Below, piece by piece: positions 1 through 64,000 of a stretch of 64,000 nucleotides of DNA. The number at the start of each line of letters is the position of its first letter. Position 1 is the first letter of the stretch. A program made the translations under genes and the position numbers. The stretch comes from Ciborinia camelliae (taxonomy: Eukaryota > Ascomycota > Leotiomycetes > Helotiales > Sclerotiniaceae): NCBI GenBank assembly GCA_025890175.1, contig JANPYM010000001.1, forward strand, positions 5,226,909 through 5,290,908, read 5' to 3'. The notes beneath the pieces were generated by a model. That model had not been told where the DNA came from, did not search any database, and saw only the letters and a list, made by a program, of their open reading frames with translations.

Positions 1-1174
1 AACTCAAAATTGACCTCCTCTCCTCTGTGTCACTTCCCTCTAACTGTCGACTGTCTAACTCAGGGGCTCTAACTAGAGATGCGATGTTCCTAACTATGTT
101 CTGGTGAACGAATAATCAGTCGTCTAATGCTAACTACCGGCCAATAGCTCGCGCTCGCTCCACTTTTTACACAGCCTTCCTTCTAAGTAGGTAGTAAGTA
201 GTAAGTAGGTATGTAAGTTCTGGCCCCTTGAAGTTTAATTCCATCGTCGTGTCGAAGAAGCGAAGTCGCGAAGTCGTGAATATGTGGAACTAGGTACCTA
301 AGTTACCTACCTAATTACTAGGTATAAGGTTCTTTCTTACTGCTAGGGTAGTCAGTGTTAGTTGATAGATAAACTACTAGGTACTACGCTGAGATGATGT
401 ATGTTATTATTGCCTAGGTATTATTTGCTAGAGGACTTGTCCTTGTTTGGTCTTCTGCGGGACTTTTGTAACTTTTCTAGTGGAAAAGAAACGGATCGGA
501 CGGATGAACTATGGATTAGTGGATTGATATGATACCTACTAGGGTAGAAAGCATTCAGCTAGCTCGTTTGTTCTGGTTCAAACTCATGTCATGTCATGGC
601 ATGATGAGCTGAGATGGGATATAACCGTTAAGGTTACGGACCTTAGCATTGAGGGCCCCTCTCTCCCCCCAAGTAAGGTAAGGTAAGGATAAGAATAGGG
701 CCGAAAAATCCATGTTCTATGGAAAGAAGGGATAGGTTCTATCTATGATCCCATGTATGATTCAAGATCAGATCAAACTATTTTTGATGAATGTTGGTTG
801 GATTTCGGGGCTTCGATAGCTAGCCATAGAGATTATGGATGGATTAGCTGGAGTATTCATTGCATGTAGTATTAGTTGAGACTAGGTAGATTCGATTTGA
901 ACATCATCTGATCGTATTTTCAATTTACGTTAATGCGATTTTGAGCTTTCATTTCATGAGAAAGAATGATTGTCGTTCTAAAGTGTCTGAACTTATTATC
1001 TTAGAGAGCTCTAGCTAAGGAGTTATCTTTCAACTTTCTCCTCGCAGCAAGTCAAGTGTTTGGGTATTCGTTCATTCATGTATCCTAATTTGATCTTCTC
1101 GGTTGTATTCTACCGCTGTTCTTTCGGTTTTCATTGGGGACATGGACATGGACATGTCCTTCCTTCCTACCTCA
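1..1174. other. Gene-free intergenic DNA
   Basis: I see no coding region here. The stretch is AT-rich and holds several copies of the short words GTAGGTA and CTAGGTA (for example around 181-215, 290-330 and 360-420), which recur in other intergenic regions of the window. It could be the flank of a gene lying outside the window. Confidence 0.6.
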
Positions 1175-1351
1175 TCCCATCTCTCCCATCTCTACCATCT
1201 CTCCCATCTCTACCATCTCTCCCATCTCTACCATCTCTCCCATCTCTACCATCTCTCCCATCTCTACCATCTCTCCCATCTCTCCCATCTCTCCCATCTC
1301 TCCCATCTCTCCCATCTCTACCATCTCTCCCATCTCTACCATCTCTATCAT
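1175..1351. repeat. 9-bp minisatellite (CCATCTCTM)
   Basis: This is a pyrimidine-rich tandem array. Its 9-bp unit CCATCTCTC alternates with CCATCTCTA over about 175 bp. Because the unit length is a multiple of three, the array is open in many frames on both strands and yields spurious SLP/SHL repeat peptides with no gene support. Confidence 0.9.
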
Positions 1352-1385
1352 CCCACCCCATCCACTCCCATCCCAACTCATCCCA

Positions 1386-1514
1386 CCCCCTTCATCATCA
1401 CCCCCTTCATCATCACCCCCTTCATCATCACCCCCTTCATCATCACCCCCTTCATCATCACCCCCTTCATCATCACCCCCTTCATCATCACCCCCTTCAT
1501 CATCACCCCCTTCA
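1386..1514. repeat. 15-bp minisatellite (CCCCCTTCATCATCA)
   Basis: About 8.6 nearly perfect copies of a 15-bp unit lie directly after the preceding 9-bp array. The uniformity of the copies suggests recent slippage or unequal exchange. There is no spacer/repeat alternation, so it is not a CRISPR array. Confidence 0.9.
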
Positions 1515-2190
1515 CCATTCTCTACCCATGGCCCACCCAAACCCCAAGTCCCAAAAAGCAATAATAAACAGTACCTGTCTATACACCTATGCCTATACCT
1601 ATATATACCTACATAACAATCGACCCAACCAAAGTTGAAATGTCCATTCATTCCAAAGACTTCCCATAGACTGTCATGATATCCATATAATACCTAGATA
1701 GATACTACATCAACATTACCATTACCATTAACATCAACATCAACTTCAACTTCAACTCACTCATAGGAAATCATAGATATTATACCTATTCAAACATACG
1801 ACACAATAGCATACACCGTAACTTACTTATAGCTGCATACATAAACGTCGCATAAACATAAACATAAACATGAAACCAACCCGTTGAGATTCGGGAAAAA
1901 GAAAAGGAAAAGAAAAGTGCATCAGTGATGCCAGCCAGCCATGCAGTTCAGTCCCAGTCCCAGTCCCCTCTTCGGTATGAATTGAATTGAATTGAATTGA
2001 ATTTAATTTAATTTAATTTATTTATGGGCTGAATGCTAGGAATAGAGAGAGAAATAGAAAGAGAAATAGAAACATGATGGATATAATACATCTAATCTTA
2101 TCTAATTCATCCCATCATATATCACATCCCATCCCATCAGATCTCGAATTCCCCGGTCACTTGGTCCCGAGTCTTTGTATCCATATGAGA

Positions 2191-2418
2191 GCAGGAAGAG
2201 CAGGAAGAGCAGGAAGAGCAGGAAGAGCAGGAAGAGCAGGAAGAGCAGGAAGAGCAGGAAGAGCAGGAAGAGCAGGAAGAGCAGGAAGAGCAGGAAGAGC
2301 AGGAAGAGCAGGAAGAGCAGGAAGAGCAGGAAGAGCAGGAAGAGCAGGAAGAGCAGGAAGAGCAGGAAGAGCAGGAAGAGCAGGAAGAGCAGGAAGAGCA
2401 GGAAGAGCAGGAAGAGCA
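2191..2418. repeat. 9-bp purine minisatellite (GCAGGAAGA)
   Basis: About 25 almost identical copies of GCAGGAAGA make a purine-rich plus strand 228 bp long. The array is open in all three forward frames and in reverse frames because the unit is 9 bp. The peptides it would encode (AGR, KSR and similar repeats) have no start context or flanking coding signal, so I treat it as non-coding. Confidence 0.9.
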
Positions 2419-2698
2419 AAAATAACACCCCACTCATCATCAGAACCTCAGCACCCAAGTATTTCAGGTCCGGTCTCGTTCTCGGTATGAAGAAACCTTA
2501 TAAACATCTATCCTATCGATCGAGTTATCTATACTGGTTGCACTTAATATATATACAAAAACCCACCATCAGGAGTATCATCATCGTTGTACGTATCCAC
2601 GTATCCCATTTAAACCAATGTAATGTAATGTAAATGTAAATATAATGCTCATAATTCCAACACCATCCCTCCAATCAATACCCATTTGATAATCTTAA

Positions 2699-4390
2699 TT
2701 AAGATTCCCAAGCACTATTAGCAATCGCCGTAGCCAAATCATCATTCTGATTTCTAGCAGCAGCGCCTGCAATGATCGGTGCGTCCTGTATAAGAACCCT
2801 TGGCCTAAAACCGTTGTTGCTCCCATCAATGACAAGGTCCATCCACTGCAACCCTTTGCTTTTCCTCATCCTATTTATATGACGCTCAACACTCAACCCG
2901 TCGTAAATAGCCTTCTCGTAGACTTGTTTTTCTTTTTCGGACCACCCTTCAATATCCGGAACCCCGGAGTCTAGCCCATCTCCCCTCATCCCACTTCTCA
3001 AAATCAAAGTGCCCAACCTTCTCCATTGATTACCCCAATCCACGCCATTTGCGTCCTGCAACGCCAATATCCATTCTATACACCCTTCCAGATCCAGGTA
3101 TTCGAGTCCATAAACTCCATTCGCCAATTTCTTCAACACCAACGCCGACTCTGAAAAATCTTCATCCAAAGTCCGTGAATACATATTACTAGCACCATAC
3201 TGAATGTCTCTTCTTCCGGGGATTGGCGACTCGAAAACAGTAGTGCTAGAGTTTGGAGTGAGTGAAGGAGGGGGCCAGTAAGCGAGGGAGAGATGGGTGA
3301 GGGTTCTGAGATGGGGCGTAAGAGCAAGAAGACGAGGCCAGGAGATTGACGGTGGAGGATGAGACAGCGATAGATGAGTGAGATGTGGAAGGGTCGCGGG
3401 TAAAGATCGAGGTATTGTTTCTTTATTTATAGTGGTAGTTGTAAGAAGTGTTGAGAGCTGTTTCAAGCCAACTGATCTTCCAATCGAACCACCAAGATCC
3501 AGTCGAAAGAAATCATCATTATGCCCTCCGGGGGACTTTCCATCGACTTCTTCCTCCCAATCTTCTGTCTCCTCTTCGATACGTTCTTCTGTTGCATCTG
3601 CACCTTCAACTGCGCTTTCCTCCATTGTCGGCGAAAGAAGTAAGCTCTTCAACCCTTCAAATCCTATCCCTCCCTCCGGCCCATAAACCGCAATATAACT
3701 TAACAGCCCCATCCTCAAACCGACCGGCAATATCGCCAAATTATTCGACTCATAAACACTCATCTCCTCCCAATCCCTGGCCAATCCCCTTAAGCACATC
3801 TCTAGAAAACTCCTTCCCCCATTTCGCCCATTCCCATTTGTATCATCACCCAAACCAGGAAAATACCCCACCCCTCTCAGGAACAACCGTTGCCCTCCTC
3901 CATTCTGGTGGAAGCGGAATCGCCTCCGCACATCAGCAGGGGCGTGCCTACTTCCTTCTAGCCAACTTCTGGGTGGCGCAGGGCCAGCTGGTATTCGACG
4001 TCCATGGGCATCGAAGCGCCGGCTATGGGCAGGTCTGCGGGGAGTGGGAGTGGGAGTTTCGGGATGGGAGAGGAGGTGGCGGATTTGAGGAGGGAGGGTA
4101 TGAGGGGATGGGCTGAGCGAAGAAGCGGCGCGGAGGTGTTCGGCGGGAGTGATGCCAATTTTGCGGGCGGAATTTATTAGATCGTTTACGGATGGTACAT
4201 TTTTATCTGTCGTACAACGCGCGCATGAGTTGAATGATCAATGGGAAGGTGAGCGGGGTACAATGGGGTTATCCAACATGCTGAACGTACTTTGCGATGC
4301 CGATGCCGAAGCAGAAGCATTAGAATTGAGTGATGGATGGACTGTACTGGCAGGTTTCGAATATTGTGATGTAAATCGTTTCTTAGGCAT
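2699..4390 (-). CDS. Conserved fungal protein with leucine-rich-like region, 535 aa
   Basis: I do not know the function. The start at 4390 gives MPKKRFTSQYSK. An 84-nt intron (4290-4207; donor GTACGT, acceptor ACAG) joins exon 1 (4390-4291) to a single exon 4206-2699, and the frame closes at 535 residues. After a Ser/Ala-rich leader come the conserved-looking segments SVNDLINSARKIGITPAEH and RRIPAGPAPPRSWLEG. The remainder contains repeated leucine-rich stretches (HLTHLSLSH, LRTLTHLSLAYW, LEYLDLEGC) that resemble leucine-rich repeats, with an acidic low-complexity insert between. The overall plan matches a fungus-restricted family that genome projects sometimes label tafazzin, but no acyltransferase motif is visible, so I would not use that name. 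Reading the long exon alone would give a falsely short protein from a GTG. Confidence 0.78.
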
Positions 4391-6894
4391 GAAGAAGAAT
4401 AATAATAATAATATTTGTGATGTGATTTGTTAGTTGTTTGTGTTTTGAAGAATTATAATTATAATTAGTTATAGTTATGATTATTATGGCGTTGTTGGGG
4501 TTCTATATAGATTACAAATTATAGGTGCTCCAGCACGGTGCAGCCCGTACCTAGGTACCTAGGTAAACTAGTAGGTAGGGTTCCCGCGCCTATAAACCAT
4601 CAAAACCTTATAGCCCCATCACACTAAAAATAGGCGAGACAGATCAATGAAGGGGTGGAGGATGATTCAAGAATCAAGATCTTTATTATCAATCTACTGC
4701 TGATGGTCCAATGACTCATATTGATGAAAACAATTAACAGTAGCAATATGGATGGAATCTTACTATACTCCTCCCGAGGGCCTATTAAAGAGTCATTGTG
4801 CACCGGTAATAGATTGATGGCAAGTCATCGAAAATGATGACCCAAAGTATCTCACTCTTTCACTCATCTCATATCGACATCTATACCTTCAATAATCAGT
4901 CCGAAGCAATATTTCTTGCTTCAAAATTACACAATATTCTTCGTTATATGAATTTATCATTCTAGACGATTTGCACATAAAATAACACTAGTATGGTGGC
5001 CACATCATGCTGAGCCTTCGTTGACATCCGAGTCGGATATTTAATTATGTACTCTCTCAATTCAGTACTAAGTAGTACTTTACGAAGGCAATTGGTATGA
5101 TCCTATCTCTCATATTAGATCTATGAGCGCTCATGCACCAGCCAAACGAGTGAGCATTGGAAGTCGAATGTTACGACCTCTGGGAATAATGGATGTACCG
5201 CCCATAAAATCAAGCCTTTGGTTATTCCATCTACATCAATCGATGATCTTTGATGTGTATCCGAATAAAACTCATTGCTCAAAGTTTGACTTTCACCGAG
5301 CTTTCATAAGTCCTCGAGTGACTAGATCTGATATGTTATTTGTGCAGGCGGTATTGGAAATTTTATTATTACCGTTATCCTATTGCTCTCACCAACCAAC
5401 TACTTCTCACTCCTTCTCAATTCAGATTGTCCGTTTCACACGTATAGAGGGATCCTTAGAGACAAGAAGTTGTAACCCTCCCCCCCTTGGCTTGATTATA
5501 ATAGCTCTTTCCCGGCCCCCTCTTAAATATTATCTTTCTCTCTTTAACAATCTCTCTCCCTCATGCTATTCTTTGTTATCATTATTGCTTTTATTATTTT
5601 TATTTTGCCATTACTGTTTATCTTTAAGTTGTTATTATTGGTCTTATCATCAACTTTTTATACCAGGATTTCATTTACATAAGAAGAGAAAGGGGAAAAG
5701 AGTTTTTATAATCCGTTATTGAAAAGGAGGGCGACTCATATTCAAGAGCTTAAGGCAGGTATGAGTGTAGTTGAGCGACTCGTCTAATTCTCAATCGTTT
5801 TACTAGTACACAAGCACCCCTTTCTTCGCTTGATACTTTCTTTATCGACAAAATACTCTCTCCAATAGGTTTCATCTCATATGGAAGCTATATGTAGACT
5901 GTGCGGCTTGATTATATAGCAGAATATTCTTCCCAATGCTAAAGTGGTGATGCTTACTTTTGTTAATATCCTATTATTTCCACTCGTTCTTGGCTCATTG
6001 GCTCAAGCTCTTTTGAGAGTATACCGAGGATCAGTAGTGTTTAATTTTGCCATTTCGAGCTCATTGGCGAAGGTAGGAATTGGCTACAGTGAATGCAACC
6101 CTACCATCCAGTCGCCGCAGTTTTTGGCTTGAACATCATCTTACCAAATATATCAGACCAATATTTCCCTAAGAATTATTAAAGTTATCCTATTGGTCGA
6201 TTTATATCTGTAAGGCTCAGCGATTGAATTGGCTTGACCAGGAGTTTTCGGGCGTTGGTTCAGCCTTAGACCACCCCGGATTTCGACCCCAATGCGTAGC
6301 AATCCTACCCGTCGTCATATTTTCTTACCTATGAATATCAATTTGGCGAACGCGTTCTAAATAAAATTGCGGGCAACCACCCATCAGCAGCACTAAAATG
6401 CCTATTATCCGATATTGTGGCCCCAGGATCTTTCATCCTTGACTGCCAAATTTGAATTGGAATGGGATGATATTGTATGAGAACTAGGCGCCAGTATCAT
6501 TCTTTAGCTAGTTGTAGGGGTAGCAGCGCCTCATCTTTTTAATTACCATAGTCGGTGAATTAAATCAAACAAGCTGGCTTACCACAAGTTCTGTAAGCAA
6601 ACATGTGTGGCTTTAAAGGTTTCAAGCTATACATATCTTTTCCAAGTTATACAAAGTATTCTGGGAGGTAGTCTTATCTAATGCAATGATACTTTTATTT
6701 TAATTCACCTACTATCGAGTAGGGTAGATGAGTAGTACCTCGCCAACAATTACATGACTGCGTTTTCTATAGACATATTACCATTGAATATGCCCTCCTC
6801 GTCCAACTTTCATCCGTTTCTGCATTGAAAATTTTCTGTTACGTTCCAAGTATTGTCCTTCAGTAGAAATATTTCTTCGTTACATTCGTTCAAG
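4391..6894. other. 2.5-kb intergenic region without recognisable genes
   Basis: No open frame here shows a domain or a plausible spliced structure. The longest ATG frame (5123-5722) has no family resemblance and runs through AT-rich sequence. Palindromic CCTAGGTA words lie at 4549-4580, shortly upstream of the minus-strand gene at 2699-4390. The right end is the probable promoter of the secreted-protein gene at 6895. Confidence 0.55.
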
Positions 6895-9418
6895 ATGAGG
6901 GGTTGGACAATCATCTTGAGCCTGCTCATTAACTGGGCTCTTCCTGTCGTTTCTTCTCCTTACATGCCCGTTAATTCTATTCCCTATAAAGCCTATGACG
7001 GGGGCAATGCGTACTCAAACCATCGAATAAGCGTTGCGGATGTTAAAGTTTCATCTTCCCTTGAAGAAAGAGATCAGACGTTGAATCTCGGATCTTTTTC
7101 TTTAGACAACCATCTAGAACCAAATGACGTTTTATTCTTGATGTAAGTCATCAATATCGACTCATTGATACAAATTGCTGACTTCAATTATCCCAGCGGA
7201 GGAAGTGTCACGACAGGCGTTGTTACAAAATCTATCAAAGCAACTTGCGTGAATTGTTTTACTACTGGCGAAGCTATTGTTACTACCGCAGGACTCGAGA
7301 CGGACGACTCCATCCTGGGAAATATTTTACATTTTATGAAAGACCCTACCGGGATCGTTATCAATGCACTTGATTTGGATCTCAAGCTCGATTTCCAGGG
7401 TGTAACTGGTCATTTCGAGGTAGATATTGCGTTTTCTGAGGCCGCAACTTATACCTTTCCAATATTCACATCAGAAACTCCTGTTGGTGGACAGGTAAGT
7501 ACCAGCGGAGACTCATGCCCAGAAATCTCTTGTTAATATGGCCCAGCTTAATGATAAAGACGAGATCGGCTTGATCTTCCAGATTGATTTGGTCTTCACA
7601 GTTAGTGGTCAGGTCGACGTCATAACTGGCTTCGAAGTAGAATTTCCAGATAATTCTTACATCGTACTCAATCCGCTCAAAGGAGAACTCGTGGAAGAGA
7701 ATTTGTAAGCACTCTACGTTTCCTACATAACTTCATGCCTGTTTTCGGTGCAAAAGCTAAGTGGTCATAGGGAAGGGATTAAAGTCAGTGCTATACCAGT
7801 GGAGTTCAAGTCTGGAACAGCTTGTGTGACAGTAGCTCTGAGATATAAATTGAAAGCCGGTACTTCCGTGGAAGTATTCGGATTTGGCTTCAAATTCGAG
7901 GCAGGTGCATACATCAACGCCCCCCAATACCGTGCTTGTATCACAGATCAACCAAGCAAGCCATGCAAGCTTGATTTCATCGAGAATTTCTATGTTGATG
8001 TTGGTGTCTACGCCCAAGCTATCAAGGAAATCGATTATGCTACATGGGCAGCTGGGCCCTCTGCTGTATCTACTTTGTACGCTGGGACGCTGCCTTCCAA
8101 GTGCTTCATCAGCAGTACCTCATCAATACAGAACAGCCTTCTATCTTCGTCCACAAGTTATACCATGACTCCAACGCCAGAACCTGAGACTACGCCAGAG
8201 AATAGTGCACCCAAGACCTCTACAGGAAACTCCGATTCATATCAAAAGACAGCAACCGGAACTGCACCTTTCCCTACCAACTCAGACAATGGTACAATTA
8301 TAGGAACTGGAATAAGGCCAACAGGAATAGGGTCGTATTCAGTTACTCGCTCGAGCACAAGACTAACGATCATACCAAGTGGCTCTCTTACTGATACTGC
8401 ACCGGGAAATTCATATGGTTCTGGTATCTCAGGAACAGCGATAGGTACACTTAGCGGAATTATCCCTACACCTTCAAGCGTATTGTTTCCGAATTCGACC
8501 ACCACTCACTCCATTCAGACATATGGTAGTGAACCAGAGTCATCTTATATCGATGGCATTAAACTAGCAGCTTCGCCCGATTCTACCATCACAAGCGATG
8601 CGCCATTCCCGACAGCCACTTATGATCTTTACACTACCATCACTGCTAGTTCCACAAGTACTTATACCGTTTACAGTTGTGCAACTGAAGCCGTCTGGTG
8701 TCCATATAGCATGCTTTCCCCAGTAATCCTCACAAAGACCATCGCCCAATACACGACGGTGTGCCTTTCCTCTGAATTCCCCACTGGAATACCCACCATT
8801 GACCCCTCAGCTGTCGCCACTAGAATATTCTCCCCACTCGGCACTGATACACCACGCATTAACATCAACATCACCGACAGCGCACCCCTCACTCCCTGCC
8901 CCACCCCCATCACCAAGAAGATCGAAATCGCAACCATGTATTCTACTACCGGGATCTCCATCGCCGCATATTCACCTACCGTCCCCCAAGTCATCAGCGG
9001 CAGCACCTGGTACATACCGGAACAAAGTCTCTGGAACCCACCCGGATCCGTTACCTCACCCGTCACGAGTGAAAGAATCGAATGGGGCTACTATCCCATG
9101 GCCAACAGTACGACTACTGGAGGAACCGGAACGAGCACCGGTATAATTTCAGGAATTGCGCGTGGTACGAAGACCAACGGGCAATTTCCAACTGGAAATC
9201 CAACAAAAACAAGCTCGGCGACGGATGGAGAGGGGACTCCTCGTAGTACTGAGACGCCTGCGTTCAGTACGATTGCAAACGGTGGGGACGGAGGAACATA
9301 TGGGACACCAGTTGTGAAGCCTCGAGATCCGATGAAGAGGTCTGGCACTTCTTCTGTAGGATTTCCTGTCATGCTCCTCAGTATTGCTACCTTATTGGCG
9401 GCTTTGGTTATTTATTGA
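6895..9418 (+). CDS. Secreted Ser/Thr-rich cell-surface protein, 771 aa, possible GPI anchor
   Basis: Four exons: 6895-7142, 7197-7494, 7583-7704 and 7771-9418. The introns are 54, 88 and 66 nt, with GTAAGT or GTAAGC donors, and all frames close. The ATG at 6895 opens a signal peptide (MRGWTIILSLLINWALPVVSS). The N-terminal half (about residues 80-330) is beta-rich, with motifs such as TGGF/TGHF-type turns, GVKFxAG-like FGFKFEAGAY and several cysteines. It resembles uncharacterised fungal extracellular domains (DUF7223-like, from memory). The second half is a long Ser/Thr/Gly/Pro-rich stalk expected to be heavily O-glycosylated. The C-terminus ends in a short hydrophobic segment (GFPVMLLSIATLLAALVIY) after RSGTSS, the arrangement of a GPI signal or tail anchor. 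A cell-wall or surface role is an inference. Confidence 0.82.
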
Positions 9419-11131
9419 TGTTATTTGGTTGACCAAGGCCTGGTTTATAGTAAAAGATATGTATGCTAGCATGTACAAGATCTGAATGCTAGCATTTGGA
9501 TATTGACGATTTATTGTTTGGTAGAAAGAAATTTTAGCTTGTCCCCGATGTAGGTCGTAGTATTCAAATGCTGAGAACTAGAAAAGAGGTCCCATTGAAA
9601 AAATCAACATTCAACATCTACAAGTTATAATACTCCCAGTCATCAGGCAGATGGCTACGAACATTAAAGATATGAAACTTGCTATGTATTTTAAATATAT
9701 ATAAAAAATATTAAACGCAGAAGATAATAATTGATAATATGAGGGATTGATATACCAGGATAATCAAATATAATTTCCTTTCTTCGATTATAGGTACCTC
9801 CTCATCGATTCAAAATGTATAGAATTGCTAGCTGGGGCGGGTCCGGCATCTCCTCGACATGCTAGCATAGGTATTTAGATATCCAAATTCCTCTTAAACT
9901 TGGACAATTCACAATTTCAGGGTATGCCTACCTTACCTAGATAGTTATTTCAATGACTTCAGAATATGAGCTTAACATCGTCTACTCAGTAGGTACCTAC
10001 AGGTAATAAATGAAAAGAATATCCTGTTCAATCAACGATTAGATTAGACATTGGTAATCTCTTGTCCAAGGTGATGCGATGGAACTATTTGTTTATCTTG
10101 TCTTATATCGAGGAGGTTTATCCGGTTGAGGCTGAAAAGATTCCTACCAAACAGTTTTTGATTGCTTCGTCTATAGCACTTGAATACTACAATCGAATGA
10201 TAACAGTCAGATATCATCAATATTACATATACTAGTATATATTTTTCTACTACCAAGCAATCCCCAAGGCGTTTGAGAATTCTTCATGAAAGATTTGAAC
10301 AGCAGTGGGGAATGGTTAACTTCCTAAGCTCAGTGTAGATACCTACCTAGTAGTTTTGATTCTCCAAACGATTTACCCAACAAATTGATACCGTTTACCA
10401 CCGACAATGAGATACTATTATTGAACATATCTTGGCTTTCGACTACCTAGTACCTAGAAGTAAAAAAATAGACCAACCACAATGTACTGTAGGTAGAAAG
10501 CACGCGAGCCAAGGGAAAGGAAAACGCCCTCGAACCTGCCTCGCTTGCTTACCGAGCGAGTTAGGAGAACGTAGCAATTCATGCTTAAAGATAAACCAAA
10601 GGGAGATTCGCAACGTATAATAATTTTATTCTTTCTCTTTAAGAATTATAAAAATTCAAAAAATGGTTTAAGCAAGATTTGGCTTTGCTTAGTATACTGA
10701 TTCACCGGAATATTGAATATTGAAATCGTTTGAAAATTCGACGAGTTTTAAGCATTGTAAATTTTCAAACCCGGGCTTTCAGTGTACATTCGGACGTTTA
10801 TTGACATTGACTAGAGACTTGTTCAACACGAAAGAATTAATAAAAGTGGTCATCCAAAACATCATTGACGAAAACACCTTCAATTTGATCTTAAACTGTA
10901 TTGAAATTTCAATATTTACAAGTAACACCATCTAAACCACAGCAGACAACAATGATACATCGGACAATAAATAAATCATCCTCGCCGATTACTAAAAAGA
11001 CTAGCTTTTCGCGCTCTCTGCGATCTTCAGGTCTGTTATTCTGATGCCACAATATTGCCATCGCAATGCTGCATCCCACATACCGCCCACACAAACGCCA
11101 AACTCCCCCGCCTGCCATCCATCATCATAAT
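9419..11131. other. 1.7-kb AT-rich intergenic region
   Basis: I see no coding region. The sequence is strongly AT-rich (for example 9680-9780 and 10620-10760) with scattered TAGGTACCT-type words near 9794 and 9990. It separates the 3' ends of the surface-protein gene (+) and GLO3 (-), so it is expected to hold both 3' ends. I could not pick out polyadenylation sites with confidence. Confidence 0.5.
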
Positions 11132-12839
11132 TTAGCCGTTCAAATAGCTTCTGATGGCACCTTGGAGTTTGCTTGCGCCCTCTCCGAGGACTTGAGTCAA
11201 GTTATCCAAATCATCTCCAGCCGTGACACCAAATTTCCTCACAAAATCCTTTGCGGCGGTTTCAAGATCACCATAATCTTCTCCGCCCTCCTCTTCTTCG
11301 GGTCTTCCGAAGTAGGCGTTGGAAGAGATAGATGTAGCTCCTTCGAAGCCTTGTAGACGAGTCTTGGCTTCTGATTGTGCGCTTGGGTCGAATGATCCCT
11401 TGCCAAAAAATTCGTCGGATGAAATACCCTTTTGGCTGCCGAACTTTTGACGGGCATATTTCTCATCGTCATCTGCAGGAATGTTAGTCATAAATATTAA
11501 GAAAGCCGTAACCTGTACAAGTGATATCTCACCTTCTTTTGTGGCCTTGATAGGCCCCACTGAGCCAAAACCACCCATCTTCTTTTGTGTAGTAGCTGCA
11601 GGTTTTGAACCTCCAATCTGTCCAAACCCAAGTCGTCCCATGCCCATTCCGAGCCGCTCGACCTCACCGTTTGACCGCTCTCTGCTGTGACCATATCCTG
11701 CCCTTCCTGGGCTCATTGGTGTTGGCGCAGCAATGCTGGAGAGATCCGCTGTCTTGGTAATAGTTGACTTTTTGGCCATAGCGTCTTCAGCCTCGGGGTC
11801 ATAGCCCAATTTCTCGATTCTTTCGGCTTCTTCTTTTGCTTTACGCTCGGCGGCATCAAAATCAATCACATCGCCTGTAACCTTCTTCGCGCCCAATTTA
11901 GTCTTCTTGGCGCCAAGGACGTTTGCTTTTCGTGGTCCAGCCCCTGCTGCGGTTCCTTTGCGCAACGCTGCGGATGATGTGATGCGGCTCGCAGCAGGAG
12001 CCGCGGCTGAGCCTTCTGTTTTCCCAAGTGGCGATGTTGCTCTTGCGATTCCGTTACCAGCAGCGTTGGCACCGGCGTTGAGGAAAGGAGAGGGTGTTCG
12101 CCCAACAACAGGTGGTGTGGCAGTTCGAGATATTGGAGGAGTTGGTCGTTTGATCGAAGGCTTATCCCAAGAAGAAAAGAAGTCATCCTCTGGCTCGCCG
12201 GCAGGTGTGGAACTTCCATCAGTAGCATCAGTCGCCGCATCAGTAATTACAACTTCGTTCGGGTATCTGTGCATTGGTCAGCATTGATATGTAAAATCAC
12301 CAGAAAACAGCGTACTCGGCAGCATCCTTTGCAGCACGTCTCTTCAGCTCTTCCTTGTATTTCGTGGCCGCGTTCGACTGGTATTTGGTTTTTGGGTCCT
12401 TGCTATTCAATGCCGCAGTTCCTCCATTTGATTGAAAGTATTTTGTAGCCGATTCGTTACCGCCAACTTTCATAACTCGCAATTGGTCCCATTGCCATTC
12501 TGATCACCCCATTAGCCTCTCTGTTATGATTCGAGGTTGTCCGCAATACATACGATCAAGGTTTGTCGATCGCACAAAGGAGATGTGGACACCTAAGTTG
12601 CGATGGTTTGATGAACAATCAAGACAGAGGTAAATTCCAAAAGGCACAGAAGTCCATGTCGGATTCTTTGCCCCGCAATCAAAACAAATCTATCTCGCCA
12701 AATATATATATTAGCATGTGTAGCATGGTTTGGTTACACCCTTCCAGAGAATGTTTGTTTTGCGCACCCTGTTTGCTGGCTTTGTCTTCAACTTCTCGAA
12801 GAGCTTTTGTGACTGGGCCTTCGAAGCAAGAACAGCCAT
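11132..12839 (-). CDS. GLO3: ArfGAP Glo3 (ARFGAP2/3 type), 488 aa
   Basis: This is a GTPase-activating protein for Arf1 in COPI-mediated Golgi-to-ER retrograde transport. Five exons: 12839-12768, 12689-12554, 12499-12316, 12266-11533 and 11472-11132. The introns are 78, 54, 49 and 60 nt, and the frame closes at 488 residues; from memory yeast Glo3 is of similar length. The ATG at 12839 gives [18 protein letters not shown]. The zinc finger is complete: Cys26, Cys29, Cys46 and Cys49 in CX2CX16CX2C, followed by [16 protein letters not shown] with the catalytic arginine context. [19 protein letters not shown] finishes the ArfGAP domain. The central basic, lysine-rich region and the Gly/Arg motif [12 protein letters not shown], then [11 protein letters not shown], match the Glo3 regulatory motif region that separates Glo3 from Gcs1. 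It is divergently paired with TIM21. The last intron is 60 nt without an in-frame stop. Confidence 0.93.
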
Positions 12840-13387
12840 ATTTAATTAATATCGTTGGAGGATGGGATGTATAGATATCCTTCGTTTGGGCAGGAAGTCG
12901 TTGGAGTTGTAGAAACAATGAACCCCTTTTTCGTGGTGAAATTCAAAGAAGTGTGAAATTATGTAGTCGAGGGGGGATGGCCAGATTGCCATGCATTTGC
13001 ATATCAATTAAGGTTTATACACACTAAACCTATTTTGGTAAAGCGGCAGTGATTAGACTACATACGTGCAGGAACTTAAGATGGATCATGACTCACCTGC
13101 GCCTCACGCTCAAGCCTCACTAAACAACCAACCCCACAATAGCTTGAAGCTTCAAAATATTTATATCTTCAATATTCACATCATTGAAACAACATCAAGT
13201 TCTTTTCTTGCCTTGTCTTACAGGATCAATCTTTTGATTCATCAACCTCCTTTGATACCCGCTTTGATCGCCTCATTAATCCTTGTACCGTACCATATAT
13301 CCTTTTCTTCTGATATTTAAGTCAACTCCTCTACATTCACAGACCCTCCCTCCTCGCCCAAACCAATCCACCACCCGCCAAATCAAA
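12840..13387. promoter_or_regulatory. Divergent GLO3/TIM21 intergenic region
   Basis: This 548-bp stretch separates the start codons of GLO3 (-) and TIM21 (+), so it must hold both promoters. The half next to TIM21 is rich in CT tracts (13240-13390), common upstream of fungal start codons. I could not identify a specific transcription-factor site. Confidence 0.45.
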
Positions 13388-14234
13388 ATGCTCCCCTCAA
13401 TTAGAGCAGTATCTTTGTTTAGTTTACCTTCATCTGTGCGGCCACTTCTCGCCGCACGGCTTTATGCAACACATACAGGCTTAGGTACCACAAACACCTC
13501 GTCGCAACCAAAAAGAAAAGCCGTTACAACCTTCAACGATGATGGCAGAGTTCCTTGGCGCGATCTATCGGGACGAGAAAAGGTTGCCAGAACAACGCAG
13601 CAGACTTTTAATCTAGGGATTGTCCTTATTGGGACAGCATTGACGGTATGCGCATCGCGATCCTTCCGTACACTGCATTTCTAACGCTTAACACAGGGAG
13701 GTGTCATCTATCTTCTTTACACAGAAGTGTTTGCTCCCGAGGGTAAAATCAATCAGTTCAATAGAGCGGCCGATCAAGTCAAGAAGGATCCACGATGCAT
13801 AGAAATATTAGGGAACGGAAAGAAGATAAGGGCATATGGCGAGCCAACATCGGGCAAGTGGGCTAGAGCTGGGCCTATTGCGTTTGTTTTCCAAATTACA
13901 GTAGCGTTTCTACAATGCTAAATTCTACGCAGGTCCAACATCACGAAAGATCATCGGGGAGTGGAACATTTGGTTATGCATTTTAATGTTAGTACCTCCC
14001 ATTTTAAAACCCTGCATTCTCTGCTTGACTAACATCAATATATAGGTTGAGGGTCCGCTGAATCACGGTGTGGTGAACTTACACATGGTCAGACGCCCGT
14101 CTGAGAGCGAATTTGTATACAAATACTTATTCTTGGACGTGAAAGGACATCAGAGGATATATCTTGAGAATGCCGATGCGACAAATGGGCCTGGGAAGAA
14201 CAAGAGTAGATTCTTGGGCATAACTTGGCGATGA
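13388..14234 (+). CDS. TIM21: Mitochondrial import inner membrane translocase subunit Tim21, 228 aa
   Basis: Tim21 is a TIM23-complex subunit that contacts Tom22 in the intermembrane space and helps couple the translocase to the respiratory chain. Four exons: 13388-13645, 13697-13881, 13933-13987 and 14046-14234. The introns are 51, 51 and 58 nt, and all phases agree. The N-terminus is Arg/Ser-rich without acidic residues (MLPSIRAVSLFSLPSSVRP), as expected for a matrix presequence. One membrane span (FNLGIVLIGTALTGGVIYLLY) precedes EVFAPEGKINQFNRA. The intermembrane-space domain shows GNGKKIRAYGEP, VEHLVMHFNVEGPLNHGVVN and the C-terminal FLDVKGHQRIYLENAD, all diagnostic for the family. The length is close to that of yeast Tim21. 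It is divergent from GLO3 and convergent with the P450 gene. Confidence 0.94.
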
Positions 14235-14307
14235 TATGGCCAGAACTGACTGGCATTCGAATGTCTGCTTTGGATGGAAACATTGAAAAGGCTGTTTATG
14301 TACCTGT

Positions 14308-14424
14308 CTTTGGGCTTTATATGGTTGTCAGATGGAGGCAGAGCTTAGATCCTCCCTCCTCTTTTATCACTGGCAAGATCTGGATTATGGATGGGTTCAT
14401 TGACCATCTCTGAAGCTCGAAAAA
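14308..14424 (+). pseudogene. Degenerate copy of part of the choline-transporter-like gene
   Basis: About 117 bp matches 21627-21750 inside exon 1 of the membrane-protein gene at 21376-24179, in the same orientation. Shared blocks include GGGCTTTATATGGT, CAGATGGAGGC, GAGCTTAG, GCAAGATCTGGA, CATTGACCATC and GAAGCTCGAAA. The copy has small indels and a stop within the matching frame. It lies 74 bp past the TIM21 stop and has no surrounding gene, so it is a relic. Confidence 0.8.
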
Positions 14425-14532
14425 GTAAATAAGAAAAAACATTGTTCAATCACAATTTGAACATTGGAAATGGTGAACTTGATCGAGGTGGTGAATGTAG
14501 CCTCTCTATCAGCGAGAAGTCGGCGAAAAGGG

Positions 14533-14766
14533 TTGTTGATATCACTACTTCATTCTTCTAAGTAGAATTGGACATCTAAGACCACTGATTGATATCATCG
14601 TTTGATTGTTCGCAAAAGAAATCAACATCCAAATCTCTTTTTGGCTCCGAAAGAATATTAAAAAATACCACTGGTTGACATCACCATTTCATTGGTCTAG
14701 CTAGAATTGAACATTGGAATCAAAGAGATACCAGAACCACCTCAATTCCAAGAACCCACGAAACAA
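14533..14766. repeat. Imperfect direct repeats downstream of the gene relic
   Basis: Two or three diverged copies of a segment follow one another. They share TTGATATCA or TTGACATCA, a TTTCATT or TTTGATT core, CTAGAATTGAACATTGGAA-like blocks and a trailing CTCTTTTTGG. The similarity is visible by eye but degenerate, and the unit length is uncertain. Confidence 0.4.
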
Positions 14767-16395
14767 TCAAATTCTCTTTTGGAATTGCAAAATCGGACCC
14801 TCCTTACCAACAATAAAAAAATCCTTCATCTTATACTCGCCGTTTCTTCCCACACCAATGCTTTCGCAGCCTGGCGCAATTCGAATATTATAGAGCCACA
14901 AAACCCTCGCGACACCGACTTGCAGCTCATACAACGCTACACTTTTCCCAATACACGCTCTAGGTCCTAAACTAAATGGGACAAAGGCTTCTCTCGCTTT
15001 TGATATTTCCTCTGGAGTACATCCTTCATTTTCGTTCGTTCCCTCTGCACCTTTGACCAACCAACGACTTGGATTGTAAACGTATGGTTGGGCAAAATGC
15101 TCCCCGCTATGATGAAGTGAATAGGTGGGAACACCGATGATGGTGCCTGGGGTGAAGTAGTGTACATTTACCCACAAGCCTCCAGGAAGAACTTCCCTAG
15201 GAAGAGGCATTGGTATCGGGGGACACAAGCGCAGGCTTTCATCGATACAAGCACGCAAGTAAACCATGGAATTGAGAGTCGGGCCATGGGAGATAGATTC
15301 GACACCTGCAAACGTGCTACGGATGATAGCAGTGAGCCGCTCCCGGATTTGAGGATGCTGGGAAAGGAAGTAGAAAATCCCAGTAAGGGCGGAATTGGCG
15401 GTGTCTGACCCAGCACCAAGAAGGAGTGTGGTTTCAGACATCAGCTCTTCTTCTGAGTACCCTTCGCCTGTATCTGGGTCGCGTGCTTGCTGGAGGTAGT
15501 AGATGATGTCTCGACGGTCACTATTTGTGACGTCGAGACGGCTACGCAATTGTCTAGCCGTAAACGAGATCTGTTTCTTGGCATTTGCGAAGAGGAATTT
15601 GGCATCATTCACCGTTTTAAGGATGGGCATTTGACCGAGGATGTTCATTCTCCGGATATTCGCAGCGATTACGTCGAGAAAGAAACGATTGTCATTACTC
15701 AACGCCGTGTTGAATGACTTCCCATAGCATATTTCCCCCAACGAATCAAAGATCATGTAGGCAGCCCAATGAGCCATGTCTTTAGGACTGGACCACTCTC
15801 CCGGTTCTTTGGAGGGGCTTGGTTGATCTCTAGCGCCCAAGCCAGCACACCAGTCTCGAATGGCAGACAGTATATGAGGCTGCATGCCACGAACAGCTTG
15901 ATCAGAGAACGCTTGCGACATCACACGTTTCTTTCGAGCATGGATATCTTTGTCGACGACGTTAAAGATACTGGTACCATAAAAAGCCGTGTACCAACTT
16001 GACTTTTGCACGTTCGCTTTATGACTGTAGATTTGATCTAAAGCTGAGGCACTGTTGATGGAAATATGGCTTGGACCAAAGCGGACGAATTCCCCGTGCT
16101 TCTGATGAAGATCGTATAGATTGGTATGCATGGTTCCATGGATGGCATGGTAGACAGCATACAAGCTGCTGAACTTTGCAAGCAATGGCCCCGGATAGAT
16201 TGCAAGTGGATGGAACTTTGTTTGGTAGATTGCATAGCCGACTATCTGAAGGGATGTGTGAGTATACTGTCAAGATTGTACGTAGAGAAAAATACTAACC
16301 ACGAGAATAACGAATCCGCTCAAAGCTGTTAGCGTGACAACCTCGGTTGAAGCAGATACCAGATTGGCATGATAATTGAACGCGTTTCGGAACAT
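14767..16395 (-). CDS. Cytochrome P450 monooxygenase, 524 aa
   Basis: This is a microsomal haem monooxygenase. Exon 1 (16395-16300) encodes the N-terminal anchor, ending VTLTALSGFVILV. A 54-nt intron (16299-16246) leads to exon 2 (16245-14767). The proline-rich hinge YPGPLLAKF follows. Residues 310-314 are AGSDT, the oxygen-binding I-helix. Residues 368-371 are ESLR, the ExxR motif. NPSRW is the PERF-type segment, and FSLGPRACIG is the haem loop with ligand Cys463. All key residues are present, so the enzyme appears functional. The style (YPGP, FVRFGPSHISIN, long I-helix) resembles fungal CYPs of the benzoate-4-hydroxylase/pisatin-demethylase/trichothecene-oxygenase clade, but the substrate cannot be assigned. 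It is the only intact member of a block that otherwise holds broken hydrolase, MFS and PKS genes, which suggests a secondary-metabolite origin. Confidence 0.92.
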
Positions 16396-17568
16396 TGCTA
16401 AAAATCGTTGTTATGCAAATAGAAGTATCCGTTCTCTGAAGGTCTAGGATATGACACTCGATAAATATTGGCAGTTTCTTGTTTGTAATTTATGGTGGGA
16501 GTGGAATCAGGTTTCCCTAGGTACTGATAAAAGATCACCGTTTTGACAAGACTCATATGGGGCGATAGCTCATAGGGCCGAGGGAAAATAGGATGACTGC
16601 AAACAAGGAGAGTTACGAGACTCGAACGAAAGGTTGCAACCAACGTGCAACCAACAAGTGTAAGCATTATATCCAAAGAAGGGTTTCCGCGGCGAAGTGC
16701 AGGGAATTCGTTATCAAAATACAGTTACCTCATTCGTTTATGCACATAGAGATCCAAAGCTTTGGTGCCGTGGATGTGCATTGATATTATGCTTTCGTGC
16801 CTAGGTAGGTATTCAAAGCAAAATTATTGATCCGAAGGCGAATGTATGATACCATTGAAGATTTCCTATAACGCAGTTTAGACTCCTAGGTACTTACACT
16901 CCAGCTACGAGATATAATATGACAAAGTACCTGCTGCATATGGTAGTTACATCTTCTTTGCAGTGTATAGTCTCTTATATACTCATCATCTTGTCAGGAT
17001 TCGGTCCCTGGGGACAGGTACTGATGATTATGTCTTGCAAGAAAGTAACCACATCACGGTGAAGTCCCACACACGCTAAAACGATGAAGTATTGGTAAAT
17101 GCTTAAGAAGTTAACATCAGCGGAAAACAAGAATCTGTGTCTGACTTTTGTCACGTCATTTTGAAATTGGCGAAAATCGCCCCCCTTTTTAAATGGGGAG
17201 ACAAGAAATCCATATATATAAATTCACAGTAATAATAGTTCATTACCAAGAATCTTCTTATTCTGCTGAATTTGACAATCGTTCAAATTGATGTAATTGG
17301 CCTTATCATACGTATTGTGTAAAATTGGCGGGAAAAATGATTGCTATTTTTCACCAATGCAGACTATTTCCTGTCACGTTTAATCATTGAAATTGTGTAC
17401 TCATTAAAACGATGTGGCTAAACCCACTTGAAATCCCATTGGACATAGTACACCTTATAAGTTGATCAAGTTCTGTCATGATTATTACTACCCATTTTTG
17501 AACAGACAAGTAGAGACCTTCGGTGGGTGAAAGATATATTAAATGATTTACGAATACCAACTAAAACT
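16396..17568. other. AT-rich spacer between P450 and relic genes
   Basis: I see no gene. The P450 promoter should lie in the left part. The region is AT-rich with short TAGGTA words near 16800 and 16890. Small frames (such as 16398-16676 minus) lack any domain or splice partner. Confidence 0.5.
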
Positions 17569-17877
17569 CTACAGCTTATTCTTTTTAGGGCTTGGTCGCT
17601 TAACTACCTCCGGCCATTTTTGGCTTGGGACCATGTGGTCTTGGATTGTCATATCTTTTCTATCTTCTCTCCACTGCTTCTCTATTTCTCCGAATCTCCT
17701 GAACTCAACTGCCAGCCATCCAGAGCATTCTTTAGCCGCTTGAGAGACTGCCTCAAAGGGAAATAGATGTCCTTGCCTACTCATGACAACTTCTTTCACC
17801 CTACCATCCGGGATGCCTCCGCAACCGCCAACGGCCGTTCCAGCAACCTTGATGCTGTGGAGGAAGGAACTACTCAA
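17569..17877 (-). pseudogene. C-terminal fragment of an alpha/beta hydrolase
   Basis: About 100 codons read TAVGGCGGIPDGRVKEVVM, then SRQGHLFPFEAVSQAAKEC and GWLAVEFRRF, with a basic tail. This matches, from memory, the C-terminal end of fungal alpha/beta hydrolases related to Lpx1 and to host-selective-metabolite biosynthesis proteins. The His in GHLFPFE would be the catalytic histidine. No nucleophile elbow or N-terminal two thirds is found upstream. Instead the sequence abuts the MFS relic within about 50 bp. It is therefore a truncated remnant. Confidence 0.6.
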
Positions 17878-17929
17878 TAAGGCATTACATAATCAGTTCC
17901 GTATTTAGATAGTATAAAATCCCTATCTA

Positions 17930-18777
17930 GGTAGCAAATGAGATGCACGCCATGCCGGAAACAAGAAGGAAAACCACAAGCATTGGAGATGACCATGAAA
18001 CTTGGGTGCCCGTCTCCAACTTGCAATATAGCTGTGATGAGAAATATGGTAGCAACCAGGAGGAGGATAACTCCCGCGGCATCCACCATTTTCCACGAAT
18101 CCTTCGAGTAGAATATTGATCAGGTAGAATATTGCAGATTTGGTAGACCATGGTGAGGAACGCCAGTTGGTAGAGATAAGAAGAGCATTATTGCCGTGAG
18201 AATTTCACCTGGAACACTAGGATAGTAATATCAGCGATCTTACAAAACACAACAAGTGACGGTCTATACTTGACGAGAAATATCCATCTCCAAGTGGTAT
18301 TTTCACTTATAGCCCCACCAAGTAATGGGCCACATAATATTGCTAGAGCGATGAATGTCATGAGAAGACTTCCTCCAGGACCGTACCATTTTGGTGGAAC
18401 GGCGTCAAAAATATGACCATCGCCATTGAATAGCAAGCTGGTGCTCCCATTCCTTGAAAACCGCGACATAGGATTCTGCATAAATTCAGCGCAACCGCGA
18501 CGATGAAATGGAGCTGCGGAAAAGCGACAAAGATGTTATTGAATTTGAAGCAGCACAGCCAGCGGAGAAAAGAGTGAACGTTGCGACGGCCCGATGATGG
18601 GGGTCTTCCTCGCAAAGATATCACGGAGCTTTGTCCATTCACAATAAGTGGTATTTGGTGTTTTGTCAGTGTCGATAGTAATGACTTTCGAGTGTTAAAT
18701 GGCATACAGAATACGTTGCGAGGTAACCAGAGACGATCCACACAACTTGAAAGAAACACCGACGCAGCCATGGGCAC
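17930..18777 (-). pseudogene. Broken MFS transporter (DHA-type drug/metabolite exporter)
   Basis: Several frames carry ordered pieces of a major facilitator. First come RILCRGFQGMGAPACYSMAM (the R-x-x-QG-x-G helix motif) and GGSLLMTFIALAILCGPLLG with ENTTWRWIFLV (motif C and the WRW.F.. segment). A 61-nt intron-like stretch with GTATAG/TTCCAG ends follows, then GEILTAIMLFLSLPTGVPHHG and WKMVDAAGVILLLVATIFL. Frames change at least twice, and the C-terminal helices and the N-terminal helices are missing. A period-16 direct duplication of GTAGAATATT (18108 and 18124) sits at one frame break. The 5' end coincides with the half-MITE at 18765-18879. Confidence 0.75.
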
Positions 18778-18879
18778 CCGGGCATTTCACCTTTCCGGGT
18801 GGTTTACCCTACCCTGCGGGATTCTACGGGGTGGTTACCCTATAAAACCCGCGGGTATATATCATGTGATCGTCTAATC
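18765..18879 (+). mobile_element. Half copy of the hAT-like MITE
   Basis: This matches the left end of the complete element at 32200. It begins CAGCCATGGGCACCC, continues through TTCCGGGTGGTTTACCCTA and GTTACCCTATAAAACCCGC, and ends TATATATCATGTGATCGTC. About 30 bp present in the full copy are missing in small deletions, and the whole right half is absent. It lies at the 5' edge of the MFS relic. Confidence 0.8.
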
Positions 18880-19674
18880 GAGTATACATGCTGCATGCAA
18901 GAGATTGAATAATCGTTGATCCAATTCGAATGATTTGTATAGTAAGCTGGAACCTTTCATATGCGCAAACCAAAAGATGTCGAGGCGTGTTGATTGTATC
19001 GGGATTCAAAGCAAGAATGACGCAAGTCTATTAATATGAATATTTTGAACAATATTTAAGTAATTGAGTGCCAGATTACGATGTTGTTATCACAGCCATT
19101 ATCGTGCACACGTAGCAATCTTGATGTCACGCTCAAAAGCGAAGCTTTACATAATCCAAGCATCTCCGTTCCAACCAAACTGACGTCCACTATTATATCA
19201 ACAAAAATCATGTGGCCCCTTATGATCGCAATCAGGATAAGATGACGTCGAGAAAATTTTCACAAGAGCTAGGAGGGAGACAATTTCAAATCGAAAAAAT
19301 GCGGACTCTAAAAATCACATAATAAATACGCATTATGAAAGCAATAGCGAGCCTGGAAGAGGAATATTAGTTTTTGATCAGTGGTAATATGGACTGCTGA
19401 GTTACCGATATGAACGATATAAACGAGCTAGCGATTCACAACTTAAGCGAAAAACAATTTCGTCAATTCCAAAGGACTAGTCCATGCTTCCCGTCCCCTG
19501 CATATTCATAGCATCGCCTTCACCAAAAAGGCATCGAGGTTATTACTAATTAGCGGACGGCAAAAAGGGATGGGAAAGCGGTCTTAGAAATAAGGGCAGA
19601 CACGGCCGTACCGGTAAGAATCTTAGCTCACTTGGCGATCAGTGTACATTAACAGGTTCCCAGACGATTTTTTT
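18880..19674. other. Gene-free spacer
   Basis: Nothing coding is recognisable between the half-MITE and the PKS relic. The stretch is AT-rich. The minus strand shows no continuation of the MFS relic past the half-MITE. Confidence 0.5.
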
Positions 19675-20390
19675 TTTAGAAGCCGAGCTACAGTTCTGAA
19701 TCCTGATCCCGATAAAACGTACGGAATAGCGGGTGACTTGGGAGATATTGGCCGAAGCATCGCAACGAGGTTTGCAAGCCGAGGGGCACGTTGGTTGTGG
19801 CTTCTGTGTCGATCAGGAGGAGCGCGGTCTCATACCGCTTTAAAAGTCGCGAAGAAATAGGAATCTCGGGGAGTTTTGGTCGCGACTCCGAGTTGCGATA
19901 TCAGGAACGAGGAGGAGGAGGAGGAGGAGGTAAGGGAGACTTTAGGAAAACAAATGCCGTCTATCAAAGGTTGCATTCAAGCGTCCATGGTGTGACAAGT
20001 ATGTGTATGTGTATAGGTAATGTGTGGTGCCAGTTCCGTCTTCTAACACACGTCAAGGATGAAAGATTCGAGGAAACGTTTGATTCTCGACGGAAAGCAG
20101 CACTGCACCCCAAGGTAGACGGTTCATCGAACTTACACATGCTATTGCCAAAGGATTTAGGTTGTTTGGTGTTGTTATCATCAGGCTCTGGTATCTGCGG
20201 CCAGGCAGGCCAGGCACACTATGCTGCTGCGAATACGTATCTAGATGCTCTCGCCCATCACCGTGTGGGTTGAGGACAGAAAGCAATCTCAATAGATCTA
20301 TCTAGGGGCCATGGTATGCGATAGGTTTCTGGGTGATAATCCGAAAATCATGGAGCGCCTACCATCACACAAAAGACCCGTTGTGGGAGG
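19675..20390 (+). pseudogene. Polyketide synthase ketoreductase-domain relic
   Basis: The frames spell the NADPH-binding ketoreductase domain of a fungal reducing PKS in order. [19 protein letters not shown] is the nucleotide-binding start. Then follow [38 protein letters not shown] and WNLH-like [32 protein letters not shown] retains the Ser and Tyr of the active site, and [12 protein letters not shown] follows. Past the frame the text AISIDL and NPKIMERL continues towards the carrier region. Stop codons, a GGA slippage tract (about 19905-19928) and a frame change interrupt it. No ketosynthase, acyltransferase or enoyl reductase sequence is found nearby, so only about 0.7 kb of a gene normally over 7 kb survives. 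Confidence 0.82.
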
Positions 20391-21375
20391 AGGGTATAAG
20401 ACAAGACAAGGTCTGTTTGCTGGACATGAGATTTGAGAAGTAGATGTGGCTACTTATGGCTGAGGTGATGTGGCGTACTGTAGTTAAAAGCCGTCATCAC
20501 GTTTATTTGTTTCTATTTCTAACCTCACATCAACTCTTCAGGTTGGAATCGCTCCAATCAACACCAACATCAACATCTATATCAATATGAACCTCAACAA
20601 CAGGGAAAATAACAATAACGTATCTCCTAGTAAGAGTACTCAAAATCTAGATCGAAATGACATTTCAACACACCAAAGTTCAAAGTTCAAATGCCACTGC
20701 AGTCAAGGCACGTGCTACCTGTTACCTGTTACCTCGTAGTTATCTCATTATTTTAAATGGCTCAAAGTTCTTCTTCTGTTGATAGTCATCATCACCATTG
20801 TCCATCAACTAGGTAGTAATTGTTGAGATGGTGAAGTGAGAAATGAGAAATGACGAAATACCTAGCGAAATTGAAAGTCATTGAGGTTACTTTTCTTATC
20901 TAGGTACTCACTCATCTTTATCATCTTCAATCTTCTCTTTCCTGTTTCCTCTGTTATCATTGAAGTAAGTCATTCATCACCTGGGTACCAGTGAAATGAC
21001 ATATGAAATCGGCTTTTGATATCAAAATACACCGTGGCTGCTTCTCCTCCTCCTGCTCCTATCTCAATTGTACAATGAGAGAGAGAAGAAAGAGACGAGA
21101 GGAGAAATTTTCATCATCTTCCATCGGACCGATCGGCGATCGAGCTCAGATTTTCACGTTGTTTTCAACGTTCGCCCCTTCCCTTTCTGCCTTCAGTTTC
21201 AAAACAGGAAAGAACCCGCGCAAATTTCGTGGGTCGGTTCGTGTATATGAGGTGAGTTTCTCCCCCACCCTTTTTCAAAATTTCGACCATCACGCCTTTA
21301 CCGCCGCCACAGCAGCAGCAGCAACAACAACGACAGCAGCAGCAGCAGCAGCAGCAACTTCTCCTGCCCGACGCC
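20391..21375. other. Intergenic region and likely promoter of the choline-transporter-like gene
   Basis: I see no gene. The last 100 bp before 21376 holds a CAG/CAA microsatellite (about 21305-21355) just upstream of the ATG, typical of a fungal 5' leader. TACCTGTTACCTG repeats lie at 20716-20735. Confidence 0.5.
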
Positions 21376-24179
21376 ATGGCCCCGCGTCGTCGGGTCACGC
21401 CTTCGGGCACAACCTCTGCGGGTGGTTCCCGCGCGCCTTCGGGCAATTCTTCTTTCTTGCCTTCGGGCACTGTCTCTGGTTCGGCGCCTTCGGGCAACAA
21501 TTCTTCTTCCGCTGCTTCGGCAGCTTATGTTTCCGGGTCGTCCACCATTACAACGGACAAAGTCCCAGAGGGTGGTGTCCTCTGGGCACTCATTATTTTG
21601 TTGTGCGGCCTGGCCGTTTCTTTTGCCTTCGGGCTTTATATGGTGATCCGCGCGGGTCAGATGGAGGCGGAGCTTAGCTCCTACCTCTTTCAACACTTGC
21701 AAGATCTGGACTGTGGCGTGGGACCATTGACCATCGGTGAAGCTCGAAAGGTTTCGGGTTTACTTCGGGAGAAGATCCCTTTCGTGTATGTGATTTTCTA
21801 TTTCTCCTTCTGACTTCTCGCCCCAGCTTTCACTCTTCCCTCTTTTCTTTTGTCATCTCAACCTCATTGTTACATGACCAAATTTCTTAAATTGCTTGTT
21901 TTTGTGTACTTCCATCCTCTTGTTGCCATTTGGTCTCGCTGTCGTTTCCACTTTCTCACTTCTGAATCCGAAACATCCATGGCATGTCAAACATTCAAAG
22001 CACCTGGTATACGCACAGTACTGGGAGTCTTTGAATTATTTCAAACATTCGACCCTATCACCATCATTTTCTTGTTGCTGTCGTTTGTTCTCGCCGTTGC
22101 TACTTCCTGTGTTCCCCTTCAAAGGAGCCGAGGCATTCCAAGTGATTGATATGCTTCAAGTACTGGGTCCATTACATCCATCTCAATCATGCATGACATC
22201 TCAATCATTCAAAGTATCTTGAATACTCGGAGCATGATACACAATCAAGTCATGTCAGATTATCAAGTTATGTTAGATTATCAAGTCATATCAAACTATC
22301 AAGTTATGTCAGACTATTAAGTTACGAGCTTTGAGTACGGCCCTTCACGACCTCCCTCGCAGCTCGTTCTGCGCAGCTTGTAGAGCCCTATACTTAAACA
22401 ACCCAATCAGCATCCGTTTCGCATAATTAATGAGGTGTTCTAAAATATGTATGTTAGAGATGTTAAACTATCAAGTTATGTCAGATTATCAAATCATATA
22501 AAACATCCAAAACATTTTAGACTATTATAGCGTATTAGAATATATAAGGCTTTCAGATATTCAAGGCTTGTCAGACTATCAAAGAATTTTATATATCCAA
22601 AGCTTGCCAAATATCCAAAGCATTCCATACATTCAAGGCTTGTCAAACATCCAAAGTATTTCATACATCCAAAGTATTTCATACATCCAAAGCATTTCAT
22701 ACATTCAAAGTTCTTGATATACTCAAAGTATTACAGACATTCACATAAACTTGAACATTCAGCTCTATCATCGCTACTTCCTGTATCAGTTCCTGCCTTC
22801 TGAGAGACATGCTAGACCTAAATGGGATGAGTTTGTCTTGTTTGCTCAAACAGACCTAGCACGGACCACAATCCATTTTACTATTTAAACCCCCCTACAC
22901 ACCCCCCTCTCTTCTACTTTTCCATCATCGATGCTGACCTGCTTCGACCAGGGCGCCATCTTTTGGCACTTCGGTGCTCCTCGCGTACTTTTTCCTTGGC
23001 CTCGCGTTCCTTCTTCGCCGAGCAAACTTCACCCAATGGATCTCGGGTGGTGCTGCTGTTCTCGGAATCGTTGGTGCGCTGCTCCTGAACTGGTACGTTC
23101 AGTTCACCGCTTCTGTGGTCAGCATTGTATTCGCGGCGCTCTGTTTAATATGGCTCATTCTCTGGCACAATTCTCGACATTTATCCAAGGCCATATGTTC
23201 TACGGTATGCAAACTGGTCCTTAACCAACCGGTAGTCTTAGCCCTCAGCGTCTCGGCCAGCGCAATTACAATCCTCATCTATGGCGGATATCTTGTCGTC
23301 CTTTACAGCCTGAGGCAACAATGGGATACGAGAAGTCCTTCGTGTACAAAGGATCGAAGTACCAACCCTCCGAAACTTTTGACGGAGACTATCCTACTGT
23401 CCTTGATTACCTACTGGACTACCCAAACGATTTCTACTCTAGCACAGACGCTAGCTTCCACAGTCACTCAACAGCACATTTCGAATGTTCAATCTGGCCT
23501 GAGACAATCAAAAAGTCGCAAATCTTCAATCAGTAGATCCCTCAGAATTAACTGTGGGAGCGTATGTTTGGGAGCTGGCCTGCTCTCCCTCGACTTGTTC
23601 TTGAAGGACCTTACTATGGGTTTGATGCAGAATATATCACTCGCTCCAGCAGATCCTTTCCATGCCAAAACAGCCGCTCTTCTCCTTTCTTTAATGTTCT
23701 ACATGGCGCCCTTATATGCAGCTCTGGGCGAGAAAATCAACGATTGGGCCTTTGTACTCGTAGGCCTAGACAATACTTCATACTGGCATGCGAATCGAAT
23801 CGGAGTAACCCTCATGTCAAGCAGTGGACTGGACCTACTTGCAAAAAGCACTGGATTATACCAACTTATTGAGCACATTCCTGTCGTAATTGGCGGGATT
23901 GCGGCTATGTCGACATACCTCATCATCACATTTGTGCCTGGACCTATTATTCAAACGAGTGATGTCATGATGGCCGATGTCCTTGTTGCTTTTGCATTCT
24001 TTGGTGGCACGCAGATTTCAAGAGCAGTCTTGGCTCCATTCAAGGGAGCAATGTGTACCATCTGGGTGTTGATGGCTAGAGAGCCAACATTATTCAAGGA
24101 TCATCATGGAGAGATTTGGAAGGGTTTGGTGGAGTTGAACCCTATTCTTGCCGAGGAGTTGTTGAACAAAGAGAATTGA
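21376..24179 (+). CDS. Choline-transporter-like (SLC44/Pns1-type) membrane protein, 545 aa
   Basis: Exon 1 (21376-21785) and exon 2 (22952-24179) join in frame across a 1166-nt intron with donor GTATGT, branch GCTGAC (22933-22938) and acceptor ACCAG. The protein has a Ser/Gly-rich N-terminus and a first membrane span (LWALIILLCGLAVSFAFGLYM). A loop with a short Cys-containing segment follows, then about eight to nine hydrophobic helices. The block YWTTQTISTLAQTLAST, and late NDWAFVLVGLDNTSYWHA followed by IPVVIGGIAAMSTYLIITF, resembles the C-terminal half of SLC44/Pns1 proteins. Length agrees with yeast Pns1 as I remember it. If correct it sits in the plasma membrane; substrate is unproven. 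Alternatively the two exons are separate genes, but the strong acceptor and continuous frame argue against that. Confidence 0.65.
22190..22745. repeat. Degenerate 18-bp minisatellite inside the intron
   Basis: Two neighbouring tracts share an approximately 18-bp unit. The first has ATCAAGTTATGTCAGATT-like copies (about 22240-22325, and again near 22465-22490). The second has CATCCAAAGTATTTCATA-like copies (about 22505-22745). About 140 bp of unrelated GC-richer DNA interrupts them at 22325-22465. The whole lies in the first intron of the choline-transporter-like gene and explains its unusual length. Confidence 0.75.
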
Positions 24180-25297
24180 AAGGAAGGAGATTTATTGTCA
24201 GAAATGGGTGGGAACAATTGCTGGAACTTTGTTGTTTGAGATAAGTTGGCATAAGCACTGGAGGTACATTATATGAGATGGGTGGGAACAATTGCCTTTA
24301 TGAGAATTACTAAGTGAAGAGGTCATTATCGGAGATGAATGGGAACAGTCACTTAACCAGAGTTATCAGTAATGGTTGGGATCACTAGATGATTGCTTCA
24401 CTTGATATTCTAATGAGAATACATCTTTCTGCTCTCGATACCTTTCTTTCTCTTTTTGTGACTATAATTGACTTGACGCTATGCTATGCTATGCTATGCT
24501 ATGCTACAATATCCATCCAAGCAGTTTGTAGAAAATCATGACGACTTGAAGAGGCAATTTCTCCTCGGTAACTTGAAGTAGGTGGGAATTATGATGTTAA
24601 TGTTAATTTTAATCTTCTTACAAGGGAATTGGTTTGGTTCTTGGTTTTGGTTCTTGAGAGATGAGCAATGGGTAATGGGCAATGGGTAATAGGCAATAGA
24701 TAGCTATTACCATAGAAATGATAAATCACAATCGATTAGGATTAGGATTAGATCCATCAGATAGATGATTGTTGGGATAGGTATAGGTATAGGTATCTAG
24801 GTATGGGTATCTAGGTATCTAGGTATCTAGGTATCTAGGTATCTAGGTATCTAGGTATCTAGGTATCTAGGTATCTAGGTATCTAGGTATCTAGGTATCT
24901 AGGTATCTAGGTATCTAGGTATGATGGGAAAGAAATGAAAAGATGATGGATGGTAGATGGGTAGATGGGTAGATAGGTATGATATGGATGGATGTAGTAA
25001 GGAAGGTTATTAAATATTTTTTTGGGATGTTATTGTAGATTGGTGTTTGTAGTTGATGGTTGGTGGTTGAGGGTTGAGATTAGTTGAGGATTGGTGGGTG
25101 ATGGTTGAGGGTTGAGGGTTATTATCTGTATTAGGAAATAGATGGTTTTTTTATATCCCTTCTACAAATCTATGCGTTGTTTTTATATTCTCCTTAGTTG
25201 TATATATGCAGCGTAAAAAGCTTTTCTCATTTTGACTTTAATACCCGTAGATCCCAGAAAGTATGATGCTCGAGTCGCGTTTTTGTCTATGAATCTT
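24180..25297. other. Intergenic region with short tandem repeats
   Basis: There is no gene. The first 180 bp, probably 3' UTR, holds three related copies of GATGGGTGGGAACAATTGC (near 24203, 24277 and 24333). A GCTAT pentamer array lies at 24479-24506. Runs of TGGGTAATGGGCAATGGG type follow near 24668. Confidence 0.55.
24780..24920. repeat. 8-bp tandem array (ATCTAGGT)
   Basis: About fifteen copies of ATCTAGGT are preceded by a few GTATAGGT units. The unit contains the TAGGTA word common in the intergenic DNA of this window. Confidence 0.9.
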
Positions 25298-26568
25298 TTA
25301 GAATGCATCTTCGTTCGTATCGTTGCGCTCGCGTTTCTGAGACATGTTCGCCGGTTGCTTCGTCACTGGTGGCTTTGACAACTCTCGTTTTCTTGATCGT
25401 TCTATTTGCAGGCCTAGCTGACGATTTATTTTTTTGTTGCTTTGGTCTCTTAGATGGCTTGTTTTTCCCCTGACTGGTTGATACACTCTTCTTTCGTCTC
25501 TTGAGGAGAGAGGCGGTTGTCTTGCCATATTCTATTAGTCATATGCCCGAACACGAAGGGAAAATTAAACACACTCACATGGTGTTCCGTAAGATCCACC
25601 AGCCAGTCGGCCACTGGAATATTCGGCACTTTGGATGTTGAAACAAACCCCACTTGGCGAAGTCCTTGGGCGATATCATCTGCGGTTCTTTCGCTCAGTA
25701 ACTTGTTTCCCACCAGGGAAGCGGCTCGGTGATCTGGACGCGCATGATCCGATGCAAAAAGTTCCCTGATTTGTACGGTTCCGGGGCCATCGGACCATTT
25801 GTCATCATGGCTATCCACTTCGAGTAATAGTTGCTTGAGGTTGGGAAGTTTCTGGAGACCGTTTATGAGATCCGAGATGTCGTTATCCGGAAATCCCCTG
25901 GATATAAGATGAGTTAAGAAACTTTGCGATATGATCATGCGTTCCACCCTGTCCAGGTTGGTGGAAAAAGAGTCATATTGGTGATGGCCAATTGGATAAT
26001 ATCTCATCACCCTGTAGGGGTCCATCCGCCAGTCGAAATTAAAATCATCAATATAGAGAAGATCTCCGCCCGCAACATCGGCATACACACGACCGCAGTG
26101 CAGGCCGGAGCGTAGCTCGAGAATGGGTTGATATCGTCTCCGAGCCACGGCGCGAGCATCCCGACATGTTGTCAAGGCGCTCGGATTCGGGGGGTTTTCA
26201 GCCCCAAAATATTGGAAGTCGGCGGGAAACACCGCATCGTCCACCTCGTTCCGGAGACTTGCGCGGAGACTTAAAATTCGAGGTCCCGGTAATGAGAACT
26301 CCCAAATGCAGTCACGGATCTCGGGAGGAAAATCCGAAAAGCGCTCGAAGGGAATGGCTCTTTCGACGCTTTTTTCCTCGATCGTTCGCGCGTGGTTGAG
26401 ATATATCATCTTGTTTTTCCATAACAGGCTGTCGTAAATTCTTGCGCGGCCCGGGGATGTGAGACCAGGTCGTCGGAAGAATGGCCGGATCTTCTTATGC
26501 TCGTTCACTAAAGAACGGAGTTTGGAATGCGTCGTGTATACGCCGTTAATACACATCGGCAAATCCAT
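25298..26568 (-). CDS. 2EXR-domain protein, 407 aa
   Basis: The role is unknown. 2EXR is a fungus-specific domain, often expanded, and related in style to F-box-like proteins. Exon 1 is 26568-25579. A 47-nt intron (25578-25532; donor GTGAGT, branch GACTAAT) precedes exon 2 (25531-25298). The ATG at 26568 (MDLPMCINGVYTTHSKL) is preferred over an upstream GTG in the same frame. The domain signature is FERFSDFPPEIRDCIWEFSL followed by PGPRILSL near residue 85. Further on are ALTTCRDARAVARRRY and a long alpha-helical region (LINGLQKLPNLKQLLLEVD). Splicing replaces the hydrophobic read-through end with a basic, Lys/Arg-rich tail (KKINRQ, ERSRKREL) that could be a nuclear signal. It is divergent from the paraoxonase-like gene. 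Confidence 0.83.
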
Positions 26569-27310
26569 GTTGTTGGTTGATATGTTGTTATGTTGTGTGA
26601 TGATGTTCGTCTTGTGAGAAGGAGGACGATTAAATAATAAAAATAATGCACGAGCATGCCGTAGAAATATGAATAGCGCCCGATTCACATAATAACCATA
26701 TTCGCTTCTTTGATGGTCTGAAAGTTTCCAGAATCATCCATATCAGTTCGTCAACATGGATTTGATCCGTTTGATATCTGATTGATCAAATCGGTTGGGG
26801 AATTGGATGGAATCGTTGAGTACTATGGGAATTATGTATCAAAAGAGAATTCAATCCAATGTCAAGTTGAGAAAGCTACCTAGATTTTGTGAATTCAGCT
26901 GTAGCCTCTTGATCCCAAGTCCAGTGCACAATCGACTTAAATGATAGACTTAAGCTATCTAAATGGGTCTATTATTTTGGCAGGCTTTTTTGTCATAGAA
27001 TATGCTCTACGCATGGCACAATAGTTTGCCGTTCAAGTTTACGCAGCAAGAGTATGTCACATGAAAATCCCGTGACTTTTGGTCGTTCATAACAATTGCT
27101 GAAGCTCATATTATGAAGAACACTACCTTTGTACAAGTGGAAGGAACAATCTTTCCAAGGGCGCTCAGGTATACATTTCACCTCGGAGTCGAAGTCGAAC
27201 AGGATCATAGCGTGGTAACGTTTAGGGGTTTCAAGTTTGTGTCTGAGCGAAGCGACCACATAACATGAGAGCGTTCATCCCATAACCATCGCTTCGATTT
27301 CTTGTCCTTG
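26569..27310. promoter_or_regulatory. Divergent intergenic region
   Basis: 742 bp separate the starts of the 2EXR gene (-) and the paraoxonase-like gene (+). It must hold both promoters. I see no recognisable binding site or RNA gene. Confidence 0.4.
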
Positions 27311-28705
27311 ATGTTTTTCAAGTTGACATTCATGGCCAAAATCGGTTTCCGGCTAACGCTGGTCGGTGGAGCCATTGGTACAATTTTCTACCAATTTCTT
27401 TACAAATCTTTGATTGTTGCCAATTTGGGGTACAATCGCGTCTTGGAACCTTTCCTCAATTTCGATGTAGAATGCGAGAAGATTGACGATGTGGGACTCG
27501 CTGGTTGTGCAGATATGTGGTTGCATCAGGAGAGTGGAATGCTTTACATGGCATGTTCGGATAATAGGGGTCGAGCCGAGTGGTTTCCAAGGTATGGATG
27601 CCTTCGTCCTCATCTATAAGTTGTTTTCTTACGAGTCAAATATTTTAGCCTCAATCGCTTGAATGCATCGGGTCGCAGTCTGTCTGATCGTATTGCTGTT
27701 TTGGATATTCGTGGATCTGGCCCTATCAAAGAAAGATTGACATGGCTTCACACACAGAACTTTGAAGGAATATCCAATGATGGAACTCTCAACCTTCATG
27801 GCTTTGATATCCGAGTGGATTCAAAAAACATGAAAGAGTTACATATTATCCTCGTCAACGATCGTCCTGTCGAAGACTCTAGAAAATCAGGCTCCCTCAA
27901 ACAACCCCAGACAGAATCAAATAGTACGATTGAGTACTTTACAACAACATTGGGCAGCGAAACTATGATTCACAAACAAACTTTCGTCAATACCAACATA
28001 GAATCCCCCAGGCACGTGGCTTGGGTTGATGAGCATTTGTTCATGTTTACCAATGCTCATAGTTCGAGGAGTAGTGCAGTAAGTTAGTTGCCTGATCAGT
28101 ACAGAATATCCGCTTACTTTTGATCCCAGCGAGGATATTCTAATCTCATTCTTGGAGGTGGAAGCATTGGCTATTGTACGCCCCCTTCCACAGAATGCGG
28201 AATCACAACATCTCCCGGAAATCTCCAAATACCCAATGGTATCGCACTCGGTCACGATAATTTACTCTACGTTCCATCATCCATCTCGGGCCAGATCCAA
28301 GTATATTCCTTGGAAGCGCAACAGCGTCTCCGAAAAGTCGATACCATCCAAGTCCCTTATCCGATCAACGATATCAGCGTCGACAAGAATGGAGATATCT
28401 ACGCCGCTACCGTACCCGCCCTCCATAAAACAATTACAAACTCCCAAAACTCCGAGGCCCAGATCCCGAGCGCGGTGTTCAGAATCATGAAGTTGGGCCG
28501 CATGGGCGAAGGGGAAGGTTGGGGGTGGAATGTGGTGAAAATGGTGGAGGATGATGGGTCTCTCTTACCTGCGACCACGGTTGCAGTGCACGATACCTTG
28601 ACGGGCAAGATGTTCCTAGGTGGTGTTTTGGATCCCTTCATTTCGATTTGCGAGAAGATGGATGGGGGGAGCTTTAGTGCGCACTTGGAAATGTTAAATT
28701 TTTGA
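27311..28705 (+). CDS. Paraoxonase/arylesterase-like beta-propeller protein, 428 aa
   Basis: Exons 27311-27591, 27649-28078 and 28130-28705, with introns of 57 and 51 nt, encode 428 residues. The N-terminus is a signal anchor (GFRLTLVGGAIGTIFYQFLY), so the protein probably faces the ER lumen or outside. The six-bladed propeller pattern is visible: AGCADMWLHQESGMLYMAC, then LNLHGFDIRV, SPRHVAWVDEHLFMFTNAH, PGNLQIPNGIALGHDNLLYV, INDISVDKNGDIYAAT and GKMFLGGVLDPFISIC. The PNG and NDI segments correspond to calcium-binding positions of PON/SMP-30/strictosidine synthase-like enzymes. Lactonase or esterase activity is expected from the family but the substrate is unknown. Another in-frame ATG at 27332 could be the start. 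Confidence 0.85.
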
Positions 28706-30124
28706 TGGGCTGGTGGTTACACGTCTGATTATGAGTGTTTTACGCAATAAATGATAGGTACGGGCAGTATGTTCTTATCTTGTTTCTATACCGTAAAATT
28801 TGTAAACTGCATGTCAATACCGGTCAGATCATCTTTCTATTTCTCTCGAATACCCCTAGAAGATATGTCGAAGATCCGTCTTTCCTCGTGAAATATGGGT
28901 TCCTCACTACCTTTTGCAGTGCGGCCATATTCGCTTTATTCAAAACTTGCAGCATTCCAAACACCTCATTATCATAAAACATATCATTTTCAATAATTTA
29001 ACCAATTCTTCCTTGTTTAATATAAAAATGACTATTCTCGTTCTGCTCTGCTTTGCTCTTGAGAGTTTAGCAAGGATTACAGAGTACAAACGGACAGATT
29101 TGACAAGCTTGGAAAAATTCGCAATGGGAATACCGTGGATGTAAGGAGGCAGTTCTCTGTGAGTACAGGTATCTTGAGATAGATACGCTTTGTACTCTAG
29201 AAGTGACCAGAGCATACCACAACATGATTGAGGGGATGGGATTATTTCTAACAAATCATTGGATCCGCCAAATGTATGAAAGGGTGAGTATCAGCATCAG
29301 CATCACCTCACACTTTCGGTCAAGACTCAATATCGGTCGCAGTAGTTGGTAGTATTGGCTACCCAGTAAAACTTCTTTTTGCCACAACATTGACTTCGGT
29401 TATTTGATAGGGGTCGTTACTAGCTAGTAATGTAAGATTTTTCAATATCCAAGTCAGGGCGAGAGGGAAAAGAAACTGGTGGAACTTGAAGATGGAATCT
29501 TTGTCGAACGGAAAAAGCAAGTCGAAATTGGAAGTATGATGGTGTGTTAACCATTAAATAAATTTACTAGGTCAAGTAGTTACAAAAAGTAAAGTTCATG
29601 CGCGCGAGAATAGTAATAGATATGTACAATAACCCTTATAATCAACAAAATGGTTATATTTTCAAAGATTAATCACTCCCGTACCAGTCAGTCTCTGCTT
29701 TCGTGTCCTGTAATTCTTAAAAGCCTAAAGGATATTCTGGATCGTTCGAGTTGCTCTAGCATCTATATCTATCTGTAGTTGCAATCTACATCTAGATTCC
29801 AACGATTGTATATTCGTGACACAAGTGACTAGTTATATCGAGCCTTGAGTTTGATAGATCATCCAGGTCGAAGTTGAGAAATTTCCCGCCAGGAACGGTA
29901 TTGAAGGGAGATAACGAAATTCGTAATCAAAAAGCACTCGCAGTATAAACATGGGATGGAACTTTTTGTTTTGCCAGTATTGTAGAACCACTTGCAGATG
30001 TTTCCATTTGCAATCTCCAGATTCAAGCGCGTCGATATCGCATTTCGAATCGGGACTAGTTTCGGTTGAAGTGTTTGAGTGAGAGGAGCATGACCAGGAA
30101 CGAATGGCCAAGTTGAGTTTATTA
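28706..30124. other. Gene-free region
   Basis: No coding structure is convincing. A minus-strand frame at 29833-30111 (SWSCSSHSNTSTETSPDS and onward) could be an extra C-terminal exon of the neighbouring rhodopsin-domain gene, but I could not find a splice that closes the frame. The rest is AT-rich. Confidence 0.45.
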
Positions 30125-30269
30125 GATGGGTGGCGAAGCGCAGGATGGGAATTCTGGTATATGTGGAGTTCTTATTGTTTCTAGAATCAACTCGATCACT
30201 TTATGAATATACGTTAGTAAGGTGTCTATAATACAGGGATCTAAGAACCATTGTAGAAAAAAAACTAAC
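30125..30269 (-). repeat. Degenerate tandem copy of the preceding intron and exon
   Basis: On the minus strand this segment repeats 30429-30270. The intron parts share ACAATTCTTGGAAACC versus ACAATGGTTCTTAGATCC and TAGACATCTTAATAA versus TAGACACCTTACTAAC. The exon parts give VIELTLAIMASC...IPAFSSCA versus VIELILETIRTPHIPEFPSC. The copy has its own TACTAAC branch-like site and ends in stop codons. Confidence 0.75.
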
Positions 30270-31330
30270 GCTGTTATAATTGAGGTGTGCGGCGCAAGAC
30301 GAGAATGCCGGTATCGTTGAGACACACGAAGCCATTATTGCAAGCGTGAGTTCAATGACCCTATGTGCACATATTATTAAGATGTCTAGAAGGCAGGTTT
30401 CCAAGAATTGTTGCCGAGGGGATACTTACGAGAAGAATGACATAATAGCATAATTCCAAGTCACATCATGGCGCCTGAAGATGAGGCATACATAAATGAC
30501 GCGGGCAATAGAGATGACACACGCTATGAGGCCTGCAAGAAATATACAAAAAACGCCACCCTTTTGGCGTTTTCTGACCGGGATCTTGAAAAGATACGGG
30601 ATGGGAATGAGATAGACGTAGAAATCGGAAAGAACATTGAAGGCGTTCTCAATAATGGTAACAAAGAAAACCTTTTGGCATAACGCATGATCAGTTGTAG
30701 GATCCCTAGGATCGCATTGCCAATGCCAGTGCACTAACAATACAGACTGCGCAATAGTGTATGAGATATAAAACGCGGTTATGAAAAAAGAACCGATGTA
30801 TACAGCGTATCGTATACTTTTGAAGATCCAGAAAATCCGAAGATAGAGCAACAGAATCGATATCTTGACGAGACATACGGTGATCGGATAGAGTGTAGCG
30901 AAAGCTTGCAGCTGCAGGTCTGCTATGTGATTGAGACTGATCACGCGGATATTCCACAGGTGTCTACCAAAGCCAAAAGATGTACTGGTCATCAAAAAAA
31001 CGGAATGCATGGTGCATCCTATAGCGGCCAATGCGCAGGTATCTATCACCATGAGAAGTTAGCAACATTCGACGGTAAATCGATGGTTCTGTTGCAGATG
31101 CTTCACTTACAATCATCCCATCCCAGCTTAAATCTAGGAAGGAGAACCCCTTTTGTATACAGTCTTATAGCCACCACAATTAACATCAAGCTAATCAAAA
31201 CGCAGTTCACGACAATCACAGATGTACCAAGACTCCTGGGATTGACGAAGTTAGACACAACTCCAGGAGGTGGTGGCATAGCTGGAAGCTGTGCGAGAAC
31301 ACTTGGTGGAATGCTGCTTAAGTTCGCCAT
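30201..31330 (-). CDS. Fungal rhodopsin-domain seven-helix membrane protein, about 330 aa
   Basis: Exon 1 is 31330-31111, exon 2 is 31042-30430 and exon 3 begins at 30360. The introns are 68 and 69 nt. Reading exon 3 to its first stop at 30201 gives 330 residues. The N-terminus is proline-rich (PPSVLAQLPAMPPPPG). Helix 1 (SVIVVNCVLISLMLIVVAIRLYTK) is followed by FKLGWDDYTCALAAIG, the typical DDY start of helix 2. GFGRHLWNI, FATLYPITVCLVKISILLLYLRIF and the extracellular cysteines in WQCDPRD...ALCQKVF fit the fungal rhodopsin domain family, which includes PTH11-like receptors. The conserved last helix is IELTLAIMASCVSTIPAF. A signalling role is only an analogy. The C-terminus is uncertain because a degenerate duplicate exon lies downstream and may be used. 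Confidence 0.78.
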
Positions 31331-32191
31331 ATTGACGATTGACAAGACGGAGATATTGAGTTTCGTGTTCGTGTTTTGTGGGCTACAGCAAATATATAGT
31401 ATAATTCCCCTCCAGCGCAGTTAAATAATCCACTTGAGCGAATATGTTATCAGAGAAAAGATTGGGTTTAGAGGGTAACTAATAAGATTGAGAGTAGAGA
31501 GGGATTATATCGAGGTTGAAGCAGAGAAGATGTTTCCAAGGGACGTTTGATTTTCAAATCCTCCAAAAGGGCGGATAGAACATCAAAACTCGAAATCAGA
31601 AGGAGTCGATTGAGAAAGTTTATAGGAAATCGTATCTCTGAACTCAAAGAGCGGGGAGTAAACAATCCCATCCTCTCATTTGGATATAGATAGATTTTCT
31701 TGGCGGCGAGAAAGTACGAAGCTCTTTATACGGCACTTACCTTCTATCGCTTTATTGACAATCTATACACGCACATTTCAACTCAAGCTAGAAAATTTGA
31801 AGTCAAGGTGGAGTGGGTGTCGTTTTGAGCCTTTACAAATCTGTGTCCAGAGTTTTAAGGAATGCCAATTAAAATCACTTCTCTAGAATGGTCTTTGTGA
31901 GGTTGAGGGAGTTCTCCGTCTCCTCTTCATTCACTGTCTCATTGCATCCCCCAGAAAAAAAGGGGGGCAGAGACGCAGAAGGGGAGGAAGAGAGCCGTCT
32001 AAACTCATCTATAAGAACTCACACTAAACCCTTTTCAATCCTTAACTTTGCGGAGGCGAGGCAAAAATAGATAGGAAAAGTTATCCATTTAAATAAAAAT
32101 TTCTATCCACTTTGTTCATTCTTCTAATTATATACTCTATTCAACTAACACACCTAATCCAGAACTAAATCAATCAGGTTTAGTGTGGGTT
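31331..32191. other. Gene-free region upstream of the rhodopsin-domain gene
   Basis: No gene is visible. This contains the promoter of the minus-strand membrane protein gene. A CT-rich tract and a poly-A/poly-G run lie near 31910-31970. Confidence 0.5.
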
Positions 32192-32622
32192 ATTACAGGC
32201 AGGCATGGGCACCCGTACCCTACCCGGGGTATTTCACCTCTTCGGGTGGTTTACCCTACCCTACTGGATTCTACAGGGTGATTACCCTATAAAACCCGCG
32301 GGTACAGGTAGACCCGCGGGTATATATCATGTGATCGTCTAATGTAATCGTCCAAAATTGAAACTATTCCCAACTCTATCCCCACCTTTCACTTTTCATC
32401 TTTCATTTTCCACCTTTTATCTTTCATCTTCTACCCCCCCCTTCAACTTTGAACGATTACATTAAACGATCACATGATATACCCGCGGGTCTACCCGTAC
32501 CCTAGGGCATTTCACAAGATAGTTACCCTACCCCGTAGGGGGGGAGCAGGGTAGCTACCCGCCGGGTTTTACCCCGGGTTACCCCGGGTTTACCCTACCC
32601 TGTGCCCAACCCTGATTACAGG
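32192..32622. mobile_element. Complete 415-bp hAT-like MITE with 8-bp target duplication
   Basis: The element occupies 32200-32614. ATTACAGG occurs immediately on both sides (32192-32199 and 32615-32622), an 8-bp target duplication. The left end reads CAGGCATGGGCACCC. The reverse complement of the right end reads CAGGGTTGGGCACAGGG. CAG-starting termini with 8-bp duplications are diagnostic of the hAT superfamily. The inverted repeats extend inward imperfectly: CCCGCGGGTATATATCATGT near 32310 pairs with the complementary ACATGATATACCCGCGGG near 32475, giving a fold-back structure. It has no coding capacity, so it is non-autonomous. A half copy lies at 18765. Confidence 0.92.
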
Positions 32623-33842
32623 TGAGTTTAGACGGGGTAGAGTTTCGCTGACGCGCTAAGCCCAATCGAGACGGTATTCGCTACATCTTACACAACAGAG
32701 GAGGGAACAGGTAGCCTTGTAACGGAGGCAAATCTGGAATTTCTTTGTACCTATGATCTAGAATTAGTCCAGCTAATAGGGAGCTTTTATCCCGACAATT
32801 AAGCTATGAAAGTGACGGCCTCGAGATTTGGCGAAATCGCTTGAGTTGGCGCCTTCGCGTAAGTCAACTGACCTTTCCTGCCGTCCTCTTTACATGGCTT
32901 TCCATAGGTACTACATGGCCGATCGTAATGAGAAGACAAAACTACAAAACCATCCCCGTATGAGAAACTATAAATAGCGGCATTACTCAAATAATCTAGC
33001 TCTGGGAAATCCTCTCCAAATCCCCGAGATTCTGTACGATGGACAGAGATGTGCCGAGTGATCCAATGCTTCCAGATATCGATGAATACGGTGAAGTAGA
33101 TATTGAGACTGTGGGTGACTGGCTCATGATAAATCGCAGCAGTAGTCAAACTCTAGGGAACCAGGAGCTAGGAGCTAGTTTAATTATATCGATACGTTTG
33201 GTATAATGTTTGCATCTATCTTATTGAAGATGAATGTTACAGTTGCAAAAATGATGCAAAGCTCGACCAAGTGCAAGTCAAGTGAACAGATGGATGATAT
33301 CCTTTCTTTCTTGTTTCCCCTCACGGCTTCTCGTCTCACCCAAGAACTGCGGCTACCTAATCACATGAAATTGTTCCGTAAACAGACAAACCACGATTGA
33401 AATGTCGAAAGGAAAGTAACGCTTCGGGGAAAGGGAATATGAAATTGGTTTGATTTCCCTCGAGTTATTATTTTGAGAATCAACCCATTGATTTCATGTA
33501 TACCTCCATTTTCAGATGGGAATACTGAAGAATGATCTCTTTACTAAGCATCCTTTCCCAGTTTACCATCATAGACATCCGAGTTCGATTTTCACTGAAG
33601 AGAGAAACATTAAGAGTCAGTACGTTGTAGATTTGAAGACATCTAATGAATATCGAAATAGATTTCCTCCCTTGGCACCTCAATTTATAGGAATGCTCCG
33701 TGTTAAACAGCTATGCAAAACCGTGTTACCAATTAAGCCACTTGTAGCTCATAATACGATTGAAATGGTAGCCATTCGAGAATGTGATGAACGCAGATAA
33801 ATTCGAACGTATTTAGAGCTCATTCAACTTGGCCGCCAGTGC
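32623..33842. other. Gene-free region
   Basis: The open frames here (32799-33149 minus, 33206-33400 plus, 33516-33800 plus) either lack an ATG or show no family resemblance or splice partner. I see no RNA gene. Confidence 0.5.
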
Positions 33843-35074
33843 TTAATACAACTCAGAATCGCGCCCAACACATTTGAGGTACTCATAGTACAGTGAAACT
33901 CCTAGAGATGTGCATAACCTATCAAAAGCTGCCATGATCTCCCCCTCCGTGATATTCTGAGCCTCTTCATCCGTGATGGCTCTTGCTAAGAGTTCAATTT
34001 CTTCCATTTCGTTATCCCGTTCATTGGTATACTCATTCCTCTCCGTATCCCACCATCCAACTTGAACTGAGCCACATATCCTCCAGAATGCCAACATGGG
34101 AGCAGACTTTACACCATTGGCGGGACGTGCCCCGAGCTTCTGTGCCAAATGGCGTTTGACATGTGCAGGAATCTCGCGTATTTCGTTGTGCCCAAGGCAA
34201 TCAGATCGCATATCTTGATATGTTCCGTAATATCGTGAGTTTATGTCGTCGATATCACGAATGAAAAGAGAGAAGGGTTGACCGATCTCCGTCAACTGTA
34301 GTTTTGGCGTTATTTGAGCACCGTGTGCACCAGGACGACGAGGTATGATGGAGTTAAATTCGCGGTTCAACAAAACGTCTTCCCTAATCTTGGCAAACGC
34401 TCGGTCCAAACCATTTGTCATGTACCAACCATGTGCGATAGGACGTCCTCCAAAACAGTTGTGTAAGAAACGCGACTGAAATTTTGTGTTCGGTTGAGGG
34501 TGGATTTGCAACTCTTGTATCGGAGCCAATCTTCTCGCGACAGCAGGCATTCGCACCCCACTGGATAAGAAAAAATCGCGGTATGAGCCACCTCTGGTCG
34601 TAGATCCTCTTCAAAGTCAGCCACAGGTTACATAGATACTCGAGGCGATGAGTGAGATTCTGATTCTCCTTCGACGTTTGAAGCATTGTTTTTCCTTCTG
34701 TAATCTTCTGGCGGAGGTGTTCTAACGCAGTTAGTAAGCCAGTGTGCTTCCACGAGTGTGCTAACTTACGCATCATAAAGATCATCATCACTGATTGGTC
34801 TATGCTCAGATTTCACAGGAGATGATGAATCGTCATCAGGTTTGTTGTTGACAACTGGTGTGGTGTCTTTTAAACCATGATTGAACGGTTCACTCTTTAC
34901 ACTTGTATTTTTCGCGGCTTCCAACATTGCTACTCGTTCTCGCAATCTAGACAGTTCTGCGAGAATGGAATCCATGCCCGGAGGAGCATCTTCATTAAGG
35001 TGACCGTCACTTGCAGGCCGCTTCCCGAGAGCCTCTTTTGTGAGCCTGGGTCTTTTAGAAGTGCTTGGAAACAT
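33843..35074 (-). CDS. Hypothetical protein, possibly DUF6697-like, 370 aa
   Basis: I do not recognise a function. Exons 35074-34770, 34721-34632 and 34560-33843 have introns of 48 and 71 nt. The second acceptor is TTTTTTCTTATCCAG, and the frame closes. The N-terminal third is disordered and charged, with a short coiled-coil-like heptad stretch (MDSILAELSRLRERVAMLEA) and an NLS-like start (SKRPRLTKEALGKR). The C-terminal domain contains FLHNCFGGRPIAHGWYM, IIPRRPGAHGAQIT, LFIRDIDDINSRYYGTYQDM, PAHVKRHLAQKL and VGWWDTERNEYTNE. Its order (gene-specific Cys-Gly-Gly, PGAHGA, Y-G-x-Y, VGWW) resembles, from memory, the fungal DUF6697 domain. The alternative second donor GTATCT would change only a few residues but break the frame. 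Confidence 0.6.
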
Positions 35075-35707
35075 GTTGACGTTTGCTCTGGAGGATATTA
35101 GGGCTGTGTTTGTAAAATTTCATCAAAAGATACACAATGAGATTTGAATTAGTTTCCAAATAAGTTTGCGAGCAAAGAAAGCTGGTATCCAAGTACTGCT
35201 AGAGGACAAATATTCCTTATATCAATATCAATTTGACTTTATAAATATCCATCGGAAATTGCTAAACCGAAAGCCGACAGTGCTTTAATTGTGTACCAAA
35301 CTTTGTATCACCATTGAAGCTGTGGAGGTGACCAATAACCAACTTATCGTATCAGATATCGTGCCCGGAATCATTGCTCTTTCGGATCCTGAATTGTTTC
35401 AATGTTTTGTTCTGACATTTGAATCATTGTAGTAGATGCACCAATTCTCAACGAGACAATAAAACTGGCCTTCTAACATATAGGCATATAAAAATACTAT
35501 AGGTAGGGTATCTAGATTGTTGCGAAGAAAAGTTTCCTTCATGTCGACAGGGACGAGGTTTTGTAGCTTCTGCACGGACCAATCTACCCAGAAGCGCGTT
35601 CTCCTAGCTGCTCTCATCTCATCATCCTTCAAAAATATTCATAGAAATAATACACTCAAAACTATGTCTCCTCTTCCCTTCAGCCTCTCGACTCCCTGAT
35701 CGATGAA
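35075..35707. promoter_or_regulatory. Divergent region upstream of ARV1
   Basis: 633 bp lie between the starts of the minus-strand hypothetical gene and ARV1, so both promoters should be here. A minus-strand open frame (35399-35632) shows no recognisable family. I see no other feature. Confidence 0.4.
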
Positions 35708-36691
35708 ATGCCGATCTGTATCGAATGTCGATACCCGACTTCACAGCTCTACACTGAGTATTCCGGGGGTTCAACTGGCCATGGTGTACGCCTGACAGTA
35801 TGCAAAAACTGTGGACGATTTTGCGATAAATATGTTGAGCATGACTTTGTCGTTTTATTTATAGATTTGGTTTTGATCAAACCACAGGTATTTTCTCCCG
35901 ATTCAAAGGCCATAAGCGGGAGGTAACTAATGATTTTGGTCATTGGGAAGGTTTATAGACATCTACTGCATAATACTTTAATGAGAGAACATGATCAATT
36001 TGATGTATGATACCTACCCCCTCATCCTATTACCATCCCATGTTGACATTTGCAAAAGCCCTCAATAATTCGTCTCGGTATTCTTCTCCTACTATTCGAT
36101 GTTTACCTAACATGGGCGCGCATCGAAAAACAAACATCGGCCCCTGCCTCCGCTCCCACTGAAACAGACAATACCAATTTCCTCCGTCTAGCCGCGCAAC
36201 CCATCGTCTTCCAATACATATTCTTCCTAATCCTCTGCGCTCTCTCAACCCTAAGTTTCCACGTCTCCATCCGATTCCTTACCTCGTCGCCATTCTCGCC
36301 CTTAGTATTCCTCGGCCTCCTCCCGAAATACACACGTCCGAACTCAGTATCCACGGCACTCCTCGTTTCTTCCTCTACGAAACTATTCCCCATTCTTATG
36401 GTTATATGGGAATACGATGTGCCGGCTGCGGCGAGGAGTCTGGGATGGGCTGTTGTTGCGAATAATGTGGAGGCTTTGAAGATACTATTGGATTGTGGGT
36501 ATGGGACTGCGGCAATACTGGCAACGGTGGGAGCTATTAGTCGCTGGATGGTTGGAAGGGGAATCCTTTGGGCGGTGGGCTTGGATGGGGTTGATACAGT
36601 TGGGGATTCAGGGGTAGCGGCGGATGGGAAGGCTCTGTGGGCGGTCGTGGAATTGGCCAGGGAATGGGGTGGAAGGTTGGGATTAGGGTAG
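35708..36691 (+). CDS. ARV1: Arv1, sterol and lipid homeostasis protein of the ER, 288 aa
   Basis: Arv1 is an ER/Golgi membrane protein needed for sterol distribution, sphingolipid metabolism and GPI-anchor synthesis. Exons 35708-35887, 35951-36004 (exactly 18 codons) and 36059-36691 have introns of 63 and 54 nt. The Arv1 homology domain is unmistakable. Cys4 and Cys7 in MPICIECRYP and Cys32 and Cys35 in VCKNCGRFCDKYVEHD form a zinc-ribbon-like site. VLFIDLVLIKPQVYRHLLHN and the LRLGILLLLFDVYLTWAR-type membrane segment (here IIRLGILLLLFDVYLTWARI) follow. At least three further hydrophobic segments follow. The C-terminal third is Gly/Val/Ala-rich and poorly conserved, which is usual. It is convergent with VMA9. 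Confidence 0.95.
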
Positions 36692-37106
36692 TTGGGCGAG
36701 GGAGCTGGAGATTGATATGACATGACAAATATGAATGCTATATAGCTTAATTATTGGGGAACAGTGGAAGGGCTGATGGTAGAACACAGAGGGGCAGCTA
36801 CTACAAGCTTGCTCCCAGCAGATCTCTGTCTTTAAGTCCCCATTTGCCGAAAGCAAAGAAAGCATCTGCAATCCTCAAGTTCATCGCACAAGTAAAGATG
36901 TACCCAAGGCATACACCTGCTGCTACCGCCACACTAAGCTTATGGTTCCAAAGCTTCCATTTCCACAGTCGATCCCTATAAATATACACGAGCCGCATTT
37001 CATTTCTCGATTAAGAGTTGTACCCATCCCGATAACGCCGAATAATACATCTCACCCTTCTTCCTTCTATCTGCCATCATCAATTTATACGCCTTCGAAC
37101 AACCAC
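36692..37106. other. Shared 3' region of ARV1 and VMA9
   Basis: This is a 415-bp space between two converging genes. The minus-strand frame 36801-36998 contains a hydrophobic stretch but has no ATG context or splice link that I can defend. Confidence 0.4.
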
Positions 37107-37607
37107 TCAACTCATATGTCTCGCATACTCTGGTCTCAAGTCTCCCCTTCTGGGTACGATAAGTGGATGCCATTGTGCCAAGAACGTAATCGCTATAGCC
37201 ATTATTAGTATCAATCTTCTCCTCATTCTTCCTATTCTCCATTCCATGTAATCCAATTTGATGAGATAGGGACGCTACATACCCCACATGATATAACAAC
37301 TTGCGAACGACAGGATGAGGGAACTCCGCCAGATTCTGTACCCCAACACATTAGCCAAAAATGCACTCAAGCCTTCCGGTATCCATCCAAAGTAGATCCA
37401 GCCCAGTATCTCAGGGCGCTATATATACGTACGTTTGAGTTTCGCCTTTAGGAGAAAGAAACCATGCTGCGACAGAGGCGAGTACAACGATGATGAGGCC
37501 GATGATGATGCTCCAACTATTCAATCCATTTCGTTAGCTACGTGGCCACTCTCGCAGATCTAGAATACGCTTGTAATATAGTAAAATACGGCATACCCGT
37601 TTGCCAT
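37107..37607 (-). CDS. VMA9: V-type proton ATPase subunit e, 77 aa
   Basis: Subunit e is a small membrane component of the V0 sector that acidifies the vacuole and endosomes. Four exons: 37607-37597 (only 11 nt), 37516-37433, 37335-37283 and 37192-37107. The introns are 80, 97 and 90 nt, longer in total than the coding sequence. Spliced translation reads MANGWSIIIGLIIVVLASVA, then AWFLSPKGETQTIWRSSL, ILSFASCYIMWAITFLAQW and HPLIVPRRGDLRPEYARHMS. Both membrane helices and the conserved FLSPKG and LIxPRR.DL motifs are present. All four exons have matching phases and good GTATGY/GTACGT donors. The length is close to yeast Vma9. The gene is too finely split to show in simple open-frame searches. 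Confidence 0.92.
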
Positions 37608-37912
37608 GTTGACTGTTGTGATATTGAGGTCTGAATTTGGAGATTGGGGGTTGCTCTAGGTTGTTCTTAGGTATTCAAGGTTGAATGGAGCTTTGGTTCA
37701 AGGTTGCTCGCGCTAAAGGTTTGGCTTGGCGAGTCCTCTTCCTCTCCAGCTGATACATCTACGAAATACTTCATCCGCTCAATATGCACAGTAACAATGT
37801 TAATAATTCTTCCCTGATTATTTATGAATTGGCCGATTCAAATTGATTTGTTAAATTTAGCTGCATTTTATTTTCATCATTTTCCGTTTTTCTCAATATC
37901 AGGTTCCACAAT

Positions 37913-38887
37913 CTAGTTCTCAAATTTCAAGCCAGCTTCCTGTCGAACAGCTCCATAAATGGCAGCAATGTCACCAGCTGCGCCCTTGTGATTCTTCACT
38001 TGCTCCAAATGAGCATCTGCGACTTCGACGTCCTTCAATTGAGTGCCAGCGCTCTTCGCCAATGCCATTGCATGCCCTGCATCTTTTCTGGCTAAGTCGA
38101 CTGCAAATAATGGTTCCTCCCGTTTGTGATAATCGCCCGATAGCATCCTACTCGAATATGCGGTATATGGACCTGGGAACATTGTTTCGATGAATTGATG
38201 GAGGTTGTCGTTACCCAAGCCAGACTTCTCTGCAAGAACATGATCCTCCGAAAGAGTCTCAACCATATTGAGAATGAAGGTATTTCCAATTATTTTCAGC
38301 AGTGTGGCTTTTCCCACGGGCTGTCCACCGAAATCGATGATGGATCTGCCAATAACTCCTTTGGTGTAAGGCTTTACTTTCTCTACACTTTCTTTTGGCC
38401 CAGCAAGTACGCAAACGAGTTGGCCATTATCCGCCATAGCAGGGGCACCGAAAACTGGGCATGCAACGAAGTCTCCTCCCGCAGCACCAATCTTCTTTGC
38501 CAATTCTTCCGTGGTGTCTGGATGAACCGTCGAGCAATCAACGAATACCTTTCCCGATGCGCCATTTTTGATAGCTGCATCAATTGTCTCATTGATAGCA
38601 GCATCATCCCCTACACAGGTGAAGATGATATCTGATTTGGAAACAACATCTCCAATCGAAGAAGAGACGGTAGATTTGCCGGCTGGGAGTGATTTGCTAA
38701 GATCCTCTGCGCGCTTTGTTGTGCGGTTAAATATTATGAGGGGTTTATCGAGTTGTCCTTTTTCTACGAGGTTCTTGCACATGCCCTACAAAATTCGTCA
38801 ATTATCCATCTTCTTGTTGCGGGGTAGCTGGAGAAAGCTTACTCTGCCCATGTTCCCAAGACCGATCCATGCCACTTGAGGAGCCAT
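37913..38887 (-). CDS. 3-hydroxyisobutyrate dehydrogenase-like oxidoreductase, 305 aa
   Basis: This is an NAD(P)-dependent beta-hydroxyacid dehydrogenase. Exon 1 (38887-38843) encodes MAPQVAWIGLGNMGR, carrying the GxGxMG dinucleotide-binding motif. A 57-nt intron (38842-38786) leads to exon 2 (38785-37913). FNRTTKRAEDL is the second Rossmann strand, CVGDDAAINETI and VDCSTVHPDTTEELA the substrate loop. GKATLLKIIGNTFILNMVE carries the catalytic lysine, and FAVDLARKDAGHAMALA is the C-terminal helical signature. The family includes valine-catabolic 3-hydroxyisobutyrate dehydrogenases and glyoxylate/succinic semialdehyde reductases. No clear mitochondrial presequence is seen, so a cytosolic 6-phosphogluconate-dehydrogenase-like paralogue is as likely as the mitochondrial enzyme. 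It is divergent from ARG2. Confidence 0.9.
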
Positions 38888-39749
38888 TTTGTCCAGGACT
38901 TTTGATGAATACAATTATCTGTAGGTTCGGTAAGGAGATGTGAATTTTATTGTTCGAATATTAATTTGGAAGATTCTCAAGGCTATTTATATGATGAACA
39001 TGTGCATACCTGGGAATTGATATTCGGTCCCGATATTGGATTTACGATTACCTACCTACCTAGGTAGTACTCCGTCCATACACTACACTTCATCTCCATA
39101 TCGGAGTTACAGCATCGCCCAATGCCACTTCACATACGTCAGATTCATCTCCGCTTTCCACTTTGGTTTCCACTCGTGACAAGACGGAGGTATCTTTCCT
39201 ACCTACCTGGGTAGGTACAAAGTTACGACCGCCGATATACTTATACCTACTTATTCTTCACAACAACCGGATACTACCTACTTACTGTATAGCATAGGAT
39301 CTTTTCACGAAGCGACTAATAATTGTCCTATACAGGATCGGAGAACTCGATTCGAAGTTCGGTACAGGTACCCGTTACGTTATTCAGATGAGATCTGTTT
39401 GTGACGCCCAATCAGAATGTGAGGTTTGTGGATTTTCTCTCGTCATTTTCATCATTTTCACGTGTGACAGAGCTTTATCGCATAGCGCTATCGGATTAGT
39501 GTGGAGAAATTAAATGGTGCTTCGCACAAGCATTGATATTAAAATGCTTAAAATGCCTCTCCTTCTTTGTTACAGTGCAACAATATATCTTCACATGGAA
39601 ACCCCTCCTTTTTCCATTTTGTCATTCATACTACTCACAAATGAACCCTTGTGAATAATCCAAATCAACATGCAATATGTTACTGCAAAATTTAGCCTTG
39701 AAAAAGGGCAGAGAAGCGGCTGGTCATAACGTGAGCCAATGTCCGATCT
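38888..39749. promoter_or_regulatory. Divergent dehydrogenase/ARG2 intergenic region
   Basis: 862 bp contain both promoters. Clusters of CTACCTACCTAGGTAG lie at 39050-39066 and 39204-39218, the densest occurrence of this palindromic word upstream of genes in the window. Short ATGs precede 39750 (for example 39670), which could form upstream frames or an unrecognised first exon. Confidence 0.4.
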
Positions 39750-42034
39750 ATGGTGGAACAACTGCTAACATTCTATAAGATCGAGATATTGACGAAACGT
39801 GGGACTAATCTTGGTCAAAATAACGATATATGGCGCAGTTATACTTCGAATCAATCTGCAGCTAGTCGAGTGAAAAGGGAATTGGCAAAAGAAACTTGCG
39901 AAAAGCTTTCAACCCAACATCAGGCCAAGAAGAAGGCTAAAGCTGTTGATAGAGTAGGTTATACCATCGAACCATTCAATTGATATGCTTACAAGCTTAG
40001 GACTTCTTTCTATCTGTCCTTGGTTCCTCTGCCACTAAACGAGAAGCACGCTCTTATATCCAAAACTTCAAGCCTCCAACTAGCGCACCTCCAAAACCGA
40101 AAGTACAAGAACCCACCCAACAGGAAGCAGCTGAGAATGGAGCCAACTTGGGAAGCATTTATACAGCCACACGAGCCGTGGCAGAGAGTCCGAAATTTGT
40201 ACAACAACCAGTCTTGTCAACATCCACATCGGTGAGGTCGCCATTACATGTAGCACTGGTGAAAATCAGAGCTCCGCAGCTACTCGATGATCAAACACTA
40301 AATGGAATCGGCAAAACATTATCACAATTGAGCAGGCTCGGGTTAGTGAGTACCGTCGTGGTGGATTGGGATGATGGAAGCGATACTCCCTTGAAAATAT
40401 CCACTTGCGAATGGAGAAACAGGGTTAAAGAGCAGGCTGCTCGTGTTGTGGCTGCCATTGATGCCAGTGGGACAGAGGCACGGCTGGTAGACAATGTGAT
40501 AGGAGTCGCAGAGAATGGATCCGATTTCAAAAAAAAGCAACCTTATTTGAAAGGCAGGGTCCATGTCACACTGCGGGAGCTATTGATGACGCCCTTGAGA
40601 CGTGGTGTACTCCCTATAATTCCTTCGATAGGACATACAGATACTACCCAGACGGCAGTGCCAACCATAGCTAGTGATGTGGTTTTGGCATTGACACAAG
40701 AATTTGCAGGATTTTGGGCTCCGCAATCACCCGATCAACACCCTATTGTTGTCAAGGAGCGCTTACAAGCCTTGCAAAATGAGGTATCCCTTGATCGTCT
40801 AATCTTGATTGATCCCCTTGGAGGTATCCCGGCATCCGATCGGAAGAATGGTTATCATGTTTTCTTAAACATGGAACAAGAATATGACCTGGTGAAGCAA
40901 GATCTTCTCCGTACTGGAGGAGTGTTTAGTAAAAAATTCCAGCAACCAACACCGGTAGAAGCGAGCCCGGATCTCAGCTACAAAGATGAGCTTCCCCTTT
41001 CCAATTTTACCGAACACCAATTCGGGAAGCTTAAAAATTCACCCCTACCCCTGAAAGATTCACTCGGAAAGCAAGATCCGAATTTTAAATTTCACTTAGA
41101 GAACTTGGAGCTGGTTCGAAACGCTTTAGCGATATTACCTTCCAGTTCTTCTGCTTTGATAACCACACCTGACGAAGCAGCTAATTCCGGAAAGCAGCCA
41201 AAATTTAAGGCTGCCGGAGTTGGCACACGAAGACAACAAAATCCCCTAATTCATAACCTACTCACGGATAAGCCGGCCTTTTCTTCGTCGCTTCCTGTTG
41301 GGAGATTAGGACCACTGAATATAACTAAACCAACTTCGCCATCCACTAAACTGGCTCCAACCACTTTTGCAAAGCATGGGATGCCAGTGACCATTTTCCC
41401 AGATCCAAAGACTACTCTTTGGCAACCACCTGTCGCTGGTATCTCGCAGATAAGGCTGACCGATCCTCAAATAGATCTTCCCCGTCTGGTTCACCTCATT
41501 GAAGACTCTTTCAACAAGAAACTCGATGTCCAGGATTATTTAAAACGTGTTAATAATCGTGTAGCTGGAGTTATTATTGCTGGAGAATATGAGGGAGGGG
41601 CACTGCTGACATGGGAACTCCCACCTGGTGTTCCTGATGATGGAAGTGAAGAAAGTCGAAAGCGGATGGTACCGTACCTTGATAAATTTGCTGTCCTAAA
41701 GAAGAGCCAAGGATCCGGCGGCGTTGCAGACGTTGTCTTCAAGTCTATGGTCCGAGATTGTTTCCCCGGTGGTGTATGTTGGAGAAGTCGCAAGGTAAGA
41801 GAGAACATTTCTCTCGTGGTTTTTGACTTCATATTGACTCAACTATAGGATAATCCAGTGAACAAGTGGTATTTTGAGCGCAGTAGAGCCACTCTAAAGC
41901 TTTCTGATACGAATTGGACCATGTTCTTCACGACGCCGGAAGAGAACATGGATCATCAAACTTTCAAAGATTATGAGGCTGTGTGCAAGGTGATTAAACC
42001 ATCATGGGCAGACAAAAAGGGAATTCAGGATTGA
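39750..42034 (+). CDS. ARG2: N-acetylglutamate synthase, mitochondrial, 727 aa
   Basis: This enzyme catalyses the first step of arginine synthesis, acetyl-CoA plus glutamate to N-acetylglutamate, in the mitochondrial matrix. Exons 39750-39953, 40001-41794 and 41849-42034 have introns of 47 and 54 nt. The start is the least certain part, though the leader is basic and Ser/Thr-rich as expected for import. Recognisable segments are [20 protein letters not shown] and [20 protein letters not shown] with [13 protein letters not shown] of the inactive amino-acid-kinase domain. [20 protein letters not shown] and [10 protein letters not shown] follow. The C-terminal acetyltransferase domain has [59 protein letters not shown] (acetyl-CoA loop) and [17 protein letters not shown]. 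This arrangement is fungal Arg2, not the bifunctional Arg7 type. Feedback inhibition by arginine is a family property. Confidence 0.93.
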
Positions 42035-42976
42035 GCCTTATTGCCCGGCCATGGAAGCTTCGTAAACACTACGAAGCTCGGTATATTCGGTACCCGTAGG
42101 ACCAGGATGCGTCTTTCCCTCCAACCAAAATCGCATTGGACCCTCTTTGACGGAGGAGATCATAACCGGCAAACTGTCTGGAACTTTACCTTGCCCGAAA
42201 AAAAGATGGCAAGAGTAATTTTGGATAATGAGGTAAGAATCACCATGTGGTTGATATCATACTTGGACGTAATGTCCCGATCCTTGGATGATGGGTATGA
42301 TACTCTTCCGTTTGGTCTTCATAGATCGTTGGAAATATTATCAAGTCAAAACCCATGTGCCCAAGAATGGGGGTCGAAGTGTACGCAATTCATCCGGCAC
42401 TTTCGAAGTTCGTTCGAGGAACAAAATCTCAAAACTTATTATTGAAGATAAGACGTTAATTACCTACCGGTAATTGACATTAGGTAATGTCATCAGAGCT
42501 ATGCGGGGTATGTCATTTAGTTACACATAGCTCAATTATTATTGGGAACTGGGCAATACTTGGAAAGTTGCATTTGGAGATACCCTCGAATATTACAGTT
42601 TGATCGATAGGATATTTGTTTGTAGCAATATGAAATTGATGACATAACTAAGAGCTTTCTTCCTAAACAAAACATCATGATTTTCCATGCAATGGTTAGA
42701 CATCCAGATGAAGATGAAGATGAACTGATATTTATCATAGTGAATTATCATAACTATACCATATCTTATTTAAACCTGCTGTATGTGATCCGAATCAAAA
42801 TCAAAACAACATTGTTATCAGTGAGATCAGCTCTCACGTGAAGTTTATTTTTAGGCGAACTAAGCTGTCATTTCCATGTGAGCAAGCAACCTCAATCTGC
42901 TGAACCATAAATTAAACAAAGCCCACCAGGGAATCATAAATCACATATCTGGACACGATACGCATACGCATACAAT
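42035..42976. other. Intergenic region between ARG2 and the BAR-protein gene
   Basis: A frame at 42041-42445 starts with TTG, lacks family resemblance and overlaps the expected ARG2 3' UTR. I do not call it a gene. A perfect short hairpin lies at 42056-42078. Confidence 0.5.
42056..42078 (+). other. Perfect 9-bp hairpin in the ARG2 3' UTR
   Basis: AGCTTCGTA and TACGAAGCT are exact inverted copies separated by the 5-nt loop AACAC, 21 nt past the ARG2 stop codon. It could be an RNA stem in the 3' UTR. No protein-binding role can be assigned from sequence. Confidence 0.55.
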
Positions 42977-44190
42977 ATGAACATGGATTTCTCCAAGTTC
43001 TCAGCATTTGGCAAGAACGTCTCGTAAGAACAAATTCCCAAGCTCCCTCACCAAGGGATATCATTTACTCATAAGCTAATGATCCAATCCATAGTGCCTC
43101 GTTCACACCTTTCGCAGCTCGAACACAACAATATGTGAAGGAAAGACTTGGCCAGTCTGAGGATAAGGTGATTTGATGTGTGCGCCACACGAAGAGAATC
43201 GCAAATTAATATTTGGTGGTAGACTCAACTTCCTCCCGATTATATTGAGTTAGAGAAAAGGGTCGACGCATTGAAGAAGGTTCACCAGAAGATGCTATCT
43301 GTCACCTCAAATTACTCCCACGAAGGTTACGATTACCCGCAAAATCTGACTGAATCGGTTTGTCTCTCTATTCTTCACTAGGTATGATAACCCTGCTAAT
43401 ATGCCACCAACCATAGTTCAACGATCTCGGCCGCACCGTATCTGAGAAAGTCCATCTCCTCTCCTCTGCTACCTCCCCCGCTGAAGCTCAAGCCGCACTC
43501 ACTGCTCCTCCATCTGCCAAACCTCAACCAAAAACTTTCAACCACGCTATCGCTCGCGCCTCTTTAGCCTGTAGCCAAATCCTTCAACAACAAAATACCT
43601 CTGGAAATGAAGATCCTTTGGCTACCGCTCTTGAGAAATATGCTCTCGCCGAAGAACGTGTTGGAGAGGCAAGACTCGCACAAGATAGTCAGATTCAAAG
43701 CCGTTTCCTCGCAGGTTGGTCCACAACATTGAACACCAATTTAATGTTTGCGACGCGTGCAAGAAAGAGCGTAGAGAACTCGAGATTAATGCTTGATGCT
43801 GCAAAGGCAAAGGCTAAGAACCCAGGTTGGCATTTGCCGGGCCAAGCACCTGCTCAACATGATGGTCATGAGGATGAGGTTACGAGTGAGGAAGCTAGAG
43901 TAGAGATTGAGCAAGCCGAGGATGAGTTCGTTGGACAAACTGAAGAAGCTGTTGGTGTTATGAAGAATGTACGTTTCGTCTTTTTCATGCATATTATAGG
44001 AGATAAAACTAATGCGTAAACCTAGGTCCTCGATACCCCCGAACCCCTCCGAAACCTTGCCGATCTTATCGCCGCCCAGCTCGAATTCCACAAGAAGGCA
44101 TATGAAATTCTTAGTGAACTTGCCCCCGTTGTTGACGGTCTTCAAGTTGAGCAAGAAGTGAGACGTTCCGAGGCATTTTCCGCCTTATAG
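42977..44190 (+). CDS. BAR-domain protein of the Gvp36 type, 323 aa
   Basis: This is a membrane-curving protein of Golgi and endocytic vesicles, by similarity to yeast Gvp36. Five exons: 42977-43023, 43095-43167, 43223-43357, 43417-43968 and 44026-44190. The introns are 71, 55, 59 and 57 nt, and all phases agree. The N-terminus MNMDFSKFSAFGKNVSS...PFAARTQQYVKERLG is an amphipathic start. LPPDYIELEKRVDALKKVH opens the first BAR helix. FNHAIARASLACSQIL and YALAEERVGEARLAQDSQIQ with FLAGWSTTLNTNL follow, then MFATRARKSVENSRLMLDAA and the acidic EARVEIEQAEDEFVGQTEEA helix. LADLIAAQLEFHKKAYEILS closes the domain. The gene symbol is left empty because paralogues exist. Confidence 0.9.
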
Positions 44191-45353
44191 TGCTATTCTT
44201 CCCTTTCCACTCCTAGAAACGCGTTGCAATTCAATACCATTAAAATATCACAGTCCAGTTAGCTGATGAAGCGTTTTCTATGCAGGCCAGCTACCGAAAG
44301 AGCCGTGATGGTGGAAGTGCTTAATCGCCATAAAAATTGATACCAAAATCATACTCAGAATCAACATCAAGATCACACGATGGGAGAATGAGAATTGAGA
44401 ACTGCGTTTGAGAAATATCTTTCTGACTTTAATTTTTTTTTCTGGCGATTTGTACGAGACTCAAGATTCGTTTGCATCGACTAAGAGTGAGGTTGGGTGG
44501 TGATTTGTTATGAGGGATAGGGGTGGAAAGAGTGAACGGTTTTCGTCTGGAACAATTTTCGTTTTTTTTTCTCTGTATTGCCTCTATTACTGACCTGGCC
44601 ATACACAATTGGAGAAAGTCCATACGAAAGATGGCGATTTTTGCTTCCCGGAGAGACGTATAGTAGTTATCTGCTGGTGTACTAATTGTATCGTTGGCGC
44701 GTTTTGGGCGTACGTAGCCCTTTCGAAATCAGTTGGGATGGAAGAATCAGAAAGATGGGTACCTAGATAGGTATTTTCAATATTGATATTACTTTTTTTT
44801 TTTACCTTTTATCTTGATTGTGAGAGACTGCTGGGATGTATGTATGTATGTATATATGTGTCTTGTGATATTATGTGAGATGGTATAGTATGGTATGTTA
44901 TGGTATTGGGTTATTTTTTGGGGGTTTACTAGGCAGGTATCATTTGAGAGTTTGGGGTTGGGAGTGGATAGATAGGGGGATGCAATGCAATGCAATTTAG
45001 TTCACGAGATGAGGGGGTTGAGGGGTTTTGAGGTTTTGGGGGCGGCGGGAGGGAGCGGGGAGCGGGGAGCGGGGTTTGGAGAACCTTTTTCCCCAAAATA
45101 TTAAGATTTGGATTTAGATTTAGATTGAGATTAAGATTGAGATCGAGGAGATGGAGATGGTCGGTTTCTTTTTCTTTTTCTTGATTTTCTTTTTTGATTT
45201 TTCTTTTGGCGACGAGGTGGTGAGGTGGTGAGGTGGTGAGGTGGTATGGGGTCTGGGTATGGGTATAGGTAGAGTAGAAAAAGAAAAGAAATGTCGTGGG
45301 AGGTTGATAATAGGTTGATAAAGCTGGATGTTGGTTGATTGGTTGGTTGGTTT

Positions 45354-45473
45354 TTGATGCTTGATGCTTGATGCTTGATGCTTGATGCTTGATGCTTGAT
45401 GCTTGATGCTTGATGCTTGATGCTTGATGCTTGATGCTTGATGCTTGATGCTTGATGCTTGATGCTTGATTTT
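45354..45473. repeat. 7-bp tandem array (TTGATGC)
   Basis: About 17 copies of TTGATGC run almost without change for 120 bp. Since 7 is not a multiple of three, the reverse-strand frame passes through all three phases and spells a repeating KHQASSI peptide. Confidence 0.92.
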
Positions 45474-45780
45474 GGCAGGAAAGGGGAAGGAGGGAAGGAT
45501 GGAAAGGGGAAGGAGGAAAGAGGATTGTGTATGGGGAGGGGAGGGGAGGCAAGCGGGAATGAGGAAGAAGAGGGGGGGGGGGTTGGGGATTCGGGATTCG
45601 GGATTCCTTGGGAGGTCCAAGGGTATATCTGATATTGGATATTGGATATCTGGGTTGAATGTAGGTATTATGGATTTGTATTGTAGGGCTACTTGAGAAG
45701 GGGGAATATCTTATTAGGTTTTTCACTTACTTGGTTATCTTGGTTACCTCACTTGGTTATCTTGGTTATCTTGGATGTTT

Positions 45781-45861
45781 GATGTAGGTGATGTAGGTGA
45801 TGTAGGTGATGTAGGTGATGTAGGTGATGTAGGTGATGTAGGTGATGTAGGTGATGTAGGT
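45781..45861. repeat. 9-bp tandem array (GATGTAGGT)
   Basis: Nine copies of GATGTAGGT stand in a row. It is preceded by imperfect CTTGGTTATCTTGGTTA repeats. Confidence 0.92.
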
Positions 45862-45948
45862 GATTTATCTTAAGATATTTATTAACGTATTGGTCTGCTC
45901 TGGTCTGGTGTTATAAATTTTGTAGATGGATTGGATGGATACTGGTGA

Positions 45949-46068
45949 GGTGATTGGGATTGGGATTGGGATTGGGATTGGGATTGGGATTGGGATTGGG
46001 ATTGGGATTGGGATTGGGATTGGGATTGGGATTGGGATTGGGATTGGGATTGGGATTGGGATTGGGAG
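45949..46068 (+). repeat. 6-bp tandem array (GGGATT), G-quadruplex prone
   Basis: About 19 perfect copies of GGGATT lie on the plus strand, followed by a further G-rich purine tract to about 46170 (GGGGAGAGGGGAAAAGG units). Runs of three G with 3-nt loops are the textbook pattern for four-stranded G structures. The unit resembles, but is not, the fungal telomere repeat TTAGGG. Confidence 0.93.
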
Positions 46069-48214
46069 GAGGGGATGGGGAGGGGACGGGGAGCCAAGGG
46101 GGGGAGAGGGGAAAAGGAGGAGGGGGAGAGGGGAAAAGGAGGAGGGGGAGAGGGGAAAAGGAGGAGGGGGAGAGAGTGAGAAATGTATGAGTAATGGAAG
46201 GTTGGGGGAATGATATTATATGAATGAATTAATGAATAATTATTCCACATCCACCATATAATATCTATTCCAGAGTATCTAGGTAATCTTGAACCGCCAA
46301 ATAATACACTCAATTCAAGTCAACTCGGTATATATACATACATACATACAGCAGAAATCCCCATCCCTATCTCATCCCAATCCAGCCCTCTAATTACCAT
46401 AACCCTTCAATATTATTACCAGAAATAATATACCCACTTCTCTATCGACCAACCGAATTAAGCTATTTCTTTATAAATTCTATCCCGTACCTACCTAGTA
46501 CAATCCGAGTCCGAGTCCGAGTCCGAGTCTGTTCTCTATAGATCTAAATCTATCTAGATCTAATTTAAACTTAGTTGGTAAGTTGGTAAGTTGGCAAGTT
46601 GGTAAGTTGGTAGCCGAAAAATCGTTAGCGGAGCGGGGTTGTGTATAGGAGCTGGACTCTGGAGGACTGTTGCGCAGTAAGGTATGGCGAATCTCGTGCT
46701 ACCTAGGTATGCTAGATAGAAAATGACTACCTAATTAGTAGCAAGGGAGATACAACTATAACTTCCATATATACCTACCAACCTAGCCCCATACAGATAA
46801 TATTTCAATACAATACAACCTACCCTCAAATAAACCCCCCCAAAAATAGAAAACAAAATACCGCCCGGTCTATATAACATGACTAACTTAAATAGATACA
46901 GATACAGAATATATAAGGTCAGGGAGTACCGGCATCCATACATGGATACCCCAAGTTCCCAACCACGAATCGTCAATCGCCAATCGGCAATAACGTCGAT
47001 CAATAGATTAGTTGCTAAATCCATCCAATCCAATCCATACAATCCCCCACATACAGATTATGTCCCCAGTAGTTCATTCGTTCGTTCATTCATGCTCGAG
47101 CTCGAGGACTCCGTGATTCGGGGCGGAATCGAAAAGAAAGCTACGGTCATTAACTCCCGGGAACCAGTGATAAAATCATCATCGGGAATTCACAAAAATG
47201 CGAGAAGAGGAGAGGAATATAGTATCTGGGAGTATGGTTTTTTGTTTGGTATATTTGCTCTTTGCTTTATTTATTTATTTATTTATTTGATATCATATAT
47301 ATTCGATTCGACATCCATCCGCAAAACTGAATGAATTCCCTCCTCCCTCCTCCCTTCCACCCCGATACACCCATCCATCAGATAATTAATTGATCATAGT
47401 ATATTCTATAAGAAAATCTCAAGCCAAGCGAAGCCAAGACTCCCGGCCACCGGCGGAGCCTTCCCACACCACACTTCCAAGGCCATGTGCAAGTCTAGAC
47501 TCCCAAGAGAACCCCACTTAGGAAATGAACTAACTAGTCATAATGGCTCTCAGATGCTTCAAAATTGAGATGATCATCACATGTGATTCAGGAAGTCAAG
47601 TCAAGTCAAGCCAAGTCAAGTCAGCCTTCTCAAAGTGGTACATTCGAATCCTTTTTTTTCTCTCTGGATCAGACCTATTGAATAAATGGGAATGATTATT
47701 TATTGCTGTCTTTATAGCAGCCGATGAAAATTGTCTCCGTATGCTAACTAACCACTGGTTTTTATATAAAAAATAGTTGCCACATACTAGGTATGTAAAA
47801 GCACTTTTGACCACCCTTCGAACAACTTGAACAGTATTTTAGTAAATGGTACATACCTACTAGACATAACAAGGGCATTAGATCAAACTCTAAAAGCTAC
47901 CGAACAGGATATAAGCTTCATCCATTACCCCATTTGGTCATGACTAGGAGATCATTGTGGGGTAGCGCCAAATGCTACCAAAATTAGCCTGCGATTTCGT
48001 GATCCAAGTGGGCAAAATCGAAGGCACTTGGAGCTTTGGTAGTCAACTATGACATAGTCAATTGGTAGGATGGAATCTATAAGAGAGCCTCGATTCCCGT
48101 GCTCTTGCACTTTTCTGCTTTGAATGGAAAATTTCCAATTGACGAAATTTAAATATACTCATTCGAAGATAACTTTGAAATTCGAATAATATCCTCACTG
48201 CATCTTCAACGAAA

Positions 48215-49105
48215 ATGTATATCCCACGGCCAGAAAGAACTGGTCTCACAAATAGACCAAGACCGGGTCGACCGACGGGCGAGATGGGAGCAGCAAGAGC
48301 AGCATTAGGTGCTACGATTCCCCCAACACCACCTCCACAAATGAGCCAAAAATATATAAATATAGGCCGCGATCCAAGAGGACGGCCAACGGGCGAGATG
48401 GGTGCAGCAAGGGCCGCGCTGGGTGCTACAATCGAATCAGAAAATGAATCTGGCCCGGGAGATGCGAGATCTGGATCATCGACCAACACCGTCAATAGTA
48501 ACCGACCCCTCAGATTTCAAGAATCCTATCTACCAACTGAGAACGGTACACGAGTCATCTCACGTCCCATCCAACCGCCAGCTTCGGTATACTCGCTACG
48601 CCCTGGCGAAACCGTTTCACAGATGACGCAAAGAGTGGATAACGAATTGCTTGAAGCGGTTTCAAGATATCCTATATTCCAAAACTCTCTACCCAAGCCT
48701 CCATCACCTGCTGGACCATCATCCTCTCGACCAACACGACCAATGACGATATTAGACGAGGAAGTGAGTCGACGGGTGTCTACATTCCCTATCTTCCAAC
48801 AGAACAATAGAGCCGAGGGGAACATGTCCGCAAGAAGAAGAAGAAGCAATGAAGAATTGGGAAGGGGCGGAGCTGTAGAGCTTATAAGAAGATATAATGT
48901 GTTCTTCCGCCGGGATATTGGGGCGCTTACCATCCAGAGATCCGAGGAATGGTGGTCAACTCGTCGGCCAGGCCCGATAACCCCGGGATTCCTGATCCCG
49001 CCGCCAGCGTATGAGCTCCTGACCCCGCCGCCAGCGTATGAGCATGCACCAGCGTATGAGCATCCGCCGTCATATGATGGGGTGGGTGAATCCCTTGGCA
49101 CTTAA
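48215..49105 (+). CDS. Disordered proline-rich protein with PPxY motifs, 296 aa
   Basis: I recognise no domain. A single-exon frame begins at the ATG at 48215. Near the N-terminus an 18-residue segment GRPTGEMGAARAALGATI occurs twice (about residues 18-35 and 56-73), separated by a Pro-rich linker. The middle holds two similar boxes, ELLEAVSRYPIFQNSLP and EEVSRRVSTFPIFQQNN, and a third related RRYNVFFRRDIG. The C-terminus carries PPAYELL, PPAYEHA and PPSYDGV, classical PPxY motifs that bind WW domains such as those of Rsp5/Nedd4 ubiquitin ligases. The composition is that of an intrinsically disordered adaptor. The function is inferred from the motifs only. The frame could also have introns. 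Confidence 0.6.
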   Translation: MYIPRPERTGLTNRPRPGRPTGEMGAARAALGATIPPTPPPQMSQKYINIGRDPRGRPTGEMGAARAALGATIESENESGPGDARSGSSTNTVNSNRPLRFQESYLPTENGTRVISRPIQPPASVYSLRPGETVSQMTQRVDNELLEAVSRYPIFQNSLPKPPSPAGPSSSRPTRPMTILDEEVSRRVSTFPIFQQNNRAEGNMSARRRRSNEELGRGGAVELIRRYNVFFRRDIGALTIQRSEEWWSTRRPGPITPGFLIPPPAYELLTPPPAYEHAPAYEHPPSYDGVGESLGT

Positions 49106-49519
49106 AGCGAGGCTGTGCCAAGTGAGACGGACGCCGAGAGCGATGCGGAAAATGCTGGTATTCCCGTCCCTCCTCCTTAACCTCCAGCTTATTTCAGGGG
49201 AATTTAAAGGGGTTGAATTGGGAGTTTTGAATTTTAGGGTTTGGAAAGTGCGGTGTTTTAGTCGGTAGTGGAAACCAGACAGGGACATTGAAACAGGCAG
49301 GGTCCCTACATTGGGATAGACTTGGACATTGGGAAACCCTGGATGATCGGGGGAACCTGGAGCATTGGGATGGTCAGAGTTAATGTGATGTATAGCAACA
49401 TTGGGATATAGATAGATAATGGAAATCAAGAACCTTGTTCTAAAACACAATCGATATAACCTTTACCTACTCTTTGACGCCAATCTGAAAACTCATATAT
49501 CAACCAATTGTCTTCAATA
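49106..49519. other. Intergenic region with imperfect CATTGGGA repeats
   Basis: There is no gene. Between 49280 and 49410 the words ACATTGGGA, GCATTGGGA and ACATTGGGATA recur irregularly. Confidence 0.45.
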
Positions 49520-49691
49520 GTCCGGACTGCAGTCAGAATGTGATAGGTTTCGATGTTTGAAAACCTGTGAAAATTTGATCATAACTTAATAATCCGAGTG
49601 GATTTTAAAGTCTCAAATGGAATCAATATATCGAGTAAATTGAATATGAAATGAATTCAAGAATTTCTCATTGTCAGACTGCAGTCCGGAC
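49520..49691. mobile_element. 172-bp MITE candidate with perfect 15-bp inverted ends
   Basis: GTCCGGACTGCAGTC at 49520-49534 and its exact complement GACTGCAGTCCGGAC at 49677-49691 enclose AT-rich non-coding DNA. The ends are themselves partly palindromic (GTCCGGAC, CTGCAG). No clear target duplication is visible, so superfamily assignment is open. Confidence 0.65.
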
Positions 49692-49722
49692 GATGGGAAA
49701 CCAAGGATCAACTCATGAATGA

Positions 49723-50478
49723 TCATGGCATCTCCCTCCAGGCATACTGCATCATCTGTGCTACCGCTAAAGCAGGCTGAATTCCCTTCACCAATGCTAG
49801 CAAGTAAAGTGTCGCATCAAGTCCACAACTGATGCCTCCACTACTGATAACCCTTACTTTCCCATTTAAGCTCAATTGTTCCTTCACATATCTGAAGTTC
49901 AAGGACGCAGGATTTGGTATGACAGTTGTTGGTTTGCGCATTGGGTTTTTCGCAGTATATGCATCGCAGATGACTTTAAGTTTCGGGAGAGTGAGAAAAT
50001 GAGTAGTAGCATTCAAGCCGGAGAATGTACCTGCAGAACCGAGGAAGAGAGCCCCAGTACAAATCGACATGATTATACGCGGAGCGCCCAGACGAGGCGA
50101 TGGCCCAAGCCTTGTGAACTCTTTGATAATGTTGAGCATATCTGAGAATGTACTGTCCTGGTGTGGATACAGATGAGGGAAGATATCATCGGGAGTACCA
50201 CCGGGTTGGATGAGGATGTCATAGTTTTCGAGAGTCTCAAAGGCTGTGATGAAGGAAACGTGGCGTTCAGTTTTTACACCTTCGGCTGACGTGGTTATTT
50301 CGTTTTGAGCTGCGATGGTAAGTTTGAATGGATCTGCGCTCAATGCGACATTTCCGAGGATATCAAGAGGTCCATGGATACCAAGTGTATTGAAAGTATC
50401 ATATGCGAGGAAAAGCACGGAGATTTGGGATGAGTCTGGAGTACCCTCCATTGAAGTGTCTGGTTTGGCTTCTGCCAT
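49723..50478 (-). CDS. DJ-1/PfpI family protein, 251 aa
   Basis: This is a class I glutamine-amidotransferase-like fold. The first in-frame ATG is at 50478 (MAEAKPDTSM); the open frame continues upstream only from a TTG. ISVLFLAYDTFNTLGIHGPLDILG is the first strand with the family glutamate replaced by a His-Gly turn. IQPGGTPDD is the glycine loop, and SICTGALFLGSAG is the nucleophile elbow with Cys140. ATTHFLTLPKL contains His160 at the usual position. VRVISSGGISCGLDATLYLL is the SxGxSAGxD-like C-terminal motif. Fungal members include isonitrile hydratase-like and glyoxalase-III-like proteins; the reaction here cannot be told. It is divergent from the GFA protein gene. Confidence 0.88.
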   Translation of the reverse strand: MAEAKPDTSMEGTPDSSQISVLFLAYDTFNTLGIHGPLDILGNVALSADPFKLTIAAQNEITTSAEGVKTERHVSFITAFETLENYDILIQPGGTPDDIFPHLYPHQDSTFSDMLNIIKEFTRLGPSPRLGAPRIIMSICTGALFLGSAGTFSGLNATTHFLTLPKLKVICDAYTAKNPMRKPTTVIPNPASLNFRYVKEQLSLNGKVRVISSGGISCGLDATLYLLALVKGIQPALAVAQMMQYAWREMP

Positions 50479-51177
50479 TGTGGCTAGATTTATCAAATTA
50501 CCCCTGGAGAAGTCTGAAGATAGATGAAGAGATGGTTGGACTTTATAGGATGGTTTTACGAAGATGAAGTGAAAGTCGCGTCTTGGTTACACGAGAAACG
50601 CCACATCTTAGCCATCGGAGCGGAGAGACATTGACTCAGCTAATCTTACCTACTTTACCTATGAGTCTGTCTGCAATAAGCGGTGTGATGGGATTGTTGA
50701 ATTGAGGTTTTGAAATGGTCTTGATGTATATCTTGAAAGAAGATACACAAGAGGTCAACACAAGAATTGCCAAGGCGCTAAACAACCCCGCTCCCGGTGA
50801 GCTTCGAATGTTCTGAATTTGTAGTCGAGATAGGAACTACCTACACATTTCAATTTGACAGAAATCCCTCATCGCGAAACCAGCTGATCTCACGCCTCAT
50901 CATTAGAAAATGTAACCTTATTTGTTTGCAAATTGATTAAATGCATATGCACCTTCCCCGCGCGCCCTTACGCCATGCGTTTGGCAGCTGCTTATGATGC
51001 ACGATAAGTGAATGATAAATGGGCAGGAGATTATCTTCCGTCTGCTGCGGGGTATAAGGTCAAGTAACATACATCTTCTTAGATTTTTAAATGGGAGTCT
51101 TGCACTGAAGGACCATCTATTCTCATATTCCAGACCTCCCTAGTAATTACCAGCTCTCCTCACGTGTCTCTTTCCAA
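50479..51177. promoter_or_regulatory. Divergent DJ-1/GFA intergenic region
   Basis: 699 bp between the two start codons must contain both promoters. I see no specific site. Confidence 0.4.
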
Positions 51178-51861
51178 ATGGCCTCAACACACACCACAAA
51201 CACCACCCCCACCCGCAAACCCTTCCATGGTTCATGCCACTGCGGACTAATCCGGTTCATCATATTCATGAGCCTCCCACCCCCCATCATCGAAGCAACC
51301 CCAGCCGCAAAATCCACCGTGCGTTTCCGCAAATGCAACTGCACGACCTGTCACAAGATGGGTCTCTTCCACATCCGACTCCCTGATTCCCCAAATGATT
51401 TCATGCTCTTGAATCCACGCGGAATGCCGCACGAAGAAGGCGGATGGCAAGATCAGGGCTTGAAAACTTATCAATGTTTTGATAAAATGTTGGATTGGTG
51501 GTTTTGTGGGACGTGCGGCGTGAGACCTTTTGCTACGGGGTTGGATTTGCGGAATGGGGAATTGAGGAAGGTTGATTTGAGGGAATTGGGGGTGGAGGAA
51601 GTTGATGGGGAGGAGGTGGGGGTGGGAGAGAGAGAGGTTTGGATGTGTTCAAAGGGGGGAAAGGACGTGAATGGGAAGATGGTGGAGTGGATAGAGGGGA
51701 CCACGGGGTATTTGAGTGTTAATGCTACGGCGTTGGAGGCGGGTCAGGAAGGGTGCGATTTGAGGGAGTGGCATGAGAAGGGATGGATTAGTTATTTGGA
51801 TTGTTTGGATCGGAAGGAAGAGAATAGGTTGGGTAGACCATGGAGGGGTGGAATGTATTGA
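51178..51861 (+). CDS. GFA/CENP-V zinc-binding domain protein, 227 aa
   Basis: The family is related to glutathione-dependent formaldehyde-activating enzyme. Many fungal members are uncharacterised, and some may handle S-hydroxymethylglutathione. A single exon begins at 51178. The zinc ligands are visible as FHGSCHCGLIRF, CNCTTCHKMG and WWFCGTCGVRPFATG, the complete CxC, CxxC and CxxC sets. A long acidic stretch (about residues 135-160) lies between the zinc core and the C-terminus. The insertion FIIFMSLPPPIIEATPAAKS after the first CxC is unusual but in frame. The end RLGRPWRGGMY is typical. It is convergent with the enoyl-CoA hydratase-like gene, 158 bp away. Confidence 0.87.
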   Translation: MASTHTTNTTPTRKPFHGSCHCGLIRFIIFMSLPPPIIEATPAAKSTVRFRKCNCTTCHKMGLFHIRLPDSPNDFMLLNPRGMPHEEGGWQDQGLKTYQCFDKMLDWWFCGTCGVRPFATGLDLRNGELRKVDLRELGVEEVDGEEVGVGEREVWMCSKGGKDVNGKMVEWIEGTTGYLSVNATALEAGQEGCDLREWHEKGWISYLDCLDRKEENRLGRPWRGGMY

Positions 51862-52019
51862 TGGTAGGTTTGTGGGTGGTATGAGAGCATGATTGATTAC
51901 AATGCCACGACGATTAGCCTAAGAATGGATTTCCACTGATGTGCGGTGTTTCATGGTATAAAATTTATGACTGCTTAACGGGAGGGGATATAAACTGGCT
52001 AAATACAAAAAATAAAAAA

Positions 52020-52850
52020 TCACAATTTACTGGGTACCCAATTCGGTTTCCTCTTTTCCACAAAACTCCTCACTCCTTCCTTCATGTTCGGACCCTTATC
52101 CATCCTACTATACCAATTTTGCTCTATCAATCTCGTCCCTTCCTCCGCACCTACTCCTTCCCATCCCATTTTAATTCCCTCCCTACTCACAATAACACTA
52201 TCCGGACTATTCGCGGCTATCAGTTCCGCCATTTTGATAGCTTCCTCGACACTCTTCCCCGTTCCCACAACCCTATTAACCAACCCCCATTCCATCGCCT
52301 CTTCCGCTCCCAGCGTCCTTCCCGTTAACGCCATTTCCATAGCCCTTTGTTTGCCTACCGTCCTCACCAACCTGGTCAATGCGCCAGCAAGTGCCACCAC
52401 CCCTATCTTGACCTCCGGTAACGCAAACACCGCATGGGATTCTGCAATCACCATATCTGCATTGATGATCATCTCGCACCCACCCCCAAAGCATATCCCA
52501 TTCACAGCACATATTATAGGTTTCTTTCCGCCTCGACGACTGAGACCGCCAAAACCCGAGGTTGGTAATGAACGAGCTTGACTCGAGGCCGAGGTGGATA
52601 CCGAATTATTGGAATGATCCCATTCTTTGAGATCCGCGCCGGCACAGAAACTCCGTCCGACACCAGTGACGATGGCGCACCGGAGGCCTGGCTCGGCGTC
52701 AAACCATCGGAACACTCGATCTAGTTCGTTGTGGGTGAAGGTATCGAGGCAGTTGAGGGATGAGGGTCGGTTGATGGTGACGAGGAGGGTGGAGGCGGTT
52801 GGGAAGGAGAGGAGAGTATTTTTGAGGGGTGTGCCTGTTCCGGTGGACAT
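52020..52850 (-). CDS. Peroxisomal enoyl-CoA hydratase/isomerase family protein, 276 aa
   Basis: This crotonase-fold enzyme acts on acyl-CoA thioesters. A single exon from the ATG at 52850 gives MSTGTGTPLKNTLLSFPTAS; the open frame extends upstream only from a TTG. GRSFCAGADLKEWD forms the first part of the oxyanion hole. GICFGGGCEMIINADM is the second, with FALPEVKIGVVALAGALTRL. Glutamate in the PEVKIG segment is near the catalytic position of hydratases. The protein ends in SKL, the canonical type 1 peroxisomal targeting signal, so a role in peroxisomal beta-oxidation or a related acyl-CoA pathway is likely. The substrate cannot be told from sequence. Confidence 0.91.
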   Translation of the reverse strand: MSTGTGTPLKNTLLSFPTASTLLVTINRPSSLNCLDTFTHNELDRVFRWFDAEPGLRCAIVTGVGRSFCAGADLKEWDHSNNSVSTSASSQARSLPTSGFGGLSRRGGKKPIICAVNGICFGGGCEMIINADMVIAESHAVFALPEVKIGVVALAGALTRLVRTVGKQRAMEMALTGRTLGAEEAMEWGLVNRVVGTGKSVEEAIKMAELIAANSPDSVIVSREGIKMGWEGVGAEEGTRLIEQNWYSRMDKGPNMKEGVRSFVEKRKPNWVPSKL

Positions 52851-53500
52851 ATTGTGGGATTTGGGATGGCGGGGTATGGTTGAGGGAGTGCCAGCTGCAA
52901 AATTGAGAGAATCAAGAGAAAATTGTGCAACTCTACTGTACAAAGTTTATTAACATTGTGCTCGGTGATGTACTGTAGGTTAGAGGAAGATGCGTTGTGC
53001 GTTGTCAATGAAGCGGCCCCCCATATTTTGTGGGGGAAGAGGGAAGATCACCAATGGCGCACCGACTTGTCGAACGCTTATTATACAAAACTTATATTAA
53101 AATATATTAAAAAGGTAACAATTTGAAAAATTGATTGAAATTCCATTTTAAATTCATTTTCTATCAAAGTTCATATGGTGATATAAAATTAATCAAAATA
53201 TTATATACTTGAATATCAACCTAACTTTTGTTAGCTTTGAAATATATAATCATAATTATAGTTTTAATAAGGATTTTATTTTGAGAATCCCACAAGTCTG
53301 TGCACTTATTGGTAAACCTTTGAAAAGTCCGGGGTATATCAGGGATAGCCCTTCTCGTGTCACGGTGATACAAATTATCTCAATCGAAGTGTAACTGTAT
53401 ATATACTAGCTTACCCGTTCGAGGTAGGTATTATCTAGACGAGCTTTAACCTACAAGAGGAACTGGAATCCCTTTTCTCTTTTCCCTACATAGGAAACCA
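52851..53500. other. AT-rich intergenic region
   Basis: No gene. 53080-53290 is extremely AT-rich, with ATATATTAAAA-like tracts. The left part holds the promoter of the hydratase-like gene. Confidence 0.5.
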
Positions 53501-55102
53501 TCAAGCCAAATAAGCGAGAGCAGTAACAGGTTCAGTATCTTCCACTAAACCTGGTCCCAATTCACCAGGCATTCTCATCATTACAGTAACATAAGCTGAC
53601 CTCAATATAGAATACTTAGCATGTAATCCCACAGAAGCTCCAGCGCCTTGAAATGCCTTTGCTAGTTCCTTTGGCCATTCTTCAAGATAATTTCCAGGCT
53701 GACCCCAAGATGGTGATCCAGCTTCTGATAGAGAGGCGATGGCTTTCGCTACCAATTCATTTGACTTCCACAGGAAAGATCCTGGATACTGTTGTTCTGA
53801 ATCGATACCTATCTGGCAAAAATGCATCATTTCATCACAATAAGTGACGACGTCGTATGCCGCATTGACGGGGATGAATGTGCTCGGATCGTCGTCAAAG
53901 GTCACAAGGCCATTTGCTGCTTCAATGATGGTTTTTGATGAGAGATGAAGACGTGGAAATAAGCTTTGCTCTGCTGGTATACGTTCTCTGATAGATTCCG
54001 CCACTTGGTCAGAGGTAAAGTCTCCTGCTGCGACCCAGGGCAAGAAAGGCGACGAGCAACCAGTTAGCTCCAGAAATGAGTTACGTTTCTGCTCTATATT
54101 CTTTGGATGAATATGTATGAGATCTGGATGTGCTTTCAGTTGTTCGAGATGAACTTTGACAATCATCTCCGCGAAATGTGCTGACCATCTTTTTACGCAT
54201 GTTGGTGGGATGGATTTGTACACGTCCACATACGCCAAAGCCATAAACCCGGCGGCTCCACCGATTGTGTCTGTATGGCTATTCTCTGGCCAATCATTTT
54301 GCCTCAAGACAGATAGTTTTGCGCTTCTTAAAGTCTTGAAATGCATATACCCCCTTCCCCAACTCCTGTCATTGAATTTTCCGAACACAGCGTTAGCCCA
54401 TACACCCTTTTCTTGGCCTACCGCTGCAGCATGTGCTATTCGACACTCGTTCAGAATTGAGGCCGAATTTTGAACTGTGGGAGTATAATGCACAAGTCCA
54501 CCAAGAATTGGATGTTCTGAGGACGTCAAGGCACCTAAAGTTCCCGACATACTGATCTCTCCTGTCGCCGGAGAATACTTAGACAGCTGAAGACCAGAAG
54601 CTACACTCAGCAACATAATCGTAAGAATATCGACTTGAGCAGGGGCAACCGTCAAATCATCAGGGATTCTATCCCCACTCTCCCATCTCGTCCCAATCCA
54701 ATGTGGTTGCAAACAAGGAAGCATATCTTGTACAAAAGATACCCAAGCTCCTTGAGCTGCTGTACGTTTTGGTTTCAAACTTTCAGCGCGACGCCAGACT
54801 GCATCTCGTGGTTCTTTTAACAATTCATCCGAGGTGTCAAGAATAGTTGCGGGACTGACTCCGAGGGATTCATAAAGACCCATGGGGAACGCGAATGTAA
54901 TAGCTTGATATTTCACAGTGAAACGAAATTGTTTCCAGTGAAACTTTCGTGTTCCTCCTCGAGTCACTCCTCCCGAAACCACGCGGTCGCATTTTCGTAT
55001 CACATATCCTGTAGCCATAAGTTGTTGGGTCAATTGGAAGACAGCTACGACGAGTGCGATTAACGCAACAATGAGAGCGACGAGAGTAGTTGAGTCGGTC
55101 AT
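53501..55102 (-). CDS. Membrane-anchored protein of an expanded fungal family, 533 aa
   Basis: I do not know the function. One uninterrupted exon begins at ATG 55102. The N-terminus is a hydrophobic anchor (LVALIVALIALVVAVFQLTQ), followed by YVIRKCDRVVSGG and FHWKQFRFTVKYQ. The rest is soluble with many conserved-looking Trp/Cys/His blocks (AAQGAWVSFVQDMLPCLQP, GGLVHYTPTVQNSASILNEC, CDEMMHFCQIGIDSEQ, WPKELAKAFQGAGASVGLHA). An N-terminal anchor followed by RRCQ-type and W-x-EFRF-type motifs occurs in a large fungal family sometimes labelled modin. I recall that from other genomes and cannot verify it here. No catalytic motif is recognised. Confidence 0.75.
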   Translation of the reverse strand: MTDSTTLVALIVALIALVVAVFQLTQQLMATGYVIRKCDRVVSGGVTRGGTRKFHWKQFRFTVKYQAITFAFPMGLYESLGVSPATILDTSDELLKEPRDAVWRRAESLKPKRTAAQGAWVSFVQDMLPCLQPHWIGTRWESGDRIPDDLTVAPAQVDILTIMLLSVASGLQLSKYSPATGEISMSGTLGALTSSEHPILGGLVHYTPTVQNSASILNECRIAHAAAVGQEKGVWANAVFGKFNDRSWGRGYMHFKTLRSAKLSVLRQNDWPENSHTDTIGGAAGFMALAYVDVYKSIPPTCVKRWSAHFAEMIVKVHLEQLKAHPDLIHIHPKNIEQKRNSFLELTGCSSPFLPWVAAGDFTSDQVAESIRERIPAEQSLFPRLHLSSKTIIEAANGLVTFDDDPSTFIPVNAAYDVVTYCDEMMHFCQIGIDSEQQYPGSFLWKSNELVAKAIASLSEAGSPSWGQPGNYLEEWPKELAKAFQGAGASVGLHAKYSILRSAYVTVMMRMPGELGPGLVEDTEPVTALAYLA

Positions 55103-56019
55103 ACTTGTCGAACTTTAGAGCACTAGCACTTCTAAATTAAATATTAATTCCTTTCAAAATCGAAGCTTAAAGTACAGCTGAGATGAAAGTTCTCGATCTA
55201 GCTTGTGAGCCACACCGTCAGCAAGCCACTTTTCTTGTGTAATCATGAAGGAAGTTATAGATCAGATTTACTTTGAAAGTGTGGGAAGGTCTCAGACTAA
55301 ATTTCACGAGTCTTGACTAAAACTATGGAAAACTATTAGTGTTGCCTTCCCAAAGTCAGATCTCTGCTAGATAGAAATAGAACTAAGCCAGCACTTCGAT
55401 GGAGCATTTCTGGTTAGCATGATTCAGTGATAATGCTACTCGGTTCATTTATCAGATAATGTCTGACTCGAATGACTTCAAGGGAAGAAATATGTTTACC
55501 ACAAACACGTCGGAAGCTTTGCAAAGGTAATTTGATATATTCTTGCTAGGAAAAATTCGATTCATCACTATGAATCGAGAGTATCAACCTAGATAACCTT
55601 GGGATTTGGCGTTAGCTGAGGCGTCGAATTCGTGGCTGCTGACTGAAATTCCAAACCTTTCAACTCCAATTCATGCATTTGCCTAATTCACAATGCCATT
55701 TCTCTGCCAGCAACCTTCCCCCGATCTAGAATTTTGTTTTCCCAGGGCAGGGCTATGTCAACAGTAACTTCCTACAGGACACTATATCCACCATGCCGCA
55801 AAGTAGGGATGATTTATATAAATCTCTAATAGAACTTTGTTCCGAAGAGGATTACTGGATGGATGAAAAAACACGATCTATCTCATTGCCTATCTCATTG
55901 CCCTCTCCTTCACACGCCAACAATGGAAAAGGGGGGAAATAATTCTACATTACCAAGGATTTATCGCATTTTAACTTTCGATTATATGGAACCTTAAGTG
56001 AGTAAGTGATAACATAGAC
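55103..56019. other. Gene-free region
   Basis: No gene is recognised. It includes the promoter of the minus-strand gene at 53501-55102. Confidence 0.5.
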
Positions 56020-56352
56020 ATGGTTTCCTCATCTAAACCCTCCTCGACTTCTCACTTGGGCTCATTCACATTCACATCCCCATCCGCATCTTCATCTTCA
56101 TCATCACCATCGACTAAATCCTCAACCCACCCAACATCAAATCCCAAAATCAATACTTGTTCAAAATTCTACCCTCTCCACCCAATTTATCTCGATAAAT
56201 TATTTTCCTACATCACCAGCCATCGACCATATCACATGATGAATTTTTCCAATTTGCCGATCTTGCATCAATTCTCAAATCCCACGATATGTTATTTTTG
56301 TGCATGCTCATTTGGTACTTTGCCAGCAACTTGTACATGCCGTTCGCGGTGA
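56020..56352 (+). CDS. Possible small Ser-rich ORF, 110 aa
   Basis: The frame starts with ATG. It has a serine-rich leader (SASSSSSSPSTKSS), a less biased middle part and a cysteine-containing end (CYFCACSFGTLPATCTC). There is no recognised domain or signal peptide. The serine run may simply be a CATCTT/CATCAT-type microsatellite. I give this low weight; it could also be an exon of a gene I cannot reconstruct. Confidence 0.22.
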   Translation: MVSSSKPSSTSHLGSFTFTSPSASSSSSSPSTKSSTHPTSNPKINTCSKFYPLHPIYLDKLFSYITSHRPYHMMNFSNLPILHQFSNPTICYFCACSFGTLPATCTCRSR

Positions 56353-57012
56353 CGGTGATTTTTTACTCGAGAATTGCAAATCATTGGTGTGTTTTAAATC
56401 GTAGCAACCCCCAATAGATTTCTCTTCACTAGCCTTTCTTTCTTATAAATCGTTCCTTCACAAGCCAACCTTTTTCTTCTGCACATGAAGTTTCGAAGAA
56501 GACTCCTCGTATCATGCCTTTCTGTTCAAAGGCTCTCAGGATTTCCTACCTTCACAGGGCGATCAAATCAGGTGGTCGAGAGTCTTTTCTCTTCTTGCAT
56601 CTCCTGACTCTTGGGGATGTAGTGTTTTCGCCAATGTTGATACCGAATCTAATCGTCAACGATTCTCCCACGATTTTTCGATGTGAAAATCTTCACCCTT
56701 TTGTTTCTCCTGGCCGGGCAGTTGGATGGAAAAATCAAAATCCATTGGGAACACAGTCAACTCCTGAGAAAGGACGAAGAGAATGGTGATGGGTGGGTTA
56801 CAGATCTTCTTGCGTCTTCCACCAAAATACCTAATCTGATATTGCAATGAAGAAGGAAGGTAGGCACTTGGTAACAATCCAAGCTTAGTTCTCCATACAT
56901 AGTTGGAAAATAATAAAAATACCTTTATAATGTGATGTAATGTGAATTTGCATAGGTATATATATCGAGGAACCAGCGATCGACAATCTGGCTGGCTATG
57001 TTGTAATTTGAA

Positions 57013-57110
57013 ATGGAGAAGAAGAAAAAGAAGAAAAAGAAGAAAAAGAAAAAAAAGAAAAAAAAGAAAAAAAAGAAAAAAAAGAAGAAGAAAAAAAAAA
57101 GAAAAAGAAC
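57013..57110. repeat. Purine (GAAAAA/GAA) microsatellite
   Basis: Almost 100 bp consist of AAG, AAAAAG and similar units on the plus strand, with no pyrimidine. It produces spurious poly-Lys and poly-Phe frames. Confidence 0.9.
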
Positions 57111-57519
57111 AAAAAGAATTATACACAATTCAACAAATAAATATCTTCTAAATCCTATCCTATTTCAATATTTCAATATAAATTACCAAGTGGGGAGATA
57201 GAATTATAATCAGCGCTGTTTTGAAGAACGGTATAAGTACCTAATTCTTAACAAGAAGTAATAGTTGAGGAGTAAAGAAAATCATGGTGTTTGTAGAAGA
57301 GTAGATCATTTGGCCTACCAGGTAATATTACTTCTTGCCTCTTGACTTAATATTTGATACCTACGAATATCCAATGCGGGTCATTATAGTACAGTAAGTA
57401 CTAGGTAAATAGATATTATATCCCCTTCCAGTTTCCTTTCCATTCCACCTCTCCATTACATTCTCACAAATCATCCAAGGACCAAATCATCCAGATCATC
57501 CACTGGCAGATCATCTTAC

Positions 57520-57574
57520 CCCCAACCCCAACCCCAACCCTAATCCTAAATAGCCCTAGCCCTAGCCCTAACTA
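57520..57574. repeat. Degenerate telomere-like repeats
   Basis: CCCCAA units merge into CCCTAATCCTAAATAG and then CCCTAG/CCCTAA units. The canonical fungal telomere strand is CCCTAA; only a few units match exactly. It is an internal, short and degenerate tract. Confidence 0.6.
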
Positions 57575-58595
57575 ATCCTTTCAATTCCCCTTTTAATTCC
57601 CCTTTTCCTTCCCCTCCTCCCTCTTTCCCCCCTCCCCCTCCCCCTTCCCCCTTCCCCCTTTCCCCAAAATAATAGGCATATAAATAAATAAACCAACCAA
57701 CCAACCCGGTACTCTAGATCCAGTCCTCCATAAATCCATTTAATTTAATTCAATTCAATGCATCTATATAAAAATATAAAAATATAAATGTAAATCCAAG
57801 ATTTCTTCTACTTATTATATACATATATACATACATATATATACATATATACCTACATACCTACATAAATACCTTCCTTCCACATAATCCACATAATCCA
57901 TATAATCCACATAACATAAGCAAATCTCTCACACCCCACTCTCCCCCCCTCAATCCTCCATCAATTCGAACCACCGAGTTCCTAAGTTCCTTCTGCATAC
58001 ATACCATACATACCATACCTCTCCCCAACTAACAATCAAGAAACTCCCTCCCTTCAACCAACCAACCAACTACCTAGATATCAAACGAACGAACCAATCA
58101 ACTAACTAACTGCCTAGCTAAAAACAAAACCACCAGAAAAAGTGAAAGAAAATAGAAAAAGAAACAGAAGAAAAAAAGAAGAAAAAGAAGAAACATACTA
58201 AGATAGATAGATATTAGATAGATAGATAAGATTAAAAACTAAATAATATGAATCTGAATCCGAATCCGAATCCGAATATGAATCCGAATCCGAATATGAA
58301 TCTGTATTAGATATGATATGATATGCTATAATATAATAATGATATATGACCCCACCACAACCCCACCACAACCCCACCACAACCCCACCCCCCAATAACG
58401 ACCCCCAATGCTCTTACTCTTACTCATGCTATCCTATCCTACCCACCCCATCCCATCCCATTATCATGTCGTGCAATTCATAATTCATCAAAATATACGT
58501 CGTAGCTCGCTCTCATTTTCTGTTCCTTCCTTCTTATGCCACGCACAAAGTTCAAGTACTCACTCACACGATATCATAACATCCCCACACTCACT

Positions 58596-61334
58596 TCACT
58601 CATCCAATTTCTCCTCAAAATTACTCCTCCTCCTTGTATCCGGCCCCGCAGTTGCAGGTGCAGGTGCAGACGCAGGTGCATTCGTCGAAAAATTCTGTCC
58701 CCCACCCCCCACACTATCCGGGTCAAAATAATGTTGTCTCCCTTCCCCGACTCCCTGAGGCGGCGTCAACGGGCTAACCACCCCATGTATTTCAATTCCA
58801 TCCTCATCCGGTCTCTCGATCATGATTTCCGGCGTCGGAAGCCCTCCGTATCGATCCCCATCCCCATCTACACTAACACTCGCATCGCTAATCTGTCTTA
58901 GGTGACTTCTATCACTTTCCGTCACACTACTCAAATCACTATGAACTCTATCTCTCGTCACACCCCCCGCCTGTTCATTCAATGTCAAACTATCTGCGCG
59001 TGCCGGAGAAATGGGAGAAGATCTTGGTCCTGAGCTTCGAGAGACGGTGCTAGCATGCGATCGGTTAGAACCTGCTGATGGGGAATGTGTGATGGGAGTT
59101 TCATTGCGAGAAATGTGGTTCCAGTTGTTAGATTTTGCAGAGAGGGGTACGAAACCTGTCTCCTTGTGGAGTGCTGAGCCTGTGTCGTGGTGGAGTTCTG
59201 AGAGTATGGAGGTGTCTATATGCCAAGATTAGTATTCTTGCTGGGGAGATGAAATATGAAGGGGAAGAAGAACATACCACCCATTTCGAAAAACTGAGTA
59301 TCACCAGGCATTTCTGCAAATGCAGGTATATTATCCGTATCAGCTTCAGAGGATACCGCATTTAGTTCTGTTTGGTCTGTTGTGATTGTAGGTGCCTTTG
59401 CATCTCTAGGAGTAGTATAGAGCCAGCGGAGAGTTCGTCGACGATTTTCAGTCATAGTTCCAGCTTCACTTTGCCGATCTGTTCTTGAAAGGCCAAAGAC
59501 TTTGCGACGGCGATAGATTATAAAAGCCAAGATAAGAAGTGTGATGAAGAAAAGACCTAGAACAACACCTAAAACAGGTCCAAGATATGCAGGGGTTCCC
59601 GATTTGGTGGCGACTACTGAAGGAAGTAATGTTGGTCGATTGGTTGTAGTAGTTGATGAAGCTGGGGTATATGGGTACCAATTGGTGATTTTGGTTTTGT
59701 TGTAGGCAGTTCCTAGGAGTTTTGTCATGCTTGAGTTTGTGAAGCCGCCAGATGGTTGAGTCTGTGTAGCGCTACCAGTCCCAGAACCTCCAATTACAGA
59801 AACAACCTGGCTGGGTACAGTATAATTGCTCCATACTAGAGGATCATAGGAATTGAGCCATTGAGGATCACTGAGATTGAATATTTGAATCATACCGCCT
59901 TCTAGACAGGATGGTGTGTAGCCAGGTACTGAAGATTGTCCCCCTACAACGACCATTTGATCTGGGTACGGCTTGGCACATTTATGTCCAGCGCGACCAT
60001 GAGTATTGTTGCCGGTGTAAACTTTCGTCCATATGAATGAAGGAATTGAAAGAACAAAGACATCGTCTGAGAAAGGTTGTGCGGGATGAATGCCATCATA
60101 GCCTCCGTACCAATATATATTATGACTTGAGCCATCTTCGGCCGAGGCAACCACGGTGCATCCTTGAGTTAAAGCTCCAGGAGAACTTCCTGATGTTTCT
60201 TGTTCATACCAAACTTCTTGGGCTATGTCGTAAATGGAAACAGTCGTCATAAAACCTGGACTTACTCGACTCTATTGATAATCAATAATCAATAATCATC
60301 ATATCAAATGGAAATGCAGCAACTCACACTTTGTGCATTGATAGATGCATTATTCGCTTGGTTGATAGTTGCATAGGTAGGATCAATGACTCCACCAACT
60401 GCGACTAGCACTCCTTGCTCCGAAACGGGAATCCAGGCAATCTCAGGATTAGCACGGCCTGGCACAGTCGATGGTAAAGAGTTATTAGACCACTCTGGCG
60501 CGGTTTGACTCGACATATCAACACTAATCAAAGTTTGAGATGTCACATTCGCTAGGTACGTTGCATTTTGTACTCCTGGGCCATCCAGAATTTCTCCAAA
60601 GTCTGCGGCTCTGTATCCTGAAAAGTAGTAGCCCAAGTTTTCGGATGGGATACTGACAGCTCCTCCATAGGTGACATATCTTGTTAAGTTTGTTGGTAAT
60701 CTTATTTGTTCGAACCCTTTGATGAATTGCTTGCCTGGAGTACCATCCGAATAGACTTCAAATGATATGGCAGAATCTTCGTCCGGCGACGAAAAAGCAT
60801 CCGTGAATAATAACATTCCGCCATATGTATACCATTCGTAGTCATTTGCAAACATTGCTCCATCGACATAATTCGGGCCCAGATTACTCGCAGCTCCTCC
60901 ATTTGGGGCCTTCGATATGGTTGTAAAAATGGAACTGATATTATCGGATATATGAAATGAAGTATTAAAGTTGAGGAGGTATACGATTCCGAGAGGGTTG
61001 CCTTCCAAGGCAGTAAGTACAGTTTAGAGATTCTAGCATTGGCACTTACCATCATCTGAGGGGGTAGAATATTCTCCATTATTCAAGCCAGCCTCCCAAA
61101 AGAGTTTTCCTCCATCAAGATAGAATGTATCTCGCACCACCGCAGCTAGTATTGTCAGTTGCTATTGTAATAAAAATGTTTCAAACATTAAAAGTTGATG
61201 ACCGCAGACATACCTCGGGGCGATATCCAGTAACACATCGTCGCATTTACCTGATTTGATTGCCATCCCGCTTGTTGTCCTAAGCACAACGGGATGAGGG
61301 CACCGACCCAGTAGATCAAACTTGACCGAATCAT
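58596..61334 (-). CDS. Kelch-type beta-propeller single-pass membrane protein, 834 aa
   Basis: Five exons: 61334-61214, 61145-61050, 61001-60328, 60271-59278 and 59215-58596. The introns are 68, 48, 56 and 62 nt, and all phases agree. The ATG at 61334 opens a signal peptide (SSLIYWVGALIPLCLG). The luminal or external part has repeated blade-like motifs: RDTFYLDGGKLFWEAG, YEWYTYGGMLLF, YVTYGGAVSIPSENLGYYFS, IAWIPVSEQGVLVAVGGV, NIYWYGGYDG...FSDDVFVLSIPSFIWTKV and KCAKPYPDQMVVVGGQ. These suit a kelch/galactose-oxidase propeller with N-glycosylation sites. A single membrane span (LGPVLGVVLGLFFITLLILA) is followed by IIYRRRKVFG and a long Ser/Thr/Pro-rich cytoplasmic tail. It is probably a cell-surface sensor or wall-associated protein; the ligand is unknown. 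Confidence 0.88.
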
Positions 61335-64000
61335 TATGAATGATCAATTATAAAAGTTTGAAAACACTCTCTTCGTGGTGGCCTTGAGAATGAAAGGTGA
61401 AGAGGCTCGGCGCATCGCAAAGTAACTTGTATCGTGGATGTACCTGCACGAAACTTTTCTCTTCCCTCTAGAACATCCGTTATCAAGATTGCCCAATGAA
61501 GAATGATAAAAATAGTTGCCACTTCCGCCACCAAAATCGGCGATGCGGTGACTTTAATGCCTGATGTTGATGAGGCCGAGCAAGAATTTGGTATCCAGAG
61601 ATGACAACTCTTCATTCTGACCGTATCAATGTATACGGACAAGAAAAATGCGACCTTACCATCGGTTCATGGACCTCTCATGAGTGTGCCCGCTTTGGGT
61701 GGACGATTGAGGATTGGTGGGGAGAATGCTTGCACTTGCATACTGCAAGAACAAGGTAACTCTAACGGACGATTTGACAAGGAATAAAATATTGAATCCA
61801 AATTGGGACTTAGCCTTAATTACGCCCTGCAGACCATCAGCCTTGTGTGTGCAGAAAATGATCCAGCTGATGCCAACGCAAACTCATCCGATCGCTACCT
61901 ATCGTATGGAACGAAAAGTTCGTCCTCAGATTCAAGAAGATAAAAATATCAGTTGCATGTCTTCAATTCCAACACGAACGCTGGCGTTGAATTGTGTCAG
62001 AATGTCAGAAACTGAAAAATAGTTGGCTTTGGCTTTGGATCTCTGAGTGAGTTGGTTTCATCTACCACATTTTTGTGTCTCACGGGTAGTTGCTGGATCA
62101 TGGATTTAGAAAAAAAGACGAGTACGATATCGGCAGTTTGCATGTGTAACGAGATAAAAAGCATGCTGGGTGATGGACCAGAATCACATGGTGTTTTCGG
62201 CAGGAAATTTCTTCTCAAGTTAGGATTTCAAAAGTAGAAGAGGAAGGAAACGGAACAATATTCAAATCTTTTCCCACATTGCTTACAAGGTCTCTCTTGT
62301 GTCTAACTTTGACAGGTTGAGTTGATAGGATTTGACCTCTTCAGTGCCTATTTATCCGCGAAGTGGAGTAAGGATGTTGGAAGAACTGCTTTTGGGCAAC
62401 CGCAACATCAATCCTAGTATCTCATGAGGCTCTGGAAGAGTCTGAAGGGAATCAATGTTAGGTATTATGAAGCAATTTGATTGATGTACTTTGTATATGG
62501 GTGTGTGTACGACGTATGAGTATGAGTATGAGTATGAGTAAGCACTTAGCACCTCAAGGTATGATATATCAAAAGGGGAATAGAACATTTCAAGGTTGTT
62601 GGAAAATGGGCGAAAGTATGGTAAACAAAATGCAAATACGAGGATCGTAACGAATGAATGGGTGAGGAACGGGTGAGTGGTGGGTGAGTTGAGTTGAGGA
62701 TTGAATAATGAATTGAAATGCTGGACGGCGGCGTTACCGACTTTACCGAATGAATGCTAGGTAGTTCAAATGGGAGGGTGGGATTATTAAGCGAATATCC
62801 TCAACCTCCAATGATAACGATAAGAAAGAAATACTTATCAAGTTATCGAACCAATCAAATCAAATCATTCATCTCATTGTATTGCAACGTATGATCCACT
62901 TACCGCACCCTCCTTCCCTTCCCCTCCCTCGCACCAACCACCTCTTATTCTTATTCCCCTTCCCCTTCCCTTCCCATTCTCCTTCTCCTTCTCTTTCCCC
63001 TCCAGCTTCATCAATCCACATCCACACCCGCATCCACATCCACGGCCCATCCCATCCCATCTCTACCCAAATATCTCTATGTATGTCAGCATCGAAAGTC
63101 TAGATGCTATCATCTGTAATCATCTGCATTTATCTGCATTCATCTGCATATGGTCAACCAAACAAAATAAGTGGAAGGGAAGGGCGAAGAGTGAGTACCT
63201 AGGTAGTGAGCCTCAGAGCAACAGTCCTGTACTCCAGCTGTATGTACCTAGTAGGTAGGTAAGGTACGTAGATACTAGTGTGTTGTTCTTTTTACCGACC
63301 CGGTCAGCCAGTTGAACCTCCAAGAGTCAATCAATACCAGCTTCCTATTCCTACACTAAGCACTCACTCACCACCCGCACACACACCACCCACCCCTCCT
63401 CTATCCTACCCTACCCTACCCTCCCCTACCTTACCTACTACATAATATACAAACTTGACCAAAAATCGAAAATCCAACATATTCTCCACCGCCACTAAGC
63501 CTCTTATCACACTGTGCCACCTTTCAATTTCTAATTCAACCGGCGTTGCAGAATCTTTGACAACTGTTGGTAGATGGTAGATCACAAAAACTCGACTTAT
63601 TTAATTTATTTCAGCCAAAAGCCAAAACTACCCAGCTACACGGAGTAGCCCCCCTCCCTCTACCCAAAAATAACCCTCCGGCTGTGGCAAGGACGGCATT
63701 CCGGGATCTTACTTTTAGAACAGTAAACAAACATTTTATCCCTATCTTTCTTACTATCTTACGCCTCCTCAATTAACCTTTTCCCTCGGTCCTGCAAGGA
63801 AGGTGACAACCCGTTGTACGGAAGATTTTCCGGGAGGGAAAGGACATGAACGACGTGCGTTTCTTCTCCGAATATCATGTCGTGACATGCGAAAGCCATC
63901 CTCGTTATTCTCGCCATCCACGAACTGCATTGGGTTTAATAGTTTATAGATCCGCCTGCCAAGATGCATAACATTTTCGGTTAGACGACAGTACGTATGC
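61335..64000. other. 2.7-kb gene-free right end
   Basis: No convincing gene is present on either strand. The part next to 61334 is the promoter of the kelch-type gene. GAGTAT units lie near 62518-62540, pyrimidine-rich CCTTCCCCTT runs near 62910-63060, and CTAGGTAG/TAGTAGGTAGGTAAGG words near 63196-63270. A gene may begin beyond the window. Confidence 0.5.

What the first reader, a model, noticed from the sequence alone, without database searches (positions are those of the whole stretch)
14308..21750. Duplicate gene fragments bracket the relic metabolite cluster
A degenerate copy of exon 1 sequence of the choline-transporter-like gene (21627-21750) sits at 14308-14424, directly after TIM21 and in the same orientation. 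Between the two copies lie the P450, hydrolase fragment, MFS relic and PKS relic. This is what would remain if the cluster DNA entered between TIM21 and the transporter gene by an event that duplicated part of the transporter, or if a larger segmental duplication later decayed.
Basis: partly seen in the sequence, partly recalled or inferred. Interest (0 to 1): 0.75.

Follow-up and report, generated by a model that had tools for sequence, protein, structure and literature searches.

The report
Stray transporter exon fragment beside TIM21
In the camellia petal-blight fungus a short, broken copy of part of a transporter gene lies 7 kb from the gene itself, next to the leftovers of a metabolite gene cluster; it is a genuine but most likely functionless scar of an old DNA rearrangement rather than a sign that the cluster was neatly inserted there.

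Summary
Window 14305-14422 matches 21624-21749 inside exon 1 of the PNS1/choline-transporter-like gene (E 1e-24; score 107 against at most 30 in 1000 shuffles); the genome search reports no third place. The species is Ciborinia camelliae. The copy looks dead: its frame is broken and 18 substitutions fall 6/6/6 on codon positions. At 37 readable residues it shares three with the gene that none of 9 relatives has, yet keeps a tryptophan that 6 of 9 have and the gene lacks: probably copied on the Ciborinia lineage. A second, separate PNS1 fragment (exon 2, 81%) lies on another contig, whereas four control stretches gave none that similar. The cluster relic is real: the P450 has close Botrytis relatives, and one B. 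tulipae model joins it to a PKS end that matches the PKS remnant. The 'bracket' reading fits poorly: the right-hand copy lies in a whole native gene, and locus tags put TIM21 and PNS1 about 40 genes apart in Monilinia vaccinii-corymbosi. Best reading: a short PNS1 stretch captured at, or surviving from, a rearrangement after TIM21. Known kind, modest interest.

The parts
13388..14234 (+). TIM21 gene, intact, 228 aa in 4 exons
   Evidence: spliced frame open; 100% match to C. camelliae TIM21 P0020; TIM21 Pfam hit on the last exon
14290..14422 (+). degenerate copy of part of PNS1 exon 1 (core 14305-14422)
14767..16395 (-). cytochrome P450, intact frame (C. camelliae NHQ30_001356)
   Evidence: Pfam p450 1.3e-55; P0140 and relatives; start of exon 1 from the alignment
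17572..17892 (-). open frame with a weakly alpha/beta-hydrolase-like C-terminal piece (relic)
   Evidence: 3 weak matches elsewhere in the genome; 28% over 72 aa to a frame in L032 that has Abhydrolase_6 5.6e-6, while the frame in L033 has no Pfam match and L034 was not examined; no Pfam match of its own
18191..18786 (-). MFS transporter relic in pieces
   Evidence: MFS_1 1.8e-6, below the curated cut-off, for 18191-18535; no family for 18361-18786; NCBIfam MFS hits, best 4.6e-8, all below cut-off
18777..18878 (.). piece of a dispersed inverted-repeat element inside the relic region
   Evidence: most of the 54 matches listed (itself and the PNS1 fragment among the 54); a copy with 52-base inverted ends in L012
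19747..20300 (+). PKS ketoreductase-domain relic with stops and frame changes
   Evidence: KR Pfam 4.5e-20 for 19737-20270; tblastn of B. tulipae P0143, E 1e-26 and 5e-10; blastp 52 of 111 identical
21376..21786 (+). PNS1/choline-transporter-like gene, exon 1; source block 21612-21749
   Evidence: P0001 100%; N-terminus aligned with Monilinia P0002
22953..24179 (+). PNS1 exon 2, intact; 23997-24119 is the source of the second fragment on contig 23
   Evidence: Choline_transpo Pfam 3.9e-22; P0001 residues 218-625

Best explanation
The 14290-14422 stretch is a non-functional fragment of PNS1 exon 1, made on the Ciborinia lineage. Shown: real homology, no third copy reported, same orientation, broken frame, even spread of substitutions over codon positions, sharp right edge. 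Inferred: while the interval between TIM21 and PNS1 was being rearranged (the two are about 40 gene tags apart in Monilinia vaccinii-corymbosi, and the P450/PKS model is on another scaffold than TIM21 in Botrytis tulipae), a double-strand break just after TIM21 was sealed with about 120-135 bases copied or captured from PNS1 exon 1. The patch then decayed neutrally, as did the PKS, MFS and hydrolase-like genes. The fragment marks a breakpoint; it has no function of its own and did not carry the cluster in.
For: Homology and uniqueness. Homology stops abruptly on the right (anchored extension 0) and within 12-15 bases on the left (17 of 200 shuffles as good) although the block is still 86% identical. 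The 18 substitutions fall 6/6/6 on the three codon positions (the script took 21377 as the A of ATG, it is 21376, which only relabels three equal classes). Frame is lost by gaps of 10 and 1 bases. Residues M169, D190 and L198 (P0001 numbering) are shared by gene and fragment and by 0 of 9 relatives; at 188 the fragment has W like 6 of 9 relatives, the gene L. Fragment to gene 30 of 37, fragment to Monilinia 24 of 37, gene to Monilinia 24 of 37. Locus tags: M. vaccinii-corymbosi TIM21 DSL72_002705, PNS1 DSL72_002745, both with longest contig 4062641; B. tulipae TIM21 BTUL_0223g00090, P450+PKS BTUL_0053g00020. A second short PNS1 piece, from exon 2, on another contig shows that short pieces of this gene do turn up away from it. 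Precedent in a filamentous fungus: some Cas-induced breaks in Magnaporthe oryzae were repaired with insertions from neighbouring sequence, other chromosomes or mitochondrial DNA (PMC9684475, passages read).
Against: No relative's DNA could be read, so the empty site and the date of the rearrangement are not seen. Synteny rests on locus-tag numbers and contig lengths of cluster representatives. [quoted passage not shown] The second fragment on contig 23 could equally mean that older PNS1 paralogues were lost piecemeal, which favours the rival. The residue dating rests on 37 positions, and at position 188 one of the 9 relatives (P0005) has L like the gene.
Confidence: 0.45

Rival explanations
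1. Remnant of a larger tandem or segmental duplication of PNS1 (or its 5' half): a second gene copy lay after TIM21 and was mostly removed by deletions, leaving 120-135 bases.
For: Same orientation, 7.3 kb apart. The region between holds broken genes and repeats, so loss of DNA there is plausible. Another PNS1 piece, from exon 2 (124 columns, 81%, E 7e-24, one in-frame stop), stands alone on contig 23, as birth and loss of PNS1 copies would leave; its substitutions are 9/8/14 over codon positions 1/2/3, a weak hint of earlier constraint.
Against: The edge at 14422 is sharp at about 86% identity. No other PNS1 piece lies between 14.4 and 21 kb: tblastn of P0001 at E up to 10 and DNA self-comparison at E up to 1e-5.
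Confidence: 0.37
2. The cluster entered between neighbouring TIM21 and PNS1 by an event that duplicated part of PNS1.
For: The P450/PKS remnants do lie between the two copies, and in B. tulipae the P450+PKS model and TIM21 are on different scaffolds.
Against: PNS1 is whole, with native sequence on both sides of the shared block; TIM21 and PNS1 are not neighbours in M. vaccinii-corymbosi by locus tag; the P450 has relatives of 69-80% in Rutstroemia and Botrytis, so it looks old in these families rather than a newcomer, though not necessarily at this place.
Confidence: 0.1
3. The fragment acts: transcribed in the TIM21 3' UTR, or as antisense from P450 read-through, it regulates PNS1.
For: It lies 55-70 bases after the TIM21 stop and 344 bases beyond the stop of the convergent P450.
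Against: The longest uninterrupted match in the alignment is 14 bases, too short for perfect small-RNA pairing of 20 or more (general knowledge); substitutions show no constraint by codon position. No expression data were available.
Confidence: 0.03

Closest known systems
Partial gene duplicates / gene-fragment pseudogenes
   Same: internal exon piece without start, frame broken, decaying, near the parent gene
   Different: nothing essential; its place at a probable synteny breakpoint, and a second fragment of the same gene elsewhere, are the notable points
Sequence capture at repaired double-strand breaks (insertions in Magnaporthe oryzae, PMC9684475, passages read)
   Same: short stretch of genomic DNA set between other sequences, sharp edge
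   Different: here old and decayed; junction micro-homologies cannot be read without an empty site
Decayed secondary-metabolite clusters in Sclerotiniaceae
   Same: PKS-P450 pair with a counterpart in Botrytis, PKS decayed; separation of cluster genes by inversion/translocation and TEs is described for pks12-smr1 of Monilinia fructigena (PMC8959702, passages read)
   Different: P450 and KR lie on opposite strands here, whereas the B. tulipae gene model joins them on one strand

Membership tests
Partial gene duplicate (pseudogene fragment) | significant homology to a functional-looking gene elsewhere in the genome | tested here: met
Partial gene duplicate (pseudogene fragment) | covers only part of the gene and its frame is broken | tested here: met
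   133 of about 411 bases of exon 1; frame lost by gaps of 10 and 1
Partial gene duplicate (pseudogene fragment) | no purifying selection | tested here: met
   substitutions 6/6/6 over codon positions, n = 18, a small number
Insertion flanked by target-site duplication | copies lie at the edges of the insert and each continues into one flank of the original site | tested here: not met
   right copy continues natively on both sides; left copy on neither to a significant extent
Break-repair filler / captured DNA | sharp edges and junction micro-homology against an empty site | tested here: inconclusive
   sharp right edge, weak left extension; no empty site available
RIP-mutated duplication | C-to-T changes mainly at CpA (or G-to-A at TpG) | tested here: not met
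   2 of 9 C-to-T/G-to-A changes in that context

The most novel reading that the evidence does not exclude
The fragment is the visible scar of the rearrangement that, on the Ciborinia lineage, brought a PKS-P450 cluster and PNS1 to TIM21 and at the same time broke the cluster, so that one datable scar would give the time of loss of a metabolite pathway; and since a second PNS1 fragment stands on another contig, this gene may be an unusually frequent donor of short captured pieces.
Probability: 0.2. Interest if true: 0.45.

Novelty: new member of a known kind. Interest (0 to 1): 0.25.

Why it matters
Small fragments of this sort are useful markers of old breakpoints. Here one may tie the decay of a metabolite cluster with a counterpart in Botrytis to a rearrangement on the Ciborinia branch, which relatives' DNA would test directly. 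By itself it changes no view of how clusters move.

Tried and rejected
RIP as the cause of divergence: rejected for the fragment, 2 of 9 changes in context. RIP indices in 1-kb windows starting at 14001-20501 were TA/AT 0.57-0.84 against 0.72 for the whole window; the PKS relic (start 19501) is the most RIP-like of these at 0.84 and 1.12 but short of the thresholds I recall. Retroposed cDNA: the A-rich stretch after 14422 is suggestive, but the copied block lies in the middle of exon 1, not at an mRNA end; set aside by reasoning, not tested. Inversion with staggered breaks gives inverted copies at far ends, not direct copies 7.3 kb apart; by reasoning. Relatives' DNA: viral contigs with P0001 and genome contigs with P0020 gave no relative. 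Papers that might give Botrytis gene numbers for TIM21 or PNS1: none useful. Base rate: four other stretches of the window, 15.9 kb in all, gave 0, 2, 0 and 0 further genome matches; the 2 are 70-73% identical, E 4e-6. This is a small control. The protein search of the genome with PNS1 also listed a second weak place on contig 5 (33 residues, 55%, E 0.002) that did not stand up in tblastn of its locus. Rfam: 0 matches.

Full report
What it is. The window is part of contig 1 (5,578,642 bases; window at 5226909-5290908) of a 46.2-Mb fungal genome. The TIM21 protein is 100% identical to one named from Ciborinia camelliae, and the P450 is NHQ30_001356 of the same species.

The observation. 14305-14422 and 21624-21749 align at E 1e-24, far beyond 1000 shuffles, and the genome search reports no third place. 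A looser alignment reaches 14290-14422 against 21612-21749 with 109 of 127 ungapped columns identical and a longest exact run of 14. The left extension is weak (17 of 200 shuffles as good) and on the right there is none.

State of the copy. It lies after an intact TIM21. Against the gene it lacks 10 and 1 bases and has two extra stretches of 3 bases. The 18 substitutions are 6/6/6 by codon position (the labels there are shifted by one, which does not alter the equal split). Nine of the 18 are C-to-T or G-to-A read from gene to fragment, against one T-to-C, but only 2 of these 9 lie in the context of repeat-induced point mutation. This looks like plain neutral decay.

When it was made. I placed the readable residues of the fragment on an alignment of PNS1 proteins from C. 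camelliae and 9 relatives: one Monilinia, three of Stromatinia/Sclerotinia, five of Botrytis/Botryotinia. One search gave 18 proteins besides the window's own. Of the 9 left out, P0006, P0009 and P0018 were seen to lack the exon-1 part and P0007, P0011, P0015, P0016, P0017 and P0019 were not inspected. At 37 positions the fragment agrees with the C. camelliae gene at 30 and with Monilinia at 24; the gene agrees with Monilinia at 24. Three residues are found in gene and fragment only. At position 188 the fragment has the tryptophan of 6 of 9 relatives, where the gene has leucine; two relatives have serine and one (P0005) leucine. Gene and fragment therefore most likely parted on the Ciborinia branch, before the gene lost that tryptophan. 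The number of sites is small.

A second fragment. The search of the genome with the PNS1 protein listed a short match on contig 23. At the DNA level 123 bases of exon 2 (23997-24119) match there at 81%, E 7e-24, the only other match of 22800-24400. It has an in-frame stop. A looser alignment gives 120 of 151 ungapped columns, with substitutions 9/8/14 over codon positions 1/2/3. The 3.1-kb locus held no other match to the window. So this gene has left two short pieces. Four control stretches, 15.9 kb in all, gave no second place above 73% identity. This fits repeated capture of short pieces, or the piecemeal loss of PNS1 copies; it does not decide between them.

What lies between. The P450 frame is intact. 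Its best relatives outside the species are Botrytis elliptica (80% over 91%), Rutstroemia (69%) and a B. tulipae model of 818 aa (72%) that joins a P450 to the KR and carrier end of a PKS. The KR remnant matches that PKS part: tblastn E 1e-26 and 5e-10, the second alignment starting inside the P450 part so that only its PKS end means anything. As a control, the longest open piece of the relic is 52 of 111 identical to P0143 (E 1e-26), against 44 of 100, 36 of 80 and 37 of 76 for three other KR places in the genome (E 5e-21 to 4e-20). P0143 is thus the best of the four by a modest margin, and its joined P450 is what makes a common cluster likely. Here P450 and KR lie on opposite strands, whereas the B. 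tulipae model has both on one strand, which points to a local rearrangement as far as an automatic gene model can be trusted. The hydrolase piece is weak: no Pfam match of its own, a chance-like NCBIfam match far below cut-off, 28% over 72 residues to an Abhydrolase_6 frame. The MFS piece is below curated cut-offs. Dispersed repeats sit at 18777-18878 and around 17855-17941.

Gene order in relatives. No fungal relative's DNA was found by the two scans I ran. I used locus tags as a stand-in. In Monilinia vaccinii-corymbosi TIM21 is DSL72_002705 and PNS1 DSL72_002745, both with longest contig 4,062,641: linked, but about 40 genes apart if tags run in order. In B. tulipae TIM21 is BTUL_0223g00090 (65,462 bases) and the P450+PKS model BTUL_0053g00020 (216,883 bases). 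In one B. cinerea assembly TIM21 (ACHAO1_011107) and PNS1 (ACHAO1_010747) have different longest contigs (14,374 and 43,861), which is weak. So the C. camelliae order TIM21 - relic cluster - PNS1 is not seen in the two relatives that can be judged, each for one pair only.

Judgement. The insertion-with-duplication model fits poorly, because the right-hand copy is the middle of an intact exon and the neighbourhood it presupposes is absent in Monilinia. The likeliest account is a short stretch of PNS1 captured at a repaired breakpoint after TIM21, with a trimmed larger duplication as a close rival. Captured insertions at repaired breaks are on record in Magnaporthe oryzae (PMC9684475, passages read) and rearranged clusters with TEs in Monilinia fructigena (PMC8959702, passages read). 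A paper on changing clusters in otherwise syntenic Botrytis genomes is known to me here only by its title in a reference list (not held).

Noticed in passing
G000 C23:1389593-1389716 (L029 1491-1614; L040): A second isolated, degenerate PNS1 fragment, from exon 2 (window 23997-24119), 81% over 124 columns, with an in-frame stop.
   Followed up: partly
window 18777-18878 and 32224-32343: Pieces of a dispersed element; the genome search with 18000-22000 listed 54 places, nearly all of this element (best other 96%), and the copy in L012 has 52-base inverted ends 98% complementary around 50 bases, like a miniature inverted-repeat element.
   Followed up: partly
window 17846-17941: A second dispersed repeat (14 further places at 76-90%) sits in the hydrolase/MFS relic region.
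   Followed up: no
window 14430-14720: Decayed near-repeats between the fragment and the P450 3' end (for example 14440-14469 and 14690-14719 at 77%); the genome search with 14235-18000 listed no other place for them.
   Followed up: no
window 21075-21375: The public PNS1 model P0001 starts at 21075 and adds an N-terminus that none of the 9 aligned relatives has; alignment with Monilinia suggests ATG 21376.
   Followed up: partly
P0143 (Botrytis tulipae BTUL_0053g00020): A P450 fused to a PKS KR-carrier end in one gene model, probably a mis-joined or itself decayed cluster.
   Followed up: no
G000 C22:1866933-1868542: Two neighbouring P450 matches of 42-44% carrying stops in the raw frame (introns not excluded).
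   Followed up: no
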